Positions 1 through 64,000 of a stretch of DNA of 64,000 bases are shown one piece after another. Numbering within the stretch: the first letter of the stretch is position 1; every line of letters begins with the position of its first letter. Source of the DNA: Flavobacteriales bacterium (GTDB taxonomy: Bacteria > Bacteroidota > Bacteroidia > Flavobacteriales_D > Parvicellaceae); the NCBI GenBank assembly GCA_029251405.1, contig JAQXDK010000016.1:62001-126000 (forward strand). The letters run 5' to 3'. Made by a program: the position numbers and the translations under genes. The notes under the pieces were generated by a model, which worked only from the letters and a program-made list of their open reading frames with translations, made no database searches and was not told the DNA's origin.

Positions 1-998
1 ATGATATTTCTTTTCCTTTTAAAAGGTATCAAATTCAACCAGTATGGAGAGCAGATAGACCTCAAAAAGGTAGATATAGAGAATTCTACCAGTGCGATGC
101 TGATATTGTAGGAACAAAATCTTTAATCTGTGAAATAGAATTAATTAGTTTAATCTCTGAAATTTTAAATGAATTTAAGCTGACGAATCATTCAATAATG
201 ATAAACAACAGAAAAATTTTATCAGCTTTGATAGATTTATGTCATTCGGAAGCTTATTTTTCTAAAATCACTGTAATTATAGATAAAATTGATAAAATTG
301 GTGTTGATAAAGTAGTTGCTGAGCTAAAAGAAAATATACCCAATTCCGAATGCTGGAAACTTTTTGAAGAGTTGTTTTCAATCACAGGCTCTGAAAATAT
401 TCTAGAGTGGCTTAATAAGAAGCTAACCAATAGTGAGGTAGGGCAAAAGGGCATTGAAGAATTAATCTACATTGTTGATCATTCTAAAAAAATGGGTATT
501 AAAAATCTAAAAATCAATATTTCTTTAGCCCGAGGACTAGATTATTACACAGGTTCAATTTTTGAAGTTATTTTAAATGACAGTTCAATGGGCAGTATAG
601 TTGGAGGGGGTAGATACGATGATTTAACTAAAATGTTTGGGCAAAACGATTTGTCAGGCGTTGGCATATCATTTGGAGCAGAAAGAATTTTTGATTTAAT
701 GAACGATTTAAATTTATTTCCTGATGGATTGGACCACTCTCCAAAATATATGATAATTGACCAATCCGGAGATTCAATTAATGGTTTAAAGCTTTTAAAT
801 TATCTTAGAGACAGAGAGGTGTCTACCATTTTATATCCAGATGAACATAAAATTAAAAAACAGTTGAAATATGCTCATCTAAATAATATTTCTTTTGTTG
901 TATTTATAAATCAAGAGTTTCATTCAAAAATGCAAATAGAACTTAAAGATATGAAAACAGGTGTTCAAGAGCAACATGAAATTTCTAATCTAAATTAA
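1..998 (+). CDS. hisS: Histidyl-tRNA synthetase, 5'-truncated by window edge
   Basis: Class II aminoacyl-tRNA synthetase that charges tRNA-His in the cytosol. The reading frame is already open at base 3, so the gene begins before the window; an ATG at 198 is internal. Visible are class II motif 2 (RYQIQPVWRADRP followed by GRYREFYQCDAD), the histidine-specific motif ARGLDYYTGSIFEV, motif 3 (GVGISFGAERI), and a C-terminal anticodon-binding domain ending with the stop at 998. The N-terminal third, including motif 1, is missing only because of the window boundary. The hutH frame starts 7 bp downstream on the same strand, so the two are probably co-transcribed. Identity is secure. Confidence 0.96.
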   Translation, partial: DISFPFKRYQIQPVWRADRPQKGRYREFYQCDADIVGTKSLICEIELISLISEILNEFKLTNHSIMINNRKILSALIDLCHSEAYFSKITVIIDKIDKIGVDKVVAELKENIPNSECWKLFEELFSITGSENILEWLNKKLTNSEVGQKGIEELIYIVDHSKKMGIKNLKINISLARGLDYYTGSIFEVILNDSSMGSIVGGGRYDDLTKMFGQNDLSGVGISFGAERIFDLMNDLNLFPDGLDHSPKYMIIDQSGDSINGLKLLNYLRDREVSTILYPDEHKIKKQLKYAHLNNISFVVFINQEFHSKMQIELKDMKTGVQEQHEISNLN

Positions 999-1005
999 AT
1001 AAATA

Positions 1006-2493
1006 TTGAATCAATTTTTCTCCATAACTCCCAAAGGCTTAAGTCTTTCAGACATTAGAAATATTATTTCGAATCGCTTGAGATTATCTCTTTCTTCAGA
1101 TTCAGTTGAGAGGATAAATACTAATAGAAGATATTTAGAAGAAAAATTAAAAAATAACGACCAAGCTTTCTATGGAATTAATACGGGTTTTGGCTCTTTG
1201 TGTGATCAAAAAATTTCAAATGAAGAGTTAAAAAAATTACAAATTAATTTAGTTATTTCTCATGCCTGTGGAGTAGGCAAAGAAATAGAGTTACCTATTG
1301 TGAAGCTAATGCTGTTGCTCAAAATTAATGCACTTTCTTTTGGTTTCTCTGGCATAAGGCTTGAAACTGTAGAAAAATTGATTTTCTTTTTTAATAACGA
1401 TATACTTCCTGTAGTGTTTGAATCAGGATCCTTAGGAGCCTCTGGTGACCTAGCTCCTTTGGCACATTTGTCGCTACCCTTAATTGGTGAAGGAATGGTT
1501 TATTACCAAAATAAGAAAGTTAAATCGAGCGAGTTATTAAGGAATCTCAATCAAGAAATAATTGAATTAGACTCTAAAGAAGGATTGGCGCTTTTAAACG
1601 GCACTCAATTTATGGCTGCTCACGCAACACATTCATATTTAAAGTTAGAGTCACTTTTTGAATGGTCCAATAAAATAGCAGCTCTTTCTTTAGATGCGTT
1701 TAACTGCAGGCTTAGCCCCTTTGATCCAAAACCACATCAATTAAGACTTTACCCAGGACAAAAATATTGCGCATCAAAAATTTCTAAATTTCTAATGGAT
1801 AGTGACTTAGTTGGAGTTAAAGAAAAATCTGTACAAGATCCTTATTCTTTTAGATGTATTCCTCAGGTTCATGGAGCCAGTTTTGATGTTCTGAACGATT
1901 TTTCCAGTAAATTAAGTATTGAAATAAATTCCGTCACAGATAATCCAATTGTTTTTGATGATGAAGATGAAATTATTTCAGCTGGTAATTTTCATGGACA
2001 ACCTATCGCTTTAGCTATGGACTTTATGGCAATAGCAGCTGCGGAATTAGGAAGTATTTCAGAAAGAAGAATTTATAAATTAATTTCTGGAACCAGAGGG
2101 CTTCCACCATTTTTAATTGAAAACCCTGGATTAAATTCTGGTTTTATGATTGCACAATATACAGCAGCTAGTTTAGTAAGTAAAAATAAAATACTTTGTC
2201 ACCCTGCTTCAGTTGATAGTATTGAATCTTCAAATGGACAAGAAGATCATGTAAGTATGGGCTCTATAGCTGGAGTTAAATTAGTAGAAGTTATAAAAAA
2301 CATTCACAGTGTTTTAAGTATAGAGTTGTTAACTTCAGCACAAGCCATGAACTTCAGAAGACCTCGAAAATCTTCTCCAGAATTAGAACGGTTGTTGAGT
2401 GATTTTAGAAACAAGATTCCTTATATTAAAGAAGATGTTATAATGCATGATTTAATAATAAAATCTGAAAAATTTCTTTTAGAGAATATTTAA
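1006..2493 (+). CDS. hutH: Histidine ammonia-lyase
   Basis: Non-oxidatively deaminates L-histidine to urocanate, the first step of histidine catabolism. At 495 residues it has normal family length. The MIO cofactor triad Ala145-Ser146-Gly147 lies in GSLGASGDLAPLAHLSL. The N-terminal YGINTGFGSL and SHACGVG blocks are present. QEDHVSMG, with Glu413, is the histidine-type version of the specificity region, which favours histidine over tyrosine or phenylalanine as substrate. The start is a TTG 7 bp after the hisS stop; no ATG is available before the conserved N-terminus. The 3' end overlaps the convergent glycosyltransferase by 4 bp. No hutU, hutI or hutG is nearby, so if a full pathway exists its other genes are elsewhere. 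Confidence 0.92.
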   Translation: MNQFFSITPKGLSLSDIRNIISNRLRLSLSSDSVERINTNRRYLEEKLKNNDQAFYGINTGFGSLCDQKISNEELKKLQINLVISHACGVGKEIELPIVKLMLLLKINALSFGFSGIRLETVEKLIFFFNNDILPVVFESGSLGASGDLAPLAHLSLPLIGEGMVYYQNKKVKSSELLRNLNQEIIELDSKEGLALLNGTQFMAAHATHSYLKLESLFEWSNKIAALSLDAFNCRLSPFDPKPHQLRLYPGQKYCASKISKFLMDSDLVGVKEKSVQDPYSFRCIPQVHGASFDVLNDFSSKLSIEINSVTDNPIVFDDEDEIISAGNFHGQPIALAMDFMAIAAAELGSISERRIYKLISGTRGLPPFLIENPGLNSGFMIAQYTAASLVSKNKILCHPASVDSIESSNGQEDHVSMGSIAGVKLVEVIKNIHSVLSIELLTSAQAMNFRRPRKSSPELERLLSDFRNKIPYIKEDVIMHDLIIKSEKFLLENI

Positions 2494-3506
2494 ATTATTT
2501 CAGAAAACTTGGATTTCCCTTTAATAAAGTAACTCCATATAATGGACTTGTTGCAATACCCAGACAAAGTGTTAATATGTCTTTTATTAATCTTTTTTCT
2601 TTTGGTTTGTAAAGATCCAATAGCTTTAAAATAATTTAGATGTGCTTTTTCAACAGCTAAAAATGAAGATAAGGATCCAGATAATAAAAACTTAAATGCA
2701 GAAATTTGATCCAATATAATCCTTGTAAAGATGAAAGTAAATAAAGGATAATTTGAATTGTAATTTTTATGAATTAGCCATAAATTATTTCTGTAATTTA
2801 AAAACAACTTTTGTGGTGAATTGTAATTTAAGGTTCCTCCTCCAACGTGAAAAACAGTAGATTCACTTGTGAAAAAAATATTTTTCCCTTGATTTTTGAA
2901 TCTCCAACACAAATCTACTTCTTCCATATGAGCAAAAAAGTCTTCATCAAATCCGCCAATTTTTTTAAATTCTTCTGCTTTTACTGCAATACAAGCACCT
3001 GAAGCCCAAAAAATTTCTTTGTCTTGGTTGTATTGTCCTTCATCAATTTCAGTATTATCAAAAATTCTTCCTTTACAAAATGTAAATCCAAAAGCATCAA
3101 TAAAACCACCAGCAGCACCGGCGTGTTCAAATTTATTTTTGTTATTAAAAGAGAGTATTTTTGGTTGTACTGCTACTATATTAGTGTTGTTTCTCAATAT
3201 TTTAATCATTGGAGGGATCCAAGAATTAGTTACTTCAATATCTGAATTTACTAGTATAAAATATTTAGAATTAATTTTTTTTAATCCTTCATTATATCCC
3301 CCTGCAAACCCAAGATTTTTTAAGAGTGGAACTATGCATACTTCTGAATGATTCTTTTTTAGAAATTCAATTGATTGGTCTGTTGATCCATTATCAATCA
3401 CATAAATATCTGCTTCTTTTTCAGAGAATTTTATAAAAAATGGTATGAACTTTTTCAACCATTTAATTCCGTTGTAATTCAATATGACTACTGAAGTTTC
3501 TATAAT
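2490..3506 (-). CDS. Family 2 glycosyltransferase, probable AUU start
   Basis: Inverting GT-A glycosyltransferase that probably transfers sugars to a surface polysaccharide or lipid. GT2 hallmarks are VIDNGSTDQS, the NLGFAGGYNEG block, the NSDIEV metal-binding region, and a MEEVDLCWRF motif typical of rhamnosyltransferase-like members. The first common-type start, TTG at 3482, would remove the opening beta strand. The open frame continues upstream as IIETSVVILNYNG, which matches how such proteins begin. No ATG, GTG or TTG lies between that segment and the upstream in-frame stop. I therefore place the start at ATT 3506, overlapping the stop of the preceding GWxTD gene as TAATT; ATA at 3503 is the alternative. 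Substrate is unknown. Confidence 0.82.
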   Translation of the reverse strand: MIETSVVILNYNGIKWLKKFIPFFIKFSEKEADIYVIDNGSTDQSIEFLKKNHSEVCIVPLLKNLGFAGGYNEGLKKINSKYFILVNSDIEVTNSWIPPMIKILRNNTNIVAVQPKILSFNNKNKFEHAGAAGGFIDAFGFTFCKGRIFDNTEIDEGQYNQDKEIFWASGACIAVKAEEFKKIGGFDEDFFAHMEEVDLCWRFKNQGKNIFFTSESTVFHVGGGTLNYNSPQKLFLNYRNNLWLIHKNYNSNYPLFTFIFTRIILDQISAFKFLLSGSLSSFLAVEKAHLNYFKAIGSLQTKRKKINKRHINTLSGYCNKSIIWSYFIKGKSKFSEII

Positions 3507-4939
3507 TACGGATTTGTAAAAAAAGTATTACTGTTACTGCCCCATTGTCCATCGTTTGGATTCTGTGTGTTGTCCACACTTCTTCCTGGAGTATTCCTAC
3601 GATGTAAATCAGTCTTCCAATTTCTATTGAAATACTCTCCTTGTAAAGTTGAATGTAGTGTTACATATTCATTAGATCCTAAATCCGGTTTGTAAAAAAT
3701 AAATCTTTTATTATTGAATTTGCCAATCTTATAAAAATGCCAAATTTGATAAGGATAAGCACTTGGCTCATTGGGTCTGTCAGTTATGGTATTTGGAGCG
3801 CCATATTTAAGAAAAATTCTACCCATATCTGTTTGGTATCCTCTTCTTACTTTTGTAGCAAATAATTGGTCTGTTTTAGAAACTTCAGATTTATATTTTG
3901 CCCATGCTAACTCTGGGTTTTCTGGATTTCTATTGTACCAAAAACTATATAAAAATTGTCTTCTTAATGTATCGCTAATATTTTGAGCTTTTTTATCAAT
4001 AATGTTACTTTCCATTCTAGATGCAATAGGCGATAAGCAGTTTATAAATTCAGCTATAGAATCTGATGATATTTTAGAAACAAAAGTTTCATTTATAAGT
4101 ACCGCATTTAAACGATCTAAACGCATGCTATTATTAAGATTTGTTCTTTGAAAATCAACAATACTTTTAAAAAGAGGAGAGTTGTCTTTATCAATTAATT
4201 CGATACAGAGTTGGTAATTACCTGTAGGTAAATTATTTAAATCAAAAGAATTTATAATGGGAAAAATAGATCGATTAGGGATTTTTTTAATCTTATTGTA
4301 TTGTCCAGCTATTTTTTGAGTACTCTTAATCTTAATAGACTGTTTTAACAGAAGCCTCTCGCTTGTATCGGAGTTGGTATTGTAGATTTCAAAGTAGTAA
4401 GCTAATTTATCGAATTCAGGTCCAAAGTAATTGGTGACTAGCGGAATCATCTGATAGCCTGATTTAGTTAACTCATTTTCTTGATCTGCTTTCCAGTAAC
4501 TATCTAAAAATTCTATATCAGAAAAACAGGGTAATTTAGAGTGACCTATGGAAAATTCTTGCTGGTGTCTTTCAATATTTGAAGCATTATTAATATCGTT
4601 TATTTCGATATACAACGTATAATTACCTTTAGAAATTGAGAAACGTTGAAGGTCCGTGATACCTTCCTTTTCCACATAATTACTTTGTTCTTTAATGATG
4701 TACTTTTTATGTCCGACAATCTTATTGTTTTCATCTTCTATGTACTGTAGAACCTCAATGCCTTTTTCTGTTGAATTTGTATCTGTACCTTCAAACAAGG
4801 TATTACCGTAAACAAATAAATACGTTTCTATGTATTCGTTATCAATAGAATGAAATTTCTTTATATCAAATAAGGCTTCAATTTGTGAGTAACAAAACAA
4901 GCAAGAAATACTAAATATGTAACTAAAAAGGAATTTCAT
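3506..4939 (-). CDS. GWxTD-domain secreted protein
   Basis: A 477-residue protein that starts with a signal peptide (MKFLFSYIFSISCLFCYSQ), so it should be exported. The C-terminal third carries the GWxTD domain common in Bacteroidota: RGYQTDMGRIFLKYGAP, then YQIWHFYKIG and the conserved EYVTLHSTLQGE region. The middle resembles beta-sandwich sequence without a recognisable catalytic motif. The ATG at 4939 is preferred because it begins the signal peptide; a TTG nine bases upstream is also possible. The gene is followed by, and seems coupled to, the glycosyltransferase whose start overlaps its stop. Molecular function of GWxTD proteins is not established. Confidence 0.85.
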   Translation of the reverse strand: MKFLFSYIFSISCLFCYSQIEALFDIKKFHSIDNEYIETYLFVYGNTLFEGTDTNSTEKGIEVLQYIEDENNKIVGHKKYIIKEQSNYVEKEGITDLQRFSISKGNYTLYIEINDINNASNIERHQQEFSIGHSKLPCFSDIEFLDSYWKADQENELTKSGYQMIPLVTNYFGPEFDKLAYYFEIYNTNSDTSERLLLKQSIKIKSTQKIAGQYNKIKKIPNRSIFPIINSFDLNNLPTGNYQLCIELIDKDNSPLFKSIVDFQRTNLNNSMRLDRLNAVLINETFVSKISSDSIAEFINCLSPIASRMESNIIDKKAQNISDTLRRQFLYSFWYNRNPENPELAWAKYKSEVSKTDQLFATKVRRGYQTDMGRIFLKYGAPNTITDRPNEPSAYPYQIWHFYKIGKFNNKRFIFYKPDLGSNEYVTLHSTLQGEYFNRNWKTDLHRRNTPGRSVDNTQNPNDGQWGSNSNTFFTNP

Positions 4940-5028
4940 ATTTTGCAAATTTAAACTTTAAAAAGTTAAAATTTATTAATTTTTTTAAGAGCTTGATTAA
5001 TTACACAATTTATATTTAAATTAAGCAT

Positions 5029-5664
5029 ATGAAAATTGTTATGTTCATCTTTAGTTTTTTTTTTCTTTATAACACCTATTCCCAATCCCTTGATTTAGAA
5101 GAAAAAGATTCATTGCTTTTCGAAAATTATTTACCAGATCTAGAAATAACTGTTTCAGATGCTGAATTTGTGAAAAAATGGAACAGAACAAAATTCTATG
5201 TGAAAAGTGTTTACGATTATGCAAGAATAGCTTCTGCTATGCTATCTTCTTATGAAGATACACTTTCTGATATTCAAGGTAAATTTGCAAAAAAAAGATA
5301 TTTGTCAAAATGCAACAAGACATTAAAGAACGAATTTGGTAATGAAATTAAAGAGATGTCAATTAATAGAGGTGTTTATTTAATGAAATTAATTTACCGA
5401 AATACCGGACTTACAGCATATGATATAATTCGAAAATATCGTGGGGGAGGAACTGCATTTTGGTTTCAAGCCCTTTGCATGGTGAGTGGTCAAGATTTGA
5501 AAAGAGAATATCTTGCTGAAGATGACGATGTTTTAATTGAAAGAGCAGTGAACTTAATAGATACTGGCAAGATGGCTTATTATAAAAGAGTTCCTCTTAC
5601 AGATCAAGCTAGAAAAGCCCTCAAGAAAGCTAAAAGAAAGAAAAAGAGGAAAAATAAAAACTAG
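5029..5664 (+). CDS. DUF4294 family exported protein
   Basis: A 211-residue protein with a signal peptide (MKIVMFIFSFFFLYNTYSQ) and a DUF4294 domain. This family is found almost only in Bacteroidota and has no known function. Matching conserved blocks are FYVKSVYDYA near the N-terminus, the GVYLMKLIYRNTGLTAYDII helix, and GTAFWFQALCMVSGQDLKREY. The last 20 residues are a lysine/arginine-rich tail that could bind nucleic acid or membrane phosphate. It is divergent from the GWxTD gene and overlaps the convergent zinc-enzyme gene by 4 bp. Confidence 0.8.
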   Translation: MKIVMFIFSFFFLYNTYSQSLDLEEKDSLLFENYLPDLEITVSDAEFVKKWNRTKFYVKSVYDYARIASAMLSSYEDTLSDIQGKFAKKRYLSKCNKTLKNEFGNEIKEMSINRGVYLMKLIYRNTGLTAYDIIRKYRGGGTAFWFQALCMVSGQDLKREYLAEDDDVLIERAVNLIDTGKMAYYKRVPLTDQARKALKKAKRKKKRKNKN

Positions 5665-6629
5665 GAATCGTGTTGTCTTTTGCTTTTCAATGCCTTTATG
5701 GTTTTATAATAGGAAGCATTAGATTTAATTTTATTCATCTTTAAATTATCTAAATCTGGCTGACCTGCATTAATCCACGCTGTATACCAAAACGATCCAA
5801 CTGCTTTAATAGATGCTTTCATTCTTCTTTCTTGCATACCGTTAAGTCTATTGGAATATTCTTTGCTAAAATCTCTGCTGTAAACTTTCATTGTTACTTG
5901 TCCTCTTTTTTCAAAAGAATATTTCCTATCATCTGCCCAATCTTCAGAAAGTTCTTTTTCGAAACGCAAAACAGAATCTACAGCAAAGTAGCTTTCTTCA
6001 ATGAAATCCCATGTGTTTGATAGTGGTTTTGTAATATATTCAGCTTTTCCAGTTATTAAATCATAATCATCAAAAAAAATTTCTGGAATTCTGGATTCCC
6101 AAAAACCATGAATCCCTTTTTGATTAGTAAATTGACCATTGTAATTTTCAGTTGCGTGCAGAGGAACATGAGCATCAGCAATATAATGGCCTATTTCTGC
6201 TGAATATTTTAAAATTCTCATCACGTTTTTTTCTTTAAATGCTTCAGTTAGTCTGTATAGCATTGTTTGAATGTTCCAAGGTGAAATTCCATATGCCTTA
6301 ATACTATCTTCAGAAAATTTTTCAACAGCATCTTTCCATCTTCTAGGCATAATATCAAATGGGTTTTCATCTTTTTTTATAAAATGATCGATATCTATAA
6401 AATGTTTTTCTGCTTCTCCTTTAACAGCGTAACGCCTTTTATCAGGATCTACAGCATGCTCTGTTATAAAGTCAATATTTTCTTTGTAAAATTGAAATAA
6501 TGAAGATTCAGGTATGGTAAATACGGCAACTCTATTAATTTTTTTGTGGCCAAAAAACCCCCATCCTGCATGAACACCAGAAGGCACAAATAAAATTAAA
6601 ATAAAAATATATTTTTTAATAATTGACAT
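5661..6629 (-). CDS. Zinc-dependent phospholipase C / S1-P1 nuclease-fold protein
   Basis: Secreted 322-residue enzyme of the fold shared by bacterial zinc phospholipases C and S1/P1 nucleases. The signal peptide ends near VHAG. The mature N-terminus is then W23-GFFGH28, as expected for the trinuclear zinc site, where the N-terminal tryptophan and first histidine are ligands. Further likely ligands are in HFIDIDHF, HYIADAHVPLH and HGFWESRIPE. The final ligand pair reads H-x3-E, as in phospholipases, rather than the H-x3-D of S1/P1 nucleases, so lipid hydrolysis is somewhat favoured. The actual substrate cannot be told from sequence. It is followed on the minus-strand transcript by no other gene before the convergent DUF4294 stop. 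Confidence 0.85.
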   Translation of the reverse strand: MSIIKKYIFILILFVPSGVHAGWGFFGHKKINRVAVFTIPESSLFQFYKENIDFITEHAVDPDKRRYAVKGEAEKHFIDIDHFIKKDENPFDIMPRRWKDAVEKFSEDSIKAYGISPWNIQTMLYRLTEAFKEKNVMRILKYSAEIGHYIADAHVPLHATENYNGQFTNQKGIHGFWESRIPEIFFDDYDLITGKAEYITKPLSNTWDFIEESYFAVDSVLRFEKELSEDWADDRKYSFEKRGQVTMKVYSRDFSKEYSNRLNGMQERRMKASIKAVGSFWYTAWINAGQPDLDNLKMNKIKSNASYYKTIKALKSKRQHDS

Positions 6630-6633
6630 GATT

Positions 6634-7122
6634 TCAACTTCTTACTTTAACAGACCAGGTAAATTTAAACTTGCAGACAGTTTCAGCATCCTTATTTAAT
6701 CCTTCAGAGTATGTTTCAATAATTATTGGTTTTTTAGTTTTTACAGCAATATTTATTTTTTCTTTAATCTCCAGCCCATCGTTACATACAAACTTGGTAA
6801 TTCCTGTGGCTTTTTTTAAAAATTCACTTTCACATTTTAAGGGCAGAGTAGATATAGAAGGCTGGTGTTTATAAGTGTATTGTAAAATCAATGCTGCAGT
6901 GTTCATTTCTGCTCCCATTCCTAAAACTGCCCAGAAAGTTGATTTAAAAGGGTTTTTATTAAGCCACTTAAAAGGTACAGTTACTTTACAACGTTCTTCT
7001 GTGAGTTCTCGAACTCTCATCCCACTTAAAAACCCCATGGGAAGGTTTAAAATTAAATAAAGTCTAAAGTAAAATGGTTTAACAGCTAGTTTTCTAAGTT
7101 TAGAGGATTGGCTGGTATTCAT
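6634..7122 (-). CDS. DUF4442 hotdog-fold protein
   Basis: A 162-residue cytosolic protein matching DUF4442, a family with the hotdog fold of acyl-CoA thioesterases. Supporting segments are the N-terminal LPMGFLSGMRVRELTEERCKVTVPF, then KSTFWAVLGMGAEMNTAAL, which occupies the position of the central hotdog helix. No classical catalytic Asp or HGG motif is visible, so activity is uncertain. It lies 4 bp upstream of the zinc-enzyme gene on the same strand and is probably co-transcribed with it, perhaps a lipid-handling pair, although that is only inferred from position. Confidence 0.75.
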   Translation of the reverse strand: MNTSQSSKLRKLAVKPFYFRLYLILNLPMGFLSGMRVRELTEERCKVTVPFKWLNKNPFKSTFWAVLGMGAEMNTAALILQYTYKHQPSISTLPLKCESEFLKKATGITKFVCNDGLEIKEKINIAVKTKKPIIIETYSEGLNKDAETVCKFKFTWSVKVRS

Positions 7123-7146
7123 TTTCGATGTTTTAAATAAATGAAA

Positions 7147-7740
7147 TTATTCTTTGGCATTAAGATATAGATTTCTCCACTCTGGATTTTGGAAATCTGA
7201 TAATAAATTAAACAAATTGTCTCCGTAAAAAAAATCGTTAATATAGGTAATTCCATATTTTTGAAGTATTTGAATTTGAGGCCAACTGGGTCTAAATTTA
7301 TGTTGTCCAAATCCATCTACCAACATGTTTTCTACTGGAGTGCAGTCTGGGGGACAATAGGGGTTTCTGTTGTACCTTAAAGCCCATAAGTCAAATAATT
7401 TTAGATCAGGTTTTTTCAAACATTTTAGAGAGTCAAATTTATACAAGCAATCTTTGATCTTAAATCTTTTAAATAAATTTTCACTATTAATGTTAGCTTT
7501 TGAAGGTTGTTTTCCCATCCCAATTAAGATGAATTCGCTCCCTGAAATAAATCGAGTATTAATTATTCTTCCATTTGACTCCGTAACAACAGCATAATTA
7601 ACATATTGAGAGTTGCAATTAGGATTAATCGAAATTGCAAGATGACTAGATGTATTTGCAGATACTTCAGGAGGACTATTTTTTGCCTCTAAATAAGTGT
7701 AATTTAATACTAGAAATATTAAAATAAAAGCCTTATGCAT
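7147..7740 (-). CDS. Hypothetical exported protein
   Basis: I do not recognise this 197-residue protein. It starts with a hydrophobic segment ending near LEAKN, which looks like a signal peptide. The remainder is soluble and Cys-containing, with CPPDC around residue 130 and single cysteines in the CNSQY and KDCLYKFDSLKC stretches, so disulfides in the periplasm are plausible. A GFGQHKFRPSWPQI segment and an aromatic C-terminus (YINDFFYGDNLF) are distinctive. It sits between the DUF4442 gene and the folate gene on the same strand, with gaps of 24 and 32 bp, so it may belong to one long minus-strand transcript. Confidence 0.65.
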   Translation of the reverse strand: MHKAFILIFLVLNYTYLEAKNSPPEVSANTSSHLAISINPNCNSQYVNYAVVTESNGRIINTRFISGSEFILIGMGKQPSKANINSENLFKRFKIKDCLYKFDSLKCLKKPDLKLFDLWALRYNRNPYCPPDCTPVENMLVDGFGQHKFRPSWPQIQILQKYGITYINDFFYGDNLFNLLSDFQNPEWRNLYLNAKE

Positions 7741-7772
7741 ATACCAATTTATTTTAGTAACTCTCTGTAAAA

Positions 7773-8363
7773 TTAAGGATTTAATTTAAAATCGTGAAGA
7801 GTTGTTGGGGTTTGGCAATAATCCAAATCTATATCGTGTGGTTCAAATTCTATTTTTTCTTCTGAAAATTCTAATAACGATAAACCAATTTTAATACAAT
7901 TTTTATTTAAGTTACTAAGAATATCATCATATATTCCCTTACCATATCCAATTCTATGACCATTTAAATCAAATATTAATAATGGAACCATTATAATTTC
8001 TAAATCTAGATATTTAGCTTTTTTATATGTTAAGGGGAAAGGAATATTAAATTTCCCAATTTTAAATTCAGTTTTAGGATCAAAGCTGCTACAACTCCAT
8101 GCTTTGGTATCTTCTAAATAAATAGAAGTATAAATTTTATTTTTTTCTTTTAATTTGTCGTGGATTTTCCAAGTGTTAACTTCTTTATTTTTTGAAATGG
8201 GATAAAATAAGTGCGTATTTAATTCTGTGAAGTCAAAGTTTTTAAATAAGTTTTCAGCAATTAAACGGGAATTATTTTCAACAACTGAGTTCTTGATTAA
8301 CGACCTTTTAAAAAGCGCATCTTTTCTTAATCGATCTTTATTTCCATTTGATATTACAGCCAA
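7773..8363 (-). CDS. 5-formyltetrahydrofolate cyclo-ligase
   Basis: Converts 5-formyl-THF to 5,10-methenyl-THF using ATP, recycling a storage form of folate. The family signature PLLIFDLNGHRIGYGKGIYDD is present near residue 130, and the length of 196 residues is normal. The N-terminal KDRLRKDAL helix matches the usual start of these enzymes. No ATG precedes it, so the start is taken as TTG 8363, which overlaps the redoxin gene by 26 bp; translation may instead begin a few codons later at a rare codon. Overlap implies coupling with the upstream redoxin gene, though no functional link is known. Confidence 0.88.
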   Translation of the reverse strand: MAVISNGNKDRLRKDALFKRSLIKNSVVENNSRLIAENLFKNFDFTELNTHLFYPISKNKEVNTWKIHDKLKEKNKIYTSIYLEDTKAWSCSSFDPKTEFKIGKFNIPFPLTYKKAKYLDLEIIMVPLLIFDLNGHRIGYGKGIYDDILSNLNKNCIKIGLSLLEFSEEKIEFEPHDIDLDYCQTPTTLHDFKLNP

Positions 8364-8892
8364 TTGAAGGTTTTTGAATGAAATCTATTTTTTTATTTTG
8401 AATCACGTAGTCAAGAGTTAATCTTAAATCTTTACCATTTACAGGTTCGTTATTACCCGGTCTAGAATCGTCTAATTGTCCTCGGTATACACATTTTAAG
8501 TTTCCATCAAAAACACTAAAATCTGGGGTGCATGCTGCATCATAACTTTTAGCAACCTGTTGAGATTCGTCATATAAATATGGGAAAGAAAAATCTTTTT
8601 CTAAAGCTAACTTTTTCATTTCATCAGGATTGTCATCAGGATAATTAACAACATCGTTACTGCTTATTGCAACAAATCCAATTTCTTGATTTTGATAATC
8701 TTTTGCAACACTTACTAATTCGTCAATTACATGTACTACAAATGGACAATGGTTGCAAATAAACATAACCACTAAGCCATTTTTTTTGGATACATCCTTT
8801 AAGTTTATTATTTGGCCATTGACAGTGTTGGCTAAGCTGAAATTAGGAGCCTTAAAACCAAGTGGTATTTGTGTTGTAGGAGTTCTTGCCAT
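8338..8892 (-). CDS. Thioredoxin-fold redoxin (AhpC/TSA-like)
   Basis: A 184-residue cytosolic thioredoxin-superfamily protein. The N-terminus reads PLGFKAPNFSLANTVNG, typical of the AhpC/TSA/redoxin group. The active-site motif is C-N-H-C in VVMFICNHCPFVVH near residue 46, and the cis-proline loop is CTPDFSVFD. The family is widespread in Bacteroidota; its oxidant or partner is not known. The C-terminus ends in PSIGCNIKWK, matching a common CSIKW-type tail. It heads a transcript running into the folate cyclo-ligase and possibly into the two genes beyond. Confidence 0.85.
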   Translation of the reverse strand: MARTPTTQIPLGFKAPNFSLANTVNGQIINLKDVSKKNGLVVMFICNHCPFVVHVIDELVSVAKDYQNQEIGFVAISSNDVVNYPDDNPDEMKKLALEKDFSFPYLYDESQQVAKSYDAACTPDFSVFDGNLKCVYRGQLDDSRPGNNEPVNGKDLRLTLDYVIQNKKIDFIQKPSIGCNIKWK

Positions 8893-8940
8893 TTTGATTA
8901 AATTAGTAACAATAAATATAAAAGTAAAATTCTAAGTATA

Positions 8941-10332
8941 ATGATAAAATATTTATTAAAGATTTTTTTATTTTTCACTTGCTCTTGTTTTTTTTCTCAA
9001 AAGACTGATTCTATTAAGATTAGAAAGATTTATGATTACAACTTAACCTCAGGTAATTGTTATAAGAATTTAAGGTCTTTATGTAAAGATGTTGGACATA
9101 GATTAAGCGGAAGTAATTCAGCTCAAAAAGCAGTTGAATGGGCAAATCTTATTATGAATAAAACAGACCTTGACACTGTTTATTTACAACAAATAACGGT
9201 TCCCCATTGGGTAAGAGGTGCTACCGAATCTGTTATTTGGGAAGATGAGAAAGGGAAGGCTCACCAACTCAATTGTTCTGCTTTAGGTGGTTCTGTTGGT
9301 ACTAATGGAACTATAAAAGGAAATGTAATTGAAATTAATAATTGGAATCAACTAGAATCTTTTGGTGAAAAAAATATAACTGGTAAAATTGTATTTTTTA
9401 ATCGCCCTATGAATCCTACTTATATTTCAACGGGAATGGCCTACGGTAATTGTGTGGATCAAAGACATAATGGAGCCTCTAGAGCTGTTGAATACGGAGC
9501 TTTAGCAGTCTTAGTTAGGTCTATGACTTTAAAATTCGATAAAAACCCTCATACAGGATCAATGTCTTATTTAGATTCTAATAAAAGAATTCCTGCTGCA
9601 GCTATTAGCACTGTAGATGCTCATAATTTAAGTCAAGCTCTTAAAAATAACAACGTAAAAAGTTTATCATTACAACTTTCATGTAAGCAATTACCAGACA
9701 CTGTTTCATATAATGTTATTGGAGAAATTAAAGGATCTGAATTCCCTTCCGAAATTATTTTAGTTGGTGGTCATTTAGATTCTTGGGATATTGGTGAAGG
9801 AGCACATGACGATGGAGCAGGAGTAGTACAAAGTTTACAAGTTTTAGAAACTTTTAAAAGAATGAATATTTCACCTAAAAGAACTTTACGGTGTGTAATG
9901 TACATGAATGAAGAGAACGGTAACAGAGGAGGAATTCATTATGCTAATAATGTTAAAAAGAAAGGAGAAAAACATTTATTTGCCTTGGAGTCCGACAGAG
10001 GAGGATTTACTCCAAGAGGATTTAGTATTGATGGAACCAAATTACAACTGGATTACCTCAAAACTTTTAAAAAATTATTCGAACCCTATCAATTACATTT
10101 ATTTTCTAAAGGTTACAGTGGTGTAGATATAGGCCCTTTAAAAAATGGTGAATTATGTTTAGTAGGGTTAGTTCCGGATTCTCAGAGATACTTCGATTTT
10201 CATCATTCTAAAGAAGATGTTTTTGAAAATGTTCATAAAAGAGAGTTAGAATTAGGAGCAGCTGCAATAACTTCTATAGTATATTTGACAGATAAATACG
10301 GTTTACCAAGTAGTAGAAAATTGAAAAAATAA
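8941..10332 (+). CDS. M28 family metallopeptidase with PA-like insert
   Basis: Secreted zinc exopeptidase resembling carboxypeptidase Q-type M28 enzymes, 463 residues. The signal peptide ends near FFSQK. Residues roughly 115-220 form a protease-associated-like domain (TGKIVFFNRPM and later VEYGALAVLVRSM). The dinuclear zinc site is complete: H in VGGHLDSWD, D in GAHDDGAGV, the EE pair in YMNEENGNRG, D in LESDRGGF and H in FHHSKED. It probably trims peptides in the periplasm or outside. bshB1 follows after 4 bp and a coiled-coil lipoprotein after that, which suggests one operon. Confidence 0.92.
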   Translation: MIKYLLKIFLFFTCSCFFSQKTDSIKIRKIYDYNLTSGNCYKNLRSLCKDVGHRLSGSNSAQKAVEWANLIMNKTDLDTVYLQQITVPHWVRGATESVIWEDEKGKAHQLNCSALGGSVGTNGTIKGNVIEINNWNQLESFGEKNITGKIVFFNRPMNPTYISTGMAYGNCVDQRHNGASRAVEYGALAVLVRSMTLKFDKNPHTGSMSYLDSNKRIPAAAISTVDAHNLSQALKNNNVKSLSLQLSCKQLPDTVSYNVIGEIKGSEFPSEIILVGGHLDSWDIGEGAHDDGAGVVQSLQVLETFKRMNISPKRTLRCVMYMNEENGNRGGIHYANNVKKKGEKHLFALESDRGGFTPRGFSIDGTKLQLDYLKTFKKLFEPYQLHLFSKGYSGVDIGPLKNGELCLVGLVPDSQRYFDFHHSKEDVFENVHKRELELGAAAITSIVYLTDKYGLPSSRKLKK

Positions 10333-10336
10333 AATA

Positions 10337-11050
10337 ATGGTTGATATATTGGCTTTTGGAGCTCATCCTGACGATGTAGAGCTTAGTGCAGCGGGAACTT
10401 TAATAAAACATATTAAAAACGGTTATACTGTTGGAATTGTAGATCTTACTCTTGGCGAAATGGGAACTAGAGGAAGTAAGGAAATTAGAGAGAAAGAAGC
10501 TTACAATGCCATGGAAATTATTGGAGCTAAGTTTAGAGAAAACTTATTACTTCCAGATGCCTTTATTGAGATTTCTAAAGAAAGTATTTCTAAAATTGTT
10601 CATTCTATAAGAAAACATCGTCCGAAAATAGTTATTTGTAATGCTATTAGAGACAGACATCCAGATCATGCAGTTGCATCGAAATTAGTATCAAAGTCGT
10701 GCTTTATTGCCGGACTTAAAAAATTTGAAACATTTGAAAATAAAATTTCTCAAGAGTCTTACAGACCTAAAAGTATTTATCATTATATCCAAGATCAGTG
10801 GATAGAACCACACTTAATTGTTGACATTTCTAACGAGTTTGATCAAAAAAAAGATGCAATTATGGCCTTTGGCAGTCAGTTTTATAATCCTGAAAATTTA
10901 GAACCAGAAACTCCAATATCGTCTAAAGAATTTCTTCAGTCTATTGAATCAAAAGCAGTTTTGTTGGGTCGTTCTATTAATAAGAAATATGGTGAGGGTT
11001 TTACTGTTGAGAGACCTTTAGGAACAAATAATTTAATAGACCTACACTAA
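10337..11050 (+). CDS. bshB1: Bacillithiol biosynthesis deacetylase BshB1
   Basis: LmbE/PIG-L family zinc deacetylase that removes the acetyl group from N-acetylglucosaminyl-malate in bacillithiol synthesis. Motifs are GAHPDDVELSAAGTL at the N-terminus (two zinc ligands and the catalytic Asp), the LTLGEMGTRG loop, and DRHPDHAVAS with the third ligand. Its 237 residues and this motif spacing fit BshB1 rather than a generic LmbE protein. Bacillithiol is known from Bacteroidota as well as Firmicutes. bshA and bshC are not in the window. The gene is tightly packed between the M28 peptidase and the coiled-coil lipoprotein. Confidence 0.9.
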   Translation: MVDILAFGAHPDDVELSAAGTLIKHIKNGYTVGIVDLTLGEMGTRGSKEIREKEAYNAMEIIGAKFRENLLLPDAFIEISKESISKIVHSIRKHRPKIVICNAIRDRHPDHAVASKLVSKSCFIAGLKKFETFENKISQESYRPKSIYHYIQDQWIEPHLIVDISNEFDQKKDAIMAFGSQFYNPENLEPETPISSKEFLQSIESKAVLLGRSINKKYGEGFTVERPLGTNNLIDLH

Positions 11051-11054
11051 TAAC

Positions 11055-11933
11055 ATGAAAAATTTTAAGTACTTATTTTTACTAACCGTTATTCTCTCTT
11101 GTGCTTCTAATTTTGAATCTATTTCCGAAGAGGAAGTGATGATTGATAGCTTAAAATCTGAGTTGAATTCTAAAGATAAAGTTTTAAAGTCCTTAGAATT
11201 TAATAAAGAAAATAACGATTCAATTGTAAATCAATACGCACTATATATTCAGAAAATTAAAGAAAATATTAAAGAAATAAATAAGCAAGAATTAGCGATT
11301 AATAATTCAAAAAAGAATCTGGATTTTATTACAAAAGATACATTAGATATAATAAATTCAATAAGGATTTTATCTAGTAAATTACTAGAAAATGAGACTA
11401 TGATTGCAGAACTAAATACTGCAGTCAGTTTAGAAAAAAGTAAGAATTCAGAATTTGCAATTAAGGTATCAAGTTTAAGTGTGGAAATTGCAAAGAGTAA
11501 TAGAGAAGTCTATTTTTTAAGAGAGGAGCTCAGTAGTATGAATGCTTCCTTTGAAGCTGTTTTTAATAAATATACACTGCAAAATAAGAAAATCAATAAG
11601 TTGAATGATAAGCTAAATGAAGTTGCATATGCAATTGGAACAAAATCTGAACTTTTGAATAATAATGTTTTAACTAAAAGTGGAGGATTAATTGGAATTG
11701 GAAAGTCTCGAAAACTAAATTCCAATATGAACACCAACTATTTTACTTATTCTACAAAACAAGATGTTAATTCTATTATTTTAGGCTATAAAACGATCAG
11801 AGTAATGACTTCTCACCCTTCTGAATCTTATACATTTTCTGACAATAACAATGATATCATCGATTCACTAGTGATAATCGATAAAAGTCTTTTTTGGAAA
11901 AATAGTAAGTTCTTGGTCTTAGAAGTGAAATAA
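11055..11933 (+). CDS. Coiled-coil lipoprotein, possibly Cbp1-adhesin-like
   Basis: A 292-residue predicted lipoprotein: the signal segment ends in LTVILSCASN, giving a lipobox with the lipidated Cys at residue 16. Residues about 25-190 are rich in Lys, Glu, Leu and Asn with heptad-like spacing and look like a long coiled coil. A short C-terminal globular part contains GLIGIGKSRKLN and VMTSHPSESYTF. This resembles a family of Bacteroidota lipoproteins sometimes annotated as Cbp1-type collagen-binding adhesins, but I cannot confirm a binding role. It is the last gene after M28-bshB1 and converges on kdsA, with 4 bp between stops. Confidence 0.72.
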   Translation: MKNFKYLFLLTVILSCASNFESISEEEVMIDSLKSELNSKDKVLKSLEFNKENNDSIVNQYALYIQKIKENIKEINKQELAINNSKKNLDFITKDTLDIINSIRILSSKLLENETMIAELNTAVSLEKSKNSEFAIKVSSLSVEIAKSNREVYFLREELSSMNASFEAVFNKYTLQNKKINKLNDKLNEVAYAIGTKSELLNNNVLTKSGGLIGIGKSRKLNSNMNTNYFTYSTKQDVNSIILGYKTIRVMTSHPSESYTFSDNNNDIIDSLVIIDKSLFWKNSKFLVLEVK

Positions 11934-11937
11934 TTTT

Positions 11938-12711
11938 TTAAATCACTGTTCTAATTTTCATAGCCTTCTCTAAAATAGGATAAAGTAAATCTAATTTCAA
12001 CATGGTATGTGGATCACTTTTAGCAGTTTCAGGATTAGGATGTGTTTCAATAAAAAGTCCATTAGCTCCGTTAACAACGGCACCATAAACAATAGATGAT
12101 ATTAAAGAGGGGTCTCCTCCGGTAATCCCACTGTTTTGATTTGGTTTTTGAACAGCATGTGTGCAATCCATTATAACAGGGACGTTATGTTTTTTTAGTT
12201 TTGTAATTGCTGTAGCGTCTACAATTAAGTCTTGATATCCAAAGCTGTTTCCTCTTTCGCACAACCAAGCATGGTTATTACCAGTAGAATGAACTTTTTC
12301 AACAGCAAAACCCATAGATTCAGGCGACATAAATTGACCTTTTTTTATGTTAACAGGCAATCCAGTTTTACCAGAAGCAATAAGAAGAGCAGTTTGTCTA
12401 CATAAAAATGCCGGTATTTGTAAGTGGCTTACAAATTCAGCAACCTGTTCAGGTTCATGACTTTCATGAACATCTGTTATAGTACCTATATTAAGTTCTT
12501 CACCAATACTTTTGATGATTTTTAATGCATTTAAATCTCCGATCCCTGTAAAACTATTGTTTTTAGACCTATTTGCTTTTTTATAACTTGCTTTGAAAAT
12601 ATAATTAATAGAAAGATCGTCACAAATCTCTTTGACTTTTCTAGCAATTTCAAGCCCTGTTTTATCATCCTCTATTGCGCAAGGACCTGCTATAAGTGTG
12701 AATTTATTCAT
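11938..12711 (-). CDS. kdsA: 3-deoxy-8-phosphooctulonate (KDO-8-P) synthase
   Basis: Condenses phosphoenolpyruvate with arabinose-5-phosphate to give KDO-8-phosphate for lipid A-core assembly. The TIM-barrel family motifs AGPCAIE, FKASYKKANRSK, TDVHES, KKGQFMSP and DCTHAVQKPN are all present. Residue 11 is Cys (GPCAIE), which corresponds to the metal-ligand Cys of the metal-dependent class, unlike the Asn of the E. coli enzyme. Length is 257 residues. It is the last gene of the kdsB-kdsD-kdsA operon and overlaps kdsD by 8 bp. Confidence 0.96.
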   Translation of the reverse strand: MNKFTLIAGPCAIEDDKTGLEIARKVKEICDDLSINYIFKASYKKANRSKNNSFTGIGDLNALKIIKSIGEELNIGTITDVHESHEPEQVAEFVSHLQIPAFLCRQTALLIASGKTGLPVNIKKGQFMSPESMGFAVEKVHSTGNNHAWLCERGNSFGYQDLIVDATAITKLKKHNVPVIMDCTHAVQKPNQNSGITGGDPSLISSIVYGAVVNGANGLFIETHPNPETAKSDPHTMLKLDLLYPILEKAMKIRTVI

Positions 12712-13300
12712 TTTTTGCTTTTTCTCCTAAATACCCACTATGGTGTCTTTTTGCATAATCTGATTTAGAAAAATTAATTTTTTTCATCATACTTACTACT
12801 AAAACATCACCAACAACAGTCATTACTGTAGTGGATGTAGTAGGGGTGAGTCCTAAAGGACATATCTCTTTGGGATTTCCAGTGTATAGGCATTCATTAG
12901 AAACCTTTGCTAATGGACTTTCTATATTACCTGTTAAAGAAATTACTGGTAGATTTCCATGCAGTTGATGCGATAACTCTCTAAATTCTAATATTTCTCT
13001 TGTTTTTCCTGAGTTAGATATGAGTAATAAAACATCATTTTTTTGAATGAGTCCTAAATCGCCATGTTGTGCTTCACTGGGGTGTATAAATGCAGCTGGA
13101 GTTCCTGTTGAAGAAAGTGTGGTAGCTATATTCATTCCAATCTGTCCAGCTTTACCCATACCGCTTATCACAACTTTACCATTATTTAAATGGACATTTT
13201 TGTAAATTATTTTTACTACATTCTCAATAATTCCGTCAATTGGAATGTTTTGAATAGCTTTTACTTCGAGTTCTATATATTCTTTAATTAGATCTTTCAC
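12704..13300 (-). CDS. kdsD: Arabinose-5-phosphate isomerase, SIS domain only
   Basis: Interconverts ribulose-5-phosphate and arabinose-5-phosphate, supplying the KdsA substrate. The SIS domain shows VVISGMGKAGQIGMNIATTLSSTGTPAAFIHP, HGDLGLI, LLISNSGKTREIL and CPLGLTPTTST, which are diagnostic for KpsF/GutQ/KdsD. At 198 residues it lacks the two C-terminal CBS domains of the E. coli enzyme; a CBS-less form is also known from Bacteroides. The start is GTG at 13300. Position between kdsB and kdsA confirms the role. Confidence 0.92.
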   Translation of the reverse strand: MKDLIKEYIELEVKAIQNIPIDGIIENVVKIIYKNVHLNNGKVVISGMGKAGQIGMNIATTLSSTGTPAAFIHPSEAQHGDLGLIQKNDVLLLISNSGKTREILEFRELSHQLHGNLPVISLTGNIESPLAKVSNECLYTGNPKEICPLGLTPTTSTTVMTVVGDVLVVSMMKKINFSKSDYAKRHHSGYLGEKAKNE

Positions 13301-13318
13301 AAATCAAAAGTAGTATTA

Positions 13319-14092
13319 TTAATGATGATTATTCGTAAATATCTCTCTAACTATCTTCAAATCTTCTTCTGTGTCTACCGGGTGGGACCTTTCTTTGGTA
13401 ATTCCCACTTTTATTTTGCCGCCGTTTTCTAACCATCTTAATTGTTCTAATTTTTCAGAATCTTCTAATGAAGATGTGCCAAGATTACAAAATTCCTTTA
13501 GGGTTTCAAGGAGGTAACCATAAATTCCTATGTGTTGATAATATTTATTTTTTAACTCTTTGTTTTCATTTTTGTGATTTCTTACAAAAGGTATCTTATT
13601 TCTTGAAAAATACAATGCAAAATTATTTATATCCTTCACTAAATAAACCTTATCATCCCCTAATTTATCTTGATCGTTAACCTCTAAAGCAACAGTAGCG
13701 AAGTTAGTATCAGGATCGTTAAAACAAAAAATTAATTTATTCAAATGGTCTTTGCTTAATAAAGGTTCGTCTCCTTGGATATTAATAATATACTTATAAT
13801 CTTTATTCACCTTTTTACTCCAATTGTTTACGGCTTCTAAACACCTACTTGTACCATTTTCATGAGTTTTTTTTGTTAAAATAACATTTCCCTTAAAGCT
13901 TTTTACACATTTAAATATTTTGTCATCATCTGTGGCAACTATAACATTTTCAAGTACTATTTTTGCTTTTTCATATACATGTTGAATCATTGGTTTATTT
14001 CCAATAATTTTTAGTGGTTTGCCCATTAATCTTGAAGAATTAAACCTTGCCGGAATGACACCCAAAAAATTAGATGTGTTATTTTTCATCAT
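13319..14092 (-). CDS. kdsB: CMP-KDO synthetase (3-deoxy-manno-octulosonate cytidylyltransferase)
   Basis: Activates KDO with CTP to CMP-KDO for transfer to lipid A. Motifs: GVIPARFNSSRLMGKPL at the nucleotide-binding N-terminus, VIVATDDDKI, GTSRCLEA, and INIQGDEPLL with the metal-binding Asp. The end (HPVDTEEDLKIV) is typical. It has 257 residues and starts with two consecutive ATGs. First gene of the KDO operon, 18 bp from kdsD. The KDO-8-P phosphatase gene kdsC is not in this operon. Confidence 0.95.
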   Translation of the reverse strand: MMKNNTSNFLGVIPARFNSSRLMGKPLKIIGNKPMIQHVYEKAKIVLENVIVATDDDKIFKCVKSFKGNVILTKKTHENGTSRCLEAVNNWSKKVNKDYKYIINIQGDEPLLSKDHLNKLIFCFNDPDTNFATVALEVNDQDKLGDDKVYLVKDINNFALYFSRNKIPFVRNHKNENKELKNKYYQHIGIYGYLLETLKEFCNLGTSSLEDSEKLEQLRWLENGGKIKVGITKERSHPVDTEEDLKIVREIFTNNHH

Positions 14093-14149
14093 TGAAATAT
14101 ATAAATGTTATTTGAAAACTATTTATTTTAAGAATTATTTTAAATATGT

Positions 14150-14164
14150 TTCATAAATTATGAA
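14150..14164. promoter_or_regulatory. 15-bp palindrome before pdxH
   Basis: TTCATAA-A-TTATGAA is a perfect inverted repeat with a one-base centre, 19 bp upstream of the pdxH GTG and within the divergent kdsB/pdxH intergenic region. It could be an operator, but its composition is AT-rich, no neighbouring regulator is apparent, and chance cannot be excluded. Confidence 0.3.
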
Positions 14165-14183
14165 CTTTAAATATATTTAATAA

Positions 14184-14840
14184 GTGTCTACCAAAAAAAT
14201 TAAAGAATATATTAATAGTGATAGGAGAGATTTTTCGAATCAACCTTTTAATATTGATATGGCTCATCAAAACCCTTTTGTTCAATATCAAAAATGGTTT
14301 GAGCAAGCAGTAGAAAACAAAATTTTAGATCCTTATGCAGCATGTCTTTCTACGGTTGATAGTTCCGGCAAACCTTCCTCAAGAATACTTTATATTAGAG
14401 ATTTAGTTGAAGATGGATTTATTTTTTACACCAATTTTAATTCAAACAAAGGTTCTGACATTGAAACTAATAATTGCGCTTCTTTAAATGTTTTCTGGGG
14501 TGTGTTAGAAAGACAAATCAGAATACAAGGGGTTATTACAAAAGTAGCGAAATCTACATCTGATAAATACTTTAATTCTCGACCAAGAGCGAGCCAAATT
14601 GGTGCATGGTCCTCAGATCAAAGTAAAGAAATTAACAATAGAAAAGAACTTGAGGATAAGGTCAGTTTTTTTGAAAAGAAGTTCGAAAACAAAATAGTGC
14701 CAAGACCACCACACTGGGGTGGGTATTGCTTAAAACCAACTCTTTTAGAGTTCTGGCAAGGTAGATCAAGTAGATTACACGATCGAATTGTATATACTAA
14801 AGAAAATAATAAATGGCACAAAAGTCGATTGTCTCCGTAA
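14184..14840 (+). CDS. pdxH: Pyridoxamine 5'-phosphate oxidase
   Basis: FMN enzyme that oxidises pyridoxine or pyridoxamine 5'-phosphate to pyridoxal 5'-phosphate, the last step of vitamin B6 synthesis and salvage. The 218-residue sequence has AACLSTVDSSGKPSSRILYIRDL, FYTNFNSNKG, FWGVLERQIRIQG, SRPRASQIGAWSSDQS and the C-terminal RSSRLHDR and W-x3-RLSP elements that bind FMN and PLP. The start is GTG at 14184. Its last 28 bp overlap the following glycosyltransferase, so translation is probably coupled. Confidence 0.95.
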   Translation: MSTKKIKEYINSDRRDFSNQPFNIDMAHQNPFVQYQKWFEQAVENKILDPYAACLSTVDSSGKPSSRILYIRDLVEDGFIFYTNFNSNKGSDIETNNCASLNVFWGVLERQIRIQGVITKVAKSTSDKYFNSRPRASQIGAWSSDQSKEINNRKELEDKVSFFEKKFENKIVPRPPHWGGYCLKPTLLEFWQGRSSRLHDRIVYTKENNKWHKSRLSP

Positions 14841-16066
14841 TTGACCAATATTTTAAAAGATTCCCTCACAGGAAGATTGAAATTGAAAGTGAACCTTCTA
14901 GTGATTTAAGAATATCTGTTGTCATACCGGTATATAATGAAGACGACTTAACACCTACATTAACCTCTTTATTTTTCAATCAAAATGAATTTTCTTTTAA
15001 GGTTGAAATAATCATTTTAATAAATAATTCTATTGAAGAAAAATTGTCCATCATCGATAATAATATTTCAACTTATAACTACTTGTTATTGTTTGCTAAA
15101 AAATATAATAATAATAACATAACACTTCTACCAATTTATATTAATGACTTACCAATTAAGCACGCAGGCGTTGGTTGGGCTAGAAAACTCGGAATGGATT
15201 TAGCTCTTAAAAGATTTGCAAAAATTGCTTATAATGGAATTATTGTAGGACTTGATGCAGACACGGTAGTTGCTGAAAATTATTTTTCAGAAATAGCATC
15301 TTTTTTTAGTGATTCCGATACCCAAGCTGCTTCGATTCATTTTGAACACCCAACAAAAGGTACAGTTTTGGATAATTTTAATTACGAGCAAATAAAATAC
15401 TATGAAACACATCTTAGGTATTATAAAAATATTTTAACCTATGCGGGCTTACCTTATTCTTATCACACTATAGGTAGTGCTTTTGCTTTAACCGCTAAAG
15501 CGTATGCAAGACAAGGAGGTATGAACCGAAGAAAAGCTGGGGAAGATTTTTATTTTATTAATAAACTTATTAAAGGAGAAAATTTTGGTGAAATTACAAA
15601 TACAATGGTTTTTCCTTCCCCAAGAACATCTAATAGAGTTCCATTTGGAACAGGTAAAGCTATTTTAGAGGCTTTAAAAAATCATAAAGATTTAACCTTA
15701 ACATATGATTTTAAAACATTCGAAACTATAAAGCAATGGATAAATTTAATAAAGAATGAAAAATATGAATACCGTAATTTCCCGATTTTAATTAGAGAGT
15801 TTTTAACTTTTAAAGAATGGGAGTTACATCACGAACTATTTCTTAAAAATTCATCTAAAAACAATAAATACATTAGAATGTTTTTTTTAAAATTTGATGC
15901 TTTTTGGATGTTGAAATTCACACATTTTTCAAGAGACTCCACTCATGAAAATTCTTGCTTAAAGTCAAACACTAATTTACTTCTTGAACAATTAGGATAT
16001 TCTAAACAACAATCATTAGAAAAACAATTAGATTTACTTAGAACAATTGATAAAAAAAGGGGCTAA
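14813..16066 (+). CDS. Family 2 glycosyltransferase
   Basis: A 417-residue GT-A protein. After a 30-residue leader, the nucleotide-sugar fold starts with ISVVIPVYNEDDL, followed by a DADTVV metal-binding motif near residue 147 and, further on, GSAFALTAKAYARQGG and RKAGEDFYF, the acceptor-side motif of GT2 enzymes. No transmembrane helix is evident, so it is cytosolic or peripheral. Homologues next to pdxH are known in flavobacteria by my recollection, but the product is not known. The final codons and stop lie inside the hairpin that terminates the opposing rplT transcript. Confidence 0.82.
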   Translation: MAQKSIVSVIDQYFKRFPHRKIEIESEPSSDLRISVVIPVYNEDDLTPTLTSLFFNQNEFSFKVEIIILINNSIEEKLSIIDNNISTYNYLLLFAKKYNNNNITLLPIYINDLPIKHAGVGWARKLGMDLALKRFAKIAYNGIIVGLDADTVVAENYFSEIASFFSDSDTQAASIHFEHPTKGTVLDNFNYEQIKYYETHLRYYKNILTYAGLPYSYHTIGSAFALTAKAYARQGGMNRRKAGEDFYFINKLIKGENFGEITNTMVFPSPRTSNRVPFGTGKAILEALKNHKDLTLTYDFKTFETIKQWINLIKNEKYEYRNFPILIREFLTFKEWELHHELFLKNSSKNNKYIRMFFLKFDAFWMLKFTHFSRDSTHENSCLKSNTNLLLEQLGYSKQQSLEKQLDLLRTIDKKRG

Positions 16067-16076
16067 TAGCCCCTTT
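16052..16076 (-). terminator. Rho-independent terminator of thrS-infC-rpmI-rplT
   Basis: On the minus strand AAAGGGGCT-ATT-AGCCCCTTT forms a 9-bp stem with a 3-base loop, followed by a run of T (poly-A at 16052-16058 on the plus strand). It lies 21 bp after the rplT stop. The stop codon of the convergent glycosyltransferase (16064-16066) falls in the loop and stem edge, so the element is shared by both transcripts. Confidence 0.85.
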
Positions 16077-16097
16077 GATTTTGATGTTTAAAAAAAA

Positions 16098-16442
16098 TTA
16101 TTTTAAAGAATCAATTACAGCTTTAAAAGCATCAGGATGATTCATTGCTAAATCTGCTAATGTTTTTCTATTTAATTCTATTCCTTTAGAATTAATTTTA
16201 CCCATTAGCTCAGAGTAACTCATTCCGTGGAGTCTTGCTCCAGCATTTATTCTTTGAATCCAAAGAGCTCTGAAATTTCTTTTCTTTTGTCTTCTATCTC
16301 TGTAAGCATATTGAAGACCTTTGTCGACTGCATTTTTAGCTACAGTATGTACATTTTTTCTTCTTCCGAAGTAACCTTTAGCCTGTTTTAAAACTTTTTT
16401 TCTTCTAGCTTTTGCGGCTACACTATTTACTGATCTTGGCAT
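16098..16442 (-). CDS. rplT: 50S ribosomal protein L20
   Basis: Early-assembly 23S rRNA-binding protein, 114 residues as usual. Sequence features are the basic N-terminus [30 protein letters not shown] and the conserved [23 protein letters not shown]. It is the last gene of thrS-infC-rpmI-rplT, in the order typical for bacteria. An 89-bp spacer separates it from rpmI, unusually long for this operon, and holds a 9-bp inverted repeat that may regulate it. Confidence 0.98.
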
Positions 16443-16454
16443 GATTTAATTTTT

Positions 16455-16502
16455 AGCTTAAAGCGTCATTATGAACTTATCTTATTTTTTTGACTTTAAG
16501 CT
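16455..16502 (-). promoter_or_regulatory. Inverted repeat in rpmI-rplT spacer, possible L20 leader
   Basis: On the minus strand AGCTTAAAG (16502-16494) is repeated as CTTTAAGCT (16463-16455), a perfect 9-bp inverted repeat with a 30-base loop, ending 12 bp before the rplT ATG. In the mRNA it could form a stem next to the ribosome-binding region. L20 is known to repress its own operon through mRNA structures in E. coli and B. subtilis, so an analogous role is possible but only inferred. Confidence 0.4.
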
Positions 16503-16531
16503 GGGTTTAACATTTAATAACCGTGAAATTA

Positions 16532-16726
16532 TTAAGCGCAAAGTTGCAACTTAATGCTTTTCACATCTGATTTACTAACTAAAGTAGCTTTGGTCAGATT
16601 TCTTTTTCTTTTAGTTGACTTCTTAGTCAAAATATGACTTTTGAAGGCGTGTTTTCTTTTTATTTTTCCACTGCCAGTGAACTTAAATCTTTTTTTGGCA
16701 CTGGAATTGGTTTTCATTTTAGGCAT
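16532..16726 (-). CDS. rpmI: 50S ribosomal protein L35
   Basis: Small basic ribosomal protein, 64 residues. [31 protein letters not shown] matches the L35 signature of a Lys/Arg-rich N-terminus with KRF...GKIKR. It follows infC after 17 bp and precedes rplT, the classical order. Confidence 0.98.
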
Positions 16727-16743
16727 AACTAATTTATTGTTTG

Positions 16744-17292
16744 TTATTTCTTTTTAGGGTTTATCATTATTATCATTTTCTTACCTTGTAAATCTGGCAT
16801 TTTTTCTAAAACTCCATATTCTTCAAGTTCTTGTGCGAATTTCAATAATAATATTTCTCCTCTATCTTTATATATAATTGATCTTCCTTTAAAAAAAACA
16901 AATGCTTTAAGTTTTGCTCCTTCACTTAGGAACTTAATAGCATGTTTTAGTTTAAACTGAAAATCGTGTTCGTCTGTATTAGGACCAAATCTTATTTCTT
17001 TTAAGACAACTTTAACTTGTTTAGATTTGAGTTCTTTTTGTTTCCTCTTTTGTTCATATAAGAATTTTTTGTAATCTATTATTTTACAAACAGGTGGTTT
17101 TGCATTTGGTGATATTTCAACTAAATCAAGATCCATCTCTTCTGCCATTTTAACGGCTTTCTGAGTGGGGAATACACCTTGTTCAATACCTTCACCTACA
17201 ACTCGTACCTCGGGCACACGAATTCTATCATTAATCCTATGTGGATCTTCTTTGATAACTCTTCCTCTATTGGGTCTTCTTGGTCTGATAAT
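16744..17292 (-). CDS. infC: Translation initiation factor IF-3, AUU start
   Basis: Binds the 30S subunit, prevents premature 50S joining and discriminates against non-canonical start codons. The first conventional start codon, GTG at 17217, lies inside the conserved N-terminal domain and would cut off HRINDRIR before [13 protein letters not shown]. The frame stays open upstream to ATT at 17292, giving [25 protein letters not shown] and 182 residues in total. An AUU start is the classical autoregulatory start of infC in other bacteria. An AGGAGG sequence abuts the ATT directly, which is too close for a textbook Shine-Dalgarno, so the ATC at 17289 remains an alternative. thrS ends 15 bp upstream. 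Confidence 0.9.
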
Positions 17293-17307
17293 CCTCCTTT
17301 TAACTAA

Positions 17308-19251
17308 CTATTTATAATCTATAAAATCTTTTTCTATAATTTCTTTAATAAGATTAGAAAATTCTTCTATTGAAAATTTTCCTATATCTCCTTTGCCTTG
17401 TTGTCTAACGGAAAGCATTTGTTCCTTGGTCTCTTTTTCTCCAACAATAAGCATGAAAGGTATTTTTTTAACCTCTGCATCTCTTATTTTTCTGCCAATT
17501 TTTTCAGCTCTTTCGTCAACAAGACCGCGAATATCGTAATTTTTTAGAAGTTTTGAAACTTCTTGGGCATAATCGTTAAATTGTTCACTTAAAGGAAGGA
17601 TAATAAATTGTTCTGGATTTAACCAAAGTGGAAATTTCCCTCCTGTATGCTCAATTAAAAGAGCAACAAATCTTTCAAGAGATCCAAATGGAGCCCTGTG
17701 GATCATGACAGGTCTGTGTTTTTTGTTATCTGATCCCGTGTATTCTAATTCAAATCTTTCTGGAAGATTGTAGTCGACTTGAATGGTTCCTAGTTGCCAA
17801 GATCTGTTTAAAGCATCTTTCACCATAAAGTCTAACTTAGGACCATAAAATGCAGCTTCTCCATACTCAACTACTGTTTTAAGACCTTTATCTTTAGCTG
17901 CACTGATTATTGCATTTTCAGCTTTATCCCAATTTTCTACACTACCAATATATTTGGTATCATTATTAGGGTCTCTCAAAGAAACTTGAGCAACAAAATC
18001 TTCGAATTTTAAGGCATTAAAAACATATAATACTAAATCAATAACTTTCTTAAACTCATCTTCTAACTGATCAGGCCTGCAAAATATATGTGCATCATCC
18101 TGAGTAAATCCTCTTACTCTTGTCAATCCATGAAGTTCACCACTTTGCTCATATCTGTAAACCGTTCCAAATTCTGCTAATCTAAGCGGTAAATCTTTAT
18201 ATGATTTTGGTGAAGAATTAAATATCTCACAATGATGTGGACAATTCATTGGTTTTAAAAGAAATTCTTCTCCTTCATTAGGTGTTTTAATAGATTGAAA
18301 AGAATCCTCACCATATTTTTCGTAGTGTCCAGAGCAAACATATAAATCCTTGTGTCCAATATGTGGAGTTGAAACAGGTAAATATCCTGAGCTAGTTTGT
18401 GCTTTTTTCAAAAAATTAACCAATCTCTCTTTAAGCTCAGTACCTTTAGGTAACCATAGCGGTAATCCTAAACCTACTTTTTCAGAAAAAGTAAAAAGTT
18501 CTAATTCTTTACCTAATTTTCTGTGGTCTCTTTTTTTAGCTTCTTCTAACTTTTCTAAATATGAATTTAAGTCTTTTTGCTTTTCAAATGTTATTCCGTA
18601 AATTCTTGTGAGTTGCTTGTTGTTTTCATTTCCTCTCCAATAAGCACCAGCAATACTTAATAATTTAACAGCTTTAATGTATCCAGTATGAGGAAGGTGA
18701 GGTCCTTTACATAAATCAGTGAAATTACCTTGAGTGTAAAAAGTGATGGTTCCGTCCTCTAGTTCACTTAACAATTCTAATTTATAAGGATCATTTTTAG
18801 TTTTGAAAAATTCAATAGCATCATCTTTAGATATTTTTTTTCTAAGGAAGGGGTTTTTCTCTCTCGCAAGTTCTATGATTTTTTTTTCAATTTTCACCAA
18901 ATCAAACTCTGAAATTTGATGATTTTCAAAGTCAATATCGTAATAAAAACCATTTTCTATAGGAGGACCTATGGCTAATTTCACACCTGGATAATAAAAT
19001 TCAATAGCTTCAGCCATTAAGTGTGCACTACTATGCCACATTGTTGATTTTCCTCCTTGGTCGTTGAAGGTTAGTAATTTTAAGCTAACATCTACATTAA
19101 GTGGTCGTTCTAAATCCCAAATATCACCGTTAATTTCAGCAGCAAGTACTTTTCTAGCCAATCCTTCACTAATTGATTGGGCGATTTGGAAGGAGTTGGT
19201 ACCCTTTTCAACTTCTTTTGAAGTGCCGTCTGGAAGTGTAACTTTTATCAT
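17308..19251 (-). CDS. thrS: Threonyl-tRNA synthetase
   Basis: Class II synthetase that charges tRNA-Thr, 647 residues. An N-terminal TGS domain ([17 protein letters not shown]) is followed by the editing domain with [10 protein letters not shown] and [10 protein letters not shown], then the catalytic core with [10 protein letters not shown] (zinc Cys), [34 protein letters not shown] and [13 protein letters not shown], and a C-terminal anticodon-binding domain. First gene of the operon that continues with infC, rpmI and rplT; a good promoter lies directly upstream. Confidence 0.98.
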
Positions 19252-19270
19252 CTCTGTTATTATGAGTCGG

Positions 19271-19300
19271 CAAATATAACTAAATGATTCTCTAACAAAA
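19271..19300 (-). promoter_or_regulatory. Promoter of the thrS operon
   Basis: On the minus strand TTTTG (19300-19296), 17 bp, then TATATTTG (19278-19271) fit the Flavobacteriia consensus TTG-N17-23-TAnnTTTG. The -7 box ends 19 bp before the thrS ATG, so a short leader is expected and there is no room for a T-box-like element. Confidence 0.7.
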
Positions 19301-19335
19301 GCACCTATTTAAAATATTCCTTACTTTGTGTAACA

Positions 19336-19767
19336 ATGAATGTAGATATACTCAAAAAGTACAACCAAACTAATCTTTTCGGAAAGTACTTAGACTTGCA
19401 ATTAGATGTTGTTAAACCAGGAAATGTATCTTACAAAGTTAAAGTCAAAAAACAACATTTAGCCACTGTGAAATCTGCCCACGGTGGATTTATTTCAGCT
19501 ATTTTTGATCAAATAGTTGGAACAGCTGCTCTTAGTAAAGCAATGGTGGAATCAAAATTAGTATCCACTATTGAATTTAAAATTAATTATCTCCAACCAG
19601 CAATATTACACGACGAGTTAATTGGCAATGGGATAGTAATTAAAAATGGGAAAAGAATTTATACAGTCAAAGGTGATATTTACAATCAAAAAAAAGAACT
19701 TATTGCAACAGGAATAGCAACTTTGAATGCTTATCCTTATGAAAAAAGTGATATGAATTTTAAATAA
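19336..19767 (+). CDS. PaaI-like acyl-CoA thioesterase
   Basis: A 143-residue single-domain hotdog protein. The motif SAHGGFISAIFDQIVGTAAL gives the HGG loop and the helix-borne Asp typical of PaaI/YbgC-type thioesterases. STIEFKINYLQPA corresponds to the central strands. It probably hydrolyses acyl- or aryl-CoA in the cytosol; the substrate is unknown. Divergent from thrS and followed after 6 bp by the large BNR protein. Confidence 0.85.
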   Translation: MNVDILKKYNQTNLFGKYLDLQLDVVKPGNVSYKVKVKKQHLATVKSAHGGFISAIFDQIVGTAALSKAMVESKLVSTIEFKINYLQPAILHDELIGNGIVIKNGKRIYTVKGDIYNQKKELIATGIATLNAYPYEKSDMNFK

Positions 19768-19773
19768 TAATTT

Positions 19774-22700
19774 ATGAAGAAAGTTTTAATAATAGCATTG
19801 TCGTTAGCCATTACCCAAATTGGTGTTTCTCAGAGTAAAAAGAAGTCAGAACTCAGTAAAATTAATTTATCTGGACTTAAATTTAGATCTGTTGGTCCAT
19901 CTTTGACTGCAGGCAGAATTGCTGATATAGCGGTAAATCAAAATAATAATAAAATTTATTATGTTGCTGTTGCTTCTGGAGGAGTTTGGAAAACTGAAAA
20001 TAGTGGAACTACTTTTAAACCAATATTTGACAGTCAGGGTTCTTACAGTATAGGTTGTGTACAAATTGATCCAAATAATGAACATGTAATATGGGTTGGG
20101 ACTGGTGAGAATAATAACCAACGTAGTGTCGCCTACGGAGACGGGGTTTATAAAAGTATGGACGGTGGAAAATCATGGAAAAATATGGGTCTAAAAGACT
20201 CTGAACATATCGGAATGATTAAAATAGACCCCAACAACTCAAATAATATTTACGTTGCTGCTTATGGTCCTTTGTGGAAAGAAGGAGGAGAAAGAGGTTT
20301 GTATTTTTCAAATAACAGAGGAAAAGATTGGAAACTAATCTTAGAAACTGATAAACATACTGGAATTAATGAAATTCATTTAGATCCTCGAGACACAACA
20401 ACATTATACGCTACATCACATCAGAGAAGAAGACATGTATTTACCTACGTTGGTGGTGGTGAAGGATCAAAAATATATAAGTCTACAGACGCTGGTAAAT
20501 CATGGCGTGAATTAAAAAACGGTCTTCCATCGTCAAATAAAGGTAGAATAGGTATGGATGTTTCTCCAGCTAATCCAGATTTTTTATATGCCTTGGTTGA
20601 AGCAGAAAATAATAAACAGGGACTCTATGTTTCAAAAAATAGAGGAGAAAGTTGGAAAAAAACAAATAAATACGTCACAAGCGGAAACTACTATCAAGAA
20701 GTCTTTTGCGATCCAAAAGATTGTAATAAAGTATTTTTTATGGACACATGGCTTCACCATACTAGTGATGGAGGAAAAACAATTACAAAAACCGGTGAAC
20801 AAAATAAACATGTTGATAATCATTGTATATGGGTTGATCCTCAGGATACTGGCCACTGGATTGTTGGCTGCGACGGAGGTTTATATGAAACTTGGGATCA
20901 TGCTGATAATTGGGATTTTAAATCCAATCTTCCAATTACTCAATTTTATAAAGTAGCAGTTGATAACGATTTTCCATTTTATAATATTTATGGTGGAACT
21001 CAAGATAATAACAGCTTAGGTGGACCATCGAGAACTATAACCAATCATGGGATTATGAATTCAGATTGGTATATTACTAATGGTGGAGACGGCTTTGAAA
21101 GTGCTATTGACCCAAAAGATCCTAATATTGTTTATGCTCAGTCCCAGTACGGTTGGTTGGTTCGTTATGATCGACTTTCTGGTGAAAAAGTAGGTATAAA
21201 ACCAATGGCCAATGAAGGAATGAAGGCTTTAAGATGGAATTGGGATGCTCCATTACTAATAAGTCCTCACAACAATAAAAGACTTTACTTTGCTGCAAAT
21301 CAATTGTTTAGAAGTGAAAATAGAGGAGATGAATGGAAGTGCATAAGTCCAGATTTATCTAGAAATATAGATAGAAATCAATTAAAAGTTATGGGCAAAA
21401 TTCAAAGTTCTGACGCTGTAATGAAAAATAAATCTACTACCATGTATGGAAATATTGTTTCATTAGATGAATCATCTTTGAAAGAAAATCTTTTGTATGC
21501 AGGAACTGATGATGGATTAATACATGTAACTGAAAATTCAGGTGAAAGTTGGACTAAGTACGATAAGTTTAAAGGAATACCAGAGTTTACTTACGTAAAT
21601 TCTTTGGTGTCATCACAACATCAAACCAATAGGGTTTATGCGGTGTTTAATAATCACAAAAAAGGAGATTTTAATCCATATGTTATGGTATCTAACGATA
21701 AGGGGAATTCTTGGAAGTCTATAGTTTCAAATCTTCCTGAAAGAGGTTCAGTATACGACCTTGTAGAAGATCATGAAGATGAAAATCTATTATTTGTTGG
21801 AACTGAATTTGGTGTTTATTTCACCTATAATGGTGGTAAAGAATGGAAACAATTAAAAAATGGGATTCCTACAATTGCAGTAAGGGATTTAGAAATTCAG
21901 AAAAGAGAAAACGATTTGGTATTAGCCACTTTTGGAAGAAGTTTTTATGTCTTAGATGATTATTCTTCTCTTCGATATTTAAAAGATAAAATCAACACTA
22001 AAGCTTATATTTTCCCTGTTAAAAAATCGTTAATGTATATAGATTCAAGACCTCTTGGTCTCAGAGGGAAAGGTTCTCAGGGAGCTTCATTATATACAGC
22101 TAAAAACCCTCCAATTGGTGCTGTTTTTAATTATATTTTAAATGATTCACTTAAGACTCAAAAAGAAATTAGGCAAGAAACTGAAAAAAAACAATTCAAA
22201 GCAGGTGAAGAAATTACTTATCCATCGATTGAACAATTAAAAGTTGAAGACAATGAGGAAAAACCATATTTAATTTTTACTATTCTTGATGAAAAAAGTA
22301 ATGAGTTAAGGAAAATAAATAAAAAACCAACTACTGGTTTAAATAGTCTTGTTTGGAATTTCAGACTTACACCACAAAAGAATATATCTTTAAAATCTTC
22401 TATGCCGGGTAGATACAGTGAAGCTAGTAATGGGCCTTTAGCATTACCTGGGAAATACTTTATAACCATGCATAAGGTTGAAAATGGAAAGTCTACTTTG
22501 TTAGTAGATAAAACCCCGTTCGAATGTGAGTGGCTTAATCAGCTATCTACTCCAACAGATGATAAAGCAGCTCGTTTATCTTTCCAGTTAAAAGTTGATC
22601 AGCTTAGAAAAGCCGTAGATGCGTCCTCGGAAGTTTTGGAAGAAGATCAAAAAAGACTTGAATTTATTGAATCAGCTTTTAAATCTTATCCGAATTTAGA

Positions 22701-23040
22701 TTTATCATATTTAATGAAGCTAAATAAACTAAAATCTAGCTTAAAAGAAATTAAAATAATGCTTTACGGTGATCAGTCATTAAGCAGTAGAGACATCGAA
22801 CAAAAAGAAGCCATTTCTTCAAAAGTGGGAATTATTATTTGGAATATGTGGAGAAACCGATCAAACCCCACTGTCACCAACAAAAAGTTGTACGAATCAG
22901 CATCAAATAATTTTGAAAAATTGATAATTGACATGCAAAGTTTAGATAATTTTATAAAAGAAATCGAAAAATATTTAGAAAGTAAACAGGTTCCATTTAC
23001 TCCTGGAAGAGGTCTAATTTTAAACTGGAAAAAAGAGTAA
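19774..23040 (+). CDS. Secreted BNR/Asp-box repeat protein (sortilin/VPS10-like)
   Basis: An exported 1088-residue beta-propeller protein. The signal peptide is MKKVLIIALSLAITQIGVSQS. At least nine Asp-box type repeats are visible, for example SMDGGKSW, SNNRGKDW, STDAGKSW, SKNRGESW, SENRGDEW, TENSGESW, SNDKGNSW and TYNGGKEW, mostly between residues 60 and 710, consistent with two propellers. The last 350 residues contain a beta-rich part, then a helical region and a short tail. Such proteins are abundant in Bacteroidota and often labelled glycosyl hydrolase, but I see no catalytic motif. Likely role is binding or processing polymers at the surface. Confidence 0.82.
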   Translation: MKKVLIIALSLAITQIGVSQSKKKSELSKINLSGLKFRSVGPSLTAGRIADIAVNQNNNKIYYVAVASGGVWKTENSGTTFKPIFDSQGSYSIGCVQIDPNNEHVIWVGTGENNNQRSVAYGDGVYKSMDGGKSWKNMGLKDSEHIGMIKIDPNNSNNIYVAAYGPLWKEGGERGLYFSNNRGKDWKLILETDKHTGINEIHLDPRDTTTLYATSHQRRRHVFTYVGGGEGSKIYKSTDAGKSWRELKNGLPSSNKGRIGMDVSPANPDFLYALVEAENNKQGLYVSKNRGESWKKTNKYVTSGNYYQEVFCDPKDCNKVFFMDTWLHHTSDGGKTITKTGEQNKHVDNHCIWVDPQDTGHWIVGCDGGLYETWDHADNWDFKSNLPITQFYKVAVDNDFPFYNIYGGTQDNNSLGGPSRTITNHGIMNSDWYITNGGDGFESAIDPKDPNIVYAQSQYGWLVRYDRLSGEKVGIKPMANEGMKALRWNWDAPLLISPHNNKRLYFAANQLFRSENRGDEWKCISPDLSRNIDRNQLKVMGKIQSSDAVMKNKSTTMYGNIVSLDESSLKENLLYAGTDDGLIHVTENSGESWTKYDKFKGIPEFTYVNSLVSSQHQTNRVYAVFNNHKKGDFNPYVMVSNDKGNSWKSIVSNLPERGSVYDLVEDHEDENLLFVGTEFGVYFTYNGGKEWKQLKNGIPTIAVRDLEIQKRENDLVLATFGRSFYVLDDYSSLRYLKDKINTKAYIFPVKKSLMYIDSRPLGLRGKGSQGASLYTAKNPPIGAVFNYILNDSLKTQKEIRQETEKKQFKAGEEITYPSIEQLKVEDNEEKPYLIFTILDEKSNELRKINKKPTTGLNSLVWNFRLTPQKNISLKSSMPGRYSEASNGPLALPGKYFITMHKVENGKSTLLVDKTPFECEWLNQLSTPTDDKAARLSFQLKVDQLRKAVDASSEVLEEDQKRLEFIESAFKSYPNLDLSYLMKLNKLKSSLKEIKIMLYGDQSLSSRDIEQKEAISSKVGIIIWNMWRNRSNPTVTNKKLYESASNNFEKLIIDMQSLDNFIKEIEKYLESKQVPFTPGRGLILNWKKE

Positions 23041-23189
23041 AATGAAATATTTCATTTTGGAAAAGAAAATGCACTAAAAGAATTAGTATTCGATATTTTC
23101 CAAATATAATTGGCTATTAATAGATTAAAAATAGAATACGATGAATATGAAAATATTGTATCAAAAACATTTAAGGACGTATTTAAAAT

Positions 23190-23864
23190 TTAAAAACCTG
23201 TTTTAGAGTAGTTGTTGTATTTTTTTGGATCGAACTCATAAAGAATAGCTTTTCTTCCTCTTGTGTTTCTTTGTACTTTTTTAACCTCTCTTAGAAAATT
23301 CATTTCCAGAATTCTTCTTCTGAAATTTCTTTTATCAAATTTTTTTGTCAAAAAAGATGCATATAAACCCTCTAATTCATTCATGGTAAATTGGTCAGGA
23401 AGAAGATTTTTACCTAGTGGTCTATATTTCATTCTTCTTTTAATTCTTTTTAATGCCATTTCAATCATATCGTTATGATCAAATGCAAACTCTGGAAATG
23501 ATTCTAAACTTGTGAAAGCAGCTCCATTATCTTCATTTAAAATTACTTTATCTTTTTCGAGATTGATTAGACCGTAAAATGATATGTCAATAATTCTTCC
23601 ATTTGGATGTCTATATACTTTTCCAAATGCATTTAATTGTTCTACATAAATGTTACTATTACCAATATTTTCAAATAATATTTCGGAACAAATTTCTTCT
23701 AAGGATTTATTAGGATCAAGTGCTTTGTTGGGGAGTATTAATGCACCTTTAAAAGGTTGGTCTTTGTTTTCTACTGTTAATACCTTTTTCTCTTCATCAT
23801 TGTAGCAAAAAAGGCAGATACTTACTGATATTCCTATATTTTGATTTTTTTCAGACAAGTTCAT
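23190..23864 (-). CDS. Nudix-like transcriptional regulator (NrtR/AraR type)
   Basis: A 224-residue regulator with an N-terminal Nudix-fold domain (residues about 10-140) and a C-terminal winged helix (about 150-224, LPDQFTMNELEGLYASFLTKKFDKRNFRRRI). The Nudix box is degenerate: the REUxEE core reads S-E-I-L-F-E, so hydrolysis is unlikely and the domain probably senses a ligand. NrtR regulators bind ADP-ribose, and the AraR branch in Bacteroides binds arabinose and controls sugar uptake. A perfect inverted repeat sits 9 bp before its ATG, and a near-identical one precedes the susC gene at 62246. I infer autoregulation and control of that locus; the ligand is unknown. Confidence 0.85.
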   Translation of the reverse strand: MNLSEKNQNIGISVSICLFCYNDEEKKVLTVENKDQPFKGALILPNKALDPNKSLEEICSEILFENIGNSNIYVEQLNAFGKVYRHPNGRIIDISFYGLINLEKDKVILNEDNGAAFTSLESFPEFAFDHNDMIEMALKRIKRRMKYRPLGKNLLPDQFTMNELEGLYASFLTKKFDKRNFRRRILEMNFLREVKKVQRNTRGRKAILYEFDPKKYNNYSKTGF

Positions 23865-23873
23865 AAATCTTAA

Positions 23874-23894
23874 TTAGTGTATTTAAGACACTAA
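23874..23894. promoter_or_regulatory. Candidate operator of the Nudix-like regulator
   Basis: TTAGTGT-ATTTAAG-ACACTAA is a perfect 7-bp inverted repeat with a 7-base spacer. It lies between the mnmA stop and the regulator ATG (both on the minus strand). The same half-sites at the same spacing occur at 62191-62211 before susC. Total length of 21 bp fits a dimeric winged-helix site. Confidence 0.65.
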
Positions 23895-23899
23895 GTTAG

Positions 23900-25054
23900 T
23901 TAATTTATTATTCCTGACCCAATTAGTTCATCATTTTTATACCAGCTTAGAAATTGTCCAGAGGTAATTCCCCTTTGTTCATATTTAAAGAAAACCTGTA
24001 ATTCAGATTTTGTGAATCTTAATTCACATTTGGTAAGTTGTTGTCTGTATCTAATTCTTGCATCATATTCTATGTCTTGAGATTTTTTGGATTTTAAATC
24101 TTCTCTAATCCAATGAATATTATCAGTACTAACAGATAAATGCTTTCTGTAGAGGCCAGGATGATCTTCTTTTTGTCCGACATATATGATGTTTTCATTA
24201 ACATCTGTACCAATTACAAACAAAGGATTTATTTTACCTCCAATATTCAAACCTTTCCTTTGTCCAATAGTGAAATAATGGGCACCGTTATGTTCTCCAA
24301 CAACTGTTCCCATATTTTTTTGGTAATTTATAGGAAGAAAGCTTTGTTGGTTCTCTTTGAATATGGAATGGTTCCTATCGATTTCAACTACTTGACCTAC
24401 TTTGTTTTTTAAAAATTGTTGTAAAAAAATTGGAAGTTTTACCTTGCCAATGAAGCATAATCCTTGTGAGTCCTTTTTGGTTGCTGTGTTTAATCCTATT
24501 TCATTAGCTATTCTTCTTACTTCCTTTTTTTCTAGAGAACCTAGTGGGAATAAACTTTTAGATAATTGATATTGATTAACCTGGCACAAAAAATAACTTT
24601 GATCTTTGGTCTTATCAACTCCTGCTAGGAGTCTGTAAATTTTTTCACCATTAATTTGTATTTCATCCTTTCTACAATAATGACCGGTTGCTACATAGTC
24701 AGCACCCAACTCTAATGCTTTTTTTAAAAATAAATCAAATTTTATTTCTCTATTGCAAAGAATATCTGGATTTGGTGTCCTTCCATTTTTATATTCTTTA
24801 AACATGTAGTCAACAATTTTTTCTTTATACTCTTTACTAAAATCAATAACTTGAAAAGGAATTCCTAGTTTTTCAGCTACCTGTAATGCATCATTACTGT
24901 CTTCTATCCACGGACATTCATCGTCTATAATTACAGTTTCGTCGTTCCAGTTTCTCATGAAAAGACCAATAACATTATATCCTTCTCTTTGTAACAAATA
25001 AGCTGCAACACTTGAATCTACACCTCCCGAAAGACCTACTACCACAGTTTTCAT
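23900..25054 (-). CDS. mnmA: tRNA-specific 2-thiouridylase MnmA
   Basis: Introduces the 2-thio group at U34 of tRNA-Lys, -Glu and -Gln. The PP-loop ATPase motif is [17 protein letters not shown] at the N-terminus. The two catalytic cysteines are in [13 protein letters not shown] (about residue 100) and SQGLCFIGK (about residue 195). The sequence GHYCRK and the C-terminal beta-barrel ending in [17 protein letters not shown] are as expected, and the length is 384 residues. A TACTTTTG box at 25059-25066 (minus strand) lies only 5 bp before the ATG, so a very short leader is possible. Confidence 0.96.
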
Positions 25055-25125
25055 TTTTCAAAAGTAATTAGAAATCATCTTTTCACCTAACATTGTTCTT
25101 TTTGTTAAAATAAATTTATCTTTAA

Positions 25126-27165
<2,040 letters not shown>

Positions 27166-27204
27166 TTTAATTTTTCGCATTTTTTTTAATATTTATTTAA
27201 ACTG

Positions 27205-27699
27205 TTAATATTTAATATTGAGTTTTTTATAAATAAAATGCATCAACCATGCTGGACCAATAAGTAAAAACTGAATATCTTTTAAAAAGGAAGGTTTTTT
27301 TCCTTCTATTTCGTGGCCAACAAATTGAATAACCCATGATATTGCGAAAATAATCAAAGCAATAACCCAAAGATGATAGTTTATTACTTTCTCTAAAATT
27401 AGGTTTTCAATATAATTTGTAATAAACAAACATAAAGATGAAAATACTAACATTCCTACAGTTAAAATTGGGGATAATTTAAGGTAATAAATAAGTACAA
27501 AGATCATACAAATGGTAGCCCAATTTATAAACTGGTATTCATAGATTTTAAGTTGTTCTAGTGGCCCTAGTGGAATGGACCAAATTAAGGCGACAATACT
27601 CAAAAAAATTGAAGGAACACAAATCCAATGAATTAATTTGTTAATTGAATTCTTGTGGCTTGACCCGTATTCATTTAACAATAATTCAATTTTTTTCAT
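27205..27699 (-). CDS. Mpo1-like (DUF962) membrane protein
   Basis: A 164-residue protein with four or five hydrophobic helices, matching the DUF962/YGL010w family. Conserved family elements are YGSSHKNSINKLIHWICVP at the N-terminus, and SWVIQFVGHEIEGKKP followed by LKDIQFLLIGPAWLMHFI at the C-terminus. The conserved histidines are in these blocks. The yeast member Mpo1 is an Fe(II) dioxygenase that shortens 2-hydroxy fatty acids during phytosphingosine breakdown. Bacterial members are largely untested. Located between the FadH-like gene and the CotH gene, and 4 kb from an S1P-lyase-like gene. Confidence 0.85.
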   Translation of the reverse strand: MKKIELLLNEYGSSHKNSINKLIHWICVPSIFLSIVALIWSIPLGPLEQLKIYEYQFINWATICMIFVLIYYLKLSPILTVGMLVFSSLCLFITNYIENLILEKVINYHLWVIALIIFAISWVIQFVGHEIEGKKPSFLKDIQFLLIGPAWLMHFIYKKLNIKY

Positions 27700-27714
27700 A
27701 TCAATATCTTATGT

Positions 27715-30700
27715 TTACTTACTTAAGATAAGTTTTTTATTGTAAACTTTATCAGCTGTCTTAAGCTGAACAAAATATGCTCCTTTAGATAAATAACTCA
27801 CATCTATCCTTTCTTTATACTGCCCTATAAAGTCTTCTATAATTTGATTGGAGATTTCTTGTCCCAAAGAATTCAATATTGATATTTGAATATCTTCTCT
27901 AGAGCTAAGTAAGAAAATCAATTCGAACTCATTTTCTGCTGGATTAGGGTAGATTTCTAGGTCATAATCGTTTTTTTGAAATTCTAGTAAATTAGAAAAT
28001 ATTTGACACGAGCCAATGGTAATGTATAATTTATATACTCCGTTTGATGGGTTGTAAATTATGCTGTCATTTGAGATTGGTTGTCCGTTTGCAAACCATT
28101 GATAATTAATTTCTCCATTAGAACCAGTTATAGTTGGGATAATAAAATTATCGGTAGAATCATTTATTGAGACTTCTATTGATTCGTCGCACGTTGTAAA
28201 ATTAGCTGTAAATATATAGTCACCATCAAGTTCGATGTTTTCTAGAATTTCATTATTTAAATTATTAGAATTTATAATGTTGTTATTATCCCAATGAGAA
28301 AATAGATATCCAGAATCAGCAATAGCTTGTATATTAATTGGACAACCACCGTGATAAACTCCGTTCCATGGATAATCATCAGGTGTTATGGTACTTATAT
28401 TAATCTTACCTGAATTTGAAGGCGTAACATTTAATTCAACATCCTTTTGACCACTCAAAGTTAGAGATTGATTTAAATGTGCCCTAGCTGTTGAAATTCT
28501 TGAAGTATTGTAAGAAGTTATACTGTTAATTGCATTGCTCCACTGTGAATAGGAGTTTAAGCCACTACCATTTGGAGACCAAGCACTAATATGGTTGGGA
28601 ATAGCATTTGATAGTCTATCTTTTAGTTCAGTAGCAACACCATTAAAATTGTTGGTTTGGAATATAGTGTTTATTAAATCGTTATACCTATTGGTAAACT
28701 TGCATTTAAATTCCTGGTTGTTTAATGCTCTAGAAAATATTTGAGAATGTTCACTAGTCACAGTAGGATATCTAGCAGCATTTATATAATTATCCCAAAT
28801 ACTTTGCCCAAAGTAGCCTAAAGAACCGTCTGTGTCGTAGAGAACGTACCTCCAAACACCTCCTGTAGTATCAGGTCTCCAGAGCTTGACATTGTTTAGT
28901 CCCCAAGCAATTCCCATCCAATCCATATTTTGAATATAGGTTTGGGTAATGAAATAGTCAATGTAATTATCAATGTCAAATCGTGAGCTGAAAACATCTA
29001 TAAAATTAGAGTCGGAAACACTTGTGTTATTTAACATAGTAAATGTTTCCATAAAGTGATTACTTGAACCAGCTAAAGCACTGTCTCTATTTAATAGATC
29101 GATTTGATCACTACTCATACCGTGGTTGCTTTCGACGTAATGTTCATCAATTTTCTCTCTTATTCCGTATAATCCCCAATAATCCCCATTTAAATAAACA
29201 ATGGCTGGCTCATAAGCCATTCTGTCAATATGAGTTTCTTTTACAACTCTAGAAACTATTGCATCTTGGATTCTATCATTCCACGTGTGTTGCCCACCAT
29301 TTCTTAAATTAAAATTATTGAATTTTGTTAAATTACTTTTTCCAGGAATTAAAGGATATTCAATGGGACCTTTGTAGATAGATTTGGTATCAATTCTAAA
29401 AGATTTTTGAGGTTCTGCTCTAGACCATCCGCCGTGAATTTCGAGATCGAATTGAGTTTCAAATTGTTTGTTTTTATTTGCATCAAAAAATTCCATTCTA
29501 GACCATTTCGACCAAGGTTCCCAAAAATTGCTTCCAAAATATGGGTAATTGTTTAAATCTGCATTGGGACCAAAAACATAGAGTCCGTTATTCCAATCCC
29601 AAAGGTTGTCATTATTGGTTATAATTGAAAACACAGGAAGATTATGATTTTGTTCATTAATAATAAATGTTCTGTCTACAACCTCACTTGGTAAGTTATT
29701 GTTGGTGGAAAATGCTCTTACACTTAAAACTGAAGAATTATTAAATGAAAGTGAGGAATTAAATAGTAAATCAGTTGAGTCTGGAACATCTCCATTTGTA
29801 GTAAATCTTGTAATACTATTTGGGTTTTGATTAACATCAACAACCACTAAGTTAGTATACCACCCTGATTCTTTGGTTATTAATGGCTGGGGTTCAATTC
29901 CGTCGTAACACCAACTATTTAAATTATCATTTTTCGGAGTAGGTTGGTTAAAGAAACACCAGTTATTGGAACCGTCAGGAGATCTTCCGTATGATAATCC
30001 ATTTTGCAAATCGTTTGGAATAGAAAGGCTATCTAAAATGGTACCTGCCGCATTACTAATTAAAAGAGTTTCGTCTATCGAAAGTTTAAAATTACAGTGA
30101 AAGTTAACTAATGGAGGTGTAAGCCAATTTGGTAAGTTTTGATAATTGATATTGTTACTAATAATTCCAGCAGAAAGAAAAAAGTTACTACTTAAATCTG
30201 ACGAATTAAATGCTGAATTATGAACTTGAACTGCGAGCACATTATCGCCTTGCAACAATAAGTTAGAAAAATTTTCAAGACTTAAAAGTTTACTTTCTGG
30301 AATTCCACCATTATATAATACTGCTTCGTGATCATTATTAGTTGTTGTATTGAAAGTTGGGAAATAAGTGCTGAAATTATTAGATCTCATAATTTCAACT
30401 CCATTCAAATAAGCTATAAAACCGTCATCATAATCTGCATGAAATAATAAATGAGATAAATCATTAAGATCTTGAATGTTAAACTTTTTCCTCATGTAAA
30501 GAGAAATAGTGTTAGAAGATATAATGGTGTTGTCATCATTGTCTCCATAGCCAATACCACCTTGTCCAGAATTCCAAGATTGATCGTCAAAACCTAATGT
30601 ATTCCAATCAGTATTTATATTGGATGATCCAGCTACATAATTCCAAATATCAGTTGCTTTTACAATATTTTCCCAGTGCGAAGGGTAGTAGTTTGGATTT

Positions 30701-30978
30701 TTATTTGAAGCAAAGACTAGAATTTTTTCATTAGAAGCAATTTGAAAATTTGGAAAACGCCATTTATCCAAATCAGAGGCTTTATCACTCAAATAAAAAT
30801 TATTTAAATTAATAGGACTAGTTCCAGTGTTAATGATTTCAATCCAATCATTTTCTTCTTGAAACTCATCGGTAAATCCCTTGTGCACACTTACTTCATT
30901 TATTTTAATCTGACTAACAAATGAGATCGGAAATAAGACGATTATAAATAAGAGGTAATGGATGGTTTTTTTTTTCAT
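27715..30978 (-). CDS. CotH kinase-family protein with lamin-tail and T9SS sorting domains
   Basis: A 1087-residue secreted protein. After a signal peptide (ends near SFVSQ) come a lamin-tail-like domain (INEVSVHKGFTDEFQEENDW, about 22-95), a galactose-binding-like part (about 105-275), a second LTD-like and a chitobiase-C-like segment, then the CotH domain from about 450 (LEIHGGWSRAEPQKSFRI, YWGLYGIREKIDEHYV, VLYDTDGSLGYFG with the presumed catalytic Asp). An InlB-like repeat segment (PWNGVYHGGCPINIQAIADSG) and a type IX sorting tail (EIYPNPAENEFEL to the end) follow. It should be exported by T9SS and anchored to the surface. Its substrate is unknown. Confidence 0.9.
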   Translation of the reverse strand: MKKKTIHYLLFIIVLFPISFVSQIKINEVSVHKGFTDEFQEENDWIEIINTGTSPINLNNFYLSDKASDLDKWRFPNFQIASNEKILVFASNKNPNYYPSHWENIVKATDIWNYVAGSSNINTDWNTLGFDDQSWNSGQGGIGYGDNDDNTIISSNTISLYMRKKFNIQDLNDLSHLLFHADYDDGFIAYLNGVEIMRSNNFSTYFPTFNTTTNNDHEAVLYNGGIPESKLLSLENFSNLLLQGDNVLAVQVHNSAFNSSDLSSNFFLSAGIISNNINYQNLPNWLTPPLVNFHCNFKLSIDETLLISNAAGTILDSLSIPNDLQNGLSYGRSPDGSNNWCFFNQPTPKNDNLNSWCYDGIEPQPLITKESGWYTNLVVVDVNQNPNSITRFTTNGDVPDSTDLLFNSSLSFNNSSVLSVRAFSTNNNLPSEVVDRTFIINEQNHNLPVFSIITNNDNLWDWNNGLYVFGPNADLNNYPYFGSNFWEPWSKWSRMEFFDANKNKQFETQFDLEIHGGWSRAEPQKSFRIDTKSIYKGPIEYPLIPGKSNLTKFNNFNLRNGGQHTWNDRIQDAIVSRVVKETHIDRMAYEPAIVYLNGDYWGLYGIREKIDEHYVESNHGMSSDQIDLLNRDSALAGSSNHFMETFTMLNNTSVSDSNFIDVFSSRFDIDNYIDYFITQTYIQNMDWMGIAWGLNNVKLWRPDTTGGVWRYVLYDTDGSLGYFGQSIWDNYINAARYPTVTSEHSQIFSRALNNQEFKCKFTNRYNDLINTIFQTNNFNGVATELKDRLSNAIPNHISAWSPNGSGLNSYSQWSNAINSITSYNTSRISTARAHLNQSLTLSGQKDVELNVTPSNSGKINISTITPDDYPWNGVYHGGCPINIQAIADSGYLFSHWDNNNIINSNNLNNEILENIELDGDYIFTANFTTCDESIEVSINDSTDNFIIPTITGSNGEINYQWFANGQPISNDSIIYNPSNGVYKLYITIGSCQIFSNLLEFQKNDYDLEIYPNPAENEFELIFLLSSREDIQISILNSLGQEISNQIIEDFIGQYKERIDVSYLSKGAYFVQLKTADKVYNKKLILSK

Positions 30979-31086
30979 AAAAAAATTAATAATTCTCCCA
31001 ATTTAATCATTTTCAAAATTGAAAATTTATAATTTCAGAAGAATAATGACACTAAAAATTTAATATTATTATACTTAATAAATCAG

Positions 31087-31174
31087 TAGAGAGGAAGGGA
31101 TTCGAACCCTCGTAACACTTTTGGTGTTAACACGCTTTCCAAGCGTGCGCCTTAAGCCACTCGGCCACCTCTCT
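31087..31174 (-). tRNA. tRNA-Ser (GGA)
   Basis: Read on the minus strand the cloverleaf is complete. The acceptor stem AGAGAGG/CCTCTCT is fully paired and the D arm contains GCCGAGTGGCTTAAGGC. The anticodon stem CACGC/GCGTG closes the loop TTGGAAA, giving anticodon GGA. A long class II variable arm (TAACAC-CAAAA-GTGTTA) and the T arm with TTCGAAT follow. CCA is not encoded. The discriminator base appears to be A rather than the G usual for bacterial tRNA-Ser. Confidence 0.95.
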
Positions 31175-31189
31175 ATTTTTTTTCAATGA

Positions 31190-31197
31190 CAAATATA
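31190..31197 (-). promoter_or_regulatory. -7 box of the tRNA-Ser gene
   Basis: TATATTTG on the minus strand fits TAnnTTTG and ends 15 bp before the tRNA 5' end. A clear -33 TTG is missing at the expected distance (TTC is found 19 bp upstream), so support is partial. Confidence 0.45.
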
Positions 31198-31258
31198 ATT
31201 TTTTCTAATATTATTTTGAAGATTCTTTTTAAATCCTTTCATTTGCATTCAAATTCTT

Positions 31259-31333
31259 CGGGGTGTAGCGTAGCCCGGTTATCGCGCCTCGTTTGGGACG
31301 AGGAGGTCGCAAGTTCGAATCTTGCCACCCCGA
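31259..31333 (+). tRNA. tRNA-Pro (TGG)
   Basis: Acceptor stem CGGGGTG/CACCCCG with discriminator A. Anticodon stem CCTCG/CGAGG holds the loop TTTGGGA, giving anticodon TGG (proline). The T arm is GCAAG-TTCGAAT-CTTGC. The 75-nt gene has no encoded CCA. It is divergent from the tRNA-Ser gene and followed by a terminator. Confidence 0.96.
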
Positions 31334-31343
31334 CTGAAGAAAA

Positions 31344-31374
31344 AAAGCTCACTTTTTAAAGTGGGCTTTTTTTT
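31344..31374 (+). terminator. Terminator after tRNA-Pro
   Basis: AAAGCTCACTTT-TT-AAAGTGGGCTTT is a near-perfect hairpin with one T/G pair, followed by a run of at least eight T. It begins about 10 bp after the tRNA-Pro 3' end and separates it from the DUF6150 gene. Confidence 0.85.
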
Positions 31375-31422
31375 ATATCATAATTTTAAATTTTCTATTT
31401 TAGATATTAATTATTCGTCAAA

Positions 31423-31758
31423 ATGAAAAAATTATACTTACTAATTTTCCTGATTTTTACTTTATTCTTTGTTAATGCTCAAAAAATATATTCAGTCAAA
31501 TATGAATCAAGAGCTGAAGTAAAAGTTTTTGTTGTCGATTATGAGTCTAGAGCTGATTTAAAAGTTTATAAAGTAAAATATGAATCTCAAATTGATAAAA
31601 ATGATGGTAAATGGTTCTTTGTTGATTTCGAATCTAGAGCTGATAAAAAAATATTTTTTGTTGATTATGAATCTAGAGCTGATTTGAAAATATTTTTCGT
31701 AGAATACGAGTCTAGGGCAGGGTGGAATGATAATTCTAAAAAACATCTTTTGTATTAA
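31423..31758 (+). CDS. DUF6150-like secreted 13-residue repeat protein
   Basis: A 111-residue protein with a signal peptide (MKKLYLLIFLIFTLFFVNAQ). The mature part is almost entirely six copies of a 13-residue unit (one has a 3-residue insert) of the type K-[IV]-x-x-V-[DKE]-Y-E-S-R-A-D-L, from residue 21 to about 101, and it ends with NDNSKKHLLY. It resembles DUF6150 family proteins, whose function is not known. Alternating hydrophobic residues suggest short strands stacked as a solenoid or amyloid-like fold. Its TAA overlaps the ATG of the S1P-lyase-like gene by one base, so the two are probably translationally coupled. Confidence 0.8.
   Translation: MKKLYLLIFLIFTLFFVNAQKIYSVKYESRAEVKVFVVDYESRADLKVYKVKYESQIDKNDGKWFFVDFESRADKKIFFVDYESRADLKIFFVEYESRAGWNDNSKKHLLY
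31483..31725 (+). repeat. Six tandem 39-bp coding repeats
   Basis: Degenerate 39-bp units encode K-x-x-x-V-x-Y-E-S-R-A-D-x in the DUF6150-like protein. Units start at residues 21, 34, 47 (16 residues with the insert), 63, 76 and 89. Copies 4 to 6 are most alike, which suggests recent duplication. Confidence 0.85.
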
Positions 31759-33173
31759 TGAATAACAAAATCCCAAAAACTGGACTTTCTCAAGAAGAGT
31801 TATTTAATGAAATGGATAATTCAATGCTTTCAGATATAGATTGGAAATCTGGTAAAACCTTCGGAGCCGTTTATTATCCTGGAGAAAAATATTCTAAAGC
31901 TATTTCTAATGCATACACGAAATTTATGCATGAAAATGCTTTTGATCCGCAATTATTTAGCAGCATATTAACCATGGAAAATGAAGTGGTTCAACAAACA
32001 GCTTCACTATTTTGTTCAAGAAAAAAAGTTTTTGGTAATATAACAAGCGGTGGTACAGAGAGTATTTTTCTTTCAGTATTGTCTGCTAGAAACTGGTCAC
32101 TTAAACATAAAAATATTAAAAAACCAGAAATTATTCTTTCTTCAAGTGCTCATCCAGCATTTTTAAAAGCAATGAATTTTCTTAATGTCAAACCAATAAT
32201 TATTCCAACAAAAAAAGACTTTCATTTAGACTTTGGAGCCTTTGAAAAATCAATAAATAATAACACAATATTAATAATTGGTTCAGCGCCAGCTTACCCA
32301 ACTGGAATGATGGATCCAATCGATAAATTATCGAAACTAGCTTTGGAAAATAATTTATTACTTCATGTTGATGCCTGTATAGGTGGATTTTTACTTTCTC
32401 ATTTAAAAAAATGTAATTATGAGATTCCAGTATTCGACTTTGGTTTAGATGGAGTTAGTTCACTTTCGGTTGACTTACATAAGTATGCTTATGCACCCAA
32501 AGGTTCTTCAGTTTTGTTATACAGAAATGATGAGTTAAGAAAACAACAATTCAGCGTATACCCAAATTGGGAAGGAGGAATATACGGTTCTACTTCTTTT
32601 TTAGGTACCAAGCCTGGAGGGATTGTAGCTGCTACTTGGTTTGCTTTAAATCATATTGGTGAAGATGGATATCTTGAATTGACCCAAAAAACAATGTCAG
32701 CTACTAAAATCATTTATGATTTCATCAAAAAATCAGAAGAACTTAACATAATTGGCAATCCAATTATGAGTTTATTAGCTTTTACAAGCAAAATATATAA
32801 CATATACCATATTGCTGACGAGCTTAGTCATTTAGGTTGGTATATAGGAAGATTGCAAAACCCTAGAGGAATTCATTTAGTAGTATCTCAAATTCATGCT
32901 GACGGCGCTGCTGAAAAATTTATAGTAGATCTACAATCAGTATTAATAAGTATGAAAAGGTTTAAAATTAAAAATCAAATTTCTAATGCTGCTGATTCTG
33001 TTGCTATTTCAGCTCTTAAAAAGACGGGGTATAACAGAATTAAAAAAACTATTCTAGATAAATCTAATTCAAATAAAAAGTCTAAAAAAAGATTGATTTA
33101 TGATTTGAAAAGTGATTTAAAATTTGAAGAAAGCGACGATTTATTCAGGTCTATTTTAAGTCGTTACTATTAG
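31758..33173 (+). CDS. Sphingosine-1-phosphate lyase-like PLP enzyme
   Basis: A 471-residue fold-type I PLP enzyme of the group II decarboxylase/S1P lyase branch. The motifs NITSGGTESIFLS, SSSAHPAFLKA, GSAPAYPTGMMDPI, HVDACIGGF and SVDLHKYAYAPKGSSVLLY (PLP lysine K242) match S1P lyase more closely than glutamate or aspartate decarboxylases. No N-terminal membrane anchor is present, as in bacterial homologues. A retro-aldol cleavage of a phosphorylated long-chain amino alcohol or related amino lipid is therefore the best guess. It is coupled to the DUF6150 gene and overlaps the convergent rlmD by 4 bp. Confidence 0.85.
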   Translation: MNNKIPKTGLSQEELFNEMDNSMLSDIDWKSGKTFGAVYYPGEKYSKAISNAYTKFMHENAFDPQLFSSILTMENEVVQQTASLFCSRKKVFGNITSGGTESIFLSVLSARNWSLKHKNIKKPEIILSSSAHPAFLKAMNFLNVKPIIIPTKKDFHLDFGAFEKSINNNTILIIGSAPAYPTGMMDPIDKLSKLALENNLLLHVDACIGGFLLSHLKKCNYEIPVFDFGLDGVSSLSVDLHKYAYAPKGSSVLLYRNDELRKQQFSVYPNWEGGIYGSTSFLGTKPGGIVAATWFALNHIGEDGYLELTQKTMSATKIIYDFIKKSEELNIIGNPIMSLLAFTSKIYNIYHIADELSHLGWYIGRLQNPRGIHLVVSQIHADGAAEKFIVDLQSVLISMKRFKIKNQISNAADSVAISALKKTGYNRIKKTILDKSNSNKKSKKRLIYDLKSDLKFEESDDLFRSILSRYY

Positions 33174-34597
33174 TTTTTTTCAAATAACATAATACTTTCT
33201 ATGTGCGCTGTGTGGGGAAATTGGTCCACTAAAGAGAATTTTTTAAGCTCGTACCCCATTTCATTTAAAGTAACTAAATCCCTTGCTTGAGTAGCGGGAT
33301 TACAACTTACATATATGATTACCTTGGCATTAAGCCTTATCACTTTTCTTAAGGATTTTGGGGATATTCCAGCCCTAGGAGGGTCTATTACTATGGAATG
33401 AATTTTGTTCTGATATTCTGGATGGTTTAGAAGGAATTTACCAACGTCAGAGCTGATAAATTTTAATCTACTTAGTTGATTAATTTTTGCATTTTTAATG
33501 GCGTTTTTAATAGAAGATTCAACAATATCTACTCCAATAATGTTATTGGTTGTATGCTTGGATATTAATTGTCCAATGGTTCCTGTCCCACAAAATAAAT
33601 CAAGTATTATCTGATCTTTATCAATTTCATATTCTAGTAAGTAATCAATTACTTTCTGATATAATTTTTCAGCACATTTTGGGTTGGTTTGAAAAAAACT
33701 TTGCATGCTTATTTCAAAATCCAAATTATTTATTTTTTCAAAAATTGTTTTTTCTCCAAAGATCAGTTTACTGTTTCCTTTGTCTAATTTTTCTCTATCT
33801 GCAACATCATCATTTATAGTATGAATTAAACCAGCTAGTCGTTCTTTGAAAAGTTGCGAAAGGAAATTAGCAAATTGTTCTACTTTGAATTTCCCAACAT
33901 TGTTTGAGGAGGTAACAAGATTCATTAAAATTTTATTATTTGAATATGACTTCCTAACCACTAAATGTCTGAAAAACCCTACTTTCTTTGGTGGATGCCA
34001 TGCTGGTAAAGCAGTTTGTTGTAAAAAATCTCGTATTTTAAATAAATTAATTTCTAATTCCTGGTCGAAAAGACCAGAGTCATTATTTAAATTTTCAACA
34101 ATCCACCAAGTACCTTTCCTTTTAAAACCTAGTGAAAATGTATCGTCAACAACTTCTTCTTTATTAAAATCATAACCAATTGATGAAAATGAATATTCCA
34201 TCTTATTGCGATAATGAAAAGAGGATGGAGAAGGAATCCATTCATCAAAATATTCATCCACACTATTCAGTTTACCTATTTTTTCAAATATGTTTTTGGT
34301 AACAGCTAGTTTCATTTTTTTTTGTTCATCAATTGGTAAATTGATATATGGTGCCCCAGATATTGGTTGATATTTAGATGTTTTTTCTAAGTTAGACCTC
34401 TTTAATACTTCTTGAATTATTCCTTCCGCATATTTAGGTTTCTTTTTAGTAATTTTAACCTTAACCAATTGTCCTGTAATAGCATGTTGAACAAATATTA
34501 TATAATCTTTGTCGTCTAGTTTAATTTTACCAATTCCTTTTCCTCCAAACGCAAAATCTTTTATATCCAGATCAATTATGTCACCCTTTTTAATCAT
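33170..34597 (-). CDS. RlmD/RumA-type rRNA uracil-C5 methyltransferase lacking Fe-S cysteines
   Basis: SAM-dependent methyltransferase of the TrmA/RlmCD family, 475 residues, probably methylating a uracil in 23S rRNA. An N-terminal TRAM domain (residues 1-65), then the central part, then the Rossmann MTase with ILDLFCGTGTIG, VIDPPRAGISP and YVSCNPATQARDL, which holds the catalytic Cys and the general base region. The segment that usually carries the 4Fe-4S ligands (C-x5-C-x2-C) reads YQPISGAPYINLP at about residues 76-88 with no cysteine. The methylated position (1939 or 747) cannot be assigned from sequence alone. Confidence 0.88.
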   Translation of the reverse strand: MIKKGDIIDLDIKDFAFGGKGIGKIKLDDKDYIIFVQHAITGQLVKVKITKKKPKYAEGIIQEVLKRSNLEKTSKYQPISGAPYINLPIDEQKKMKLAVTKNIFEKIGKLNSVDEYFDEWIPSPSSFHYRNKMEYSFSSIGYDFNKEEVVDDTFSLGFKRKGTWWIVENLNNDSGLFDQELEINLFKIRDFLQQTALPAWHPPKKVGFFRHLVVRKSYSNNKILMNLVTSSNNVGKFKVEQFANFLSQLFKERLAGLIHTINDDVADREKLDKGNSKLIFGEKTIFEKINNLDFEISMQSFFQTNPKCAEKLYQKVIDYLLEYEIDKDQIILDLFCGTGTIGQLISKHTTNNIIGVDIVESSIKNAIKNAKINQLSRLKFISSDVGKFLLNHPEYQNKIHSIVIDPPRAGISPKSLRKVIRLNAKVIIYVSCNPATQARDLVTLNEMGYELKKFSLVDQFPHTAHIESIMLFEKN

Positions 34598-34636
34598 TTA
34601 ATAACCTTATATTTACATATTACTTAAAAAACATCA

Positions 34637-36028
34637 ATGTCATTAGAAAATATTACCAATAAACTCTTTACAATATTAACAACTTTGATTCTAATTTTTT
34701 ATCTAGGGTCTGCCAATTGTCAAGATAATTCTGGAATTGCTAAAATTTCTGGAAAAATAGAGCATCCAAATAGTAATAAAGTTTTAATAAGAGGAAAAAA
34801 TTATAGAAAAGAAATTAAACTCAATGAAAAAGGGGAGTTTAGTGATACTTTAAAAATTTCTAATGGTGAATATTCTTTTTATGATTATAGTGAAAGCACT
34901 ACAATTTATCTTGAAGTTGGTTTCAATCTGTTCATAACATTAGATACTAAAGAATTTGATGAAACCATCAATTATTCTGGAATCGGGAATCAGCCCAATA
35001 ACTTTTTAGCTAGTTATTATCTGTTTAAAGAAAAAAATACTATTGATTTTAAGTCTTATAAAGAAATGAGTAATCAAGAATATTTTTATAAAGAATTAAA
35101 AATATTTGAAGAATCTAATGCTCTTCTCAATAGTATGGAAATTATAAATGAAAACTTTATTGTTAACCAAGAGAAAGTTTTATTAATTGATCACCTCAAT
35201 AATTTAATTAATAAGATGGGTAAGGATTATTTTTTAAATAAAACTACCTCATTTATCACTCAATACATGGATAAAAAAATTGACGATATTAATTTTAATG
35301 ATCAATCTCTTCTTTCTATTTCATCTTTATCAAAATTTATAAATTCTTATTTTTCCATTGGCCTAGTTGCAGATAATATAAGTTGTTTAAATATCTATAA
35401 TTCGGAATTAAGTAAGCAACAAAAAAAAGATGTTTTAACTACATTAAAAAGAGGTATTTCTTTTTATAATTTAGAGGATTTAGAATCCTATTATACTACT
35501 TTAAGAAAGCTAATAACTGACAACAATATTTTTTCAGCTGTAGAACAGAAATATCAGAAGATATTGAATTTGCAAAAGGGAAATCCCTCACCTTCATTTA
35601 ATTATTCTGATACCAGCGGTCAAAATATTTCATTGAAGTCTTTAAAAGGAAAGTTGGTTTATATCGATGTTTGGGCGACTTGGTGTGGACCATGTAAAGC
35701 TCAAATTCCATATTTAAAAGAATTAGAAGAAAAATACAGAACTAGAGAAATAGCGTTTGTAAGTATGTCTATAGATAAACCGAAAGATGCTCCCAAATGG
35801 AAAAAAATGATTCAAGATAAAGAGCTAAGCGGTATTCAAATCATGGCAGACAACGCATGGGGATCTTCATTTGTTAACGAATACGTTATTGAAGGAATAC
35901 CTAGGTTTATTTTGTTAGATAGAAACGGAAATATTATAAATGCTAATGCACCAAGGCCTGCAACTTTTAATAAAGGTAGCTACATTTTGAATGATGCTAT
36001 TGAAGAATTGCTTCTTATGAATCTTTAA
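34637..36028 (+). CDS. TlpA-like thiol-disulfide oxidoreductase
   Basis: A 463-residue exported protein: N-terminal signal or anchor (ends near SANCQD), a DUF4369-like beta domain (about 35-130), a helical middle region, and a C-terminal thioredoxin domain (from about 315) with the active site WATWCGPCK at Cys350-Cys353 and a cis-Pro in EGIPRFILLD. Proteins of this layout reduce disulfides in the periplasm, for example in cytochrome c maturation or envelope stress, and are multi-copy in Bacteroidota. The 3' end overlaps the convergent DUF4268 gene by 4 bp. Confidence 0.88.
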   Translation: MSLENITNKLFTILTTLILIFYLGSANCQDNSGIAKISGKIEHPNSNKVLIRGKNYRKEIKLNEKGEFSDTLKISNGEYSFYDYSESTTIYLEVGFNLFITLDTKEFDETINYSGIGNQPNNFLASYYLFKEKNTIDFKSYKEMSNQEYFYKELKIFEESNALLNSMEIINENFIVNQEKVLLIDHLNNLINKMGKDYFLNKTTSFITQYMDKKIDDINFNDQSLLSISSLSKFINSYFSIGLVADNISCLNIYNSELSKQQKKDVLTTLKRGISFYNLEDLESYYTTLRKLITDNNIFSAVEQKYQKILNLQKGNPSPSFNYSDTSGQNISLKSLKGKLVYIDVWATWCGPCKAQIPYLKELEEKYRTREIAFVSMSIDKPKDAPKWKKMIQDKELSGIQIMADNAWGSSFVNEYVIEGIPRFILLDRNGNIINANAPRPATFNKGSYILNDAIEELLLMNL

Positions 36029-36489
36029 TCATTAAGCTCTTTGAATAAATCGCTGAATTCAACCCAAAAAGCATCTAGTTTAATAAGGTTTTCTTTATAA
36101 AAATTAAAACTTATTGACCATGTTTCTTTGTTATTTATATTGACATTATCAATTGTTCTAGAAATTCTACAACATTTTTTATCAACTTCATTTACAAAAG
36201 AATTTTGCCATGTCCAGTTATCTCCAATTTTATTTTTAAAAAGTATTTTTAGCTCTAAAAATTGCTCATAAAATAATTTTCTAATTTCTTCATCTCGATG
36301 TTGTATATCGATATATATACTTGCAGAACTTTTATCACATTGAATTCTGAAATAGATATCTTTTACATATGTTGGGTAGTTTAACCATTTTACAGAATTA
36401 CCATTTTTAGATTTATGGCGGGACATAGATTTTCCAAAGCTTGTAAAAAAAAGTTGTTTAATTTCTTTGTTATGTTTTTTACTGAACAA
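36025..36489 (-). CDS. DUF4268-domain protein
   Basis: A 154-residue stand-alone DUF4268 protein. Family features are the N-terminal LFFTSFGKSMSRHKSKNG, WLNYPTYVKDIYFRI, and the C-terminal FNFYKENLIKLDAFWVEFSDLFKEL. DUF4268 also occurs fused to nuclease domains, but here no catalytic motif is visible. The start is TTG at 36489, just before the stretch MFSKKHNKEIKQ. Function unknown. Confidence 0.75.
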   Translation of the reverse strand: MFSKKHNKEIKQLFFTSFGKSMSRHKSKNGNSVKWLNYPTYVKDIYFRIQCDKSSASIYIDIQHRDEEIRKLFYEQFLELKILFKNKIGDNWTWQNSFVNEVDKKCCRISRTIDNVNINNKETWSISFNFYKENLIKLDAFWVEFSDLFKELND

Positions 36490-36537
36490 TTATTTTATTT
36501 TTTGTGAACAATATCTTCTTTTTTTAAATCATAATTC

Positions 36538-36545
36538 TATATTTG
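36538..36545 (+). promoter_or_regulatory. -7 box before the LuxR-type regulator
   Basis: TATATTTG fits TAnnTTTG and lies 30 bp upstream of the TTG start at 36576. No TTG occurs at the correct -33 spacing, so this is a partial promoter match. A short palindromic TTGTGAACAA is found farther upstream (about 36502-36511). Confidence 0.35.
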
Positions 36546-36575
36546 TTCGTTATTTATAATCATTCTTAATAAGGT

Positions 36576-37259
36576 TTGCAAAATAGTAATTTAATTATAG
36601 CAGATAGTTCTGAACTTATAGTCAAAGGATTAAGATCTATTCTAGAGCCTTTTGTGAAAAACGAAATATTATTAGCAGTAAATTTTATTGAACTCAAAGA
36701 GAAAATCAAGAATCTTAAAAATGTTTTTTTAGTTATTGACTACACATCTCAAGGTTTTTCTTTGGAGGAATTAGTAGAACTTAAAAATAATTATCCCAAG
36801 ACATTAATGATGGCTGTCACGCCCTATACTAATGCCCAAACAATTGTCCAAGCTATAAGAGCTGGTATCGAAAGTCACATCAAGAAAGAATGTTCTGTAG
36901 ATGAGATTAAAGAAGCATTTAACGCTACCGTTAATGGAAATAAGTTCTTTTGCGACGACATAGTAAAACAAATGCGAAAAGAAAATATCAATCCTGACAA
37001 GGTTTTTTTTAAATCTTTAGATCCTGATCCAGTTCAATTAAGTGAAAGAGAACTTCAGATAATCCAATATATAGCTGAAGGCTATACCAACTCTCAAATT
37101 GCAGCAATTATATATTTAAGTAACCATACGGTAAATACACACAGAAAAAATATAATGAAAAAACTTGGAGTAAATAATACTGCTGGAATTGTCATGTATG
37201 CAGTTAAAACTCAAATGGTGAGTCCTAATCAGTTTAGCTTTAAAAAATCAAATTTATAA
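36576..37259 (+). CDS. LuxR-type response regulator
   Basis: A 227-residue two-domain regulator. The receiver domain (1-120) retains the phospho-acceptor Asp55 (FLVIDYTSQ), the Thr in MAVTP and the Lys in HIKKE. One of the two N-terminal acidic pocket residues is replaced (D10-S11-S12 instead of DD), so phosphorylation may be weakened. The HTH domain (about 150-215) has the LuxR/NarL signature LSERELQIIQYIAEGYTNSQIAAIIYLSNHTVNTHRKNIMKKLGV. No sensor kinase is adjacent. The start is TTG at 36576, and its TAA overlaps the ATG of zupT by one base. Confidence 0.88.
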   Translation: MQNSNLIIADSSELIVKGLRSILEPFVKNEILLAVNFIELKEKIKNLKNVFLVIDYTSQGFSLEELVELKNNYPKTLMMAVTPYTNAQTIVQAIRAGIESHIKKECSVDEIKEAFNATVNGNKFFCDDIVKQMRKENINPDKVFFKSLDPDPVQLSERELQIIQYIAEGYTNSQIAAIIYLSNHTVNTHRKNIMKKLGVNNTAGIVMYAVKTQMVSPNQFSFKKSNL

Positions 37260-38044
37260 TGGAGCAATCTTATTTAATTCCTTTTTTAATAACTCTATTT
37301 GCAGGGCTTTCAACTTCTATTGGAGGATTAGTTGTATTCTTTGGAAATACAGAAAAATTAAACTGGCTTTCTTTTACCATGTCTTTTGCTGCAGGGGTAA
37401 TGTTATATGTTTCCTTTGTTGAAATACTTCCAGAATCTTTCACAGAGTTCACTCAAAGTCACGAAACCAACAGGGCCTTTTTATACGTTTTTAGCTTCTT
37501 TACTGTTGGGGTGTTTTTTGCAATTTTAACGGATAAACTTTTACCAGAACAGAAAATTAATAGTCAAGTAAATAAAAGTTTAATTTCAAAAAATAATAAA
37601 ATATACCGATCTGGTTTACTGATTACCTTAACCATGGCTTTACATAATTTTCCAGAAGGAATGGTGACTTTTATTGGCAGTGTTAACGACTTGTCATTTG
37701 GATTGGTCATTGGTTTAGCTATTGCACTTCATAACATACCGGAGGGAATGGCCATTTCAGTACCAATTTATCACGCTACTGGTAGTAAAAGAAAAGCTTT
37801 TTTATACGCTACTTTAAGTGGACTTACCGAGCCTCTTGGTGCTCTGTTTTGTTATTTTGTTATCAATTCATTTCTAGACGCTTTTTTAACAGCAGCAATC
37901 ATGTCTGTGGTAAGTGGCATTATGATCTTTATTTCAATCTTCGTTTTACTTCCTTTAAGTTATCAATATAAAGGAAAACTAGAACATATACTTGGGCTGG
38001 TTACAGGTATGTTTGTTATTGGAATTTCAATTTATTTGATGTAA
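37259..38044 (+). CDS. zupT: Zinc transporter ZupT
   Basis: A 261-residue ZIP-family inner-membrane importer for zinc and other divalent metals, with about eight transmembrane helices. The metal-site motifs HNFPEGM and HNIPEGMAISVP on helices 4 and 5 are intact, and the N-terminal AGLSTSIGGLVVFF block is typical of ZupT. It is translationally coupled to the LuxR regulator, suggesting control by it or of shared stimulus. Its stop directly abuts the convergent ybaB stop with no spacer. Confidence 0.93.
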   Translation: MEQSYLIPFLITLFAGLSTSIGGLVVFFGNTEKLNWLSFTMSFAAGVMLYVSFVEILPESFTEFTQSHETNRAFLYVFSFFTVGVFFAILTDKLLPEQKINSQVNKSLISKNNKIYRSGLLITLTMALHNFPEGMVTFIGSVNDLSFGLVIGLAIALHNIPEGMAISVPIYHATGSKRKAFLYATLSGLTEPLGALFCYFVINSFLDAFLTAAIMSVVSGIMIFISIFVLLPLSYQYKGKLEHILGLVTGMFVIGISIYLM

Positions 38045-38365
38045 TTATTTCCCCATTCCTGGTAAAATATTAAAAGCAGTACTTTTCATTTCATTTTCAT
38101 TGACATGATCAGCATCTTTTATTGCTTGATTAAAACCTTCAATTAACGCATCAACTAGATTCTCTTTTTCTAAATTTTCTAAAATTTCATCTTCAATGAA
38201 TAATTCTTTAAGTTTCCTATTGCCATCTAAAACAAATCTTATTTTTCCATTTAATGAGTCTCCTTTGACATATATGTTTTCTAATCTTTTTTTTGAATCT
38301 TCAACTACACCTTGCATATCTTGTAGTTTAGACATCATGTCTTTCATATTTTGGTTTCCAAACAT
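38045..38365 (-). CDS. YbaB/EbfC nucleoid-associated protein
   Basis: A 106-residue DNA-binding protein that forms a tweezer-like dimer. The N-terminal MFGNQNMKDMMSKLQDMQG helix, the VKGDSLNGKIRFVLDGNRKLKEL strands and the C-terminal FNILPGMGK match the YbaB family. Unlike the common dnaX-ybaB-recR arrangement, here it ends a fabI-murF-small ORF-ybaB transcript. Confidence 0.9.
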   Translation of the reverse strand: MFGNQNMKDMMSKLQDMQGVVEDSKKRLENIYVKGDSLNGKIRFVLDGNRKLKELFIEDEILENLEKENLVDALIEGFNQAIKDADHVNENEMKSTAFNILPGMGK

Positions 38366-38369
38366 TAAT

Positions 38370-38513
38370 TTAATTTTTATTTAAATGATCATTTCTTTTC
38401 TTTTTTTCTTTTAAATCTTTCATATTCCAACTATATAATTTGAATCCTACATATAAACCTCCAAAAAATATAATTCCGATAAAAAAAACAATAAAAAAAT
38501 CTCCAGGCGACAT
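38370..38513 (-). CDS. Small single-pass membrane protein (47 aa)
   Basis: A short open frame that begins MSPGDFFIVFFIGIIFFGG, runs through one hydrophobic helix (residues 5-28), and ends in a basic, asparagine-rich tail containing KDLKEKKRK. It starts 1 bp after the murF stop and ends 4 bp before the ybaB ATG, with no overlap, so it fills the gap in the operon exactly. Spacing, a plausible ATG and a clear transmembrane segment make it a likely real gene. I know no function for it. Confidence 0.65.
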   Translation of the reverse strand: MSPGDFFIVFFIGIIFFGGLYVGFKLYSWNMKDLKEKKKRNDHLNKN

Positions 38514-38514
38514 A

Positions 38515-39801
38515 TTATATAATTTTATTTTGAATAACTTTTTCAAGTTGAATACCTCTAGATCCTTTCAAAAGAATGTAGTGGTCCTCCAAATGTTCTA
38601 ATTTCAAAAAATCTAAAAGTTGCGTTGTGTTGTCAAAGCATCTAAAATCATTCTTAGTTTTTTGATAACATTTACCTACTAAAAGGGTACTTATTGAAAG
38701 ACCTTTTATATAATCTACTATTAATTGGTGTTCAGCTTTCTCTTCACTTCCTAATTCCAACATGTCTCCTAAAACAATCAATTTTTTAGAGTGTTTTATG
38801 TTCTTAAAACTAATTAATGCCTCTTTTGTGCTTGTTGGGTTAGCATTGTAGCAATCTGCAATAATTTTGTTGTTATGGGTTTTAATTAATTGTGATCTGT
38901 TGTTTGAAGGTTTATAATTTGTAATGGAATTTGCAATTTTTTCGACTTCAATATCAAAAATTTCTCCAAATCGAAAAGCTGCTAATAAATTGTTGAGATT
39001 ATAACTTCCAATTAAATTGGTGCTAAACGCTATGGTTTTCGTATTGGAAATCACTTTTAATTCTAAGTAGGGGTTTTCTTTTATAATTAGTCCTGAAACA
39101 TCGGATTTTTTAGTACCATAAGTATATTTCTTGATATCTTTTGGAATATAATCTGTCAAGATTTTATCATCGTTATTAACGATAATATTTCCTTTGGTTT
39201 TAATAATATAGTTATATAATTCAAATTTTGTTTTTCTAATATTTTCAATATTGCCAAATCCTTGAAGATGCGCTTTGCCAATATTGGTGATAATTCCATA
39301 ATTCGGAAGGGTGATTTCTACTAATTCTTTAATATCACCAATTTTACTTGCTCCCATTTCAATAACGGCAATTTGGTGAGTCTTTTGGAGCTTTAGAAGT
39401 GTTAAAGGAACTCCTATGTGATTATTTAAATTTCCTTCAGTTATTAGTAAACGATACTTTGATTTTAAAACTGCACCTATAAGTTCTTTACTAGTTGTTT
39501 TTCCATTGGTTCCTGTTATTCCAATAACGGGAATGTTAAATTTCTTACGATGTAAAAGGGCTAAATCTTGCAAACATTTTAAAACATTATCAACTAGAAA
39601 TGTTTTTCCTTCAATAAAATATTTTTTTTCATCTATTACTGCAAATGATGCCCCGAGAGTTAAAGCTTTATTAGCATATAAATTACCATTAAAATTAGGT
39701 CCTTTTAAAGCAAAGAAGATGTCGTTTTTACAGATGTTTCTGGAGTCAGTTGTAATTTGTTGATTACAAGATAAAAAAGCATCGTAAATACTTGCTATCA
39801 T
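38515..39801 (-). CDS. murF: UDP-MurNAc-tripeptide:D-Ala-D-Ala ligase
   Basis: Adds D-Ala-D-Ala to UDP-MurNAc-tripeptide in peptidoglycan precursor synthesis. Mur ligase motifs are TTDSRNICKNDIFFALKGPNF in the N-terminal domain, the ATP loop GITGTNGKTTSKE, NNHIGVPLTLL, and DCYNANPTSTKEAL, which is the MurF-specific block. It has 428 residues and a C-terminal domain with VLGDMLELG. The ATG overlaps the fabI stop by one base (TAATG). Confidence 0.95.
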   Translation of the reverse strand: MIASIYDAFLSCNQQITTDSRNICKNDIFFALKGPNFNGNLYANKALTLGASFAVIDEKKYFIEGKTFLVDNVLKCLQDLALLHRKKFNIPVIGITGTNGKTTSKELIGAVLKSKYRLLITEGNLNNHIGVPLTLLKLQKTHQIAVIEMGASKIGDIKELVEITLPNYGIITNIGKAHLQGFGNIENIRKTKFELYNYIIKTKGNIIVNNDDKILTDYIPKDIKKYTYGTKKSDVSGLIIKENPYLELKVISNTKTIAFSTNLIGSYNLNNLLAAFRFGEIFDIEVEKIANSITNYKPSNNRSQLIKTHNNKIIADCYNANPTSTKEALISFKNIKHSKKLIVLGDMLELGSEEKAEHQLIVDYIKGLSISTLLVGKCYQKTKNDFRCFDNTTQLLDFLKLEHLEDHYILLKGSRGIQLEKVIQNKII

Positions 39802-40613
39802 TATTCTCCAAATCTATCCATCACTGCATTAGTAACCCCAGTTGATGAGAATCCTCCGTCATGAAAAAGATTTTGCATGGTTACATACTTAGTAAGATCG
39901 CTAAACATGGATATACAGTAATTAGCACAATCTAGAGAACTAGCATTTCCTAGTGGACTCATGTTTTCACTAAAGTCTATAAATTTATCAAATCCAGTTA
40001 CACCACTTCCTGCAGTTGTTACAGTTGGAGACTGAGATATGGTGTTTACTCTTACTTTTTTTGAAGTACCATAATGATAACCAAAGCTTCTAGTTATGGA
40101 TTCTAACAATGATTTTGCGTCAGCCATGTCATTGTAATCGGGGAAAATTCTCTGAGCAGCAATGTAGGTAAGTGCCACCACTGATCCCCACTCATTAATT
40201 GCATCCATTTCGGAGGCAACTTGTAAAACTTTATGTAAAGACATTGCAGAGACATCCAATGTTTGTTTGTACCATTCGTAGTTGAGTCCTGTATATTTTT
40301 TCTTTTTCCTTACATTAGGAGACATACCAATAGAATGTAAAACAAAATCTACTTTGCCACCCAATATTTCTTGTGACTCGCTAAATAGGTTTTTTAACTC
40401 CTCCACGTTGGTTGCATCTGCAGGTATAACTTTAGAGTTTGTTTTTTCAGCTAAATCATTAATTGCACCCATTCTCATTGCAATAGGGGCATTGGTGAGG
40501 GTAAATGTTGCACCTTCTTCGTGTGCTCTTTCTGCTACTTTCCATGCTATAGACATGTCATTTAAGGCTCCAAATATGATTCCTTTTTTTCCTTTTAGTA
40601 AATTGTGAGACAT
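39801..40613 (-). CDS. fabI: Enoyl-ACP reductase FabI
   Basis: NAD(P)H-dependent enoyl-ACP reductase of type II fatty acid synthesis. Features are the SDR cofactor motif GIIFGALNDMSIAWKVAERAHEEG and the FabI Tyr-x6-Lys pair in DYNDMADAKSLLESI. The VLHSIGMSP segment and the SPLGNASS loop near the substrate are also present. I start it at the ATG 40613 (270 residues), which directly precedes the cofactor domain; an upstream in-frame ATG at 40676 would add an unusual hydrophobic leader. A strong promoter match lies between these two positions, which also excludes the longer form. Confidence 0.92.
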   Translation of the reverse strand: MSHNLLKGKKGIIFGALNDMSIAWKVAERAHEEGATFTLTNAPIAMRMGAINDLAEKTNSKVIPADATNVEELKNLFSESQEILGGKVDFVLHSIGMSPNVRKKKKYTGLNYEWYKQTLDVSAMSLHKVLQVASEMDAINEWGSVVALTYIAAQRIFPDYNDMADAKSLLESITRSFGYHYGTSKKVRVNTISQSPTVTTAGSGVTGFDKFIDFSENMSPLGNASSLDCANYCISMFSDLTKYVTMQNLFHDGGFSSTGVTNAVMDRFGE

Positions 40614-40631
40614 ATATTTTGTTCTTTTATT

Positions 40632-40661
40632 CAAATATAGAAATATAGAAATATAGATCAA
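40632..40661 (-). promoter_or_regulatory. Promoter of the fabI-murF operon
   Basis: On the minus strand TTG (40661-40659), a 19-bp spacer, and TATATTTG (40639-40632) match the Flavobacteriia consensus TTG-N19-TAnnTTTG exactly. The -7 box ends 18 bp before the fabI ATG. The spacer consists mostly of a tandem 8-bp repeat. Confidence 0.75.
40633..40656. repeat. 8-bp tandem repeat in fabI promoter
   Basis: Three perfect copies of AAATATAG (plus strand), i.e. CTATATTT on the minus strand. They span the promoter spacer and include most of the -7 box, so slippage would insert or delete 8 bp between the -33 and -7 elements. Confidence 0.8.
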
Positions 40662-40707
40662 TAAATTTTCTTTCATTTTTGAAAATACTGTAGTTTAGTT
40701 ATATACA

Positions 40708-41541
40708 ATGTCAAAGAATTACCATCGTACATTAGGAATACCACCGACAGCTAGTAAATCCGAGGTTAAAAAAGCTTATAGAATACTCGCTAAAAAACAC
40801 CATCCTGATAAAAATAATTCTAGAAAAGCTCAACAACTTTTTATAGAAATAAATGAAGCATATGCAGTACTTTCAAAAGATGACCTTCCAATTACGAATA
40901 GACCAACAGTAAAACATGGAAAAAGTAAGGGGTCTAGCATTTCAGAAATGGAACTTGAAAAAAGAATGCAGTGGGCGAAAAAATATGCTCAATACAAAAA
41001 AATAAAAGAAGAAAAAATAAATGAAATTAGTTATTATAAAATACAAAATTCATCTGTAGGGAGAACAACTTTTTTAATAAGTATAATTAGTATCGTATTG
41101 GCTTTTTCTATTTTTTTAGATTTTAAAATTTTGCCTTTAACAGCTTTCAAAGTAGACTTAGTCACTAATTATATTGATATGGGTTCTCAAAAACTAGCTC
41201 TAAAGCTAAAAGATGAACAAGATAATGAGTTTGAATTTGGAGTTTCCTTTGATGACATCAAAAGAATAGATATAGCTTCTATTAAAGAATTTAATTGCCA
41301 GAAAAGTTTTTTATTTAGACAGAAGACCAATATGCTTCTAAAAGTAAAGGATAAAGAGATTTCAATTTTCAATCATTATTGTGTATACAAAGTATTTTAT
41401 TTTTACTTCATAATATTATTGTTACCGCTAATTACATTGATTTCTAAAGGCCCCAATACTGTCTACATTTTGTCTACCTATGTGATATCAAGTCTTTCAG
41501 TAATTGGTATGGTTTTTCTGTTTTTAACATTCCTACTATGA
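40708..41541 (+). CDS. J-domain membrane protein
   Basis: A 277-residue DnaJ-like co-chaperone. The J domain occupies residues 1-60 with the HPD motif in AKKHHPDKNNSRKAQQLF, which stimulates Hsp70 ATPase. A charged linker follows, then a hydrophobic helix at about 112-137, a soluble domain, and two further hydrophobic stretches at the C-terminus. It has no Gly/Phe or zinc-finger region, so it is not DnaJ itself but a membrane-tethered J protein. The stop overlaps the cyclophilin ATG as ATGA. Confidence 0.85.
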   Translation: MSKNYHRTLGIPPTASKSEVKKAYRILAKKHHPDKNNSRKAQQLFIEINEAYAVLSKDDLPITNRPTVKHGKSKGSSISEMELEKRMQWAKKYAQYKKIKEEKINEISYYKIQNSSVGRTTFLISIISIVLAFSIFLDFKILPLTAFKVDLVTNYIDMGSQKLALKLKDEQDNEFEFGVSFDDIKRIDIASIKEFNCQKSFLFRQKTNMLLKVKDKEISIFNHYCVYKVFYFYFIILLLPLITLISKGPNTVYILSTYVISSLSVIGMVFLFLTFLL

Positions 41542-42338
41542 GAATACGATTATTTCCGTTGTTTTTTTTATTTATAAGTTGTAACAATTCTCCTCCTAAA
41601 AAATACTATCAAAAGAATTTTACTGAATCTTCTAATAAAAAAGAGGTTGTAGTTCCTTCAAAAAAAAGAAAAAAAACAAACTATTCTAAACTAATTACTA
41701 ATCAAAATGTTAAGGAAAAATTATTCGAATTTGGTTTAAAAAACAAAGAAGATTTAATACTTATAAAAACTGTATTAGGTTCTATTAAAATTAAACTTTA
41801 CAAAGAAACACCACTACATAGAGCAAACTTTATAATGTTAGCTAAAAGAAATTTTTTTGATTCTACTATTTTTTACAGAGTAATCAGAAATTTCATGATT
41901 CAAGGTGGGAATAGTGATGATAATAATATGTTACAAAAGATGGCCAAAATAGGGATGTACAAAGTGCCGCCAGAAATTAACAAGAAATACATTCATAAAA
42001 GAGGTGCTTTAGCAATGGCAGTACAAGAACAGTACTATAAGAATCCTACAAAACAAAATTTATCGTCTAGCCCTTACAATTTTTATATTATTCAAAAAGG
42101 ACCCATTTCTGACAATTATATGGATAAAATTGAAGAAAAATATAAAATCAAAATTCCAATCAAAAACAGATCATTGTATAAAAAAATTGGTGGTAGTCCA
42201 CATTTAGACAATGAATACACAGTATTCGGTGAAGTGGTTAATGGCATGGAGGTTGTTGACAAAATAAGTAAGTTAATTACAGACGGAAAAAATAGACCTT
42301 TGACTAATTTGTATTTGTCAGTAGACGTTATTCAGTGA
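41538..42338 (+). CDS. Cyclophilin-type peptidyl-prolyl isomerase, lipoprotein
   Basis: A 266-residue predicted lipoprotein (signal PLFFLFISCNN with lipobox Cys) carrying a cyclophilin domain from about residue 70. The motif FYRVIRNFMIQGG contains the catalytic Arg, and the FYIIQKG and EYTVFGEVVNGMEVVD blocks complete the fold. An insertion between these (IEEKYKIKIPIKN) and a lysine-rich linker after the lipobox are lineage-typical. It should assist periplasmic or outer-membrane protein folding. Coupled to the J-domain gene by a 4-bp overlap. Confidence 0.9.
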   Translation: MRIRLFPLFFLFISCNNSPPKKYYQKNFTESSNKKEVVVPSKKRKKTNYSKLITNQNVKEKLFEFGLKNKEDLILIKTVLGSIKIKLYKETPLHRANFIMLAKRNFFDSTIFYRVIRNFMIQGGNSDDNNMLQKMAKIGMYKVPPEINKKYIHKRGALAMAVQEQYYKNPTKQNLSSSPYNFYIIQKGPISDNYMDKIEEKYKIKIPIKNRSLYKKIGGSPHLDNEYTVFGEVVNGMEVVDKISKLITDGKNRPLTNLYLSVDVIQ

Positions 42339-42406
42339 TTTTAATAGTTCTTAAATGTAACTTTTTTTAAAATTATTAGTAAATTATAGCAAAGAATAGC
42401 ATTTAA

Positions 42407-42907
42407 ATGAATCAAAGTACGACCTATATTGGCTTTATATCATCTATGTCTGATCATCTACAATTGCACAGAAAAGTTTATGTTTTCTTTTTAGGTTTTA
42501 TGATTTTTGGAACCCTTTCTTTTATTAACTATGAATCTACAAATCTAAAAGAAATTAACTCTGTTGATAATGATGTGGTTTTCCTTAACAAGGATTCTAA
42601 ATCCAAGTTGAAAATTGCTTATGATGATGTAAATACCAAAGAAATAGATTCTCCTTTAACTACCCATTCAAATCATTTGAAAGAAACAGAACATAAATTT
42701 GCTTTAATTGTGGGTTCTTATTTAGAAATATCTAATGCAAAAAAATTAAAAATTGAAATGAATGATAGAGGGTTTAAAGAATGTGAGGTTATTCACAATG
42801 AAAAAACTTCAAAGTTTTGGGTTACTTTAAAATTTTATAAAAATAAAAAAGATGCCGTATCTGATAGAGAAAGATATCTTTTGGATGGATGGATCAAACA
42901 AATGTAA
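42407..42907 (+). CDS. SPOR-domain inner-membrane protein
   Basis: A 166-residue protein with one transmembrane helix at about 24-44 (VYVFFLGFMIFGTLSFI), a polar linker, and a C-terminal SPOR domain of about 70 residues (HKFALIVGSYLEISNAKKLKIEM through DGWIKQ). SPOR domains bind denuded peptidoglycan glycan strands, so a role in division or envelope organisation is likely, with the domain in the periplasm. Convergent with xth, 5 bp between stops. Confidence 0.8.
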   Translation: MNQSTTYIGFISSMSDHLQLHRKVYVFFLGFMIFGTLSFINYESTNLKEINSVDNDVVFLNKDSKSKLKIAYDDVNTKEIDSPLTTHSNHLKETEHKFALIVGSYLEISNAKKLKIEMNDRGFKECEVIHNEKTSKFWVTLKFYKNKKDAVSDRERYLLDGWIKQM

Positions 42908-42912
42908 AGTTA

Positions 42913-43668
42913 TTACTTTAAAATAATTCCAACTGGGCAATGATCTGACCCCATTACATCGTTCATAATAAAACTGTCTTTTACCATGTCAATTGCATCT
43001 TGTGAAGCTAGAAAATAATCTATTCTCCAACCAACATTTTTGGATCTAGAATTAAAACGATAACTCCACCAAGAATATTTAATTTTTTCAGGATAGAAAT
43101 ATCTAAAGGTATCCGTAAAACCTGCAGAAATAAAATTATCCATTCCGTCTATTTCCTGTTGAGTGTAGCCAGATGTTTTATTATAATTAGATTTTGGATT
43201 CTTTAGGTCTATAGGTTGGTGAGCTACGTTTAAATCTCCATTTAGAAATACGGGTTTATCTTTATTTGATATATAACTTAATAATTCTTTATCCCATTTT
43301 TTTCTGTAATCCAATCTTACTAAACCTGTTCCACTGTTGGGGACATAAACAGTTATGAAATAAAAATTTTCAAATTCAGCACAGATTAGTCTTCCTTCTT
43401 GATCGTGTTCTTCAATTCCAAGACCATAGCTAACGTTTAAAGGCTTCTTTTTAGATAAAATAGCTGTACCACTATATCCTTTTTTTATAGCGCTGGATGA
43501 AAAAACATGATAACCAGTAACATCTTTTAGTGCAGTTCTAACCTGTTCGTCTTGAGCCTTTGTTTCTTGAAAACCTATAACATCTGCATTAATATGTTCA
43601 ATAATACCGGCAAGACCTTTTTTTTCAACAGCTCTTATTCCATTTAAATTCCAAGAAACTAATTTCAT
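42913..43668 (-). CDS. xth: Exodeoxyribonuclease III / AP endonuclease
   Basis: Cleaves 5' to abasic sites and removes 3' blocking groups in base excision repair. The 251-residue sequence shows the complete catalytic set: MKLVSWNLNGIRA (Asn), IGFQETKA (Glu), VYVPNSG, FLNGDLNVAH (Asp/Asn), and a C-terminal GWRIDYFLAS and MGSDHCPVGI (Asp-His). Family-typical length and start. Confidence 0.95.
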   Translation of the reverse strand: MKLVSWNLNGIRAVEKKGLAGIIEHINADVIGFQETKAQDEQVRTALKDVTGYHVFSSSAIKKGYSGTAILSKKKPLNVSYGLGIEEHDQEGRLICAEFENFYFITVYVPNSGTGLVRLDYRKKWDKELLSYISNKDKPVFLNGDLNVAHQPIDLKNPKSNYNKTSGYTQQEIDGMDNFISAGFTDTFRYFYPEKIKYSWWSYRFNSRSKNVGWRIDYFLASQDAIDMVKDSFIMNDVMGSDHCPVGIILK

Positions 43669-43721
43669 ATACTAATATTAAAAATTTTCAATATGAATGT
43701 ATTAAATCTTTTTTAATCTGA

Positions 43722-43729
43722 TATTTTTG
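43722..43729 (+). promoter_or_regulatory. -7 box before pgk
   Basis: TATTTTTG fits TAnnTTTG, 22 bp before the pgk ATG. No TTG is found at the usual upstream spacing, so the -33 element is weak or different. Confidence 0.4.
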
Positions 43730-43751
43730 TAGTTGATAAAATAAAATAACA

Positions 43752-44942
43752 ATGGATTTCAAGTCGTATAACTTTCAAAATAAAAGAGCTTTAGTTAGAG
43801 TAGATTTTAATGTTCCTTTAGATGAAAATGGTCGTGTTACTGATGATACAAGAATCAAAATGGCATTGCCAACTATCAATTGGATCATAAAAGCTGGGGG
43901 AAGTGTTGTTTTATTATCACATTTAGGCAGACCTAATGATGAACCAGATTCGAGTTATTCTTTGCGCCAAATAATCCCTTGCTTAGAAAATTCATTAAAT
44001 AAAAATATCACTTTTTGTAATGATTGTATTGATGAAAACTCTTTAATAATTACAAAAAATTTAAAACCAGGATGCATCGTGTTATTAGAAAATCTAAGGT
44101 TTTACAAAGAAGAAAAATTAGGTGATGAAGATTTTGCTAAAACATTATCAAAACATGGAGATGTTTATGTTAATGATGCTTTTGGAACTGCTCACAGAGA
44201 ACATGCTTCAACTTCGATTATAGCAAATTTTTTCCCAAATGATAAAATGTTTGGATTTTTGATTCAGAATGAAATTAAAAGTGTTGAAACAGTTCTCAAT
44301 TCTAGTAAGTATCCACTCACCGCCATTGTTGGTGGTGCAAAAGTATCATCAAAAATTACCATTATTTTAAAACTGATTGAAAAAGTAGACCATTTAATAA
44401 TTGGTGGTGGTATGGCTTACACATTTATCAAAGCTCAAAAAGGATCTATCGGTAAATCTTTAGTAGAAGAGGATTACTTAGATTTAGCAATTGAAATACT
44501 TGATAAAGCAAAAAAAAGAAATGTTCAAATTCATTTACCTTCAGATGCTTTGTGTTGTAAAGAGTTCGATAATAATTCTGTTTCAACTACTAGATCTATT
44601 TATGAAATACCAAATGATGAAATGGGGCTAGATATAGGAGAGGATTCTATAAAAAATTTCGAAGAAGTAATAAAAAAATCTTCTTTGATTTTATGGAACG
44701 GGCCAATGGGTGTTTTCGAAATGAGTAATTTTCAAAAGGGTACTCAGTCAGTAGCTAATGCAATTGTTTCAGCAACAGAAAATAATGCTTTTTCTCTCAT
44801 TGGTGGTGGTGATAGTGTTGCAGCAATAAATTTGTTTAAATTAGCTGATAAGGTAAGTCATGTTTCTACTGGCGGTGGAGCTATGTTAGAATATCTTGAA
44901 GGAAAAGAATTACCTGGAATCAAATCTATAAGAAGTCTGTAA
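43752..44942 (+). CDS. pgk: Phosphoglycerate kinase
   Basis: Transfers phosphate from 1,3-bisphosphoglycerate to ADP in glycolysis. It is 396 residues long with RALVRVDFNVPLD, LLSHLGRP, LLENLRFYKEE, DAFGTAHREHAS (substrate side) and the nucleotide site with LIIGGGMAYTF, LWNGPMGVFE and IGGGDSVAAINL. The following lipoprotein starts directly after its stop. Confidence 0.98.
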   Translation: MDFKSYNFQNKRALVRVDFNVPLDENGRVTDDTRIKMALPTINWIIKAGGSVVLLSHLGRPNDEPDSSYSLRQIIPCLENSLNKNITFCNDCIDENSLIITKNLKPGCIVLLENLRFYKEEKLGDEDFAKTLSKHGDVYVNDAFGTAHREHASTSIIANFFPNDKMFGFLIQNEIKSVETVLNSSKYPLTAIVGGAKVSSKITIILKLIEKVDHLIIGGGMAYTFIKAQKGSIGKSLVEEDYLDLAIEILDKAKKRNVQIHLPSDALCCKEFDNNSVSTTRSIYEIPNDEMGLDIGEDSIKNFEEVIKKSSLILWNGPMGVFEMSNFQKGTQSVANAIVSATENNAFSLIGGGDSVAAINLFKLADKVSHVSTGGGAMLEYLEGKELPGIKSIRSL

Positions 44943-46481
44943 ATGAAAAATATTTTTTCGTTTTTAATAATCATTTTATTTTTTGCAGGTTGTCAAGAAA
45001 AATCTGAAAAATGGATAGATAATATTATACTTTCAGAAAATGAATTATTAATGGCCGCTAGTGTTGATTTAAACACAATTATAAAAAAGTCAGACATAGA
45101 AAACAGTAATAATATAACTAACCAACAAAAATTACTTTTTAATGCTTTTAATGCTTCTTTAAAAAGTAGTTTATTGGGTTTCGATGTTGAAACTCCTCAA
45201 AAAATCTTTGTAGTTGCCAATGAAGCTAATTTAGATGGTGCTTTTTTTTGGGTGGGTGAAATAACGAGTGAATTTCTTTTTGAAAAAACATTGAAAAACC
45301 TTTTTAAAACGAAGGAATTAACCAACTCGAATTTAAATTCATTTTTCATTGATCAATACAATGCTTTGGTAACCTTCAATGAAGATTATTTTATAGTTGG
45401 AATATCTTCAGAAACAAGCTTCTTAGAATCAAAATCGAAATCCTATTTTACAAGTCCAAAAATCCCTTCAGAAAATCCATCTTTAACCAACTTCTTACTA
45501 AATAAGGACGATATTGGATTTTATGTTTCAAACGAAAGAATTAACCATTTTGAAAATAATGATAATAGTTCTACACCTAATTTTAAACCTTCTAGTTTTA
45601 GGAGCTTTGATCAATTTGGAAAAGAACTTTTAGGCAGTATTAATTTTTTAAACGGAGAAATTGTTTTTAGAATTATTTCTGACAATTCTAAAAATATAAT
45701 CTACAAAAATATAGCGGTTAATTCTAATTTTAAAAAATTCGTTTCCTTCAGCAAAAATCCAATTTCTTTTGTTTTTAGTAATTTGAATTTATCCAACTCT
45801 AAATTGTCTCAAAACATTAATTTCTTTTATGATTATTTCCCAAAAGATTTTATTGTAAATCAAATTTTCAACTCTAAAGAAGGTGTTTCTTCATTAACTG
45901 GAGAAATTTCAATTTCATTATTTAATGGTGCTAAAAATGACTTAAATTCAGAAACAGACGAATTATTAAATGATGATTATTGGGAAGATGATTTCACTGA
46001 AGAAAATTTAAAAATTGATAATTTGCCATCATTTTTAATGAGTTTGGGTGTAAAAAATAAAGAGGTTTTGATAAATTATTTGAAAATCATTAATGATGAT
46101 TTTAATTTAAACCAGATTTCATCGTTTAATAATTCCTTTGTTTTTTTACAGAATAACATTTTCCATATTTCTAATAATGAACAGGAATTAAAAGCTTTTA
46201 TTAAAATGAAAGGTTTAAATACTTCAAATAAAATTAATTTAACTTCATTCCAAAAACCATTATATGGTCATGTAGACCTAAAAGAAACTATGAAATTTCT
46301 GAATTTAAATAATGATAATTCAATGCCATTTGAAATAAACAAATTACTGAATAGTATAACCTTTTCTGGATCTAACGAAGAATTTAAATTTTCATTGCAA
46401 TATGTAGATAAAAACACAAATTCTATTAGTTCTACAATAGATTTCATATTACAGAATAAGTTCTTAGAAGCCTATTTGTAA
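44943..46481 (+). CDS. Putative lipoprotein, DUF4836-like
   Basis: A 512-residue protein with a lipoprotein signal (FLIIILFFAGCQEKS, Cys at about residue 17). The start ELLMAASVDLNTIIKKSDI followed by long stretches of Asn/Ser-rich beta sequence and paired FVVANEANLDGAFFWVGEI repeats resembles Bacteroidota DUF4836-type lipoproteins. I see no enzyme motif. The gene abuts pgk and overlaps the convergent murQ by 10 bp. Function unknown. Confidence 0.7.
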   Translation: MKNIFSFLIIILFFAGCQEKSEKWIDNIILSENELLMAASVDLNTIIKKSDIENSNNITNQQKLLFNAFNASLKSSLLGFDVETPQKIFVVANEANLDGAFFWVGEITSEFLFEKTLKNLFKTKELTNSNLNSFFIDQYNALVTFNEDYFIVGISSETSFLESKSKSYFTSPKIPSENPSLTNFLLNKDDIGFYVSNERINHFENNDNSSTPNFKPSSFRSFDQFGKELLGSINFLNGEIVFRIISDNSKNIIYKNIAVNSNFKKFVSFSKNPISFVFSNLNLSNSKLSQNINFFYDYFPKDFIVNQIFNSKEGVSSLTGEISISLFNGAKNDLNSETDELLNDDYWEDDFTEENLKIDNLPSFLMSLGVKNKEVLINYLKIINDDFNLNQISSFNNSFVFLQNNIFHISNNEQELKAFIKMKGLNTSNKINLTSFQKPLYGHVDLKETMKFLNLNNDNSMPFEINKLLNSITFSGSNEEFKFSLQYVDKNTNSISSTIDFILQNKFLEAYL

Positions 46482-47281
46482 TTTTCAATAGCTTTTCTTA
46501 CGGTCCCGTATTTTTTTATAAGTTGTTGAGCTTCTTTTAATTCTAAATTGGTTTCTTCCATCACCATTTTCTCTGCTCGAGAAACCAACTTATTGTTTGA
46601 AAGTTGCATATCTACCATTTTATTACCCTTAATTTTTCCAAGTTGAATCATTAAGGTAGTAGATATCATATTTAGAACTAATTTTTGCGCTGTTCCCGAC
46701 TTCATTCTAGTACTTCCAGTTACAAATTCAGGTCCAACAATTGGTATTATAGAACATTGAGCAATTTTGTCTAATGGGCTTTCGGGATTGCAACTTATAC
46801 ACCCAGTAAAAATATTATGGTTATTACTTTCTTTTAATGCCCCAATTACGTAAGGTGTAGTTCCGGATGCTGCAATTCCTATTACACTATCCAATTCATT
46901 AATATTATGTTTTTTTAAATCCAACCAACCCTGAGAAAGATCATCTTCTGCAAATTCTACAGCTTTTCTTATTGCAAGGTCACCACCAGCAATTATTCCA
47001 ATTACTAAATTATCAGAAACACCAAATGTAGGAGGGCATTCACTTGCATCAACTACTCCTAATCTACCACTTGTACCGGCACCAATATAGAATAGTCTAC
47101 CACCCAATTTCATTTTTTTAGAAATCTGATTAACTAGGAAGTTAATTTTTGGTATTACTTTTTGAACAGCAGTGGCGACTTTTTGATCTTCTAGATTTAT
47201 ATTAGTTAACAACTCATTAATACTTTGCTTTTCTAAGTTGTTGTGGTGGGATACTTGTTCAGTAATTTTTTTAAAACCCAT
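46472..47281 (-). CDS. murQ: N-acetylmuramic acid 6-phosphate etherase
   Basis: Cleaves the lactyl ether of MurNAc-6-phosphate to GlcNAc-6-phosphate in peptidoglycan recycling. SIS-domain protein of 269 residues with the family signature GRLFYIGAGTSGRLGVVDASECPPTFG, IIAGGDLAIRKAVEFAEDD (with the catalytic Glu), IGIAASGTTPYV, and GPEFVTGSTRMKSGTAQKLVLN. No amgK, nagA or transporter lies nearby, so the source of MurNAc-6-P is not shown here. Confidence 0.95.
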   Translation of the reverse strand: MGFKKITEQVSHHNNLEKQSINELLTNINLEDQKVATAVQKVIPKINFLVNQISKKMKLGGRLFYIGAGTSGRLGVVDASECPPTFGVSDNLVIGIIAGGDLAIRKAVEFAEDDLSQGWLDLKKHNINELDSVIGIAASGTTPYVIGALKESNNHNIFTGCISCNPESPLDKIAQCSIIPIVGPEFVTGSTRMKSGTAQKLVLNMISTTLMIQLGKIKGNKMVDMQLSNNKLVSRAEKMVMEETNLELKEAQQLIKKYGTVRKAIENYK

Positions 47282-47384
47282 TTTTTGTCATCTTATTTAT
47301 GAATGTTGAAAAATTAAGTTATACAATTATTACTATTATCTATCCTTATTTGGTAATTTGTTTAAATATATATAATATCACGAA

Positions 47385-47837
47385 ATGTTAAAAGAAGGAG
47401 ATAATGCACCAAATTTTAAAGGACTGGATCAGAATGAAAAATCAATCCAATTAAGCGACTTTTCAGCAAAAAAAATAGTTCTTTATTTTTACCCCAAAGA
47501 CGACACCCCTGGATGTACCAAAGAAGCTTGCAACCTTAGAGATAACTATACTAGTTTAATAAAAGATGGTTATGCTGTAATAGGTGTAAGCGCAGATAAT
47601 TCCGCTAAACATTCAAAATTTATTACTAAATATGATTTGCCTTTTTCTTTAATTGCGGATACTGAAAAAGCGGTAATAAATAGTTACGAGTGTTGGGGGC
47701 CAAAGAAATTTATGGGAAGAGAATATGAAGGTATACTAAGAAAAACATTTATTATTGAAAATAATAAAATTGTTAAAATATTTGAAAAAGTAAAAACAAC
47801 AGATCATTACCAACAAATTATAGAGGCCCTAAAGTAG
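47385..47837 (+). CDS. bcp: Thioredoxin-dependent peroxiredoxin Bcp
   Basis: Reduces hydroperoxides using a peroxidatic Cys. It has 150 residues with the PrxQ/Bcp signature YFYPKDDTPGCTKEACNLRDNY, in which the second Cys five residues later is the resolving one. GVSADNSAKHSKFITKYDLPFSLIAD is the family core. Precedes recA by about 50 bp. Confidence 0.95.
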   Translation: MLKEGDNAPNFKGLDQNEKSIQLSDFSAKKIVLYFYPKDDTPGCTKEACNLRDNYTSLIKDGYAVIGVSADNSAKHSKFITKYDLPFSLIADTEKAVINSYECWGPKKFMGREYEGILRKTFIIENNKIVKIFEKVKTTDHYQQIIEALK

Positions 47838-47888
47838 TACGTAAAACGATTACGTTGCTAATTTATAAATTGCTTTAAATTGAAAAAA

Positions 47889-48884
47889 ATGGAAGACATA
47901 AGTAAAGAAAAATTAAAAGCCCTACAGGCTACCCTTGACAGATTAGATAAATCCTACGGTAAGGGATCTGTTATGAGATTGGGAGATGAGCCAGTTGAGA
48001 AAATTGAAGTAATTAAAACAGGTTCAGTTACACTAAATAGAGCATTAGGAGTTGGAGGCTTTCCAAAAGGTAGAGTAGTAGAAATATACGGACCAGAATC
48101 TTCCGGTAAAACCACACTAGCGATACATGCAATTGCCGAAGCTCAAAAAACTGGAGGTATAGCTGCTATAATTGATGCTGAGCATGCTTTTGATCAGTTT
48201 TATGCTAAAAATCTTGGAGTTGACATTGATAATTTGTTAATTTCTCAGCCAGATAATGGTGAACAAGCTCTTGAAATAGCAGATAACTTAATAAGGTCAG
48301 GTGCTATAGATATTTTAGTAATAGACTCTGTTGCAGCACTTACTCCTAAAGCTGAAATCGAAGGCGAAATGGGTGATAACCAAATGGGGCTCCAAGCAAG
48401 ATTAATGTCAAAGGCCTTGAGAAAATTAACCGGAAGTATTAGTAAAGCAAATACCTGTTGTATTTTCATAAATCAGTTAAGAGAAAAGATAGGAGTTATG
48501 TTTGGTAATCCAGAAACAACTACTGGCGGTAATGCACTGAAATTTTATTCTTCTGTAAGAATTGATATTAGAAGATCAAGTGCTATCAAAAATGCAGATA
48601 AAGTAATTGGCAACAGAACAAGAGTAAAAGTTGTTAAAAACAAAGTTGCTCCTCCTTTTCAGCAAGCAGAATTTGATATCATGTATGGAGAAGGAATTTC
48701 TAAAACAGGTGAGATAATTGATTTAGGTGTTGAAATGAATATTATTAATAAATCTGGTTCTTGGTATTCCTACGGAGATACTAAATTAGGCCAGGGCAGA
48801 GACGCTGTTAAAGAAATATTATTCGATAATCTAGAACTGTTAGAAGAACTTGAAAATAAGATTACTGACCAGCTCAATAATTAA
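47889..48884 (+). CDS. recA: Recombinase RecA
   Basis: ATP-dependent strand-exchange protein, 331 residues. Walker A GPESSGKT is at residues 68-75; the Walker B-like [11 protein letters not shown], the [25 protein letters not shown] loop and the ICINQLREK-type block ([13 protein letters not shown]) are present. The ATG at 47889 gives [12 protein letters not shown], typical of the family; a TTG nine bases upstream is less likely. A strong terminator follows after 19 bp. Confidence 0.98.
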
Positions 48885-48903
48885 TAAAACTTTAACTAAT
48901 TTT

Positions 48904-48926
48904 AAGGCCCGTTAAGGGCCTTTTTT
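48904..48926 (+). terminator. Terminator after recA, abutting the next start
   Basis: AAGGCCC-GTTAA-GGGCCTT forms a 7-bp G/C-rich stem, then a T tract to 48926. The ATG of the TPR lipoprotein begins at 48927, immediately after the T run, so that gene has no leader of its own between terminator and start. Confidence 0.85.
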
Positions 48927-49985
48927 ATGAAATATATAATTATTCTTTTTCTATTTATTAGTAGTTGCTCTACTAAAACATCTAAACAAAGTTCATCTGA
49001 GATTATTTCGTCCGATAAATCTGAAATAGATCAAAATTATGAAATTCAGAATTTATACGATATTGATAAAGAAATTATCAAAAACCCAAAGAGTCCAAAT
49101 GTATATTTAAAAAGAGCTCTTTATTATCAGAAAAAAAGAAATTTTCAAGCTGCTTTAACTGATATAAACAGGGCGTTAAGTATAACTCCAGATGTCTCTT
49201 TTTTAAAATACCACAAAGCTGCAATACTCTATGAATTGGCAGTTTTAAAACAAGATGTTAGTCTAATTGACGAATCAAAAATATATTTAGATAACTGTAT
49301 AAAAGAAGATCAAGAAATTATTTCTGCAAGGTTACTGAGAGCAAAGATTTATTTATTTGAAAAAAAAACAGAGGAAGCCATAAAGTTGGTTAACCAAGTT
49401 TTAAAAGTTGAGAAACGAGTAGCAGAAGCTTATCTGATAAAAGGAATGGTTTATCATTATTTGGGTAATAATAAGCTGGCCAGTTCGTCTTATCAAACAG
49501 CAATTGAAGTAGATCCTAACTACTACGATGCCTATATTCATATGGGTATGATTTCTGAAATTTCTGACAATTATAATGCTGTGGATTATTATAACTCAGC
49601 TATCGAAATTGAACCTAATAATATAGAAGGATATCGAAATAAGGGATTGTATTACCATTTTAACTCAGAATACAATAGTGCTCGAAAAGAATTTAAAAAT
49701 ATCATCAATATTGATTCAATGTTTGAAGAAACGTACTTCAATATTGGAAATACTTTTTTAGGTGAATATGATCAAAATAAAGAAGATTTCATTCTTGATT
49801 CTGCATTTTATTATTTTTTAAAAGCAGTAGATATAAATCCATTCTATGTACAAGCAATTCATAATATTGGGTTGTGCTATGAAGTGAAAGACGATATATC
49901 TAAAGCAAAAAAATACTACAATAGAGCAATTAATATTGATAATAATTACCGTCCTTCATTAAATGCTTTAAATGATCTTGATTAA
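48927..49985 (+). CDS. TPR-repeat lipoprotein
   Basis: A 352-residue predicted lipoprotein (MKYIIILFLFISSCSTK, Cys at residue 14). About seven tetratricopeptide repeats follow, for example the units at SPNVYLKRALYYQKKRNFQAALTDI, VAEAYLIKGMVYHYLGNN, and FEETYFNIGNTFL. The protein is probably an outer-membrane-facing scaffold, since TPRs mediate protein contacts. Its ATG touches the recA terminator, and its stop overlaps the convergent serine hydrolase by 4 bp. Confidence 0.85.
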   Translation: MKYIIILFLFISSCSTKTSKQSSSEIISSDKSEIDQNYEIQNLYDIDKEIIKNPKSPNVYLKRALYYQKKRNFQAALTDINRALSITPDVSFLKYHKAAILYELAVLKQDVSLIDESKIYLDNCIKEDQEIISARLLRAKIYLFEKKTEEAIKLVNQVLKVEKRVAEAYLIKGMVYHYLGNNKLASSSYQTAIEVDPNYYDAYIHMGMISEISDNYNAVDYYNSAIEIEPNNIEGYRNKGLYYHFNSEYNSARKEFKNIINIDSMFEETYFNIGNTFLGEYDQNKEDFILDSAFYYFLKAVDINPFYVQAIHNIGLCYEVKDDISKAKKYYNRAINIDNNYRPSLNALNDLD

Positions 49986-51115
49986 TTTATAAGCTGTATA
50001 AGTTGGTTAATATTTAAAAACCTTCCCCTTTTTACGTTGTTTAGGACAATGATGGTTTGGTCTTTTTCCAAAACTTTTATAAAATAGGATCTAAACCCTT
50101 TCCACCAACCTGTATGATATACGATTTTACCATAATCCTTATGGTCTTTTAATCTAAATCCGTAGCCATAATTTTTATTTATTTTATAGTTTTTATTCAT
50201 TTTACTGAAAGCTAATTTTTTTAAACTGTCACTAATTAAAATATTTTGCTCTAATGCTCTGTCAAATTTTAGCAAATCCAATGTGGTTGAATAAATCCCT
50301 TTATCTCCAACAACTCCATTTAGATAGACATCTTCCCACGGAGTTCTATTTTCATATCCTTGAGCAGGATAAATTAATTCTTCAGAATTAGTTCTATCAT
50401 ATACTACACTACTATTCATTCCAATTAAATTGAAAATATTATTTTTAATATATTTCTTAAATGTATTACCAGTTATTTTCTCAACAATAGAGGCCAATAA
50501 TAAAAAATTAGTGTTGCAATAATAGTATCTCCGATTAGGTGGGTAGTTTTTTAGAGGTTTGATTTTGGATATAATTTTTAATACATCGTTATTACTTATA
50601 GTTTTTGTTTTGTCTGGCCATACCTCACTTGGGTTGTCACAAAAATGTGTATACTGACTTAAACCCGATCTGTGTGATAAAAGTTGATGAATAGTAATTC
50701 CATCATATGGAAAGTCTGAAAAAAATTGATTAATGGTGTCGTTCAGACTTAATTTACCATCTTGTATTAATTGTAATACAGCAATTGCTGTAAATGGTTT
50801 AGAAACTGAAGCTAACTGAAATGTATGTTGTTCTGTTAGCTCTTCTTTTTTTGAAATATTAGCGTATCCATAGCTTTCTTTTGAAATAATATTTCCATTT
50901 TCTGCAAATAAAATATTTCCATTAAATTGATTTTTTTTAAACTTTTTATAAAAAAAGGACTCTACTTTAACTTTTCTATCGTCATTTTTTAGATTTTTAA
51001 ATTCACTTATGGATGTGTTGATTTTATTTTTTTTAGATTTTTTCTTACTCTCATTGTTATTACATGAAATGGTAATTAGAAAAGAAATAAGAAAAATACT
51101 ATATCGATTTATCAT
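49982..51115 (-). CDS. Beta-lactamase class C-like serine hydrolase, lipoprotein
   Basis: A 377-residue predicted lipoprotein (signal ending FLITISCNN). Class C beta-lactamase/DD-peptidase fold motifs are SVSKPFTA with the nucleophilic Ser of SxxK, YYYCNTNF as the Tyr-x-Asn, and HTGWWKG in place of the KTG. Such proteins may be peptidases, esterases or peptidoglycan hydrolases; there is no sign of resistance function. It is not in an operon with either neighbour (52 bp gap to the flavoprotein). Confidence 0.85.
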   Translation of the reverse strand: MINRYSIFLISFLITISCNNNESKKKSKKNKINTSISEFKNLKNDDRKVKVESFFYKKFKKNQFNGNILFAENGNIISKESYGYANISKKEELTEQHTFQLASVSKPFTAIAVLQLIQDGKLSLNDTINQFFSDFPYDGITIHQLLSHRSGLSQYTHFCDNPSEVWPDKTKTISNNDVLKIISKIKPLKNYPPNRRYYYCNTNFLLLASIVEKITGNTFKKYIKNNIFNLIGMNSSVVYDRTNSEELIYPAQGYENRTPWEDVYLNGVVGDKGIYSTTLDLLKFDRALEQNILISDSLKKLAFSKMNKNYKINKNYGYGFRLKDHKDYGKIVYHTGWWKGFRSYFIKVLEKDQTIIVLNNVKRGRFLNINQLIQLIN

Positions 51116-51160
51116 TTTAATTTTGTCTGTATTGAATTTGGAATGTGTTTTAAAAAGATT

Positions 51161-52654
51161 TTAGAGTCTTTGAAGATTCTCAATTTGGTTTCCTAATCTT
51201 CTGTAGCACCAAAGTTTATCTTTAAAGATAGAAGACTTAAAAATAGACTTATTAAGTAACATTCTAACACACTCTTGAATTCCTTCAATTATGGAAGGGT
51301 GGGGGTGAACCATTTCTGCTAATTCTTGAATGTTTTTATCCATTTTCATTAGCAGACCAATTCCTTGAATAGTGCTAGATGCATGCTCTCCAACAGCTCT
51401 CATCCCTAAAATTTTCATTTTATCATCGTCCGTAACAATGATTTTGAAAAACCCTTCAGTTTTTCGCATAGCAATAGCTCTTGCAATACAAGAGTAATCC
51501 AATTTAACAACTTTAACTGGGATGTTTTCTTCAATACAAGTTTTTTCATTGATTCCGACAGAGGCGACTTCGGGTTGAAGAAACATGATAGTACATATGT
51601 TTTTGTAGTTTATTGGATAGTATTTTTTAGAGAAAATTCTTTCAACGGCGTAACGACCTTCTAGTTCTCCTACATTCACTAACGATATGTGACCACTAGC
51701 ATCTCCAACAACATAAATATTGGGAATATTTGTTTGGGTGTCTACATCACCAATATGAACACCTCTTTTACTCAAAGTTACACCAGCATTCTCCATTTTT
51801 AAACCTTCTATACAAAGTTTTCTTCCAACAGATAAAAGGGCTTTTTCTACACGAATCACCTCTTTAGTCCCGTCTTTATAAGATAATTCGTATTCTACTT
51901 CACCATCTTTAATTTCAAGTCTTTCTAACTGAGCTTTATTATGAATAGTAACTCCTTTTTCTTTTAGGTTTTTACTAATTAAGTCAGATATGTCGTTGTC
52001 TTCAAAAGGTAAAATTCTATCAGATCTGTCAATTAAATAAACCTTTGTTTTCCCAAAGTTTGAGAAAATAGTAGCATATTCACATCCAATTACACCTGCT
52101 CCAACTATAACCATCGATTTTGGAAAACTTTTCATGTGATCAACGCCATCACTGGTCATTATTACTTTCTCGTCAACTTCAATGTTGGGCAAGGTCCTTG
52201 GTTTACTTCCTGTAGCAATAATGATATTTTCAGCATAAATTACTTTTTTTTCACCATTTGCTTTTTTAATCTCCACATGATGGCTATCAACAAATGTTCC
52301 TAACCCTCTTTCATATTTGAAAATATTGTTTAGAGCTTCTGACTGTAGTAACTTTAAATGACAGGAATATTGAAATTTCCTGTCAAAGGTTGCATCCATA
52401 AGATTTTTCTGAACATCTTCCCAAGACAAATCAACAGCTTTTCTTCCTGCAGATTTAATACCTTCATTAATTGTTCTTAACTTTTGAGACAACTCCCACA
52501 TGGTTTTAGAAGAAAGAGCTCCATTATACAGACCTGCACCTCCAACTTTATCTTTTTCTATTAAAACTGTTCTCTTTCCAAAATCAACAGCTCTCATAGC
52601 TGCTGCATATCCAGAAGGTCCGGCCCCAATTATACATAAATCATATTGCTCCAT
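51161..52654 (-). CDS. FAD pyridine nucleotide-disulfide-family oxidoreductase lacking the redox disulfide (SthA-like)
   Basis: A 497-residue flavoprotein with the fold of dihydrolipoamide dehydrogenase: FAD motif LCIIGAGPSGYAAAMRA, NAD motif MVIVGAGVIGCEYA, FAD-binding TNIPNIYVVGDAS and the C-terminal VHPHPSIIEGIQE containing the His-Glu pair. At the place of the redox CxxxxC the sequence is GGAGLYNGALSSK (G41 and A46), so no active disulfide can form. That points to a transhydrogenase-like or other hydride-transfer role rather than lipoamide reduction. The ATG at 52654 starts MEQYDLCIIG; an upstream in-frame ATG at 52693 is less likely. Confidence 0.85.
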   Translation of the reverse strand: MEQYDLCIIGAGPSGYAAAMRAVDFGKRTVLIEKDKVGGAGLYNGALSSKTMWELSQKLRTINEGIKSAGRKAVDLSWEDVQKNLMDATFDRKFQYSCHLKLLQSEALNNIFKYERGLGTFVDSHHVEIKKANGEKKVIYAENIIIATGSKPRTLPNIEVDEKVIMTSDGVDHMKSFPKSMVIVGAGVIGCEYATIFSNFGKTKVYLIDRSDRILPFEDNDISDLISKNLKEKGVTIHNKAQLERLEIKDGEVEYELSYKDGTKEVIRVEKALLSVGRKLCIEGLKMENAGVTLSKRGVHIGDVDTQTNIPNIYVVGDASGHISLVNVGELEGRYAVERIFSKKYYPINYKNICTIMFLQPEVASVGINEKTCIEENIPVKVVKLDYSCIARAIAMRKTEGFFKIIVTDDDKMKILGMRAVGEHASSTIQGIGLLMKMDKNIQELAEMVHPHPSIIEGIQECVRMLLNKSIFKSSIFKDKLWCYRRLGNQIENLQRL

Positions 52655-52707
52655 ATTATTTATATTTTTAAAATTGTTGGTTAAATTATTCATTCAGATA
52701 GATTCTT

Positions 52708-53262
52708 TTACAATTTAATATTTATTGATAACTGAGGTGCTATATAGCTAGATGGACATCCTGTTTGTAAAATTGGTTTTATTTGAAGTCCTAAATTATC
52801 GCTTATATCAAAAAGAAATAAATGTGCTTCTACATTAGCATCTATTATCTGTAGAACATATGCTCCAATAAAGGAAATAACAGATAAATCTCTTAATCTA
52901 CTATATTGATCTTGTATAATCTTTAAGTCACTTGAAGAGTACAATGGGTAATTCAACGGATTATTTCCATTATCTCTTCTATGTATTCTTTCATTCTTGA
53001 TTTTTTTAAACTCTTGATGATTGAAATTAATAAGATAAGTAGTGGAGCCAATAAAACCATAAATTATAGGTAATTTCCACCAAAGACGATTTTTGATATT
53101 TGTAGGTCTTATTTTATTGTTATTACATTGTCCTAGACCAGGAAGAATACAGGACATTAAAGTAGATTTTTTTGTAAAATTCACTTGTTTTGTCGAGTCG
53201 TTTAATTGACAAAAGGAATAGTTAGATAACAAAATAAAAAAGTATATTATAAATCTAAACAT
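52708..53262 (-). CDS. DUF5683 family membrane protein
   Basis: A 184-residue protein with an N-terminal signal segment and one or two membrane helices. It matches DUF5683, a family of Bacteroidota found beside parAB: LMSCILPGLGQ, WWKLPIIYGFIGSTTYL, and IGAYVLQIIDANVEAHLFLFDISD are its conserved parts. The ATG at 53262 overlaps the parB stop as TGATG; a TTG one codon upstream is the alternative. Function unknown, though its repeated position after parB suggests a link with cell envelope or segregation. Confidence 0.85.
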   Translation of the reverse strand: MFRFIIYFFILLSNYSFCQLNDSTKQVNFTKKSTLMSCILPGLGQCNNNKIRPTNIKNRLWWKLPIIYGFIGSTTYLINFNHQEFKKIKNERIHRRDNGNNPLNYPLYSSSDLKIIQDQYSRLRDLSVISFIGAYVLQIIDANVEAHLFLFDISDNLGLQIKPILQTGCPSSYIAPQLSINIKL

Positions 53263-54137
53263 CAATCAAAGTTATCTAGAATCTCGTTTAAATGATCTTG
53301 ATTTTTAAAATTTATAATTATTTGTCCATTACCCTTAATTTTCTTTTTGATAACTACTTTTGAATCCAGTTGAAATGAAATGTCATTTTGCATTCTTTTT
53401 TCATAATTACTAAGTGTATTTGCACTATTTTTTTTGGTTATAGTTTTTGATCTGAATATTTCTTCAGATTTTCTGACAGATAAATTATCAGATTTTATTT
53501 TTTCAAAAGCTTGAATCATATCAGATTCATCATTTAAAGAAAGTATGGCACGTGCATGTCCCATGCTTAATTCATTATCTCTTACCGCTTTTTGAATAAT
53601 AACGGGTAGTTTCAATAGTCTTAGAAAGTTGGTAATAGTCGATCTGTCTTTACTTACTTTTTCACTTAATTCAAGGTGTGTTAACTGGCATTCATCGATT
53701 AATCTTTGATAACTGAGACCTATTTCAATTGCGTTTAAATCCCGTCTTTGAATATTCTCCACAATTGCCATTTCTAACATTTTTTTGTCATCAGCAATTC
53801 TAATGAATGATGGAATTTCATTGACTCCAGCAATTTTTGCAGCTTGGTATCTTCTTTCTCCAGAGATAATCTGAAAATTATCTCTTCCCATTTTCCTAAC
53901 AGTAATGGGTTGAATTATTCCATGTTCTTTGATAGATTTTGATAATTCCTGTAGCGCATCTTTTTCAAAGTCTATTCTTGGCTGAAAGGGATTTGGGGTG
54001 ATGTTAGTAATGTCAATTCTTGAAATTGATCCAGCTTGGTAATTTTGTGGATTTTTAGATTTACTTGTAATATCTGTTTTGGCATTTTCAAGTAAAGCAC
54101 CTAAACCTTTCCCAAGAGCATTTTTCTTAGAAACCAT
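53262..54137 (-). CDS. parB: Chromosome-partitioning protein ParB
   Basis: Site-specific DNA-binding CTPase of the ParABS system. The N-terminal ParB/Srx domain has ITPNPFQPRIDFEKDALQELS, then GERRYQAAKIAG and AIVENIQRRDLNAIE; a central helix-turn-helix (LSEKVSKDRSTITNFLRLLKLP) recognises parS and the C-terminal region dimerises. 291 residues. Overlaps parA by 11 bp. Confidence 0.96.
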   Translation of the reverse strand: MVSKKNALGKGLGALLENAKTDITSKSKNPQNYQAGSISRIDITNITPNPFQPRIDFEKDALQELSKSIKEHGIIQPITVRKMGRDNFQIISGERRYQAAKIAGVNEIPSFIRIADDKKMLEMAIVENIQRRDLNAIEIGLSYQRLIDECQLTHLELSEKVSKDRSTITNFLRLLKLPVIIQKAVRDNELSMGHARAILSLNDESDMIQAFEKIKSDNLSVRKSEEIFRSKTITKKNSANTLSNYEKRMQNDISFQLDSKVVIKKKIKGNGQIIINFKNQDHLNEILDNFD

Positions 54138-54942
54138 TTAACTCTAAGTTTTTAGAAACAGAATCATTAGAATTGGATACTAAATTTTTATTGATTAACT
54201 CTTTAGCTAAGTTTAAATAGTTCACAGCACCTTTACTACTCGCATCGTGCATTATTATGGTTTCTCCGTGGCTTGGAGCTTCACCAAGTCTTGTGTTTCT
54301 GTGAATTATAGTATCGAATACAAGTTGTTGAAAGTGAATTTTAACCTCTTCAATAACTTGATTAGATAATCTTAGTCTTGTATCGTACATGGTTAATAGT
54401 ATTCCTTCAATATCTAAAGATTTGTTTAATCTACTTTGTACGATTTTAATAGTATTAAGCAGTTTTCCTAACCCTTCTAAAGCAAAATACTCGCATTGTA
54501 CTGGTATTATTACACTGTCAGATAATGTTAGAGCATTTAATGTTAGTAGACCTAAAGATGGTGAGCAATCTATGACAATATAATCGTATTCGTCTTTTAG
54601 ATGTGAAAAAATATTTTTAAAAACATATTCTCTTTCTTCTAAATTTATCATTTCAATTTCTGCACCTACCAAATCAATGTGGGAAGGCAGAAGGTCGAGG
54701 TTAGGACTTTTCGTACTTACAATTAATTCTTTTGGGTCTACACTATTAATGATACAGTCATAAATTCCTTGATTTATTTTTCTAGGTTCAAAACCAACTC
54801 CCGAAGTACAGTTTGCTTGAGGATCGGCATCTATTAGTAGGGTTTTTTTATCTAAAACTCCTAAACAAGCTGATAAATTTATTGCAGTAGTAGTTTTGCC
54901 TACTCCGCCTTTTTGATTGGCTATTGTTATGATTTTCCCCAT
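54127..54942 (-). CDS. parA: Chromosome-partitioning ATPase ParA (Soj)
   Basis: Deviant Walker ATPase (271 residues) with KGGVGKTTTAINLSACL at the N-terminus and LLIDADPQANCTSG and the DYIVIDCSPSLGLLT motif. It positions ParB-parS complexes on the nucleoid. The gene is the first of parA-parB-DUF5683. The 221-bp gap upstream of it (54943-55163) holds no visible gene, RNA or clear palindrome. Confidence 0.96.
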   Translation of the reverse strand: MGKIITIANQKGGVGKTTTAINLSACLGVLDKKTLLIDADPQANCTSGVGFEPRKINQGIYDCIINSVDPKELIVSTKSPNLDLLPSHIDLVGAEIEMINLEEREYVFKNIFSHLKDEYDYIVIDCSPSLGLLTLNALTLSDSVIIPVQCEYFALEGLGKLLNTIKIVQSRLNKSLDIEGILLTMYDTRLRLSNQVIEEVKIHFQQLVFDTIIHRNTRLGEAPSHGETIIMHDASSKGAVNYLNLAKELINKNLVSNSNDSVSKNLELNGF

Positions 54943-55163
54943 TTAATTTTTGATTAAATTATAACTAAAGTTAATACTATAAGTAGAAAAAAAATGAATT
55001 TAAAAATTCATTTTTAAACATAATTGTGTTTAAATATTAAAGAAGTGGGGTTTGTCCACATTTTAAAAAAATACTAGAAATATTTAAAAATATAAAATAC
55101 TGTAAACCAGTGAGATGAGAAAAAATATTTTTTAATTTGAGATGTTGAAAAGTAACTGATTTT

Positions 55164-55487
55164 TTAATCTAAATTTTTGAAAGATTTACTTTCTAGTGAG
55201 TCTCCATTGTTATCAGAAGTGGTTTCATTTAAAGAAACTACTTTTTCAACAACTTCAGAGAGACCATCTTTGAACTTGTCAAAGTCTTCCTTATATAGAA
55301 ATATCTTATGTTTTTCAAAATGGAAATTACCATCTTGGTCAAACTTTTTTTTGCTTTCTGTAATGGTTAAATAATGATCGCCCGACCTTGTAGATTTAAC
55401 ATCAAAGAAGTAGGTTCTTTTCCCAGCTCTTACAGATTTTGAAAAAATTTCATTTCTGTAGTTTTCGGTGTCTTTATTATCTTCCAT
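55164..55487 (-). CDS. DUF3276/PUR-domain nucleic-acid-binding protein
   Basis: A 107-residue cytosolic protein of the DUF3276 family, which has the PUR-alpha-like single-stranded DNA/RNA-binding fold. The core YRNEIFSKSVRAGKRTYFFDVKSTRSGDHYLTITESKKKF and KHKIFLYKEDFDKFKDGL are conserved. The C-terminus is disordered and acidic. Such proteins are small, abundant and nearly universal in Bacteroidota; a specific target is not known. Confidence 0.85.
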   Translation of the reverse strand: MEDNKDTENYRNEIFSKSVRAGKRTYFFDVKSTRSGDHYLTITESKKKFDQDGNFHFEKHKIFLYKEDFDKFKDGLSEVVEKVVSLNETTSDNNGDSLESKSFKNLD

Positions 55488-55556
55488 TTACATCTAGTTT
55501 ATTAATAGTACTGCAATATAATTAACCTTTTATTTATTTCTAAAAATATATAGAAA

Positions 55557-57308
55557 TTAATTTTCTTCAATCTGTTGTTTTTTGAAAATTTCGTAATAAA
55601 ACCCTTTTTTTTCTACAAGTTTTTTGTGGTTTCCTTCTTCAGATATTTGCCCATCTTCAAGAACAATAATATGATCACAATGACTAATATTACTTATTTT
55701 ATGGCTAATATGGATGGCTAAACTTTTATTAAGATTTAGCGATTTTTGAATTTTTTTTGATGTCTCTGAATCTACAGCAGATAGACAATCATCAAAAATT
55801 AATAATTGAGGGTTTCTTGCTAGTGCTCTAGCAATGGAAATTCTTTGCTTTTGTCCTCCAGATAACGTGACTCCTCTTTCGCCAATTTTAGTTTCGTATG
55901 AGTTTGAAAAATTTTCAATTTCAGAGCTTAAACCAGCTTTTTTTGCAGCTGATTGCACATCTTTAAATTCATAATCTGTTTTATTTAGTCCAAACGCTAT
56001 ATTGTTTTTTATAGTATCAGAGAACAAAAATACATCTTGAGGAACGTATCCAATTTTTTTTCTGAAATCAGAAAGTTTAATATCGTTCACTGAACTTCCA
56101 TTTATTAAAATCTCACCACTGTTAATTTCGTAGAGTCTGCATAGAATTTGAGCTAAAGAAGATTTGCCACAACCAGTTTTTCCAAATATCCCAATAGTCA
56201 TCCCTGATGTAAGTTTGAAGTTGATATTTTTTAATACAAAATCACTACTGCTTGGATATTTAAAACTTACATTTTTAAATTCTATCTCTATAATCTCTTT
56301 TAAATTTTTATCACCATTATTAATTACCTTTTCTTCGATTTTAATAAATTCATTTATTCTTTTTTGAGAAGCTGCAGCTCTTTGAACTAAAGAACTCACC
56401 CAACCAATAGAAGCAAATGGCCACGTCAACATATTTATATAGAATATAAATTGAACAATATCTCCGTAGTCTAATTCTTTGTGGATCGTTTTAATTCCTC
56501 CAAGGTAAATGGTAATCACAGTGCTTAATCCAATTAGAAAAATTATTGTAGGTAAAAATAGGGAGTTAACAAGAGCTAAATCTAATGAAGCTTGCTTGTA
56601 ATTATTAGTTTCTTCCTTATACACATCTAAAAAATACTTTCTTTTATTATACGCTTTTAATACTCTAATTCCTGAAAATGCTTCTTGAACAAAGGATGTA
56701 ATTTTAGATTGTTTTTGTTGAGTGATTTCACTTTTTTTATTGATTATACTACTGACTTTATAAATTATAAGCGAAAGAATAGGTAATGGAAAAAGCACGT
56801 AAAGGGTAAGAGTTAAGTTTTTATATATCATAAAAGAAATAACCATAATAAAAAGTACAGAAACATTTATCGAATACATAATAGCGGGACCAAGGTACAT
56901 CCTCACTTTAGTTACATCCTCACTAATTCTGTTCATTAAATCGCCTGTTTTATTTTTCTTGTAAAATGAAATGCTTAATTCTTGGTATTTAGAAAAAATT
57001 TCATTTTTCAAATCAAATTCTATTTTTCGAGACATTACAATTATTGATTGTCTAGTGAAAAATAAAAACAATCCTTTTAGTAAAGAAAATAACATGTAGG
57101 TAAATACTAATTTTAAACCAAGATCCCAGAGAATTTCATTGCTTTTATTCGTACTGGTCTTGTAGTCAATTAGTTCGTCAACTGCATTATCTATAATTTT
57201 AGGCATGTAGACCCCAAAATAATTGGATGCTGTTATAAAAAACAGTCCAAAAAGAAGGTGCCATTTATACTTCCATAAATATTTATTTAAATAAAAAAGA
57301 GGTTTCAA
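55557..57308 (-). CDS. ABC exporter, half-transporter (permease-ATPase fusion)
   Basis: A 583-residue MsbA/multidrug-type half transporter. Residues 1-310 form six transmembrane helices; the nucleotide-binding domain has Walker A GIFGKTGCGKSS, signature LSGGQKQRISIARAL and Walker B LLIFDDCLSAVD. It should work as a homodimer or with another half. It starts with TTG at 57308; no ATG is available because an in-frame stop lies just upstream. A TATATTTG box at 57315-57322 is only about 6 bp away, so the leader would be very short. The substrate is unknown. Confidence 0.92.
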   Translation of the reverse strand: MKPLFYLNKYLWKYKWHLLFGLFFITASNYFGVYMPKIIDNAVDELIDYKTSTNKSNEILWDLGLKLVFTYMLFSLLKGLFLFFTRQSIIVMSRKIEFDLKNEIFSKYQELSISFYKKNKTGDLMNRISEDVTKVRMYLGPAIMYSINVSVLFIMVISFMIYKNLTLTLYVLFPLPILSLIIYKVSSIINKKSEITQQKQSKITSFVQEAFSGIRVLKAYNKRKYFLDVYKEETNNYKQASLDLALVNSLFLPTIIFLIGLSTVITIYLGGIKTIHKELDYGDIVQFIFYINMLTWPFASIGWVSSLVQRAAASQKRINEFIKIEEKVINNGDKNLKEIIEIEFKNVSFKYPSSSDFVLKNINFKLTSGMTIGIFGKTGCGKSSLAQILCRLYEINSGEILINGSSVNDIKLSDFRKKIGYVPQDVFLFSDTIKNNIAFGLNKTDYEFKDVQSAAKKAGLSSEIENFSNSYETKIGERGVTLSGGQKQRISIARALARNPQLLIFDDCLSAVDSETSKKIQKSLNLNKSLAIHISHKISNISHCDHIIVLEDGQISEEGNHKKLVEKKGFYYEIFKKQQIEEN

Positions 57309-57375
57309 ATCCTTTCAAATATAAATACTAAAACCAAGCATTTTATTTTTTTCAAATTTTATATTGACAAAATAT

Positions 57376-57383
57376 TATTTTTG
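57376..57383 (+). promoter_or_regulatory. -7 box before leucine dehydrogenase
   Basis: TATTTTTG fits TAnnTTTG and lies 21 bp before the ATG at 57405. No TTG is at the right upstream distance, so the support is partial. Confidence 0.4.
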
Positions 57384-57404
57384 TGAAATATTTCTATAAA
57401 TATT

Positions 57405-58499
57405 ATGATTAAAGAATTATCAAATACAGCTCATTCAGAAAAAAGTAGTGCCATTGATTTTTTCAAAATGAACCATGAAAAGATACTGTTTTGCCAAGAT
57501 GAGCAATCTGGTTTAAAAGCTATTATAGCAGTACACAATACGGTTTGTGGACCAGCTCTAGGAGGTACTAGAATGTGGAATTATGTTTCTAGCGAAAATG
57601 CTTTAATTGATGTCATGAGATTGTCGAGAGGTATGACTTATAAAAATGCTATTTCAGGTCTTAATTTAGGAGGAGGTAAAGCGGTTATTATTGGAGATTC
57701 TAAAACTCAAAAATCACCCGAATTATTTATGAAATTTGGAGAGTTTGTTAACTCTTTATCGGGGTCTTATATTACAGCAGAAGATGTAGGTATTAATCCT
57801 CAAGACATGTTACATGTAAATAAAACCACAGATTATGTTACTGGTTTACCTGGAAAAAAAGGAGATCCGTCTCCAATTACTGCATATGGAGTTTATATGG
57901 GAATGAAAGCGGCATTAAAATTTCAAAGTGGTAACGAAAGTTTAAGTGGTAAAAAAGTACTTGTGCAGGGGGTTGGTCACGTAGGACTGTATTTGGTAGA
58001 TTATTTACATAAAGAAGGGGCGGAAATTATTGTATCTGATATCAATAAAGATGCTGTAAAAAATACAGTTAATAAATACAATTGTAAATTTATTGATACA
58101 AATGACATATTCAATTCACAAATAGATATTTATGCTCCATGTGCTCTTGGTGCAACTATAAATAACAAAACCATCAAAGAGCTTAAATGCAATATTGTGG
58201 CTGGAGCTGCTAATAATCAACTTCAAGATGAAAATATTCATGGACAACAACTAATTGATAAAGGGATAGTCTATGCTCCAGATTATTTAATTAATGCAGG
58301 AGGTGTAATGAATTGTTATGCAGAAATTCATGGAATTAGTGATGAAAAAGTAATGCAAATGGCAGGAAATATTTACAATACTACTTTAGATATACTTCAT
58401 AAATCAAAAAATGAGAATATCTCAACTTCATTAGCAGCCAATAAAATTGCAGAAAAAAGAATTAAAGAAGAAACTATAAAGTTGAATAATGTTAAATAG
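57405..58499 (+). CDS. Leucine (Glu/Leu/Phe/Val) dehydrogenase
   Basis: NAD-dependent branched-chain amino acid dehydrogenase of 364 residues. GPALGGTRMWNY and the catalytic-lysine region GMTYKNAISGLNLGGGKAVI are typical, and the Rossmann motif GVGHVGLYL binds NAD. Length matches leucine dehydrogenase rather than the longer glutamate type. It probably deaminates leucine and valine to 2-oxo acids. First gene of a five-gene group with nusB, DUF1573, yajC and coaE; it overlaps nusB by 11 bp. Confidence 0.92.
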   Translation: MIKELSNTAHSEKSSAIDFFKMNHEKILFCQDEQSGLKAIIAVHNTVCGPALGGTRMWNYVSSENALIDVMRLSRGMTYKNAISGLNLGGGKAVIIGDSKTQKSPELFMKFGEFVNSLSGSYITAEDVGINPQDMLHVNKTTDYVTGLPGKKGDPSPITAYGVYMGMKAALKFQSGNESLSGKKVLVQGVGHVGLYLVDYLHKEGAEIIVSDINKDAVKNTVNKYNCKFIDTNDIFNSQIDIYAPCALGATINNKTIKELKCNIVAGAANNQLQDENIHGQQLIDKGIVYAPDYLINAGGVMNCYAEIHGISDEKVMQMAGNIYNTTLDILHKSKNENISTSLAANKIAEKRIKEETIKLNNVK

Positions 58500-59427
58500 A
58501 AGGCATATCAGAATCAAAGTTTTACAGGCTTTTTATGCCTTTTCTCAATCTAACAACAAAGATTTGGAAAATGGTTTAAAGGAGTTTATACATAGTATGA
58601 ATAAGACTTATGATTTGTATATTTATTTAATTCAAATTTTTATTCCTATTAAAAGGATTGCTAATATTAAGATAGAAGAGGCTAAAAGATCTTTTATTGA
58701 GAAAGCTCCACAATCCTTCAAGAGATCTTTTGTTGATAATAAGATTATTAAGATGTTAGAATCCTCTGAAGACTTAGAGAAAACAATTAACAACTCTAAA
58801 ATAAGTTGGGTAGGGGATGTTGAAAATGACTTAATTAAAAAAATGTTTAGTAGTATGTATGATTCTGAAACATTTCAAGAAATTTTGAATTCAGAGGAAA
58901 ATAGTTTTGATCATCAGAAAGCTCAATTGATTAAACTTTACAAAGAAGAAATATGTAATTACGACTTACTTCATCATTTTTTTGACGAAAAAAGTATTTA
59001 TTGGCAAGACGATTTAGATCATGTATCTTCAATGATCTTAAAAACTTTAAAATCTTTTAAAGAAGACTCGAAATTCACATTAATGCCTCTATGGAAGGAA
59101 GATGAAAAACAATTTGCTTTAAATTTATTATCAAAGGCAATTACGAATAAAGAACACAACGATAAGGTTCTTCAATCTTATTCTAAAAATTGGGAAAGTG
59201 AAAGATTGGCTAAAATGGATTCTTTGTTAATGAATTTGGCTGTTACAGAAGCTAAAGAATTTTCTTCAATTCCTTTAAAAGTAACCTTAAATGAATACAT
59301 AGAAATCTCCAAGTTTTACAGCACCCCAAAAAGTAACGGCTTTATTAACGGTATTTTAGATAAAATTTTTATTGAGTTAAAAAAAGAAGGAGAAATTAAA
59401 AAAGTAGGTAGGGGATTAATAGGTTAA
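58489..59427 (+). CDS. nusB: Transcription antitermination factor NusB (long form)
   Basis: RNA-binding component of the rRNA antitermination complex. The N-terminal MLNRRHIRIKVLQAFYAFSQS and the C-terminal NusB fold (LNLLSKAI, the WESERLAKMDSLLMNLAVTEAKEF and VTLNEYIEISKFYSTPKSNGFINGILDKI blocks) are recognisable. At 312 residues it has a roughly 150-residue insert after the first helix, the usual form in Bacteroidota. Coupled to leucine dehydrogenase. Confidence 0.92.
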   Translation: MLNRRHIRIKVLQAFYAFSQSNNKDLENGLKEFIHSMNKTYDLYIYLIQIFIPIKRIANIKIEEAKRSFIEKAPQSFKRSFVDNKIIKMLESSEDLEKTINNSKISWVGDVENDLIKKMFSSMYDSETFQEILNSEENSFDHQKAQLIKLYKEEICNYDLLHHFFDEKSIYWQDDLDHVSSMILKTLKSFKEDSKFTLMPLWKEDEKQFALNLLSKAITNKEHNDKVLQSYSKNWESERLAKMDSLLMNLAVTEAKEFSSIPLKVTLNEYIEISKFYSTPKSNGFINGILDKIFIELKKEGEIKKVGRGLIG

Positions 59428-59429
59428 TT

Positions 59430-59855
59430 ATGAAAAAAAATATTTTTATTTATATATTTCTGATTGTATGTTGCTCTTGTGTAAGTGATAAAATTAGTAA
59501 TTCTACTGAAATTACGGCAGACTTAATAGCACCTGAAAATCCACCAGTAATTAAATTTGAAGAATCTACTTTCAACTTTGATACTGTTGCATTAGGATCA
59601 AAAGTAGAATATACTTTTGTTTTTGTTAACGAAGGAAAAACTCCTTTACTTATTAATTCTGTTAAGGCTGGTTGTGGATGCACAGTTCTAAAAGGTTGGC
59701 CTAAAACACCTGTTGAACCAGGTGGTAAAGGTGAAATACCTGTTGTATTAAATACTAAAAGAACAGGTTACATTAAAAAATATATATCTATATTGGCCAA
59801 TACGAGACCCGCTACTAATAAGTTGTATTTAGAGGGTTTTGTTGCAGGTATTTAA
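59430..59855 (+). CDS. DUF1573 lipoprotein
   Basis: A 141-residue predicted lipoprotein (signal ending IVCCSCVS) whose main part is one DUF1573 domain: FNFDTVALGSKVEYTFVFVNEGKTPLLINSVKAGCGCTV. This is an Ig-like beta sandwich with the GCGC Cys pair. Function is not known; such genes regularly lie between nusB and yajC in flavobacteria. Confidence 0.85.
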   Translation: MKKNIFIYIFLIVCCSCVSDKISNSTEITADLIAPENPPVIKFEESTFNFDTVALGSKVEYTFVFVNEGKTPLLINSVKAGCGCTVLKGWPKTPVEPGGKGEIPVVLNTKRTGYIKKYISILANTRPATNKLYLEGFVAGI

Positions 59856-59871
59856 ATTAAAATAAAAACTT

Positions 59872-60201
59872 ATGAATAAAGTATTTTTTCTCGAATTATC
59901 ATCAGCCGAAAATAGTAGTGGTGGAATGATGAATATCATTTTCTTAGTAGCAATTTTTATAATTTTTTATTTTTTTATGGTTAGACCCCAAAATAAAAAA
60001 AGAAAAGAATTACAAAACTTAAGAGACAATCTTAAAAAAGGAGATAATGTAGTAACTATTGGAGGTATCCACGGTAAGGTAGTAGAAGTTAAAGAAACAA
60101 CAGTTTTAATTACTGTTGATGCTAGTACTAAACTTAAAATTGATAAATCTTCTATTTCCCTTGATTCTAGCACAAAATTAAACGAAGAAAATAAACAATA
60201 A
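59872..60201 (+). CDS. yajC: Preprotein translocase subunit YajC
   Basis: A 109-residue inner-membrane protein with one helix (NIIFLVAIFIIFYFFMVRPQNK) followed by the cytosolic domain RDNLKKGDNVVTIGGIHGKVVEV. It is an accessory of SecDF-YajC. It sits between DUF1573 and coaE with gaps of 16 and 3 bp. Confidence 0.93.
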   Translation: MNKVFFLELSSAENSSGGMMNIIFLVAIFIIFYFFMVRPQNKKRKELQNLRDNLKKGDNVVTIGGIHGKVVEVKETTVLITVDASTKLKIDKSSISLDSSTKLNEENKQ

Positions 60202-60204
60202 CTT

Positions 60205-60804
60205 ATGTTGAAAGTTGGTTTAACTGGTGGAATAGGATCAGGTAAAACCACGGTTTCTAATCTTATTAAAGAGCTTGGTTTTCCGGTTTATAACTCTGAT
60301 TCAAGAGCTAAGTGGTTAATGAATAATGACCCAAGTACAAAAAACTTAGTGGTATTGGAATTTGGAGAAAGTGTTTACGATAAAGGTGTGCTTAATAGAA
60401 AGTTAATTTCTGAAATTGTTTTTGGTGACTCATCAAAATTAAAAAAACTTAATTCAATAATCCATCCTGTTGTTGCTGAAGATTTTAAGAATTGGATTAC
60501 TCAGCATGATTCAAATAGAATAGTTTTTAAGGAGGCAGCTATTTTAATTGAAAGTAAAGCATATTTAGAAATGGATAAAATTATTTTAGTATGTTGTTCT
60601 GAAAAAATTAGACTAGAAAGAGTTTTAAAAAGAGATTCTAGCAATTATAAATCTATTCAAAAAAGAATGTCTCATCAAATGACTGATACTGCCAAAGAAA
60701 AATATGCAGATTTTGTTATTGACAACAGCGAAAACGAAGAGAATTTAAAGGAAAAAGTGCGGATTACTATTGAAAAACTAATTGAATCAGTTAAAGAAAA
60801 GTAA
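60205..60804 (+). CDS. coaE: Dephospho-CoA kinase
   Basis: Phosphorylates the 3' hydroxyl of dephospho-CoA in the last step of CoA synthesis. P-loop GLTGGIGSGKTTVSN at the N-terminus, the YNSDSRAKWLM segment, FKEAAILIES, and RLERVLKRDS. It has 199 residues and is the last gene of the group that begins with leucine dehydrogenase; it ends 4 bp before the convergent SpmAB-like gene. Confidence 0.95.
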   Translation: MLKVGLTGGIGSGKTTVSNLIKELGFPVYNSDSRAKWLMNNDPSTKNLVVLEFGESVYDKGVLNRKLISEIVFGDSSKLKKLNSIIHPVVAEDFKNWITQHDSNRIVFKEAAILIESKAYLEMDKIILVCCSEKIRLERVLKRDSSNYKSIQKRMSHQMTDTAKEKYADFVIDNSENEENLKEKVRITIEKLIESVKEK

Positions 60805-60808
60805 AAGT

Positions 60809-62056
60809 TCACCCCCAAAATATATATGCTAAAATAATAGCTGCTATTATTCCTACAACATCTGCAAACAGTCCAGCAAGAACAGCGTATCTAGTATTTT
60901 TAATACCTACTGAACCAAAATAAACAGCAATTACATAAAAAGTAGTTTCTGTAGAACCTTGAAATGTAGAAGTTAGTCTACCTACAAATGAATTAATTTG
61001 ACTGGCGTTTTCTCCCCAAGACTCTACCATTAATCCTCTTGCACCTCCACCAGATAAGGGTTTCATTATTGCAGTTGGAAGAGCTTCTACAAATTGAATA
61101 TTATCAAGAAATAAACTAAATAGTTGACCTATCGAATAAGTCACATAACTCATAGCTCCAGAAGCTGTGAAAGCTCCAACTGCACAAAGCATGGCAATCA
61201 AATAGGGGATTATTCGAATTGCAACTGTAAACCCCTCTTTAGCGCCTTCTACAAATTCTTCATAAATATTTATTTTCTTTCTCAACCCCAAGCTAATAAA
61301 TCCTATAATAAAAGAAAATATAATTGCTCCAGATGCAACTGAGGATATGATTTCAATTTGGCTTTTGTGATTCATTAAATAATAAACCAGACTTCCAATA
61401 AATAATATTGCAGTTCCTAAATAGGCAATAATTGTTTTTTGGAATAAGTTAATTTTTTGGATGATGGCAACAAGAATAAGACCAGCAATAGTAGAACAAA
61501 AAGTGGCAATCAATATTGGTAAAAAAACATCTGTAGGATTACCACTTATATTGTTTTCTGCCATTGCTGAGGCTCTTAGAGCTATTATACTTGTTGGTAT
61601 TAAAGTTAGTCCTGAAGTATTTAATACTAAAAATAAAATTTGAGCATTTGAAGCCCTGTCCTTATTTGTATTTTCTTTTTGTAATTCTGCCATGGCTTTA
61701 AGTCCAAGTGGTGTTGCTGCATTGTCAAGACCTAACATATTAGCAGATATATTCATAATAATAGCACCGTGAGCTTTTGAGTTTTTTTGAACTTCTGGAA
61801 ATAATTTATGAAAAAGTGGTGAGAATGCTTTTGATAGTAAATCTATTGCACCTCCTTTTTCACCAATCCGCATAATTCCAAGCCAAAGAGCCATAATTCC
61901 TGTTAAACCAATGGAAAGTTTAAAGCCCAACTCAGCTCTTTCAAAAATTGAGTTTACTATTAAGGAAAAAATTTCAGGATTACCGGTAAAAGTTTTAAAT
62001 ATTGCTATAATAAATGCAACAATAAAAAACCCAATCCATATGTAGTTTAATGTCAT
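60809..62056 (-). CDS. Nucleoside-recognition membrane protein, SpmA-SpmB fusion
   Basis: A 415-residue polytopic membrane protein. The first half (FKLSIGLTGIMALWLGIMRIGEKGG, NISANMLGLDNAATPLGLKAM) matches SpmA; the second half (FVEGAKEGFTVAIRIIPYLIAMLCAVGAF, PTAIMKPLSGGGARGLM, GSTETTFYVIAVYFGSVGIKNTRYAVLAGLFAD) matches SpmB. In Bacillus these are separate spore maturation proteins; fused versions occur in non-sporulating Bacteroidota. Gly-rich repeats mark the gate-like nucleoside recognition domains. The transported molecule is unknown. Confidence 0.85.
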   Translation of the reverse strand: MTLNYIWIGFFIVAFIIAIFKTFTGNPEIFSLIVNSIFERAELGFKLSIGLTGIMALWLGIMRIGEKGGAIDLLSKAFSPLFHKLFPEVQKNSKAHGAIIMNISANMLGLDNAATPLGLKAMAELQKENTNKDRASNAQILFLVLNTSGLTLIPTSIIALRASAMAENNISGNPTDVFLPILIATFCSTIAGLILVAIIQKINLFQKTIIAYLGTAILFIGSLVYYLMNHKSQIEIISSVASGAIIFSFIIGFISLGLRKKINIYEEFVEGAKEGFTVAIRIIPYLIAMLCAVGAFTASGAMSYVTYSIGQLFSLFLDNIQFVEALPTAIMKPLSGGGARGLMVESWGENASQINSFVGRLTSTFQGSTETTFYVIAVYFGSVGIKNTRYAVLAGLFADVVGIIAAIILAYIFWG

Positions 62057-62135
62057 TTTAAAAATAATTAACTATTGTAATAACTGATATAAAATTAAAT
62101 TAAATTCTTTTTAGTTAAACGTAAACAATATATTT

Positions 62136-62154
62136 GTTAACACTTGTGTTTAAC
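62136..62154. promoter_or_regulatory. Second inverted repeat before susC, beside a -7 box
   Basis: GTTAACAC-TT-GTGTTTAAC is a near-palindrome (one extra T in the right arm) that overlaps the last base of a TATATTTG box (62129-62136) by one base. The box fits TAnnTTTG, but no -33 TTG is seen. It may be a second regulatory site of the susC promoter, or reflect AT-rich chance. Confidence 0.35.
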
Positions 62155-62190
62155 CAAAAAATACTTTTAAAATCAAATAAAAACAGTATC

Positions 62191-62211
62191 TTAGTGTCAA
62201 ACTAACACTAT
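62191..62211. promoter_or_regulatory. Candidate operator in the susC promoter region
   Basis: TTAGTGT-CAAACTA-ACACTAT: 13 of 14 half-site bases match the inverted repeat at 23874-23894, and the 7-base spacer is identical in length. It lies 34 bp before the susC ATG. A TAGCTTTTG sequence follows at 62213-62221 (one base longer than TAnnTTTG), and a TTA at 62191 lies 19 bp upstream of it. Binding here would cover such a promoter and block it. Confidence 0.65.
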
Positions 62212-62245
62212 ATAGCTTTTGGTCAGCAAGTAAACTAATTTAAAA

Positions 62246-64000
62246 ATGATGAGCGTAAACAACTGTTTTTCAAGACTTTACTTTTTTATTGTATTTTCTA
62301 TTTTCACTTTTGGTGCTTTTGCACAGTCAATTATGGTAACAGGAACTGTAATTGATGAACTTAAAGAAGGGATGCCTGGTGTAACTATAAAAATTGAAGG
62401 AAATCCTACAGGTACTACCACGGATTTTGACGGTAAATATGCTATAAGTGTTAACGATAAAAACAGCATACTTATCTTTTCGTTTATCGGTTATAAAAAT
62501 CAGGCAATCCAAGTAAATGATCAAAAGAAAATTGATGTTCAGTTAAAACTATCATCAGAATCTTTAGACGAAGTTGTAGTAATTGGATATGGAAAAACTA
62601 CTGTAAAAGAACTTACAGGTGCTACAGTGCAAGTTAAAGGTGAAAGTATAGAAAGACTTAATATTCCAAGGATGGATCAAGCTCTTCAGGGGCAAGTTTC
62701 AGGAGTTACCATCAATACCAACTCAGGTTCTCCGGGAGGTTCTTCTAGTATCAGAATTAGAGGTTTATCAACATTTGGAGATAATGACCCATTAATATTA
62801 GTTGATGGGGTGGTTTATGATTCAGAAGGTTTAAATTCTTTGAATCCTGGTGACATAGAATCGATTAATGTATTGAAAGATGCCACAGCTGGTATTTATG
62901 GAGTAAGGGCTGCAAATGGTGTTATAATTATAGAAACAAAAAAAGGTAGAATTGGAGCAAAACCTAAATTTGAAGTAGGTTCTTATGTAGGTGTCCAACA
63001 GACTACTAACAGTTTAGATTTATTGAATGCAGCTGAGTATGCTTTAATTAAAAATGAAATGTTTATTAGGGGTACTGGTGCACCTATATTCAGCAATACA
63101 GATTTAAAGGTGGGTACAAACTGGCAAGACACAATTTTCCAATCAGCTCCTATTGAAAGTTTTAATTTTGGTGTTACTGGAGGTAGTAAGAAGTCATCTT
63201 ATTCTATTGGAGGTAATTACTTTTCACAAGACGGTATTGTAGGAGGAGATAAGTCTAGTTTTGATAGATATAACGCAAGAGTTAATTTAGTTAATTCTTT
63301 AACTGATAAATTAACTCTAAGCAGTGTTTTTCTTTTCACTCATGAAGAAAGAAAAACGTTGCCAGAAAATGGATTGGGATCAGTTTTATATAATACTATA
63401 AATGCTTTTCCTACTAGAGATATTAGAACTCAAGATGGCAGGTACGAATATCTGCTTGAGGTAAACGATATTATAAATCCAGTTGCTCAAATAGAAAACA
63501 CTCATAATAATGCCGTGGTAAATAAATTGGTAGGGAAACAAGAATTTGAATATAAGATTAATAAGAATCTAGCTTTCACTAATAGACTTAGTTATAATTA
63601 TGCATCAGTAGACGATAAGAGTTTTTCTCCTTTGGCTTGGTATGGTATCGGGAAATATGCTAATTCTGCTATTAACGAAAATTTAGATCCTAGAATGGTA
63701 TTTCAAGGATTTCAACTGTCAGATCCAGACAATTTAGTTTACGACAGTATACTTGTAGAACAAGGGGCAAGTGTTTATGAGCAAAGAGCAACATACTTAG
63801 ATTTAAATTTCGAGAGTTATTTAAATTACTCTAAAACCATTGATGACCATAATATAAAAGCTACTTTGGGAACAACAGTATTTAGTAGGAGAGGAGACGT
63901 ACTGAATGGTACTGCTTTCAATATTCCTAATAACTCCATAGATTTTGCTGATATATCTGCAAGTTTAACTTCTGGTCAAATTAATCTAAATAATACCGGA
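62246..64000 (+). CDS. SusC/RagA-type TonB-dependent receptor, 3'-truncated by window edge
   Basis: Outer-membrane nutrient receptor, of which 585 residues are visible and the frame is open to the end of the window. A signal peptide (ends GAFAQ) is followed by a carboxypeptidase-regulatory-like domain (about 30-105, VTGTVIDELKEGMPGVTI and TTTDFDGKYAISV), a plug with the EVVVIGYG motif, LQGQVSGVTI and IRIRGLSTFGDNDPLILVDGV, and then the beta barrel. It should pair with a SusD lipoprotein further downstream for uptake of an oligosaccharide or peptide. An inverted repeat shared with the Nudix-like regulator gene sits in its promoter region. Two adjacent ATGs (62246 and 62249) are possible. Confidence 0.93.
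   Translation, partial: MMSVNNCFSRLYFFIVFSIFTFGAFAQSIMVTGTVIDELKEGMPGVTIKIEGNPTGTTTDFDGKYAISVNDKNSILIFSFIGYKNQAIQVNDQKKIDVQLKLSSESLDEVVVIGYGKTTVKELTGATVQVKGESIERLNIPRMDQALQGQVSGVTINTNSGSPGGSSSIRIRGLSTFGDNDPLILVDGVVYDSEGLNSLNPGDIESINVLKDATAGIYGVRAANGVIIIETKKGRIGAKPKFEVGSYVGVQQTTNSLDLLNAAEYALIKNEMFIRGTGAPIFSNTDLKVGTNWQDTIFQSAPIESFNFGVTGGSKKSSYSIGGNYFSQDGIVGGDKSSFDRYNARVNLVNSLTDKLTLSSVFLFTHEERKTLPENGLGSVLYNTINAFPTRDIRTQDGRYEYLLEVNDIINPVAQIENTHNNAVVNKLVGKQEFEYKINKNLAFTNRLSYNYASVDDKSFSPLAWYGIGKYANSAINENLDPRMVFQGFQLSDPDNLVYDSILVEQGASVYEQRATYLDLNFESYLNYSKTIDDHNIKATLGTTVFSRRGDVLNGTAFNIPNNSIDFADISASLTSGQINLNNTG

Follow-up and report, generated by a model that had tools for sequence, protein, structure and literature searches.

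The 64-kb stretch of DNA analysed here (henceforth referred to as 'the window') contains two copies of a 21-bp palindrome, each situated shortly ahead of a gene. Operator 1 (TTAGTGT-ATTTAAG-ACACTAA, positions 23874-23894) matches TTAGTGT-N7-ACACTAA exactly and lies 9 bp ahead of the ATG of a minus-strand open reading frame (23190..23864) that codes for a 224-amino-acid regulator with a Nudix-like and a winged-helix domain (henceforth R1), for which it is a putative autoregulatory site. It starts 5 bp past the stop codon of mnmA (tRNA 2-thiouridylase; 23900..25054, minus strand; Pfam tRNA_Me_trans, 4.6e-82), the gene that immediately precedes R1 and shares its strand, and takes up most of the 35-bp gap between the two. 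Operator 2 (TTAGTGT-CAAACTA-ACACTAT, positions 62191-62211) has one mismatch to the same motif, lies 34 bp ahead of the ATG of a susC gene at 62246 and is directly 5' of the -7-like box of that gene (in TATAGCTTTTGG). The half-sites of the two operators are identical at 13 of 14 bases and both spacers measure 7 bases, all as described in an earlier sequence-only reading of this DNA, which had also noticed no other copy in the window. A scan of the 64 kb at up to one mismatch confirmed this, returning operators 1 and 2 only; dinucleotide shuffles of the window gave a mean of 0.01 such sites, and two sites in 0 of 100 shuffles. With three mismatches the excess was lost (7 sites versus 6.2 by chance). 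In the genome to which the window belongs (2.23 Mb, 53 contigs), the whole-genome scan that the same reading had proposed gave an excess at up to one mismatch (5 sites, all intergenic, versus 0 for the reversed control) and none above background at up to two (16 versus 19). Two mismatches, which is background level, separate the motif from the sites ahead of zwf, of a sugar MFS transporter gene and of a second susC, and these genes were dropped as targets in this genome.

The susC gene (plus strand; TIGR04056, 3.4e-242) occupies 62246..64000 in the window, continues to C52:127392 and is followed, past the window, by genes for SusD, a PKD lipoprotein, a GH16, a GH3 (glucosidase) and a second GH16. 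Since both GH16s match solved laminarinases or beta-1,3-glucanases best (1.5e-67 and 9.4e-55), the locus is, with its substrate read from family membership, a laminarin-type beta-glucan polysaccharide utilization locus (PUL). The nutrient uptake locus with a presumed susD that had been proposed thus has both SusC and SusD, and can now be named as laminarin-type from its two laminarinase-like GH16s and its GH3. In its SusCD, GH16 and GH3 content, and in the tie of laminarin to nitrogen metabolism, it resembles the laminarin PULs of marine Flavobacteriia (Formosa, PMC6246565), from which it differs in that GH17 and GH30 are missing among the annotated genes of the locus. On the other side of operator 2, divergent from susC, lies a gene for a membrane protein with a Gate (nucleoside recognition) domain (60809..62056, minus strand; Pfam Gate). 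Operator 2 is 134 bp from its ATG, the Gate/susC pair is kept in the window genus, and control of this gene by operator 2 is possible.

Judged by its domains, R1 is a member of the NrtR/AraR family. Its C-terminal winged helix matches Pfam NrtR_WHD (1.4e-19) and AraR_C (1.7e-13), both exceeding the curated cut-off, and its Nudix-like N-terminal domain has an impaired catalytic box (EILFEN at REUxEE), with no separate Pfam NUDIX match at 0.001. NrtR, as represented by the Shewanella oneidensis protein (3gz5/3gz6), is an ADP-ribose-responsive repressor of NAD genes. R1 shares with it the family architecture, the winged-helix domain and the broken Nudix box, but has N at each of the positions equivalent to the ADP-ribose contacts R41, K76 and R98; the recognition helix of the Shewanella protein (QGKSFRRR) also differs, and no NAD genes were found among the targets of the palindrome. 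R1 therefore does not fit an ADP-ribose-responsive NrtR, and the NrtR-like ligand that the sequence-only reading had considered is not favoured by the pocket residues.

BtAraR (BT0354), from the AraR branch of the NrtR family in Bacteroides (PDB 5bs6, 5dd4, 5ddg and 5deq; PMC4666351), aligns with R1 over the full length of its Nudix-like and winged-helix domains (5bs6, chain residues 10-222, E 6e-38). In the alignment R1 retains D178, K179, R180, N181, R183, R205 and A207 of BtAraR, the first five of these in the same helix; of the base-contact set it keeps K179, R180, N181 and R205, while K184 is replaced by R and K204 by G. In the BtAraR structure K179, R180, N181 and K184 read GTGT (PMC4666351), and since these residues are largely kept, R1 is expected to read GTGT-N7-ACAC, i.e. 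the core found here. The operator oligonucleotides tested with BtAraR contain AGTGT-N7-ACAC cores (PMC4666351), and, compared with these, operators 1 and 2 have the 21-bp AGTGT-N7-ACACT form of the AraR branch; both systems also count susCD genes among their targets. The palindrome is very probably the site at which a protein of the sugar-regulator type binds DNA. In other respects R1 is unlike BtAraR. Although the arabinose-pocket residues R86, F129 and H131 are kept, others are exchanged (R34N, F36D, F49A and V92I) and G47 and G48 are also replaced; a tree places R1 in a clade of its own, separate from BtAraR and from two R1 paralogues of the same genome, R2 and R3 (some branches being long). 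No arabinose locus accompanies R1, arabinose catabolic genes being absent from the R1 neighbours and site targets examined, and R1 does not fit the role of the arabinose regulator AraR. Since the pocket residues differ and the NrtR contacts are absent, the ligand of R1 is probably neither arabinose nor ADP-ribose.

Genomes of the window genus (g1) and its sister genus (g9) were compared with those of genera without detected R1 (g4, g6 and g7), apparently all draft or metagenome-assembled. Eleven g1 genomes contained 56 sites at up to one mismatch versus 9 for the reversed control, and 3 of 58 tabulated sites were internal to an open reading frame, the rest being intergenic. The comparison of upstream regions of orthologous regulators and susC genes, also proposed earlier, bore out the motif: the palindrome is just ahead of the start codon in all 10 R1 orthologues found in g1 and g9, and upstream of laminarin susC in 12 of 12 cases with readable upstream sequence in these genera (two weak). 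At 12 of the 14 half-site columns at least 9 of the 10 R1 orthologues agree, while most columns of the 7-bp spacer drift. Judged by these comparisons, the site is real, and purifying selection acts on it. The syntenic neighbour mnmA served as an assembly control for R1. The five genomes without R1 were exactly the five without the adjacent mnmA (the searched set had no positive genome), and because the adjoining gene is missing in the same five, the missing R1 is most likely an assembly gap. One of these genomes, G005, in which sites are present and R1 was not found, was dropped as a refutation of R1 as the reader, mnmA being missing there too.

The site also precedes genes of nitrogen assimilation and central carbon metabolism, and the two-site link between R1 and susC that had been proposed was thus too small. 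Glutamine synthetase carries it in 11 of 11 g1 genomes and in 4 of 4 main copies in g9, versus 0 of 4 orthologues (84-85% identical) in the R1-less genera g4 and g7. In held-out tests, for which the matrix was trained on other genes, the site was found ahead of an operon composed of a small ORF and the ammonium transporter gene amtB (sORF-amtB; 11/11), a sodium:solute symporter gene (SSF; 5/5) and proteorhodopsin (8/10), the last with weaker scores and a near-constant distance, mostly about -110. In the window genome itself, proteorhodopsin has a degenerate site and amtB gave no match. For FBPase, a member of the training set, 7 of 12 genomes show the site; in each of these the gene either runs divergently from amtB or no amtB was detected. 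Further targets are, in 5 genomes, the gene of a T9SS-sorted protein with a class-V aminotransferase gene diverging from it, GAPDH in g9 (identified by N-terminal sequence, not by family search) and, in single or few genomes, asparagine synthetase, PAPS reductase and a sulfatase; aspartokinase, with its site about 340-440 bp away, was dropped. Overall, the list consists of glucan and sugar uptake, glycolysis/gluconeogenesis and nitrogen assimilation, and in its glucan uptake and nitrogen assimilation genes it is unlike that of BtAraR. The small ORF between palindrome and amtB is conserved in g1 and g9 (~65 amino acids, MPKSRTLNMYRQTKDSHYEVAESEIKDHSSKIFDSYFKSKEEINKENYSDFLGYLKTNGYKIVK; without an assigned family) and begins, at L090, 21 bp past the palindrome at 3358-3378; it is also present at L130-L140.

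From these data it is likely that the palindrome, as the predicted R1 operator, defines an R1-centred regulon that couples laminarin use to nitrogen assimilation. The alternative with the best claim is that the paralogue R2 (C25:10067-10747) reads the susC and carbon sites, leaving R1 its own promoter and the nitrogen genes, or that R1 and R2 compete for the same sites. The recognition helix of R2, DKRNFRK, is that of BtAraR (DKRNFR being common to R1 and R2), and R2 also keeps the AraR-like sugar-pocket positions R34, R86, F129 and H131. Laminarin susC orthologues in g4 also carry the upstream site, and in two g4 genomes (G013 and G021) these sites are strong, R2 is present and R1 was not found; in one genome (G025) a site lies 9 bp ahead of the R2 start, and g6 has a TTATTGT-N7-ACAATAA site close to R2. 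Against this, no conserved operator precedes R2 in the eight g1 genomes examined, and both the glutamine synthetase sites and site abundance track R1, not R2: exact sites number 17 in 15 genomes of the R1-bearing genera versus 2 in 24 genomes of the other genera of the family. We therefore consider a division of labour or competition of this kind unlikely as the main account. Even so, because the recognition helix of R2 is also that of R1 and g4 keeps the susC site where R1 was not found, R2 may share sites with R1, and the assignment of susC to R1 alone is not unique. The mechanism put forward in the sequence-only reading is thus partly supported: autoregulation by R1 and its control of susC have good support from the conservation and from the AraR operator and contact match, whereas R1 may not be the sole reader of susC, so that the proposal appears right in outline, too small and not uniquely assigned. 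In genera without R1, palindromes were also observed 5' of the gene of a secreted protein (L166/L167 and L202/L203), which adjoins R2 in g6; these are possible R2 operators.

That an unrelated regulator owns the palindromes and R1 is just one among many site-bearing genes, its own binding being predicted, is very unlikely, since the core is that of the tested BtAraR operators, the contact residues are largely conserved, every R1 orthologue found has a self-site and the distribution of sites follows that of R1. An RNA hairpin or intrinsic terminator is more improbable still: operator 1, so close to the mnmA stop, could form a 7-bp stem, but no T-run follows the palindrome, most copies lie upstream of genes or between divergent genes, and the strict 7-base spacing with a variable loop suits a dimer operator; this reading was rejected. 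Chance similarity in AT-rich sequence, to which the background counts at two or three mismatches would be congenial, is ruled out for practical purposes by the shuffles, the excess in the genus and the conservation of the site at orthologous promoters.

For the R1-centred regulon, the sites, their conservation, the operator and contact match and the target genes were computed, and from these we infer binding by R1, the sign of regulation, the ligand and the physiological purpose. An R1 dimer would place one winged helix on each AGTGT half. At susC, the symporter gene, the T9SS gene and sORF-amtB the palindrome is directly 5' of the -7-like box or within ~20-40 bases of the start codon, and at glutamine synthetase and proteorhodopsin it lies ~60-75 bp 5' of a -7-like box that is conserved. 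Proximal sites, on or directly 5' of the core promoter or start codon, would be repressor sites, released when a small ligand occupies the degenerate Nudix pocket of R1; they would comprise those of R1, laminarin susC, the symporter, the sORF-amtB operon, asparagine synthetase and GAPDH. The distal sites of glutamine synthetase and proteorhodopsin may serve activation, and we infer both signs from site position alone. Such a regulon would tie the uptake of laminarin and sugars, together with central carbon flow, to the uptake and assimilation of ammonium. More tentatively, and with the balance somewhat against so broad a role, R1 might be the head of a carbon-nitrogen(-light) regulon of global reach in marine Flavobacteriales, in which a single Nudix-family sensor of a carbon metabolite would jointly adjust the uptake of laminarin, the uptake and assimilation of ammonium, glycolysis/gluconeogenesis and proteorhodopsin.

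Laminarin is a major carbohydrate of algal blooms. A proteomic study of Formosa, which names no regulator, found that ammonium transporter and glutamate synthase proteins are induced when the bacterium uses laminarin or glucose (PMC6246565); carbon-nitrogen coupling of such a kind thus exists in marine Bacteroidetes. If the proposal is true, R1 would be a transcriptional regulator behind this coupling during laminarin use by marine bacteria, and a candidate for how related marine bacteria coordinate carbon and nitrogen use. No member of the NrtR/AraR family serving as a laminarin or nitrogen regulator was found in the open-access literature (most subscription papers being outside the search). 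The regulator family and operator geometry are known, whereas the predicted regulon content, not found in the literature searched, appears to be new. R1 as a specific protein, its predicted operator of defined 21 bp and the list of targets lend themselves to simple binding and reporter assays.

The second paralogue, R3, adjoins a starch locus and has N at the position equivalent to K179 of AraR. Sites of the same geometry as the R1 operator lie at its own gene (TAAACGT-N7-ACATTAA) and at the starch susC (TTAACGT-N7-ACGTTAA), located at L060:4778-4798 and L060:10346-10366 (contig C40 of the window genome), and the base that BtAraR touches with K179 is among those altered in these half-sites, which would extend the AraR/NrtR operator code outside the gut. 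In another family of the order (G060), an exact TTAGTGTACAAATCACACTAA (L162:1501-1521) lies right against the start codon of a gene for a distant R1 relative (31% identity) with the same self-site geometry; as a point against the R1-centred reading, no operator was found in R1-clade relatives of family f3. A related palindrome, TTATTGT/ATATTGT-N7-ACAATAT/ACAATAA, directly adjoins the start codon of a phosphofructokinase-like gene, identified by N-terminal sequence only, in five g1 genomes (L221:1903 in contig C24 of the window genome; L215-L218), and ATATTGT-N7-ACAATAT lies 12 bp ahead of an adenylosuccinate-lyase-like gene in two genomes (G005:C15 and G007:C56; L219 and L220).
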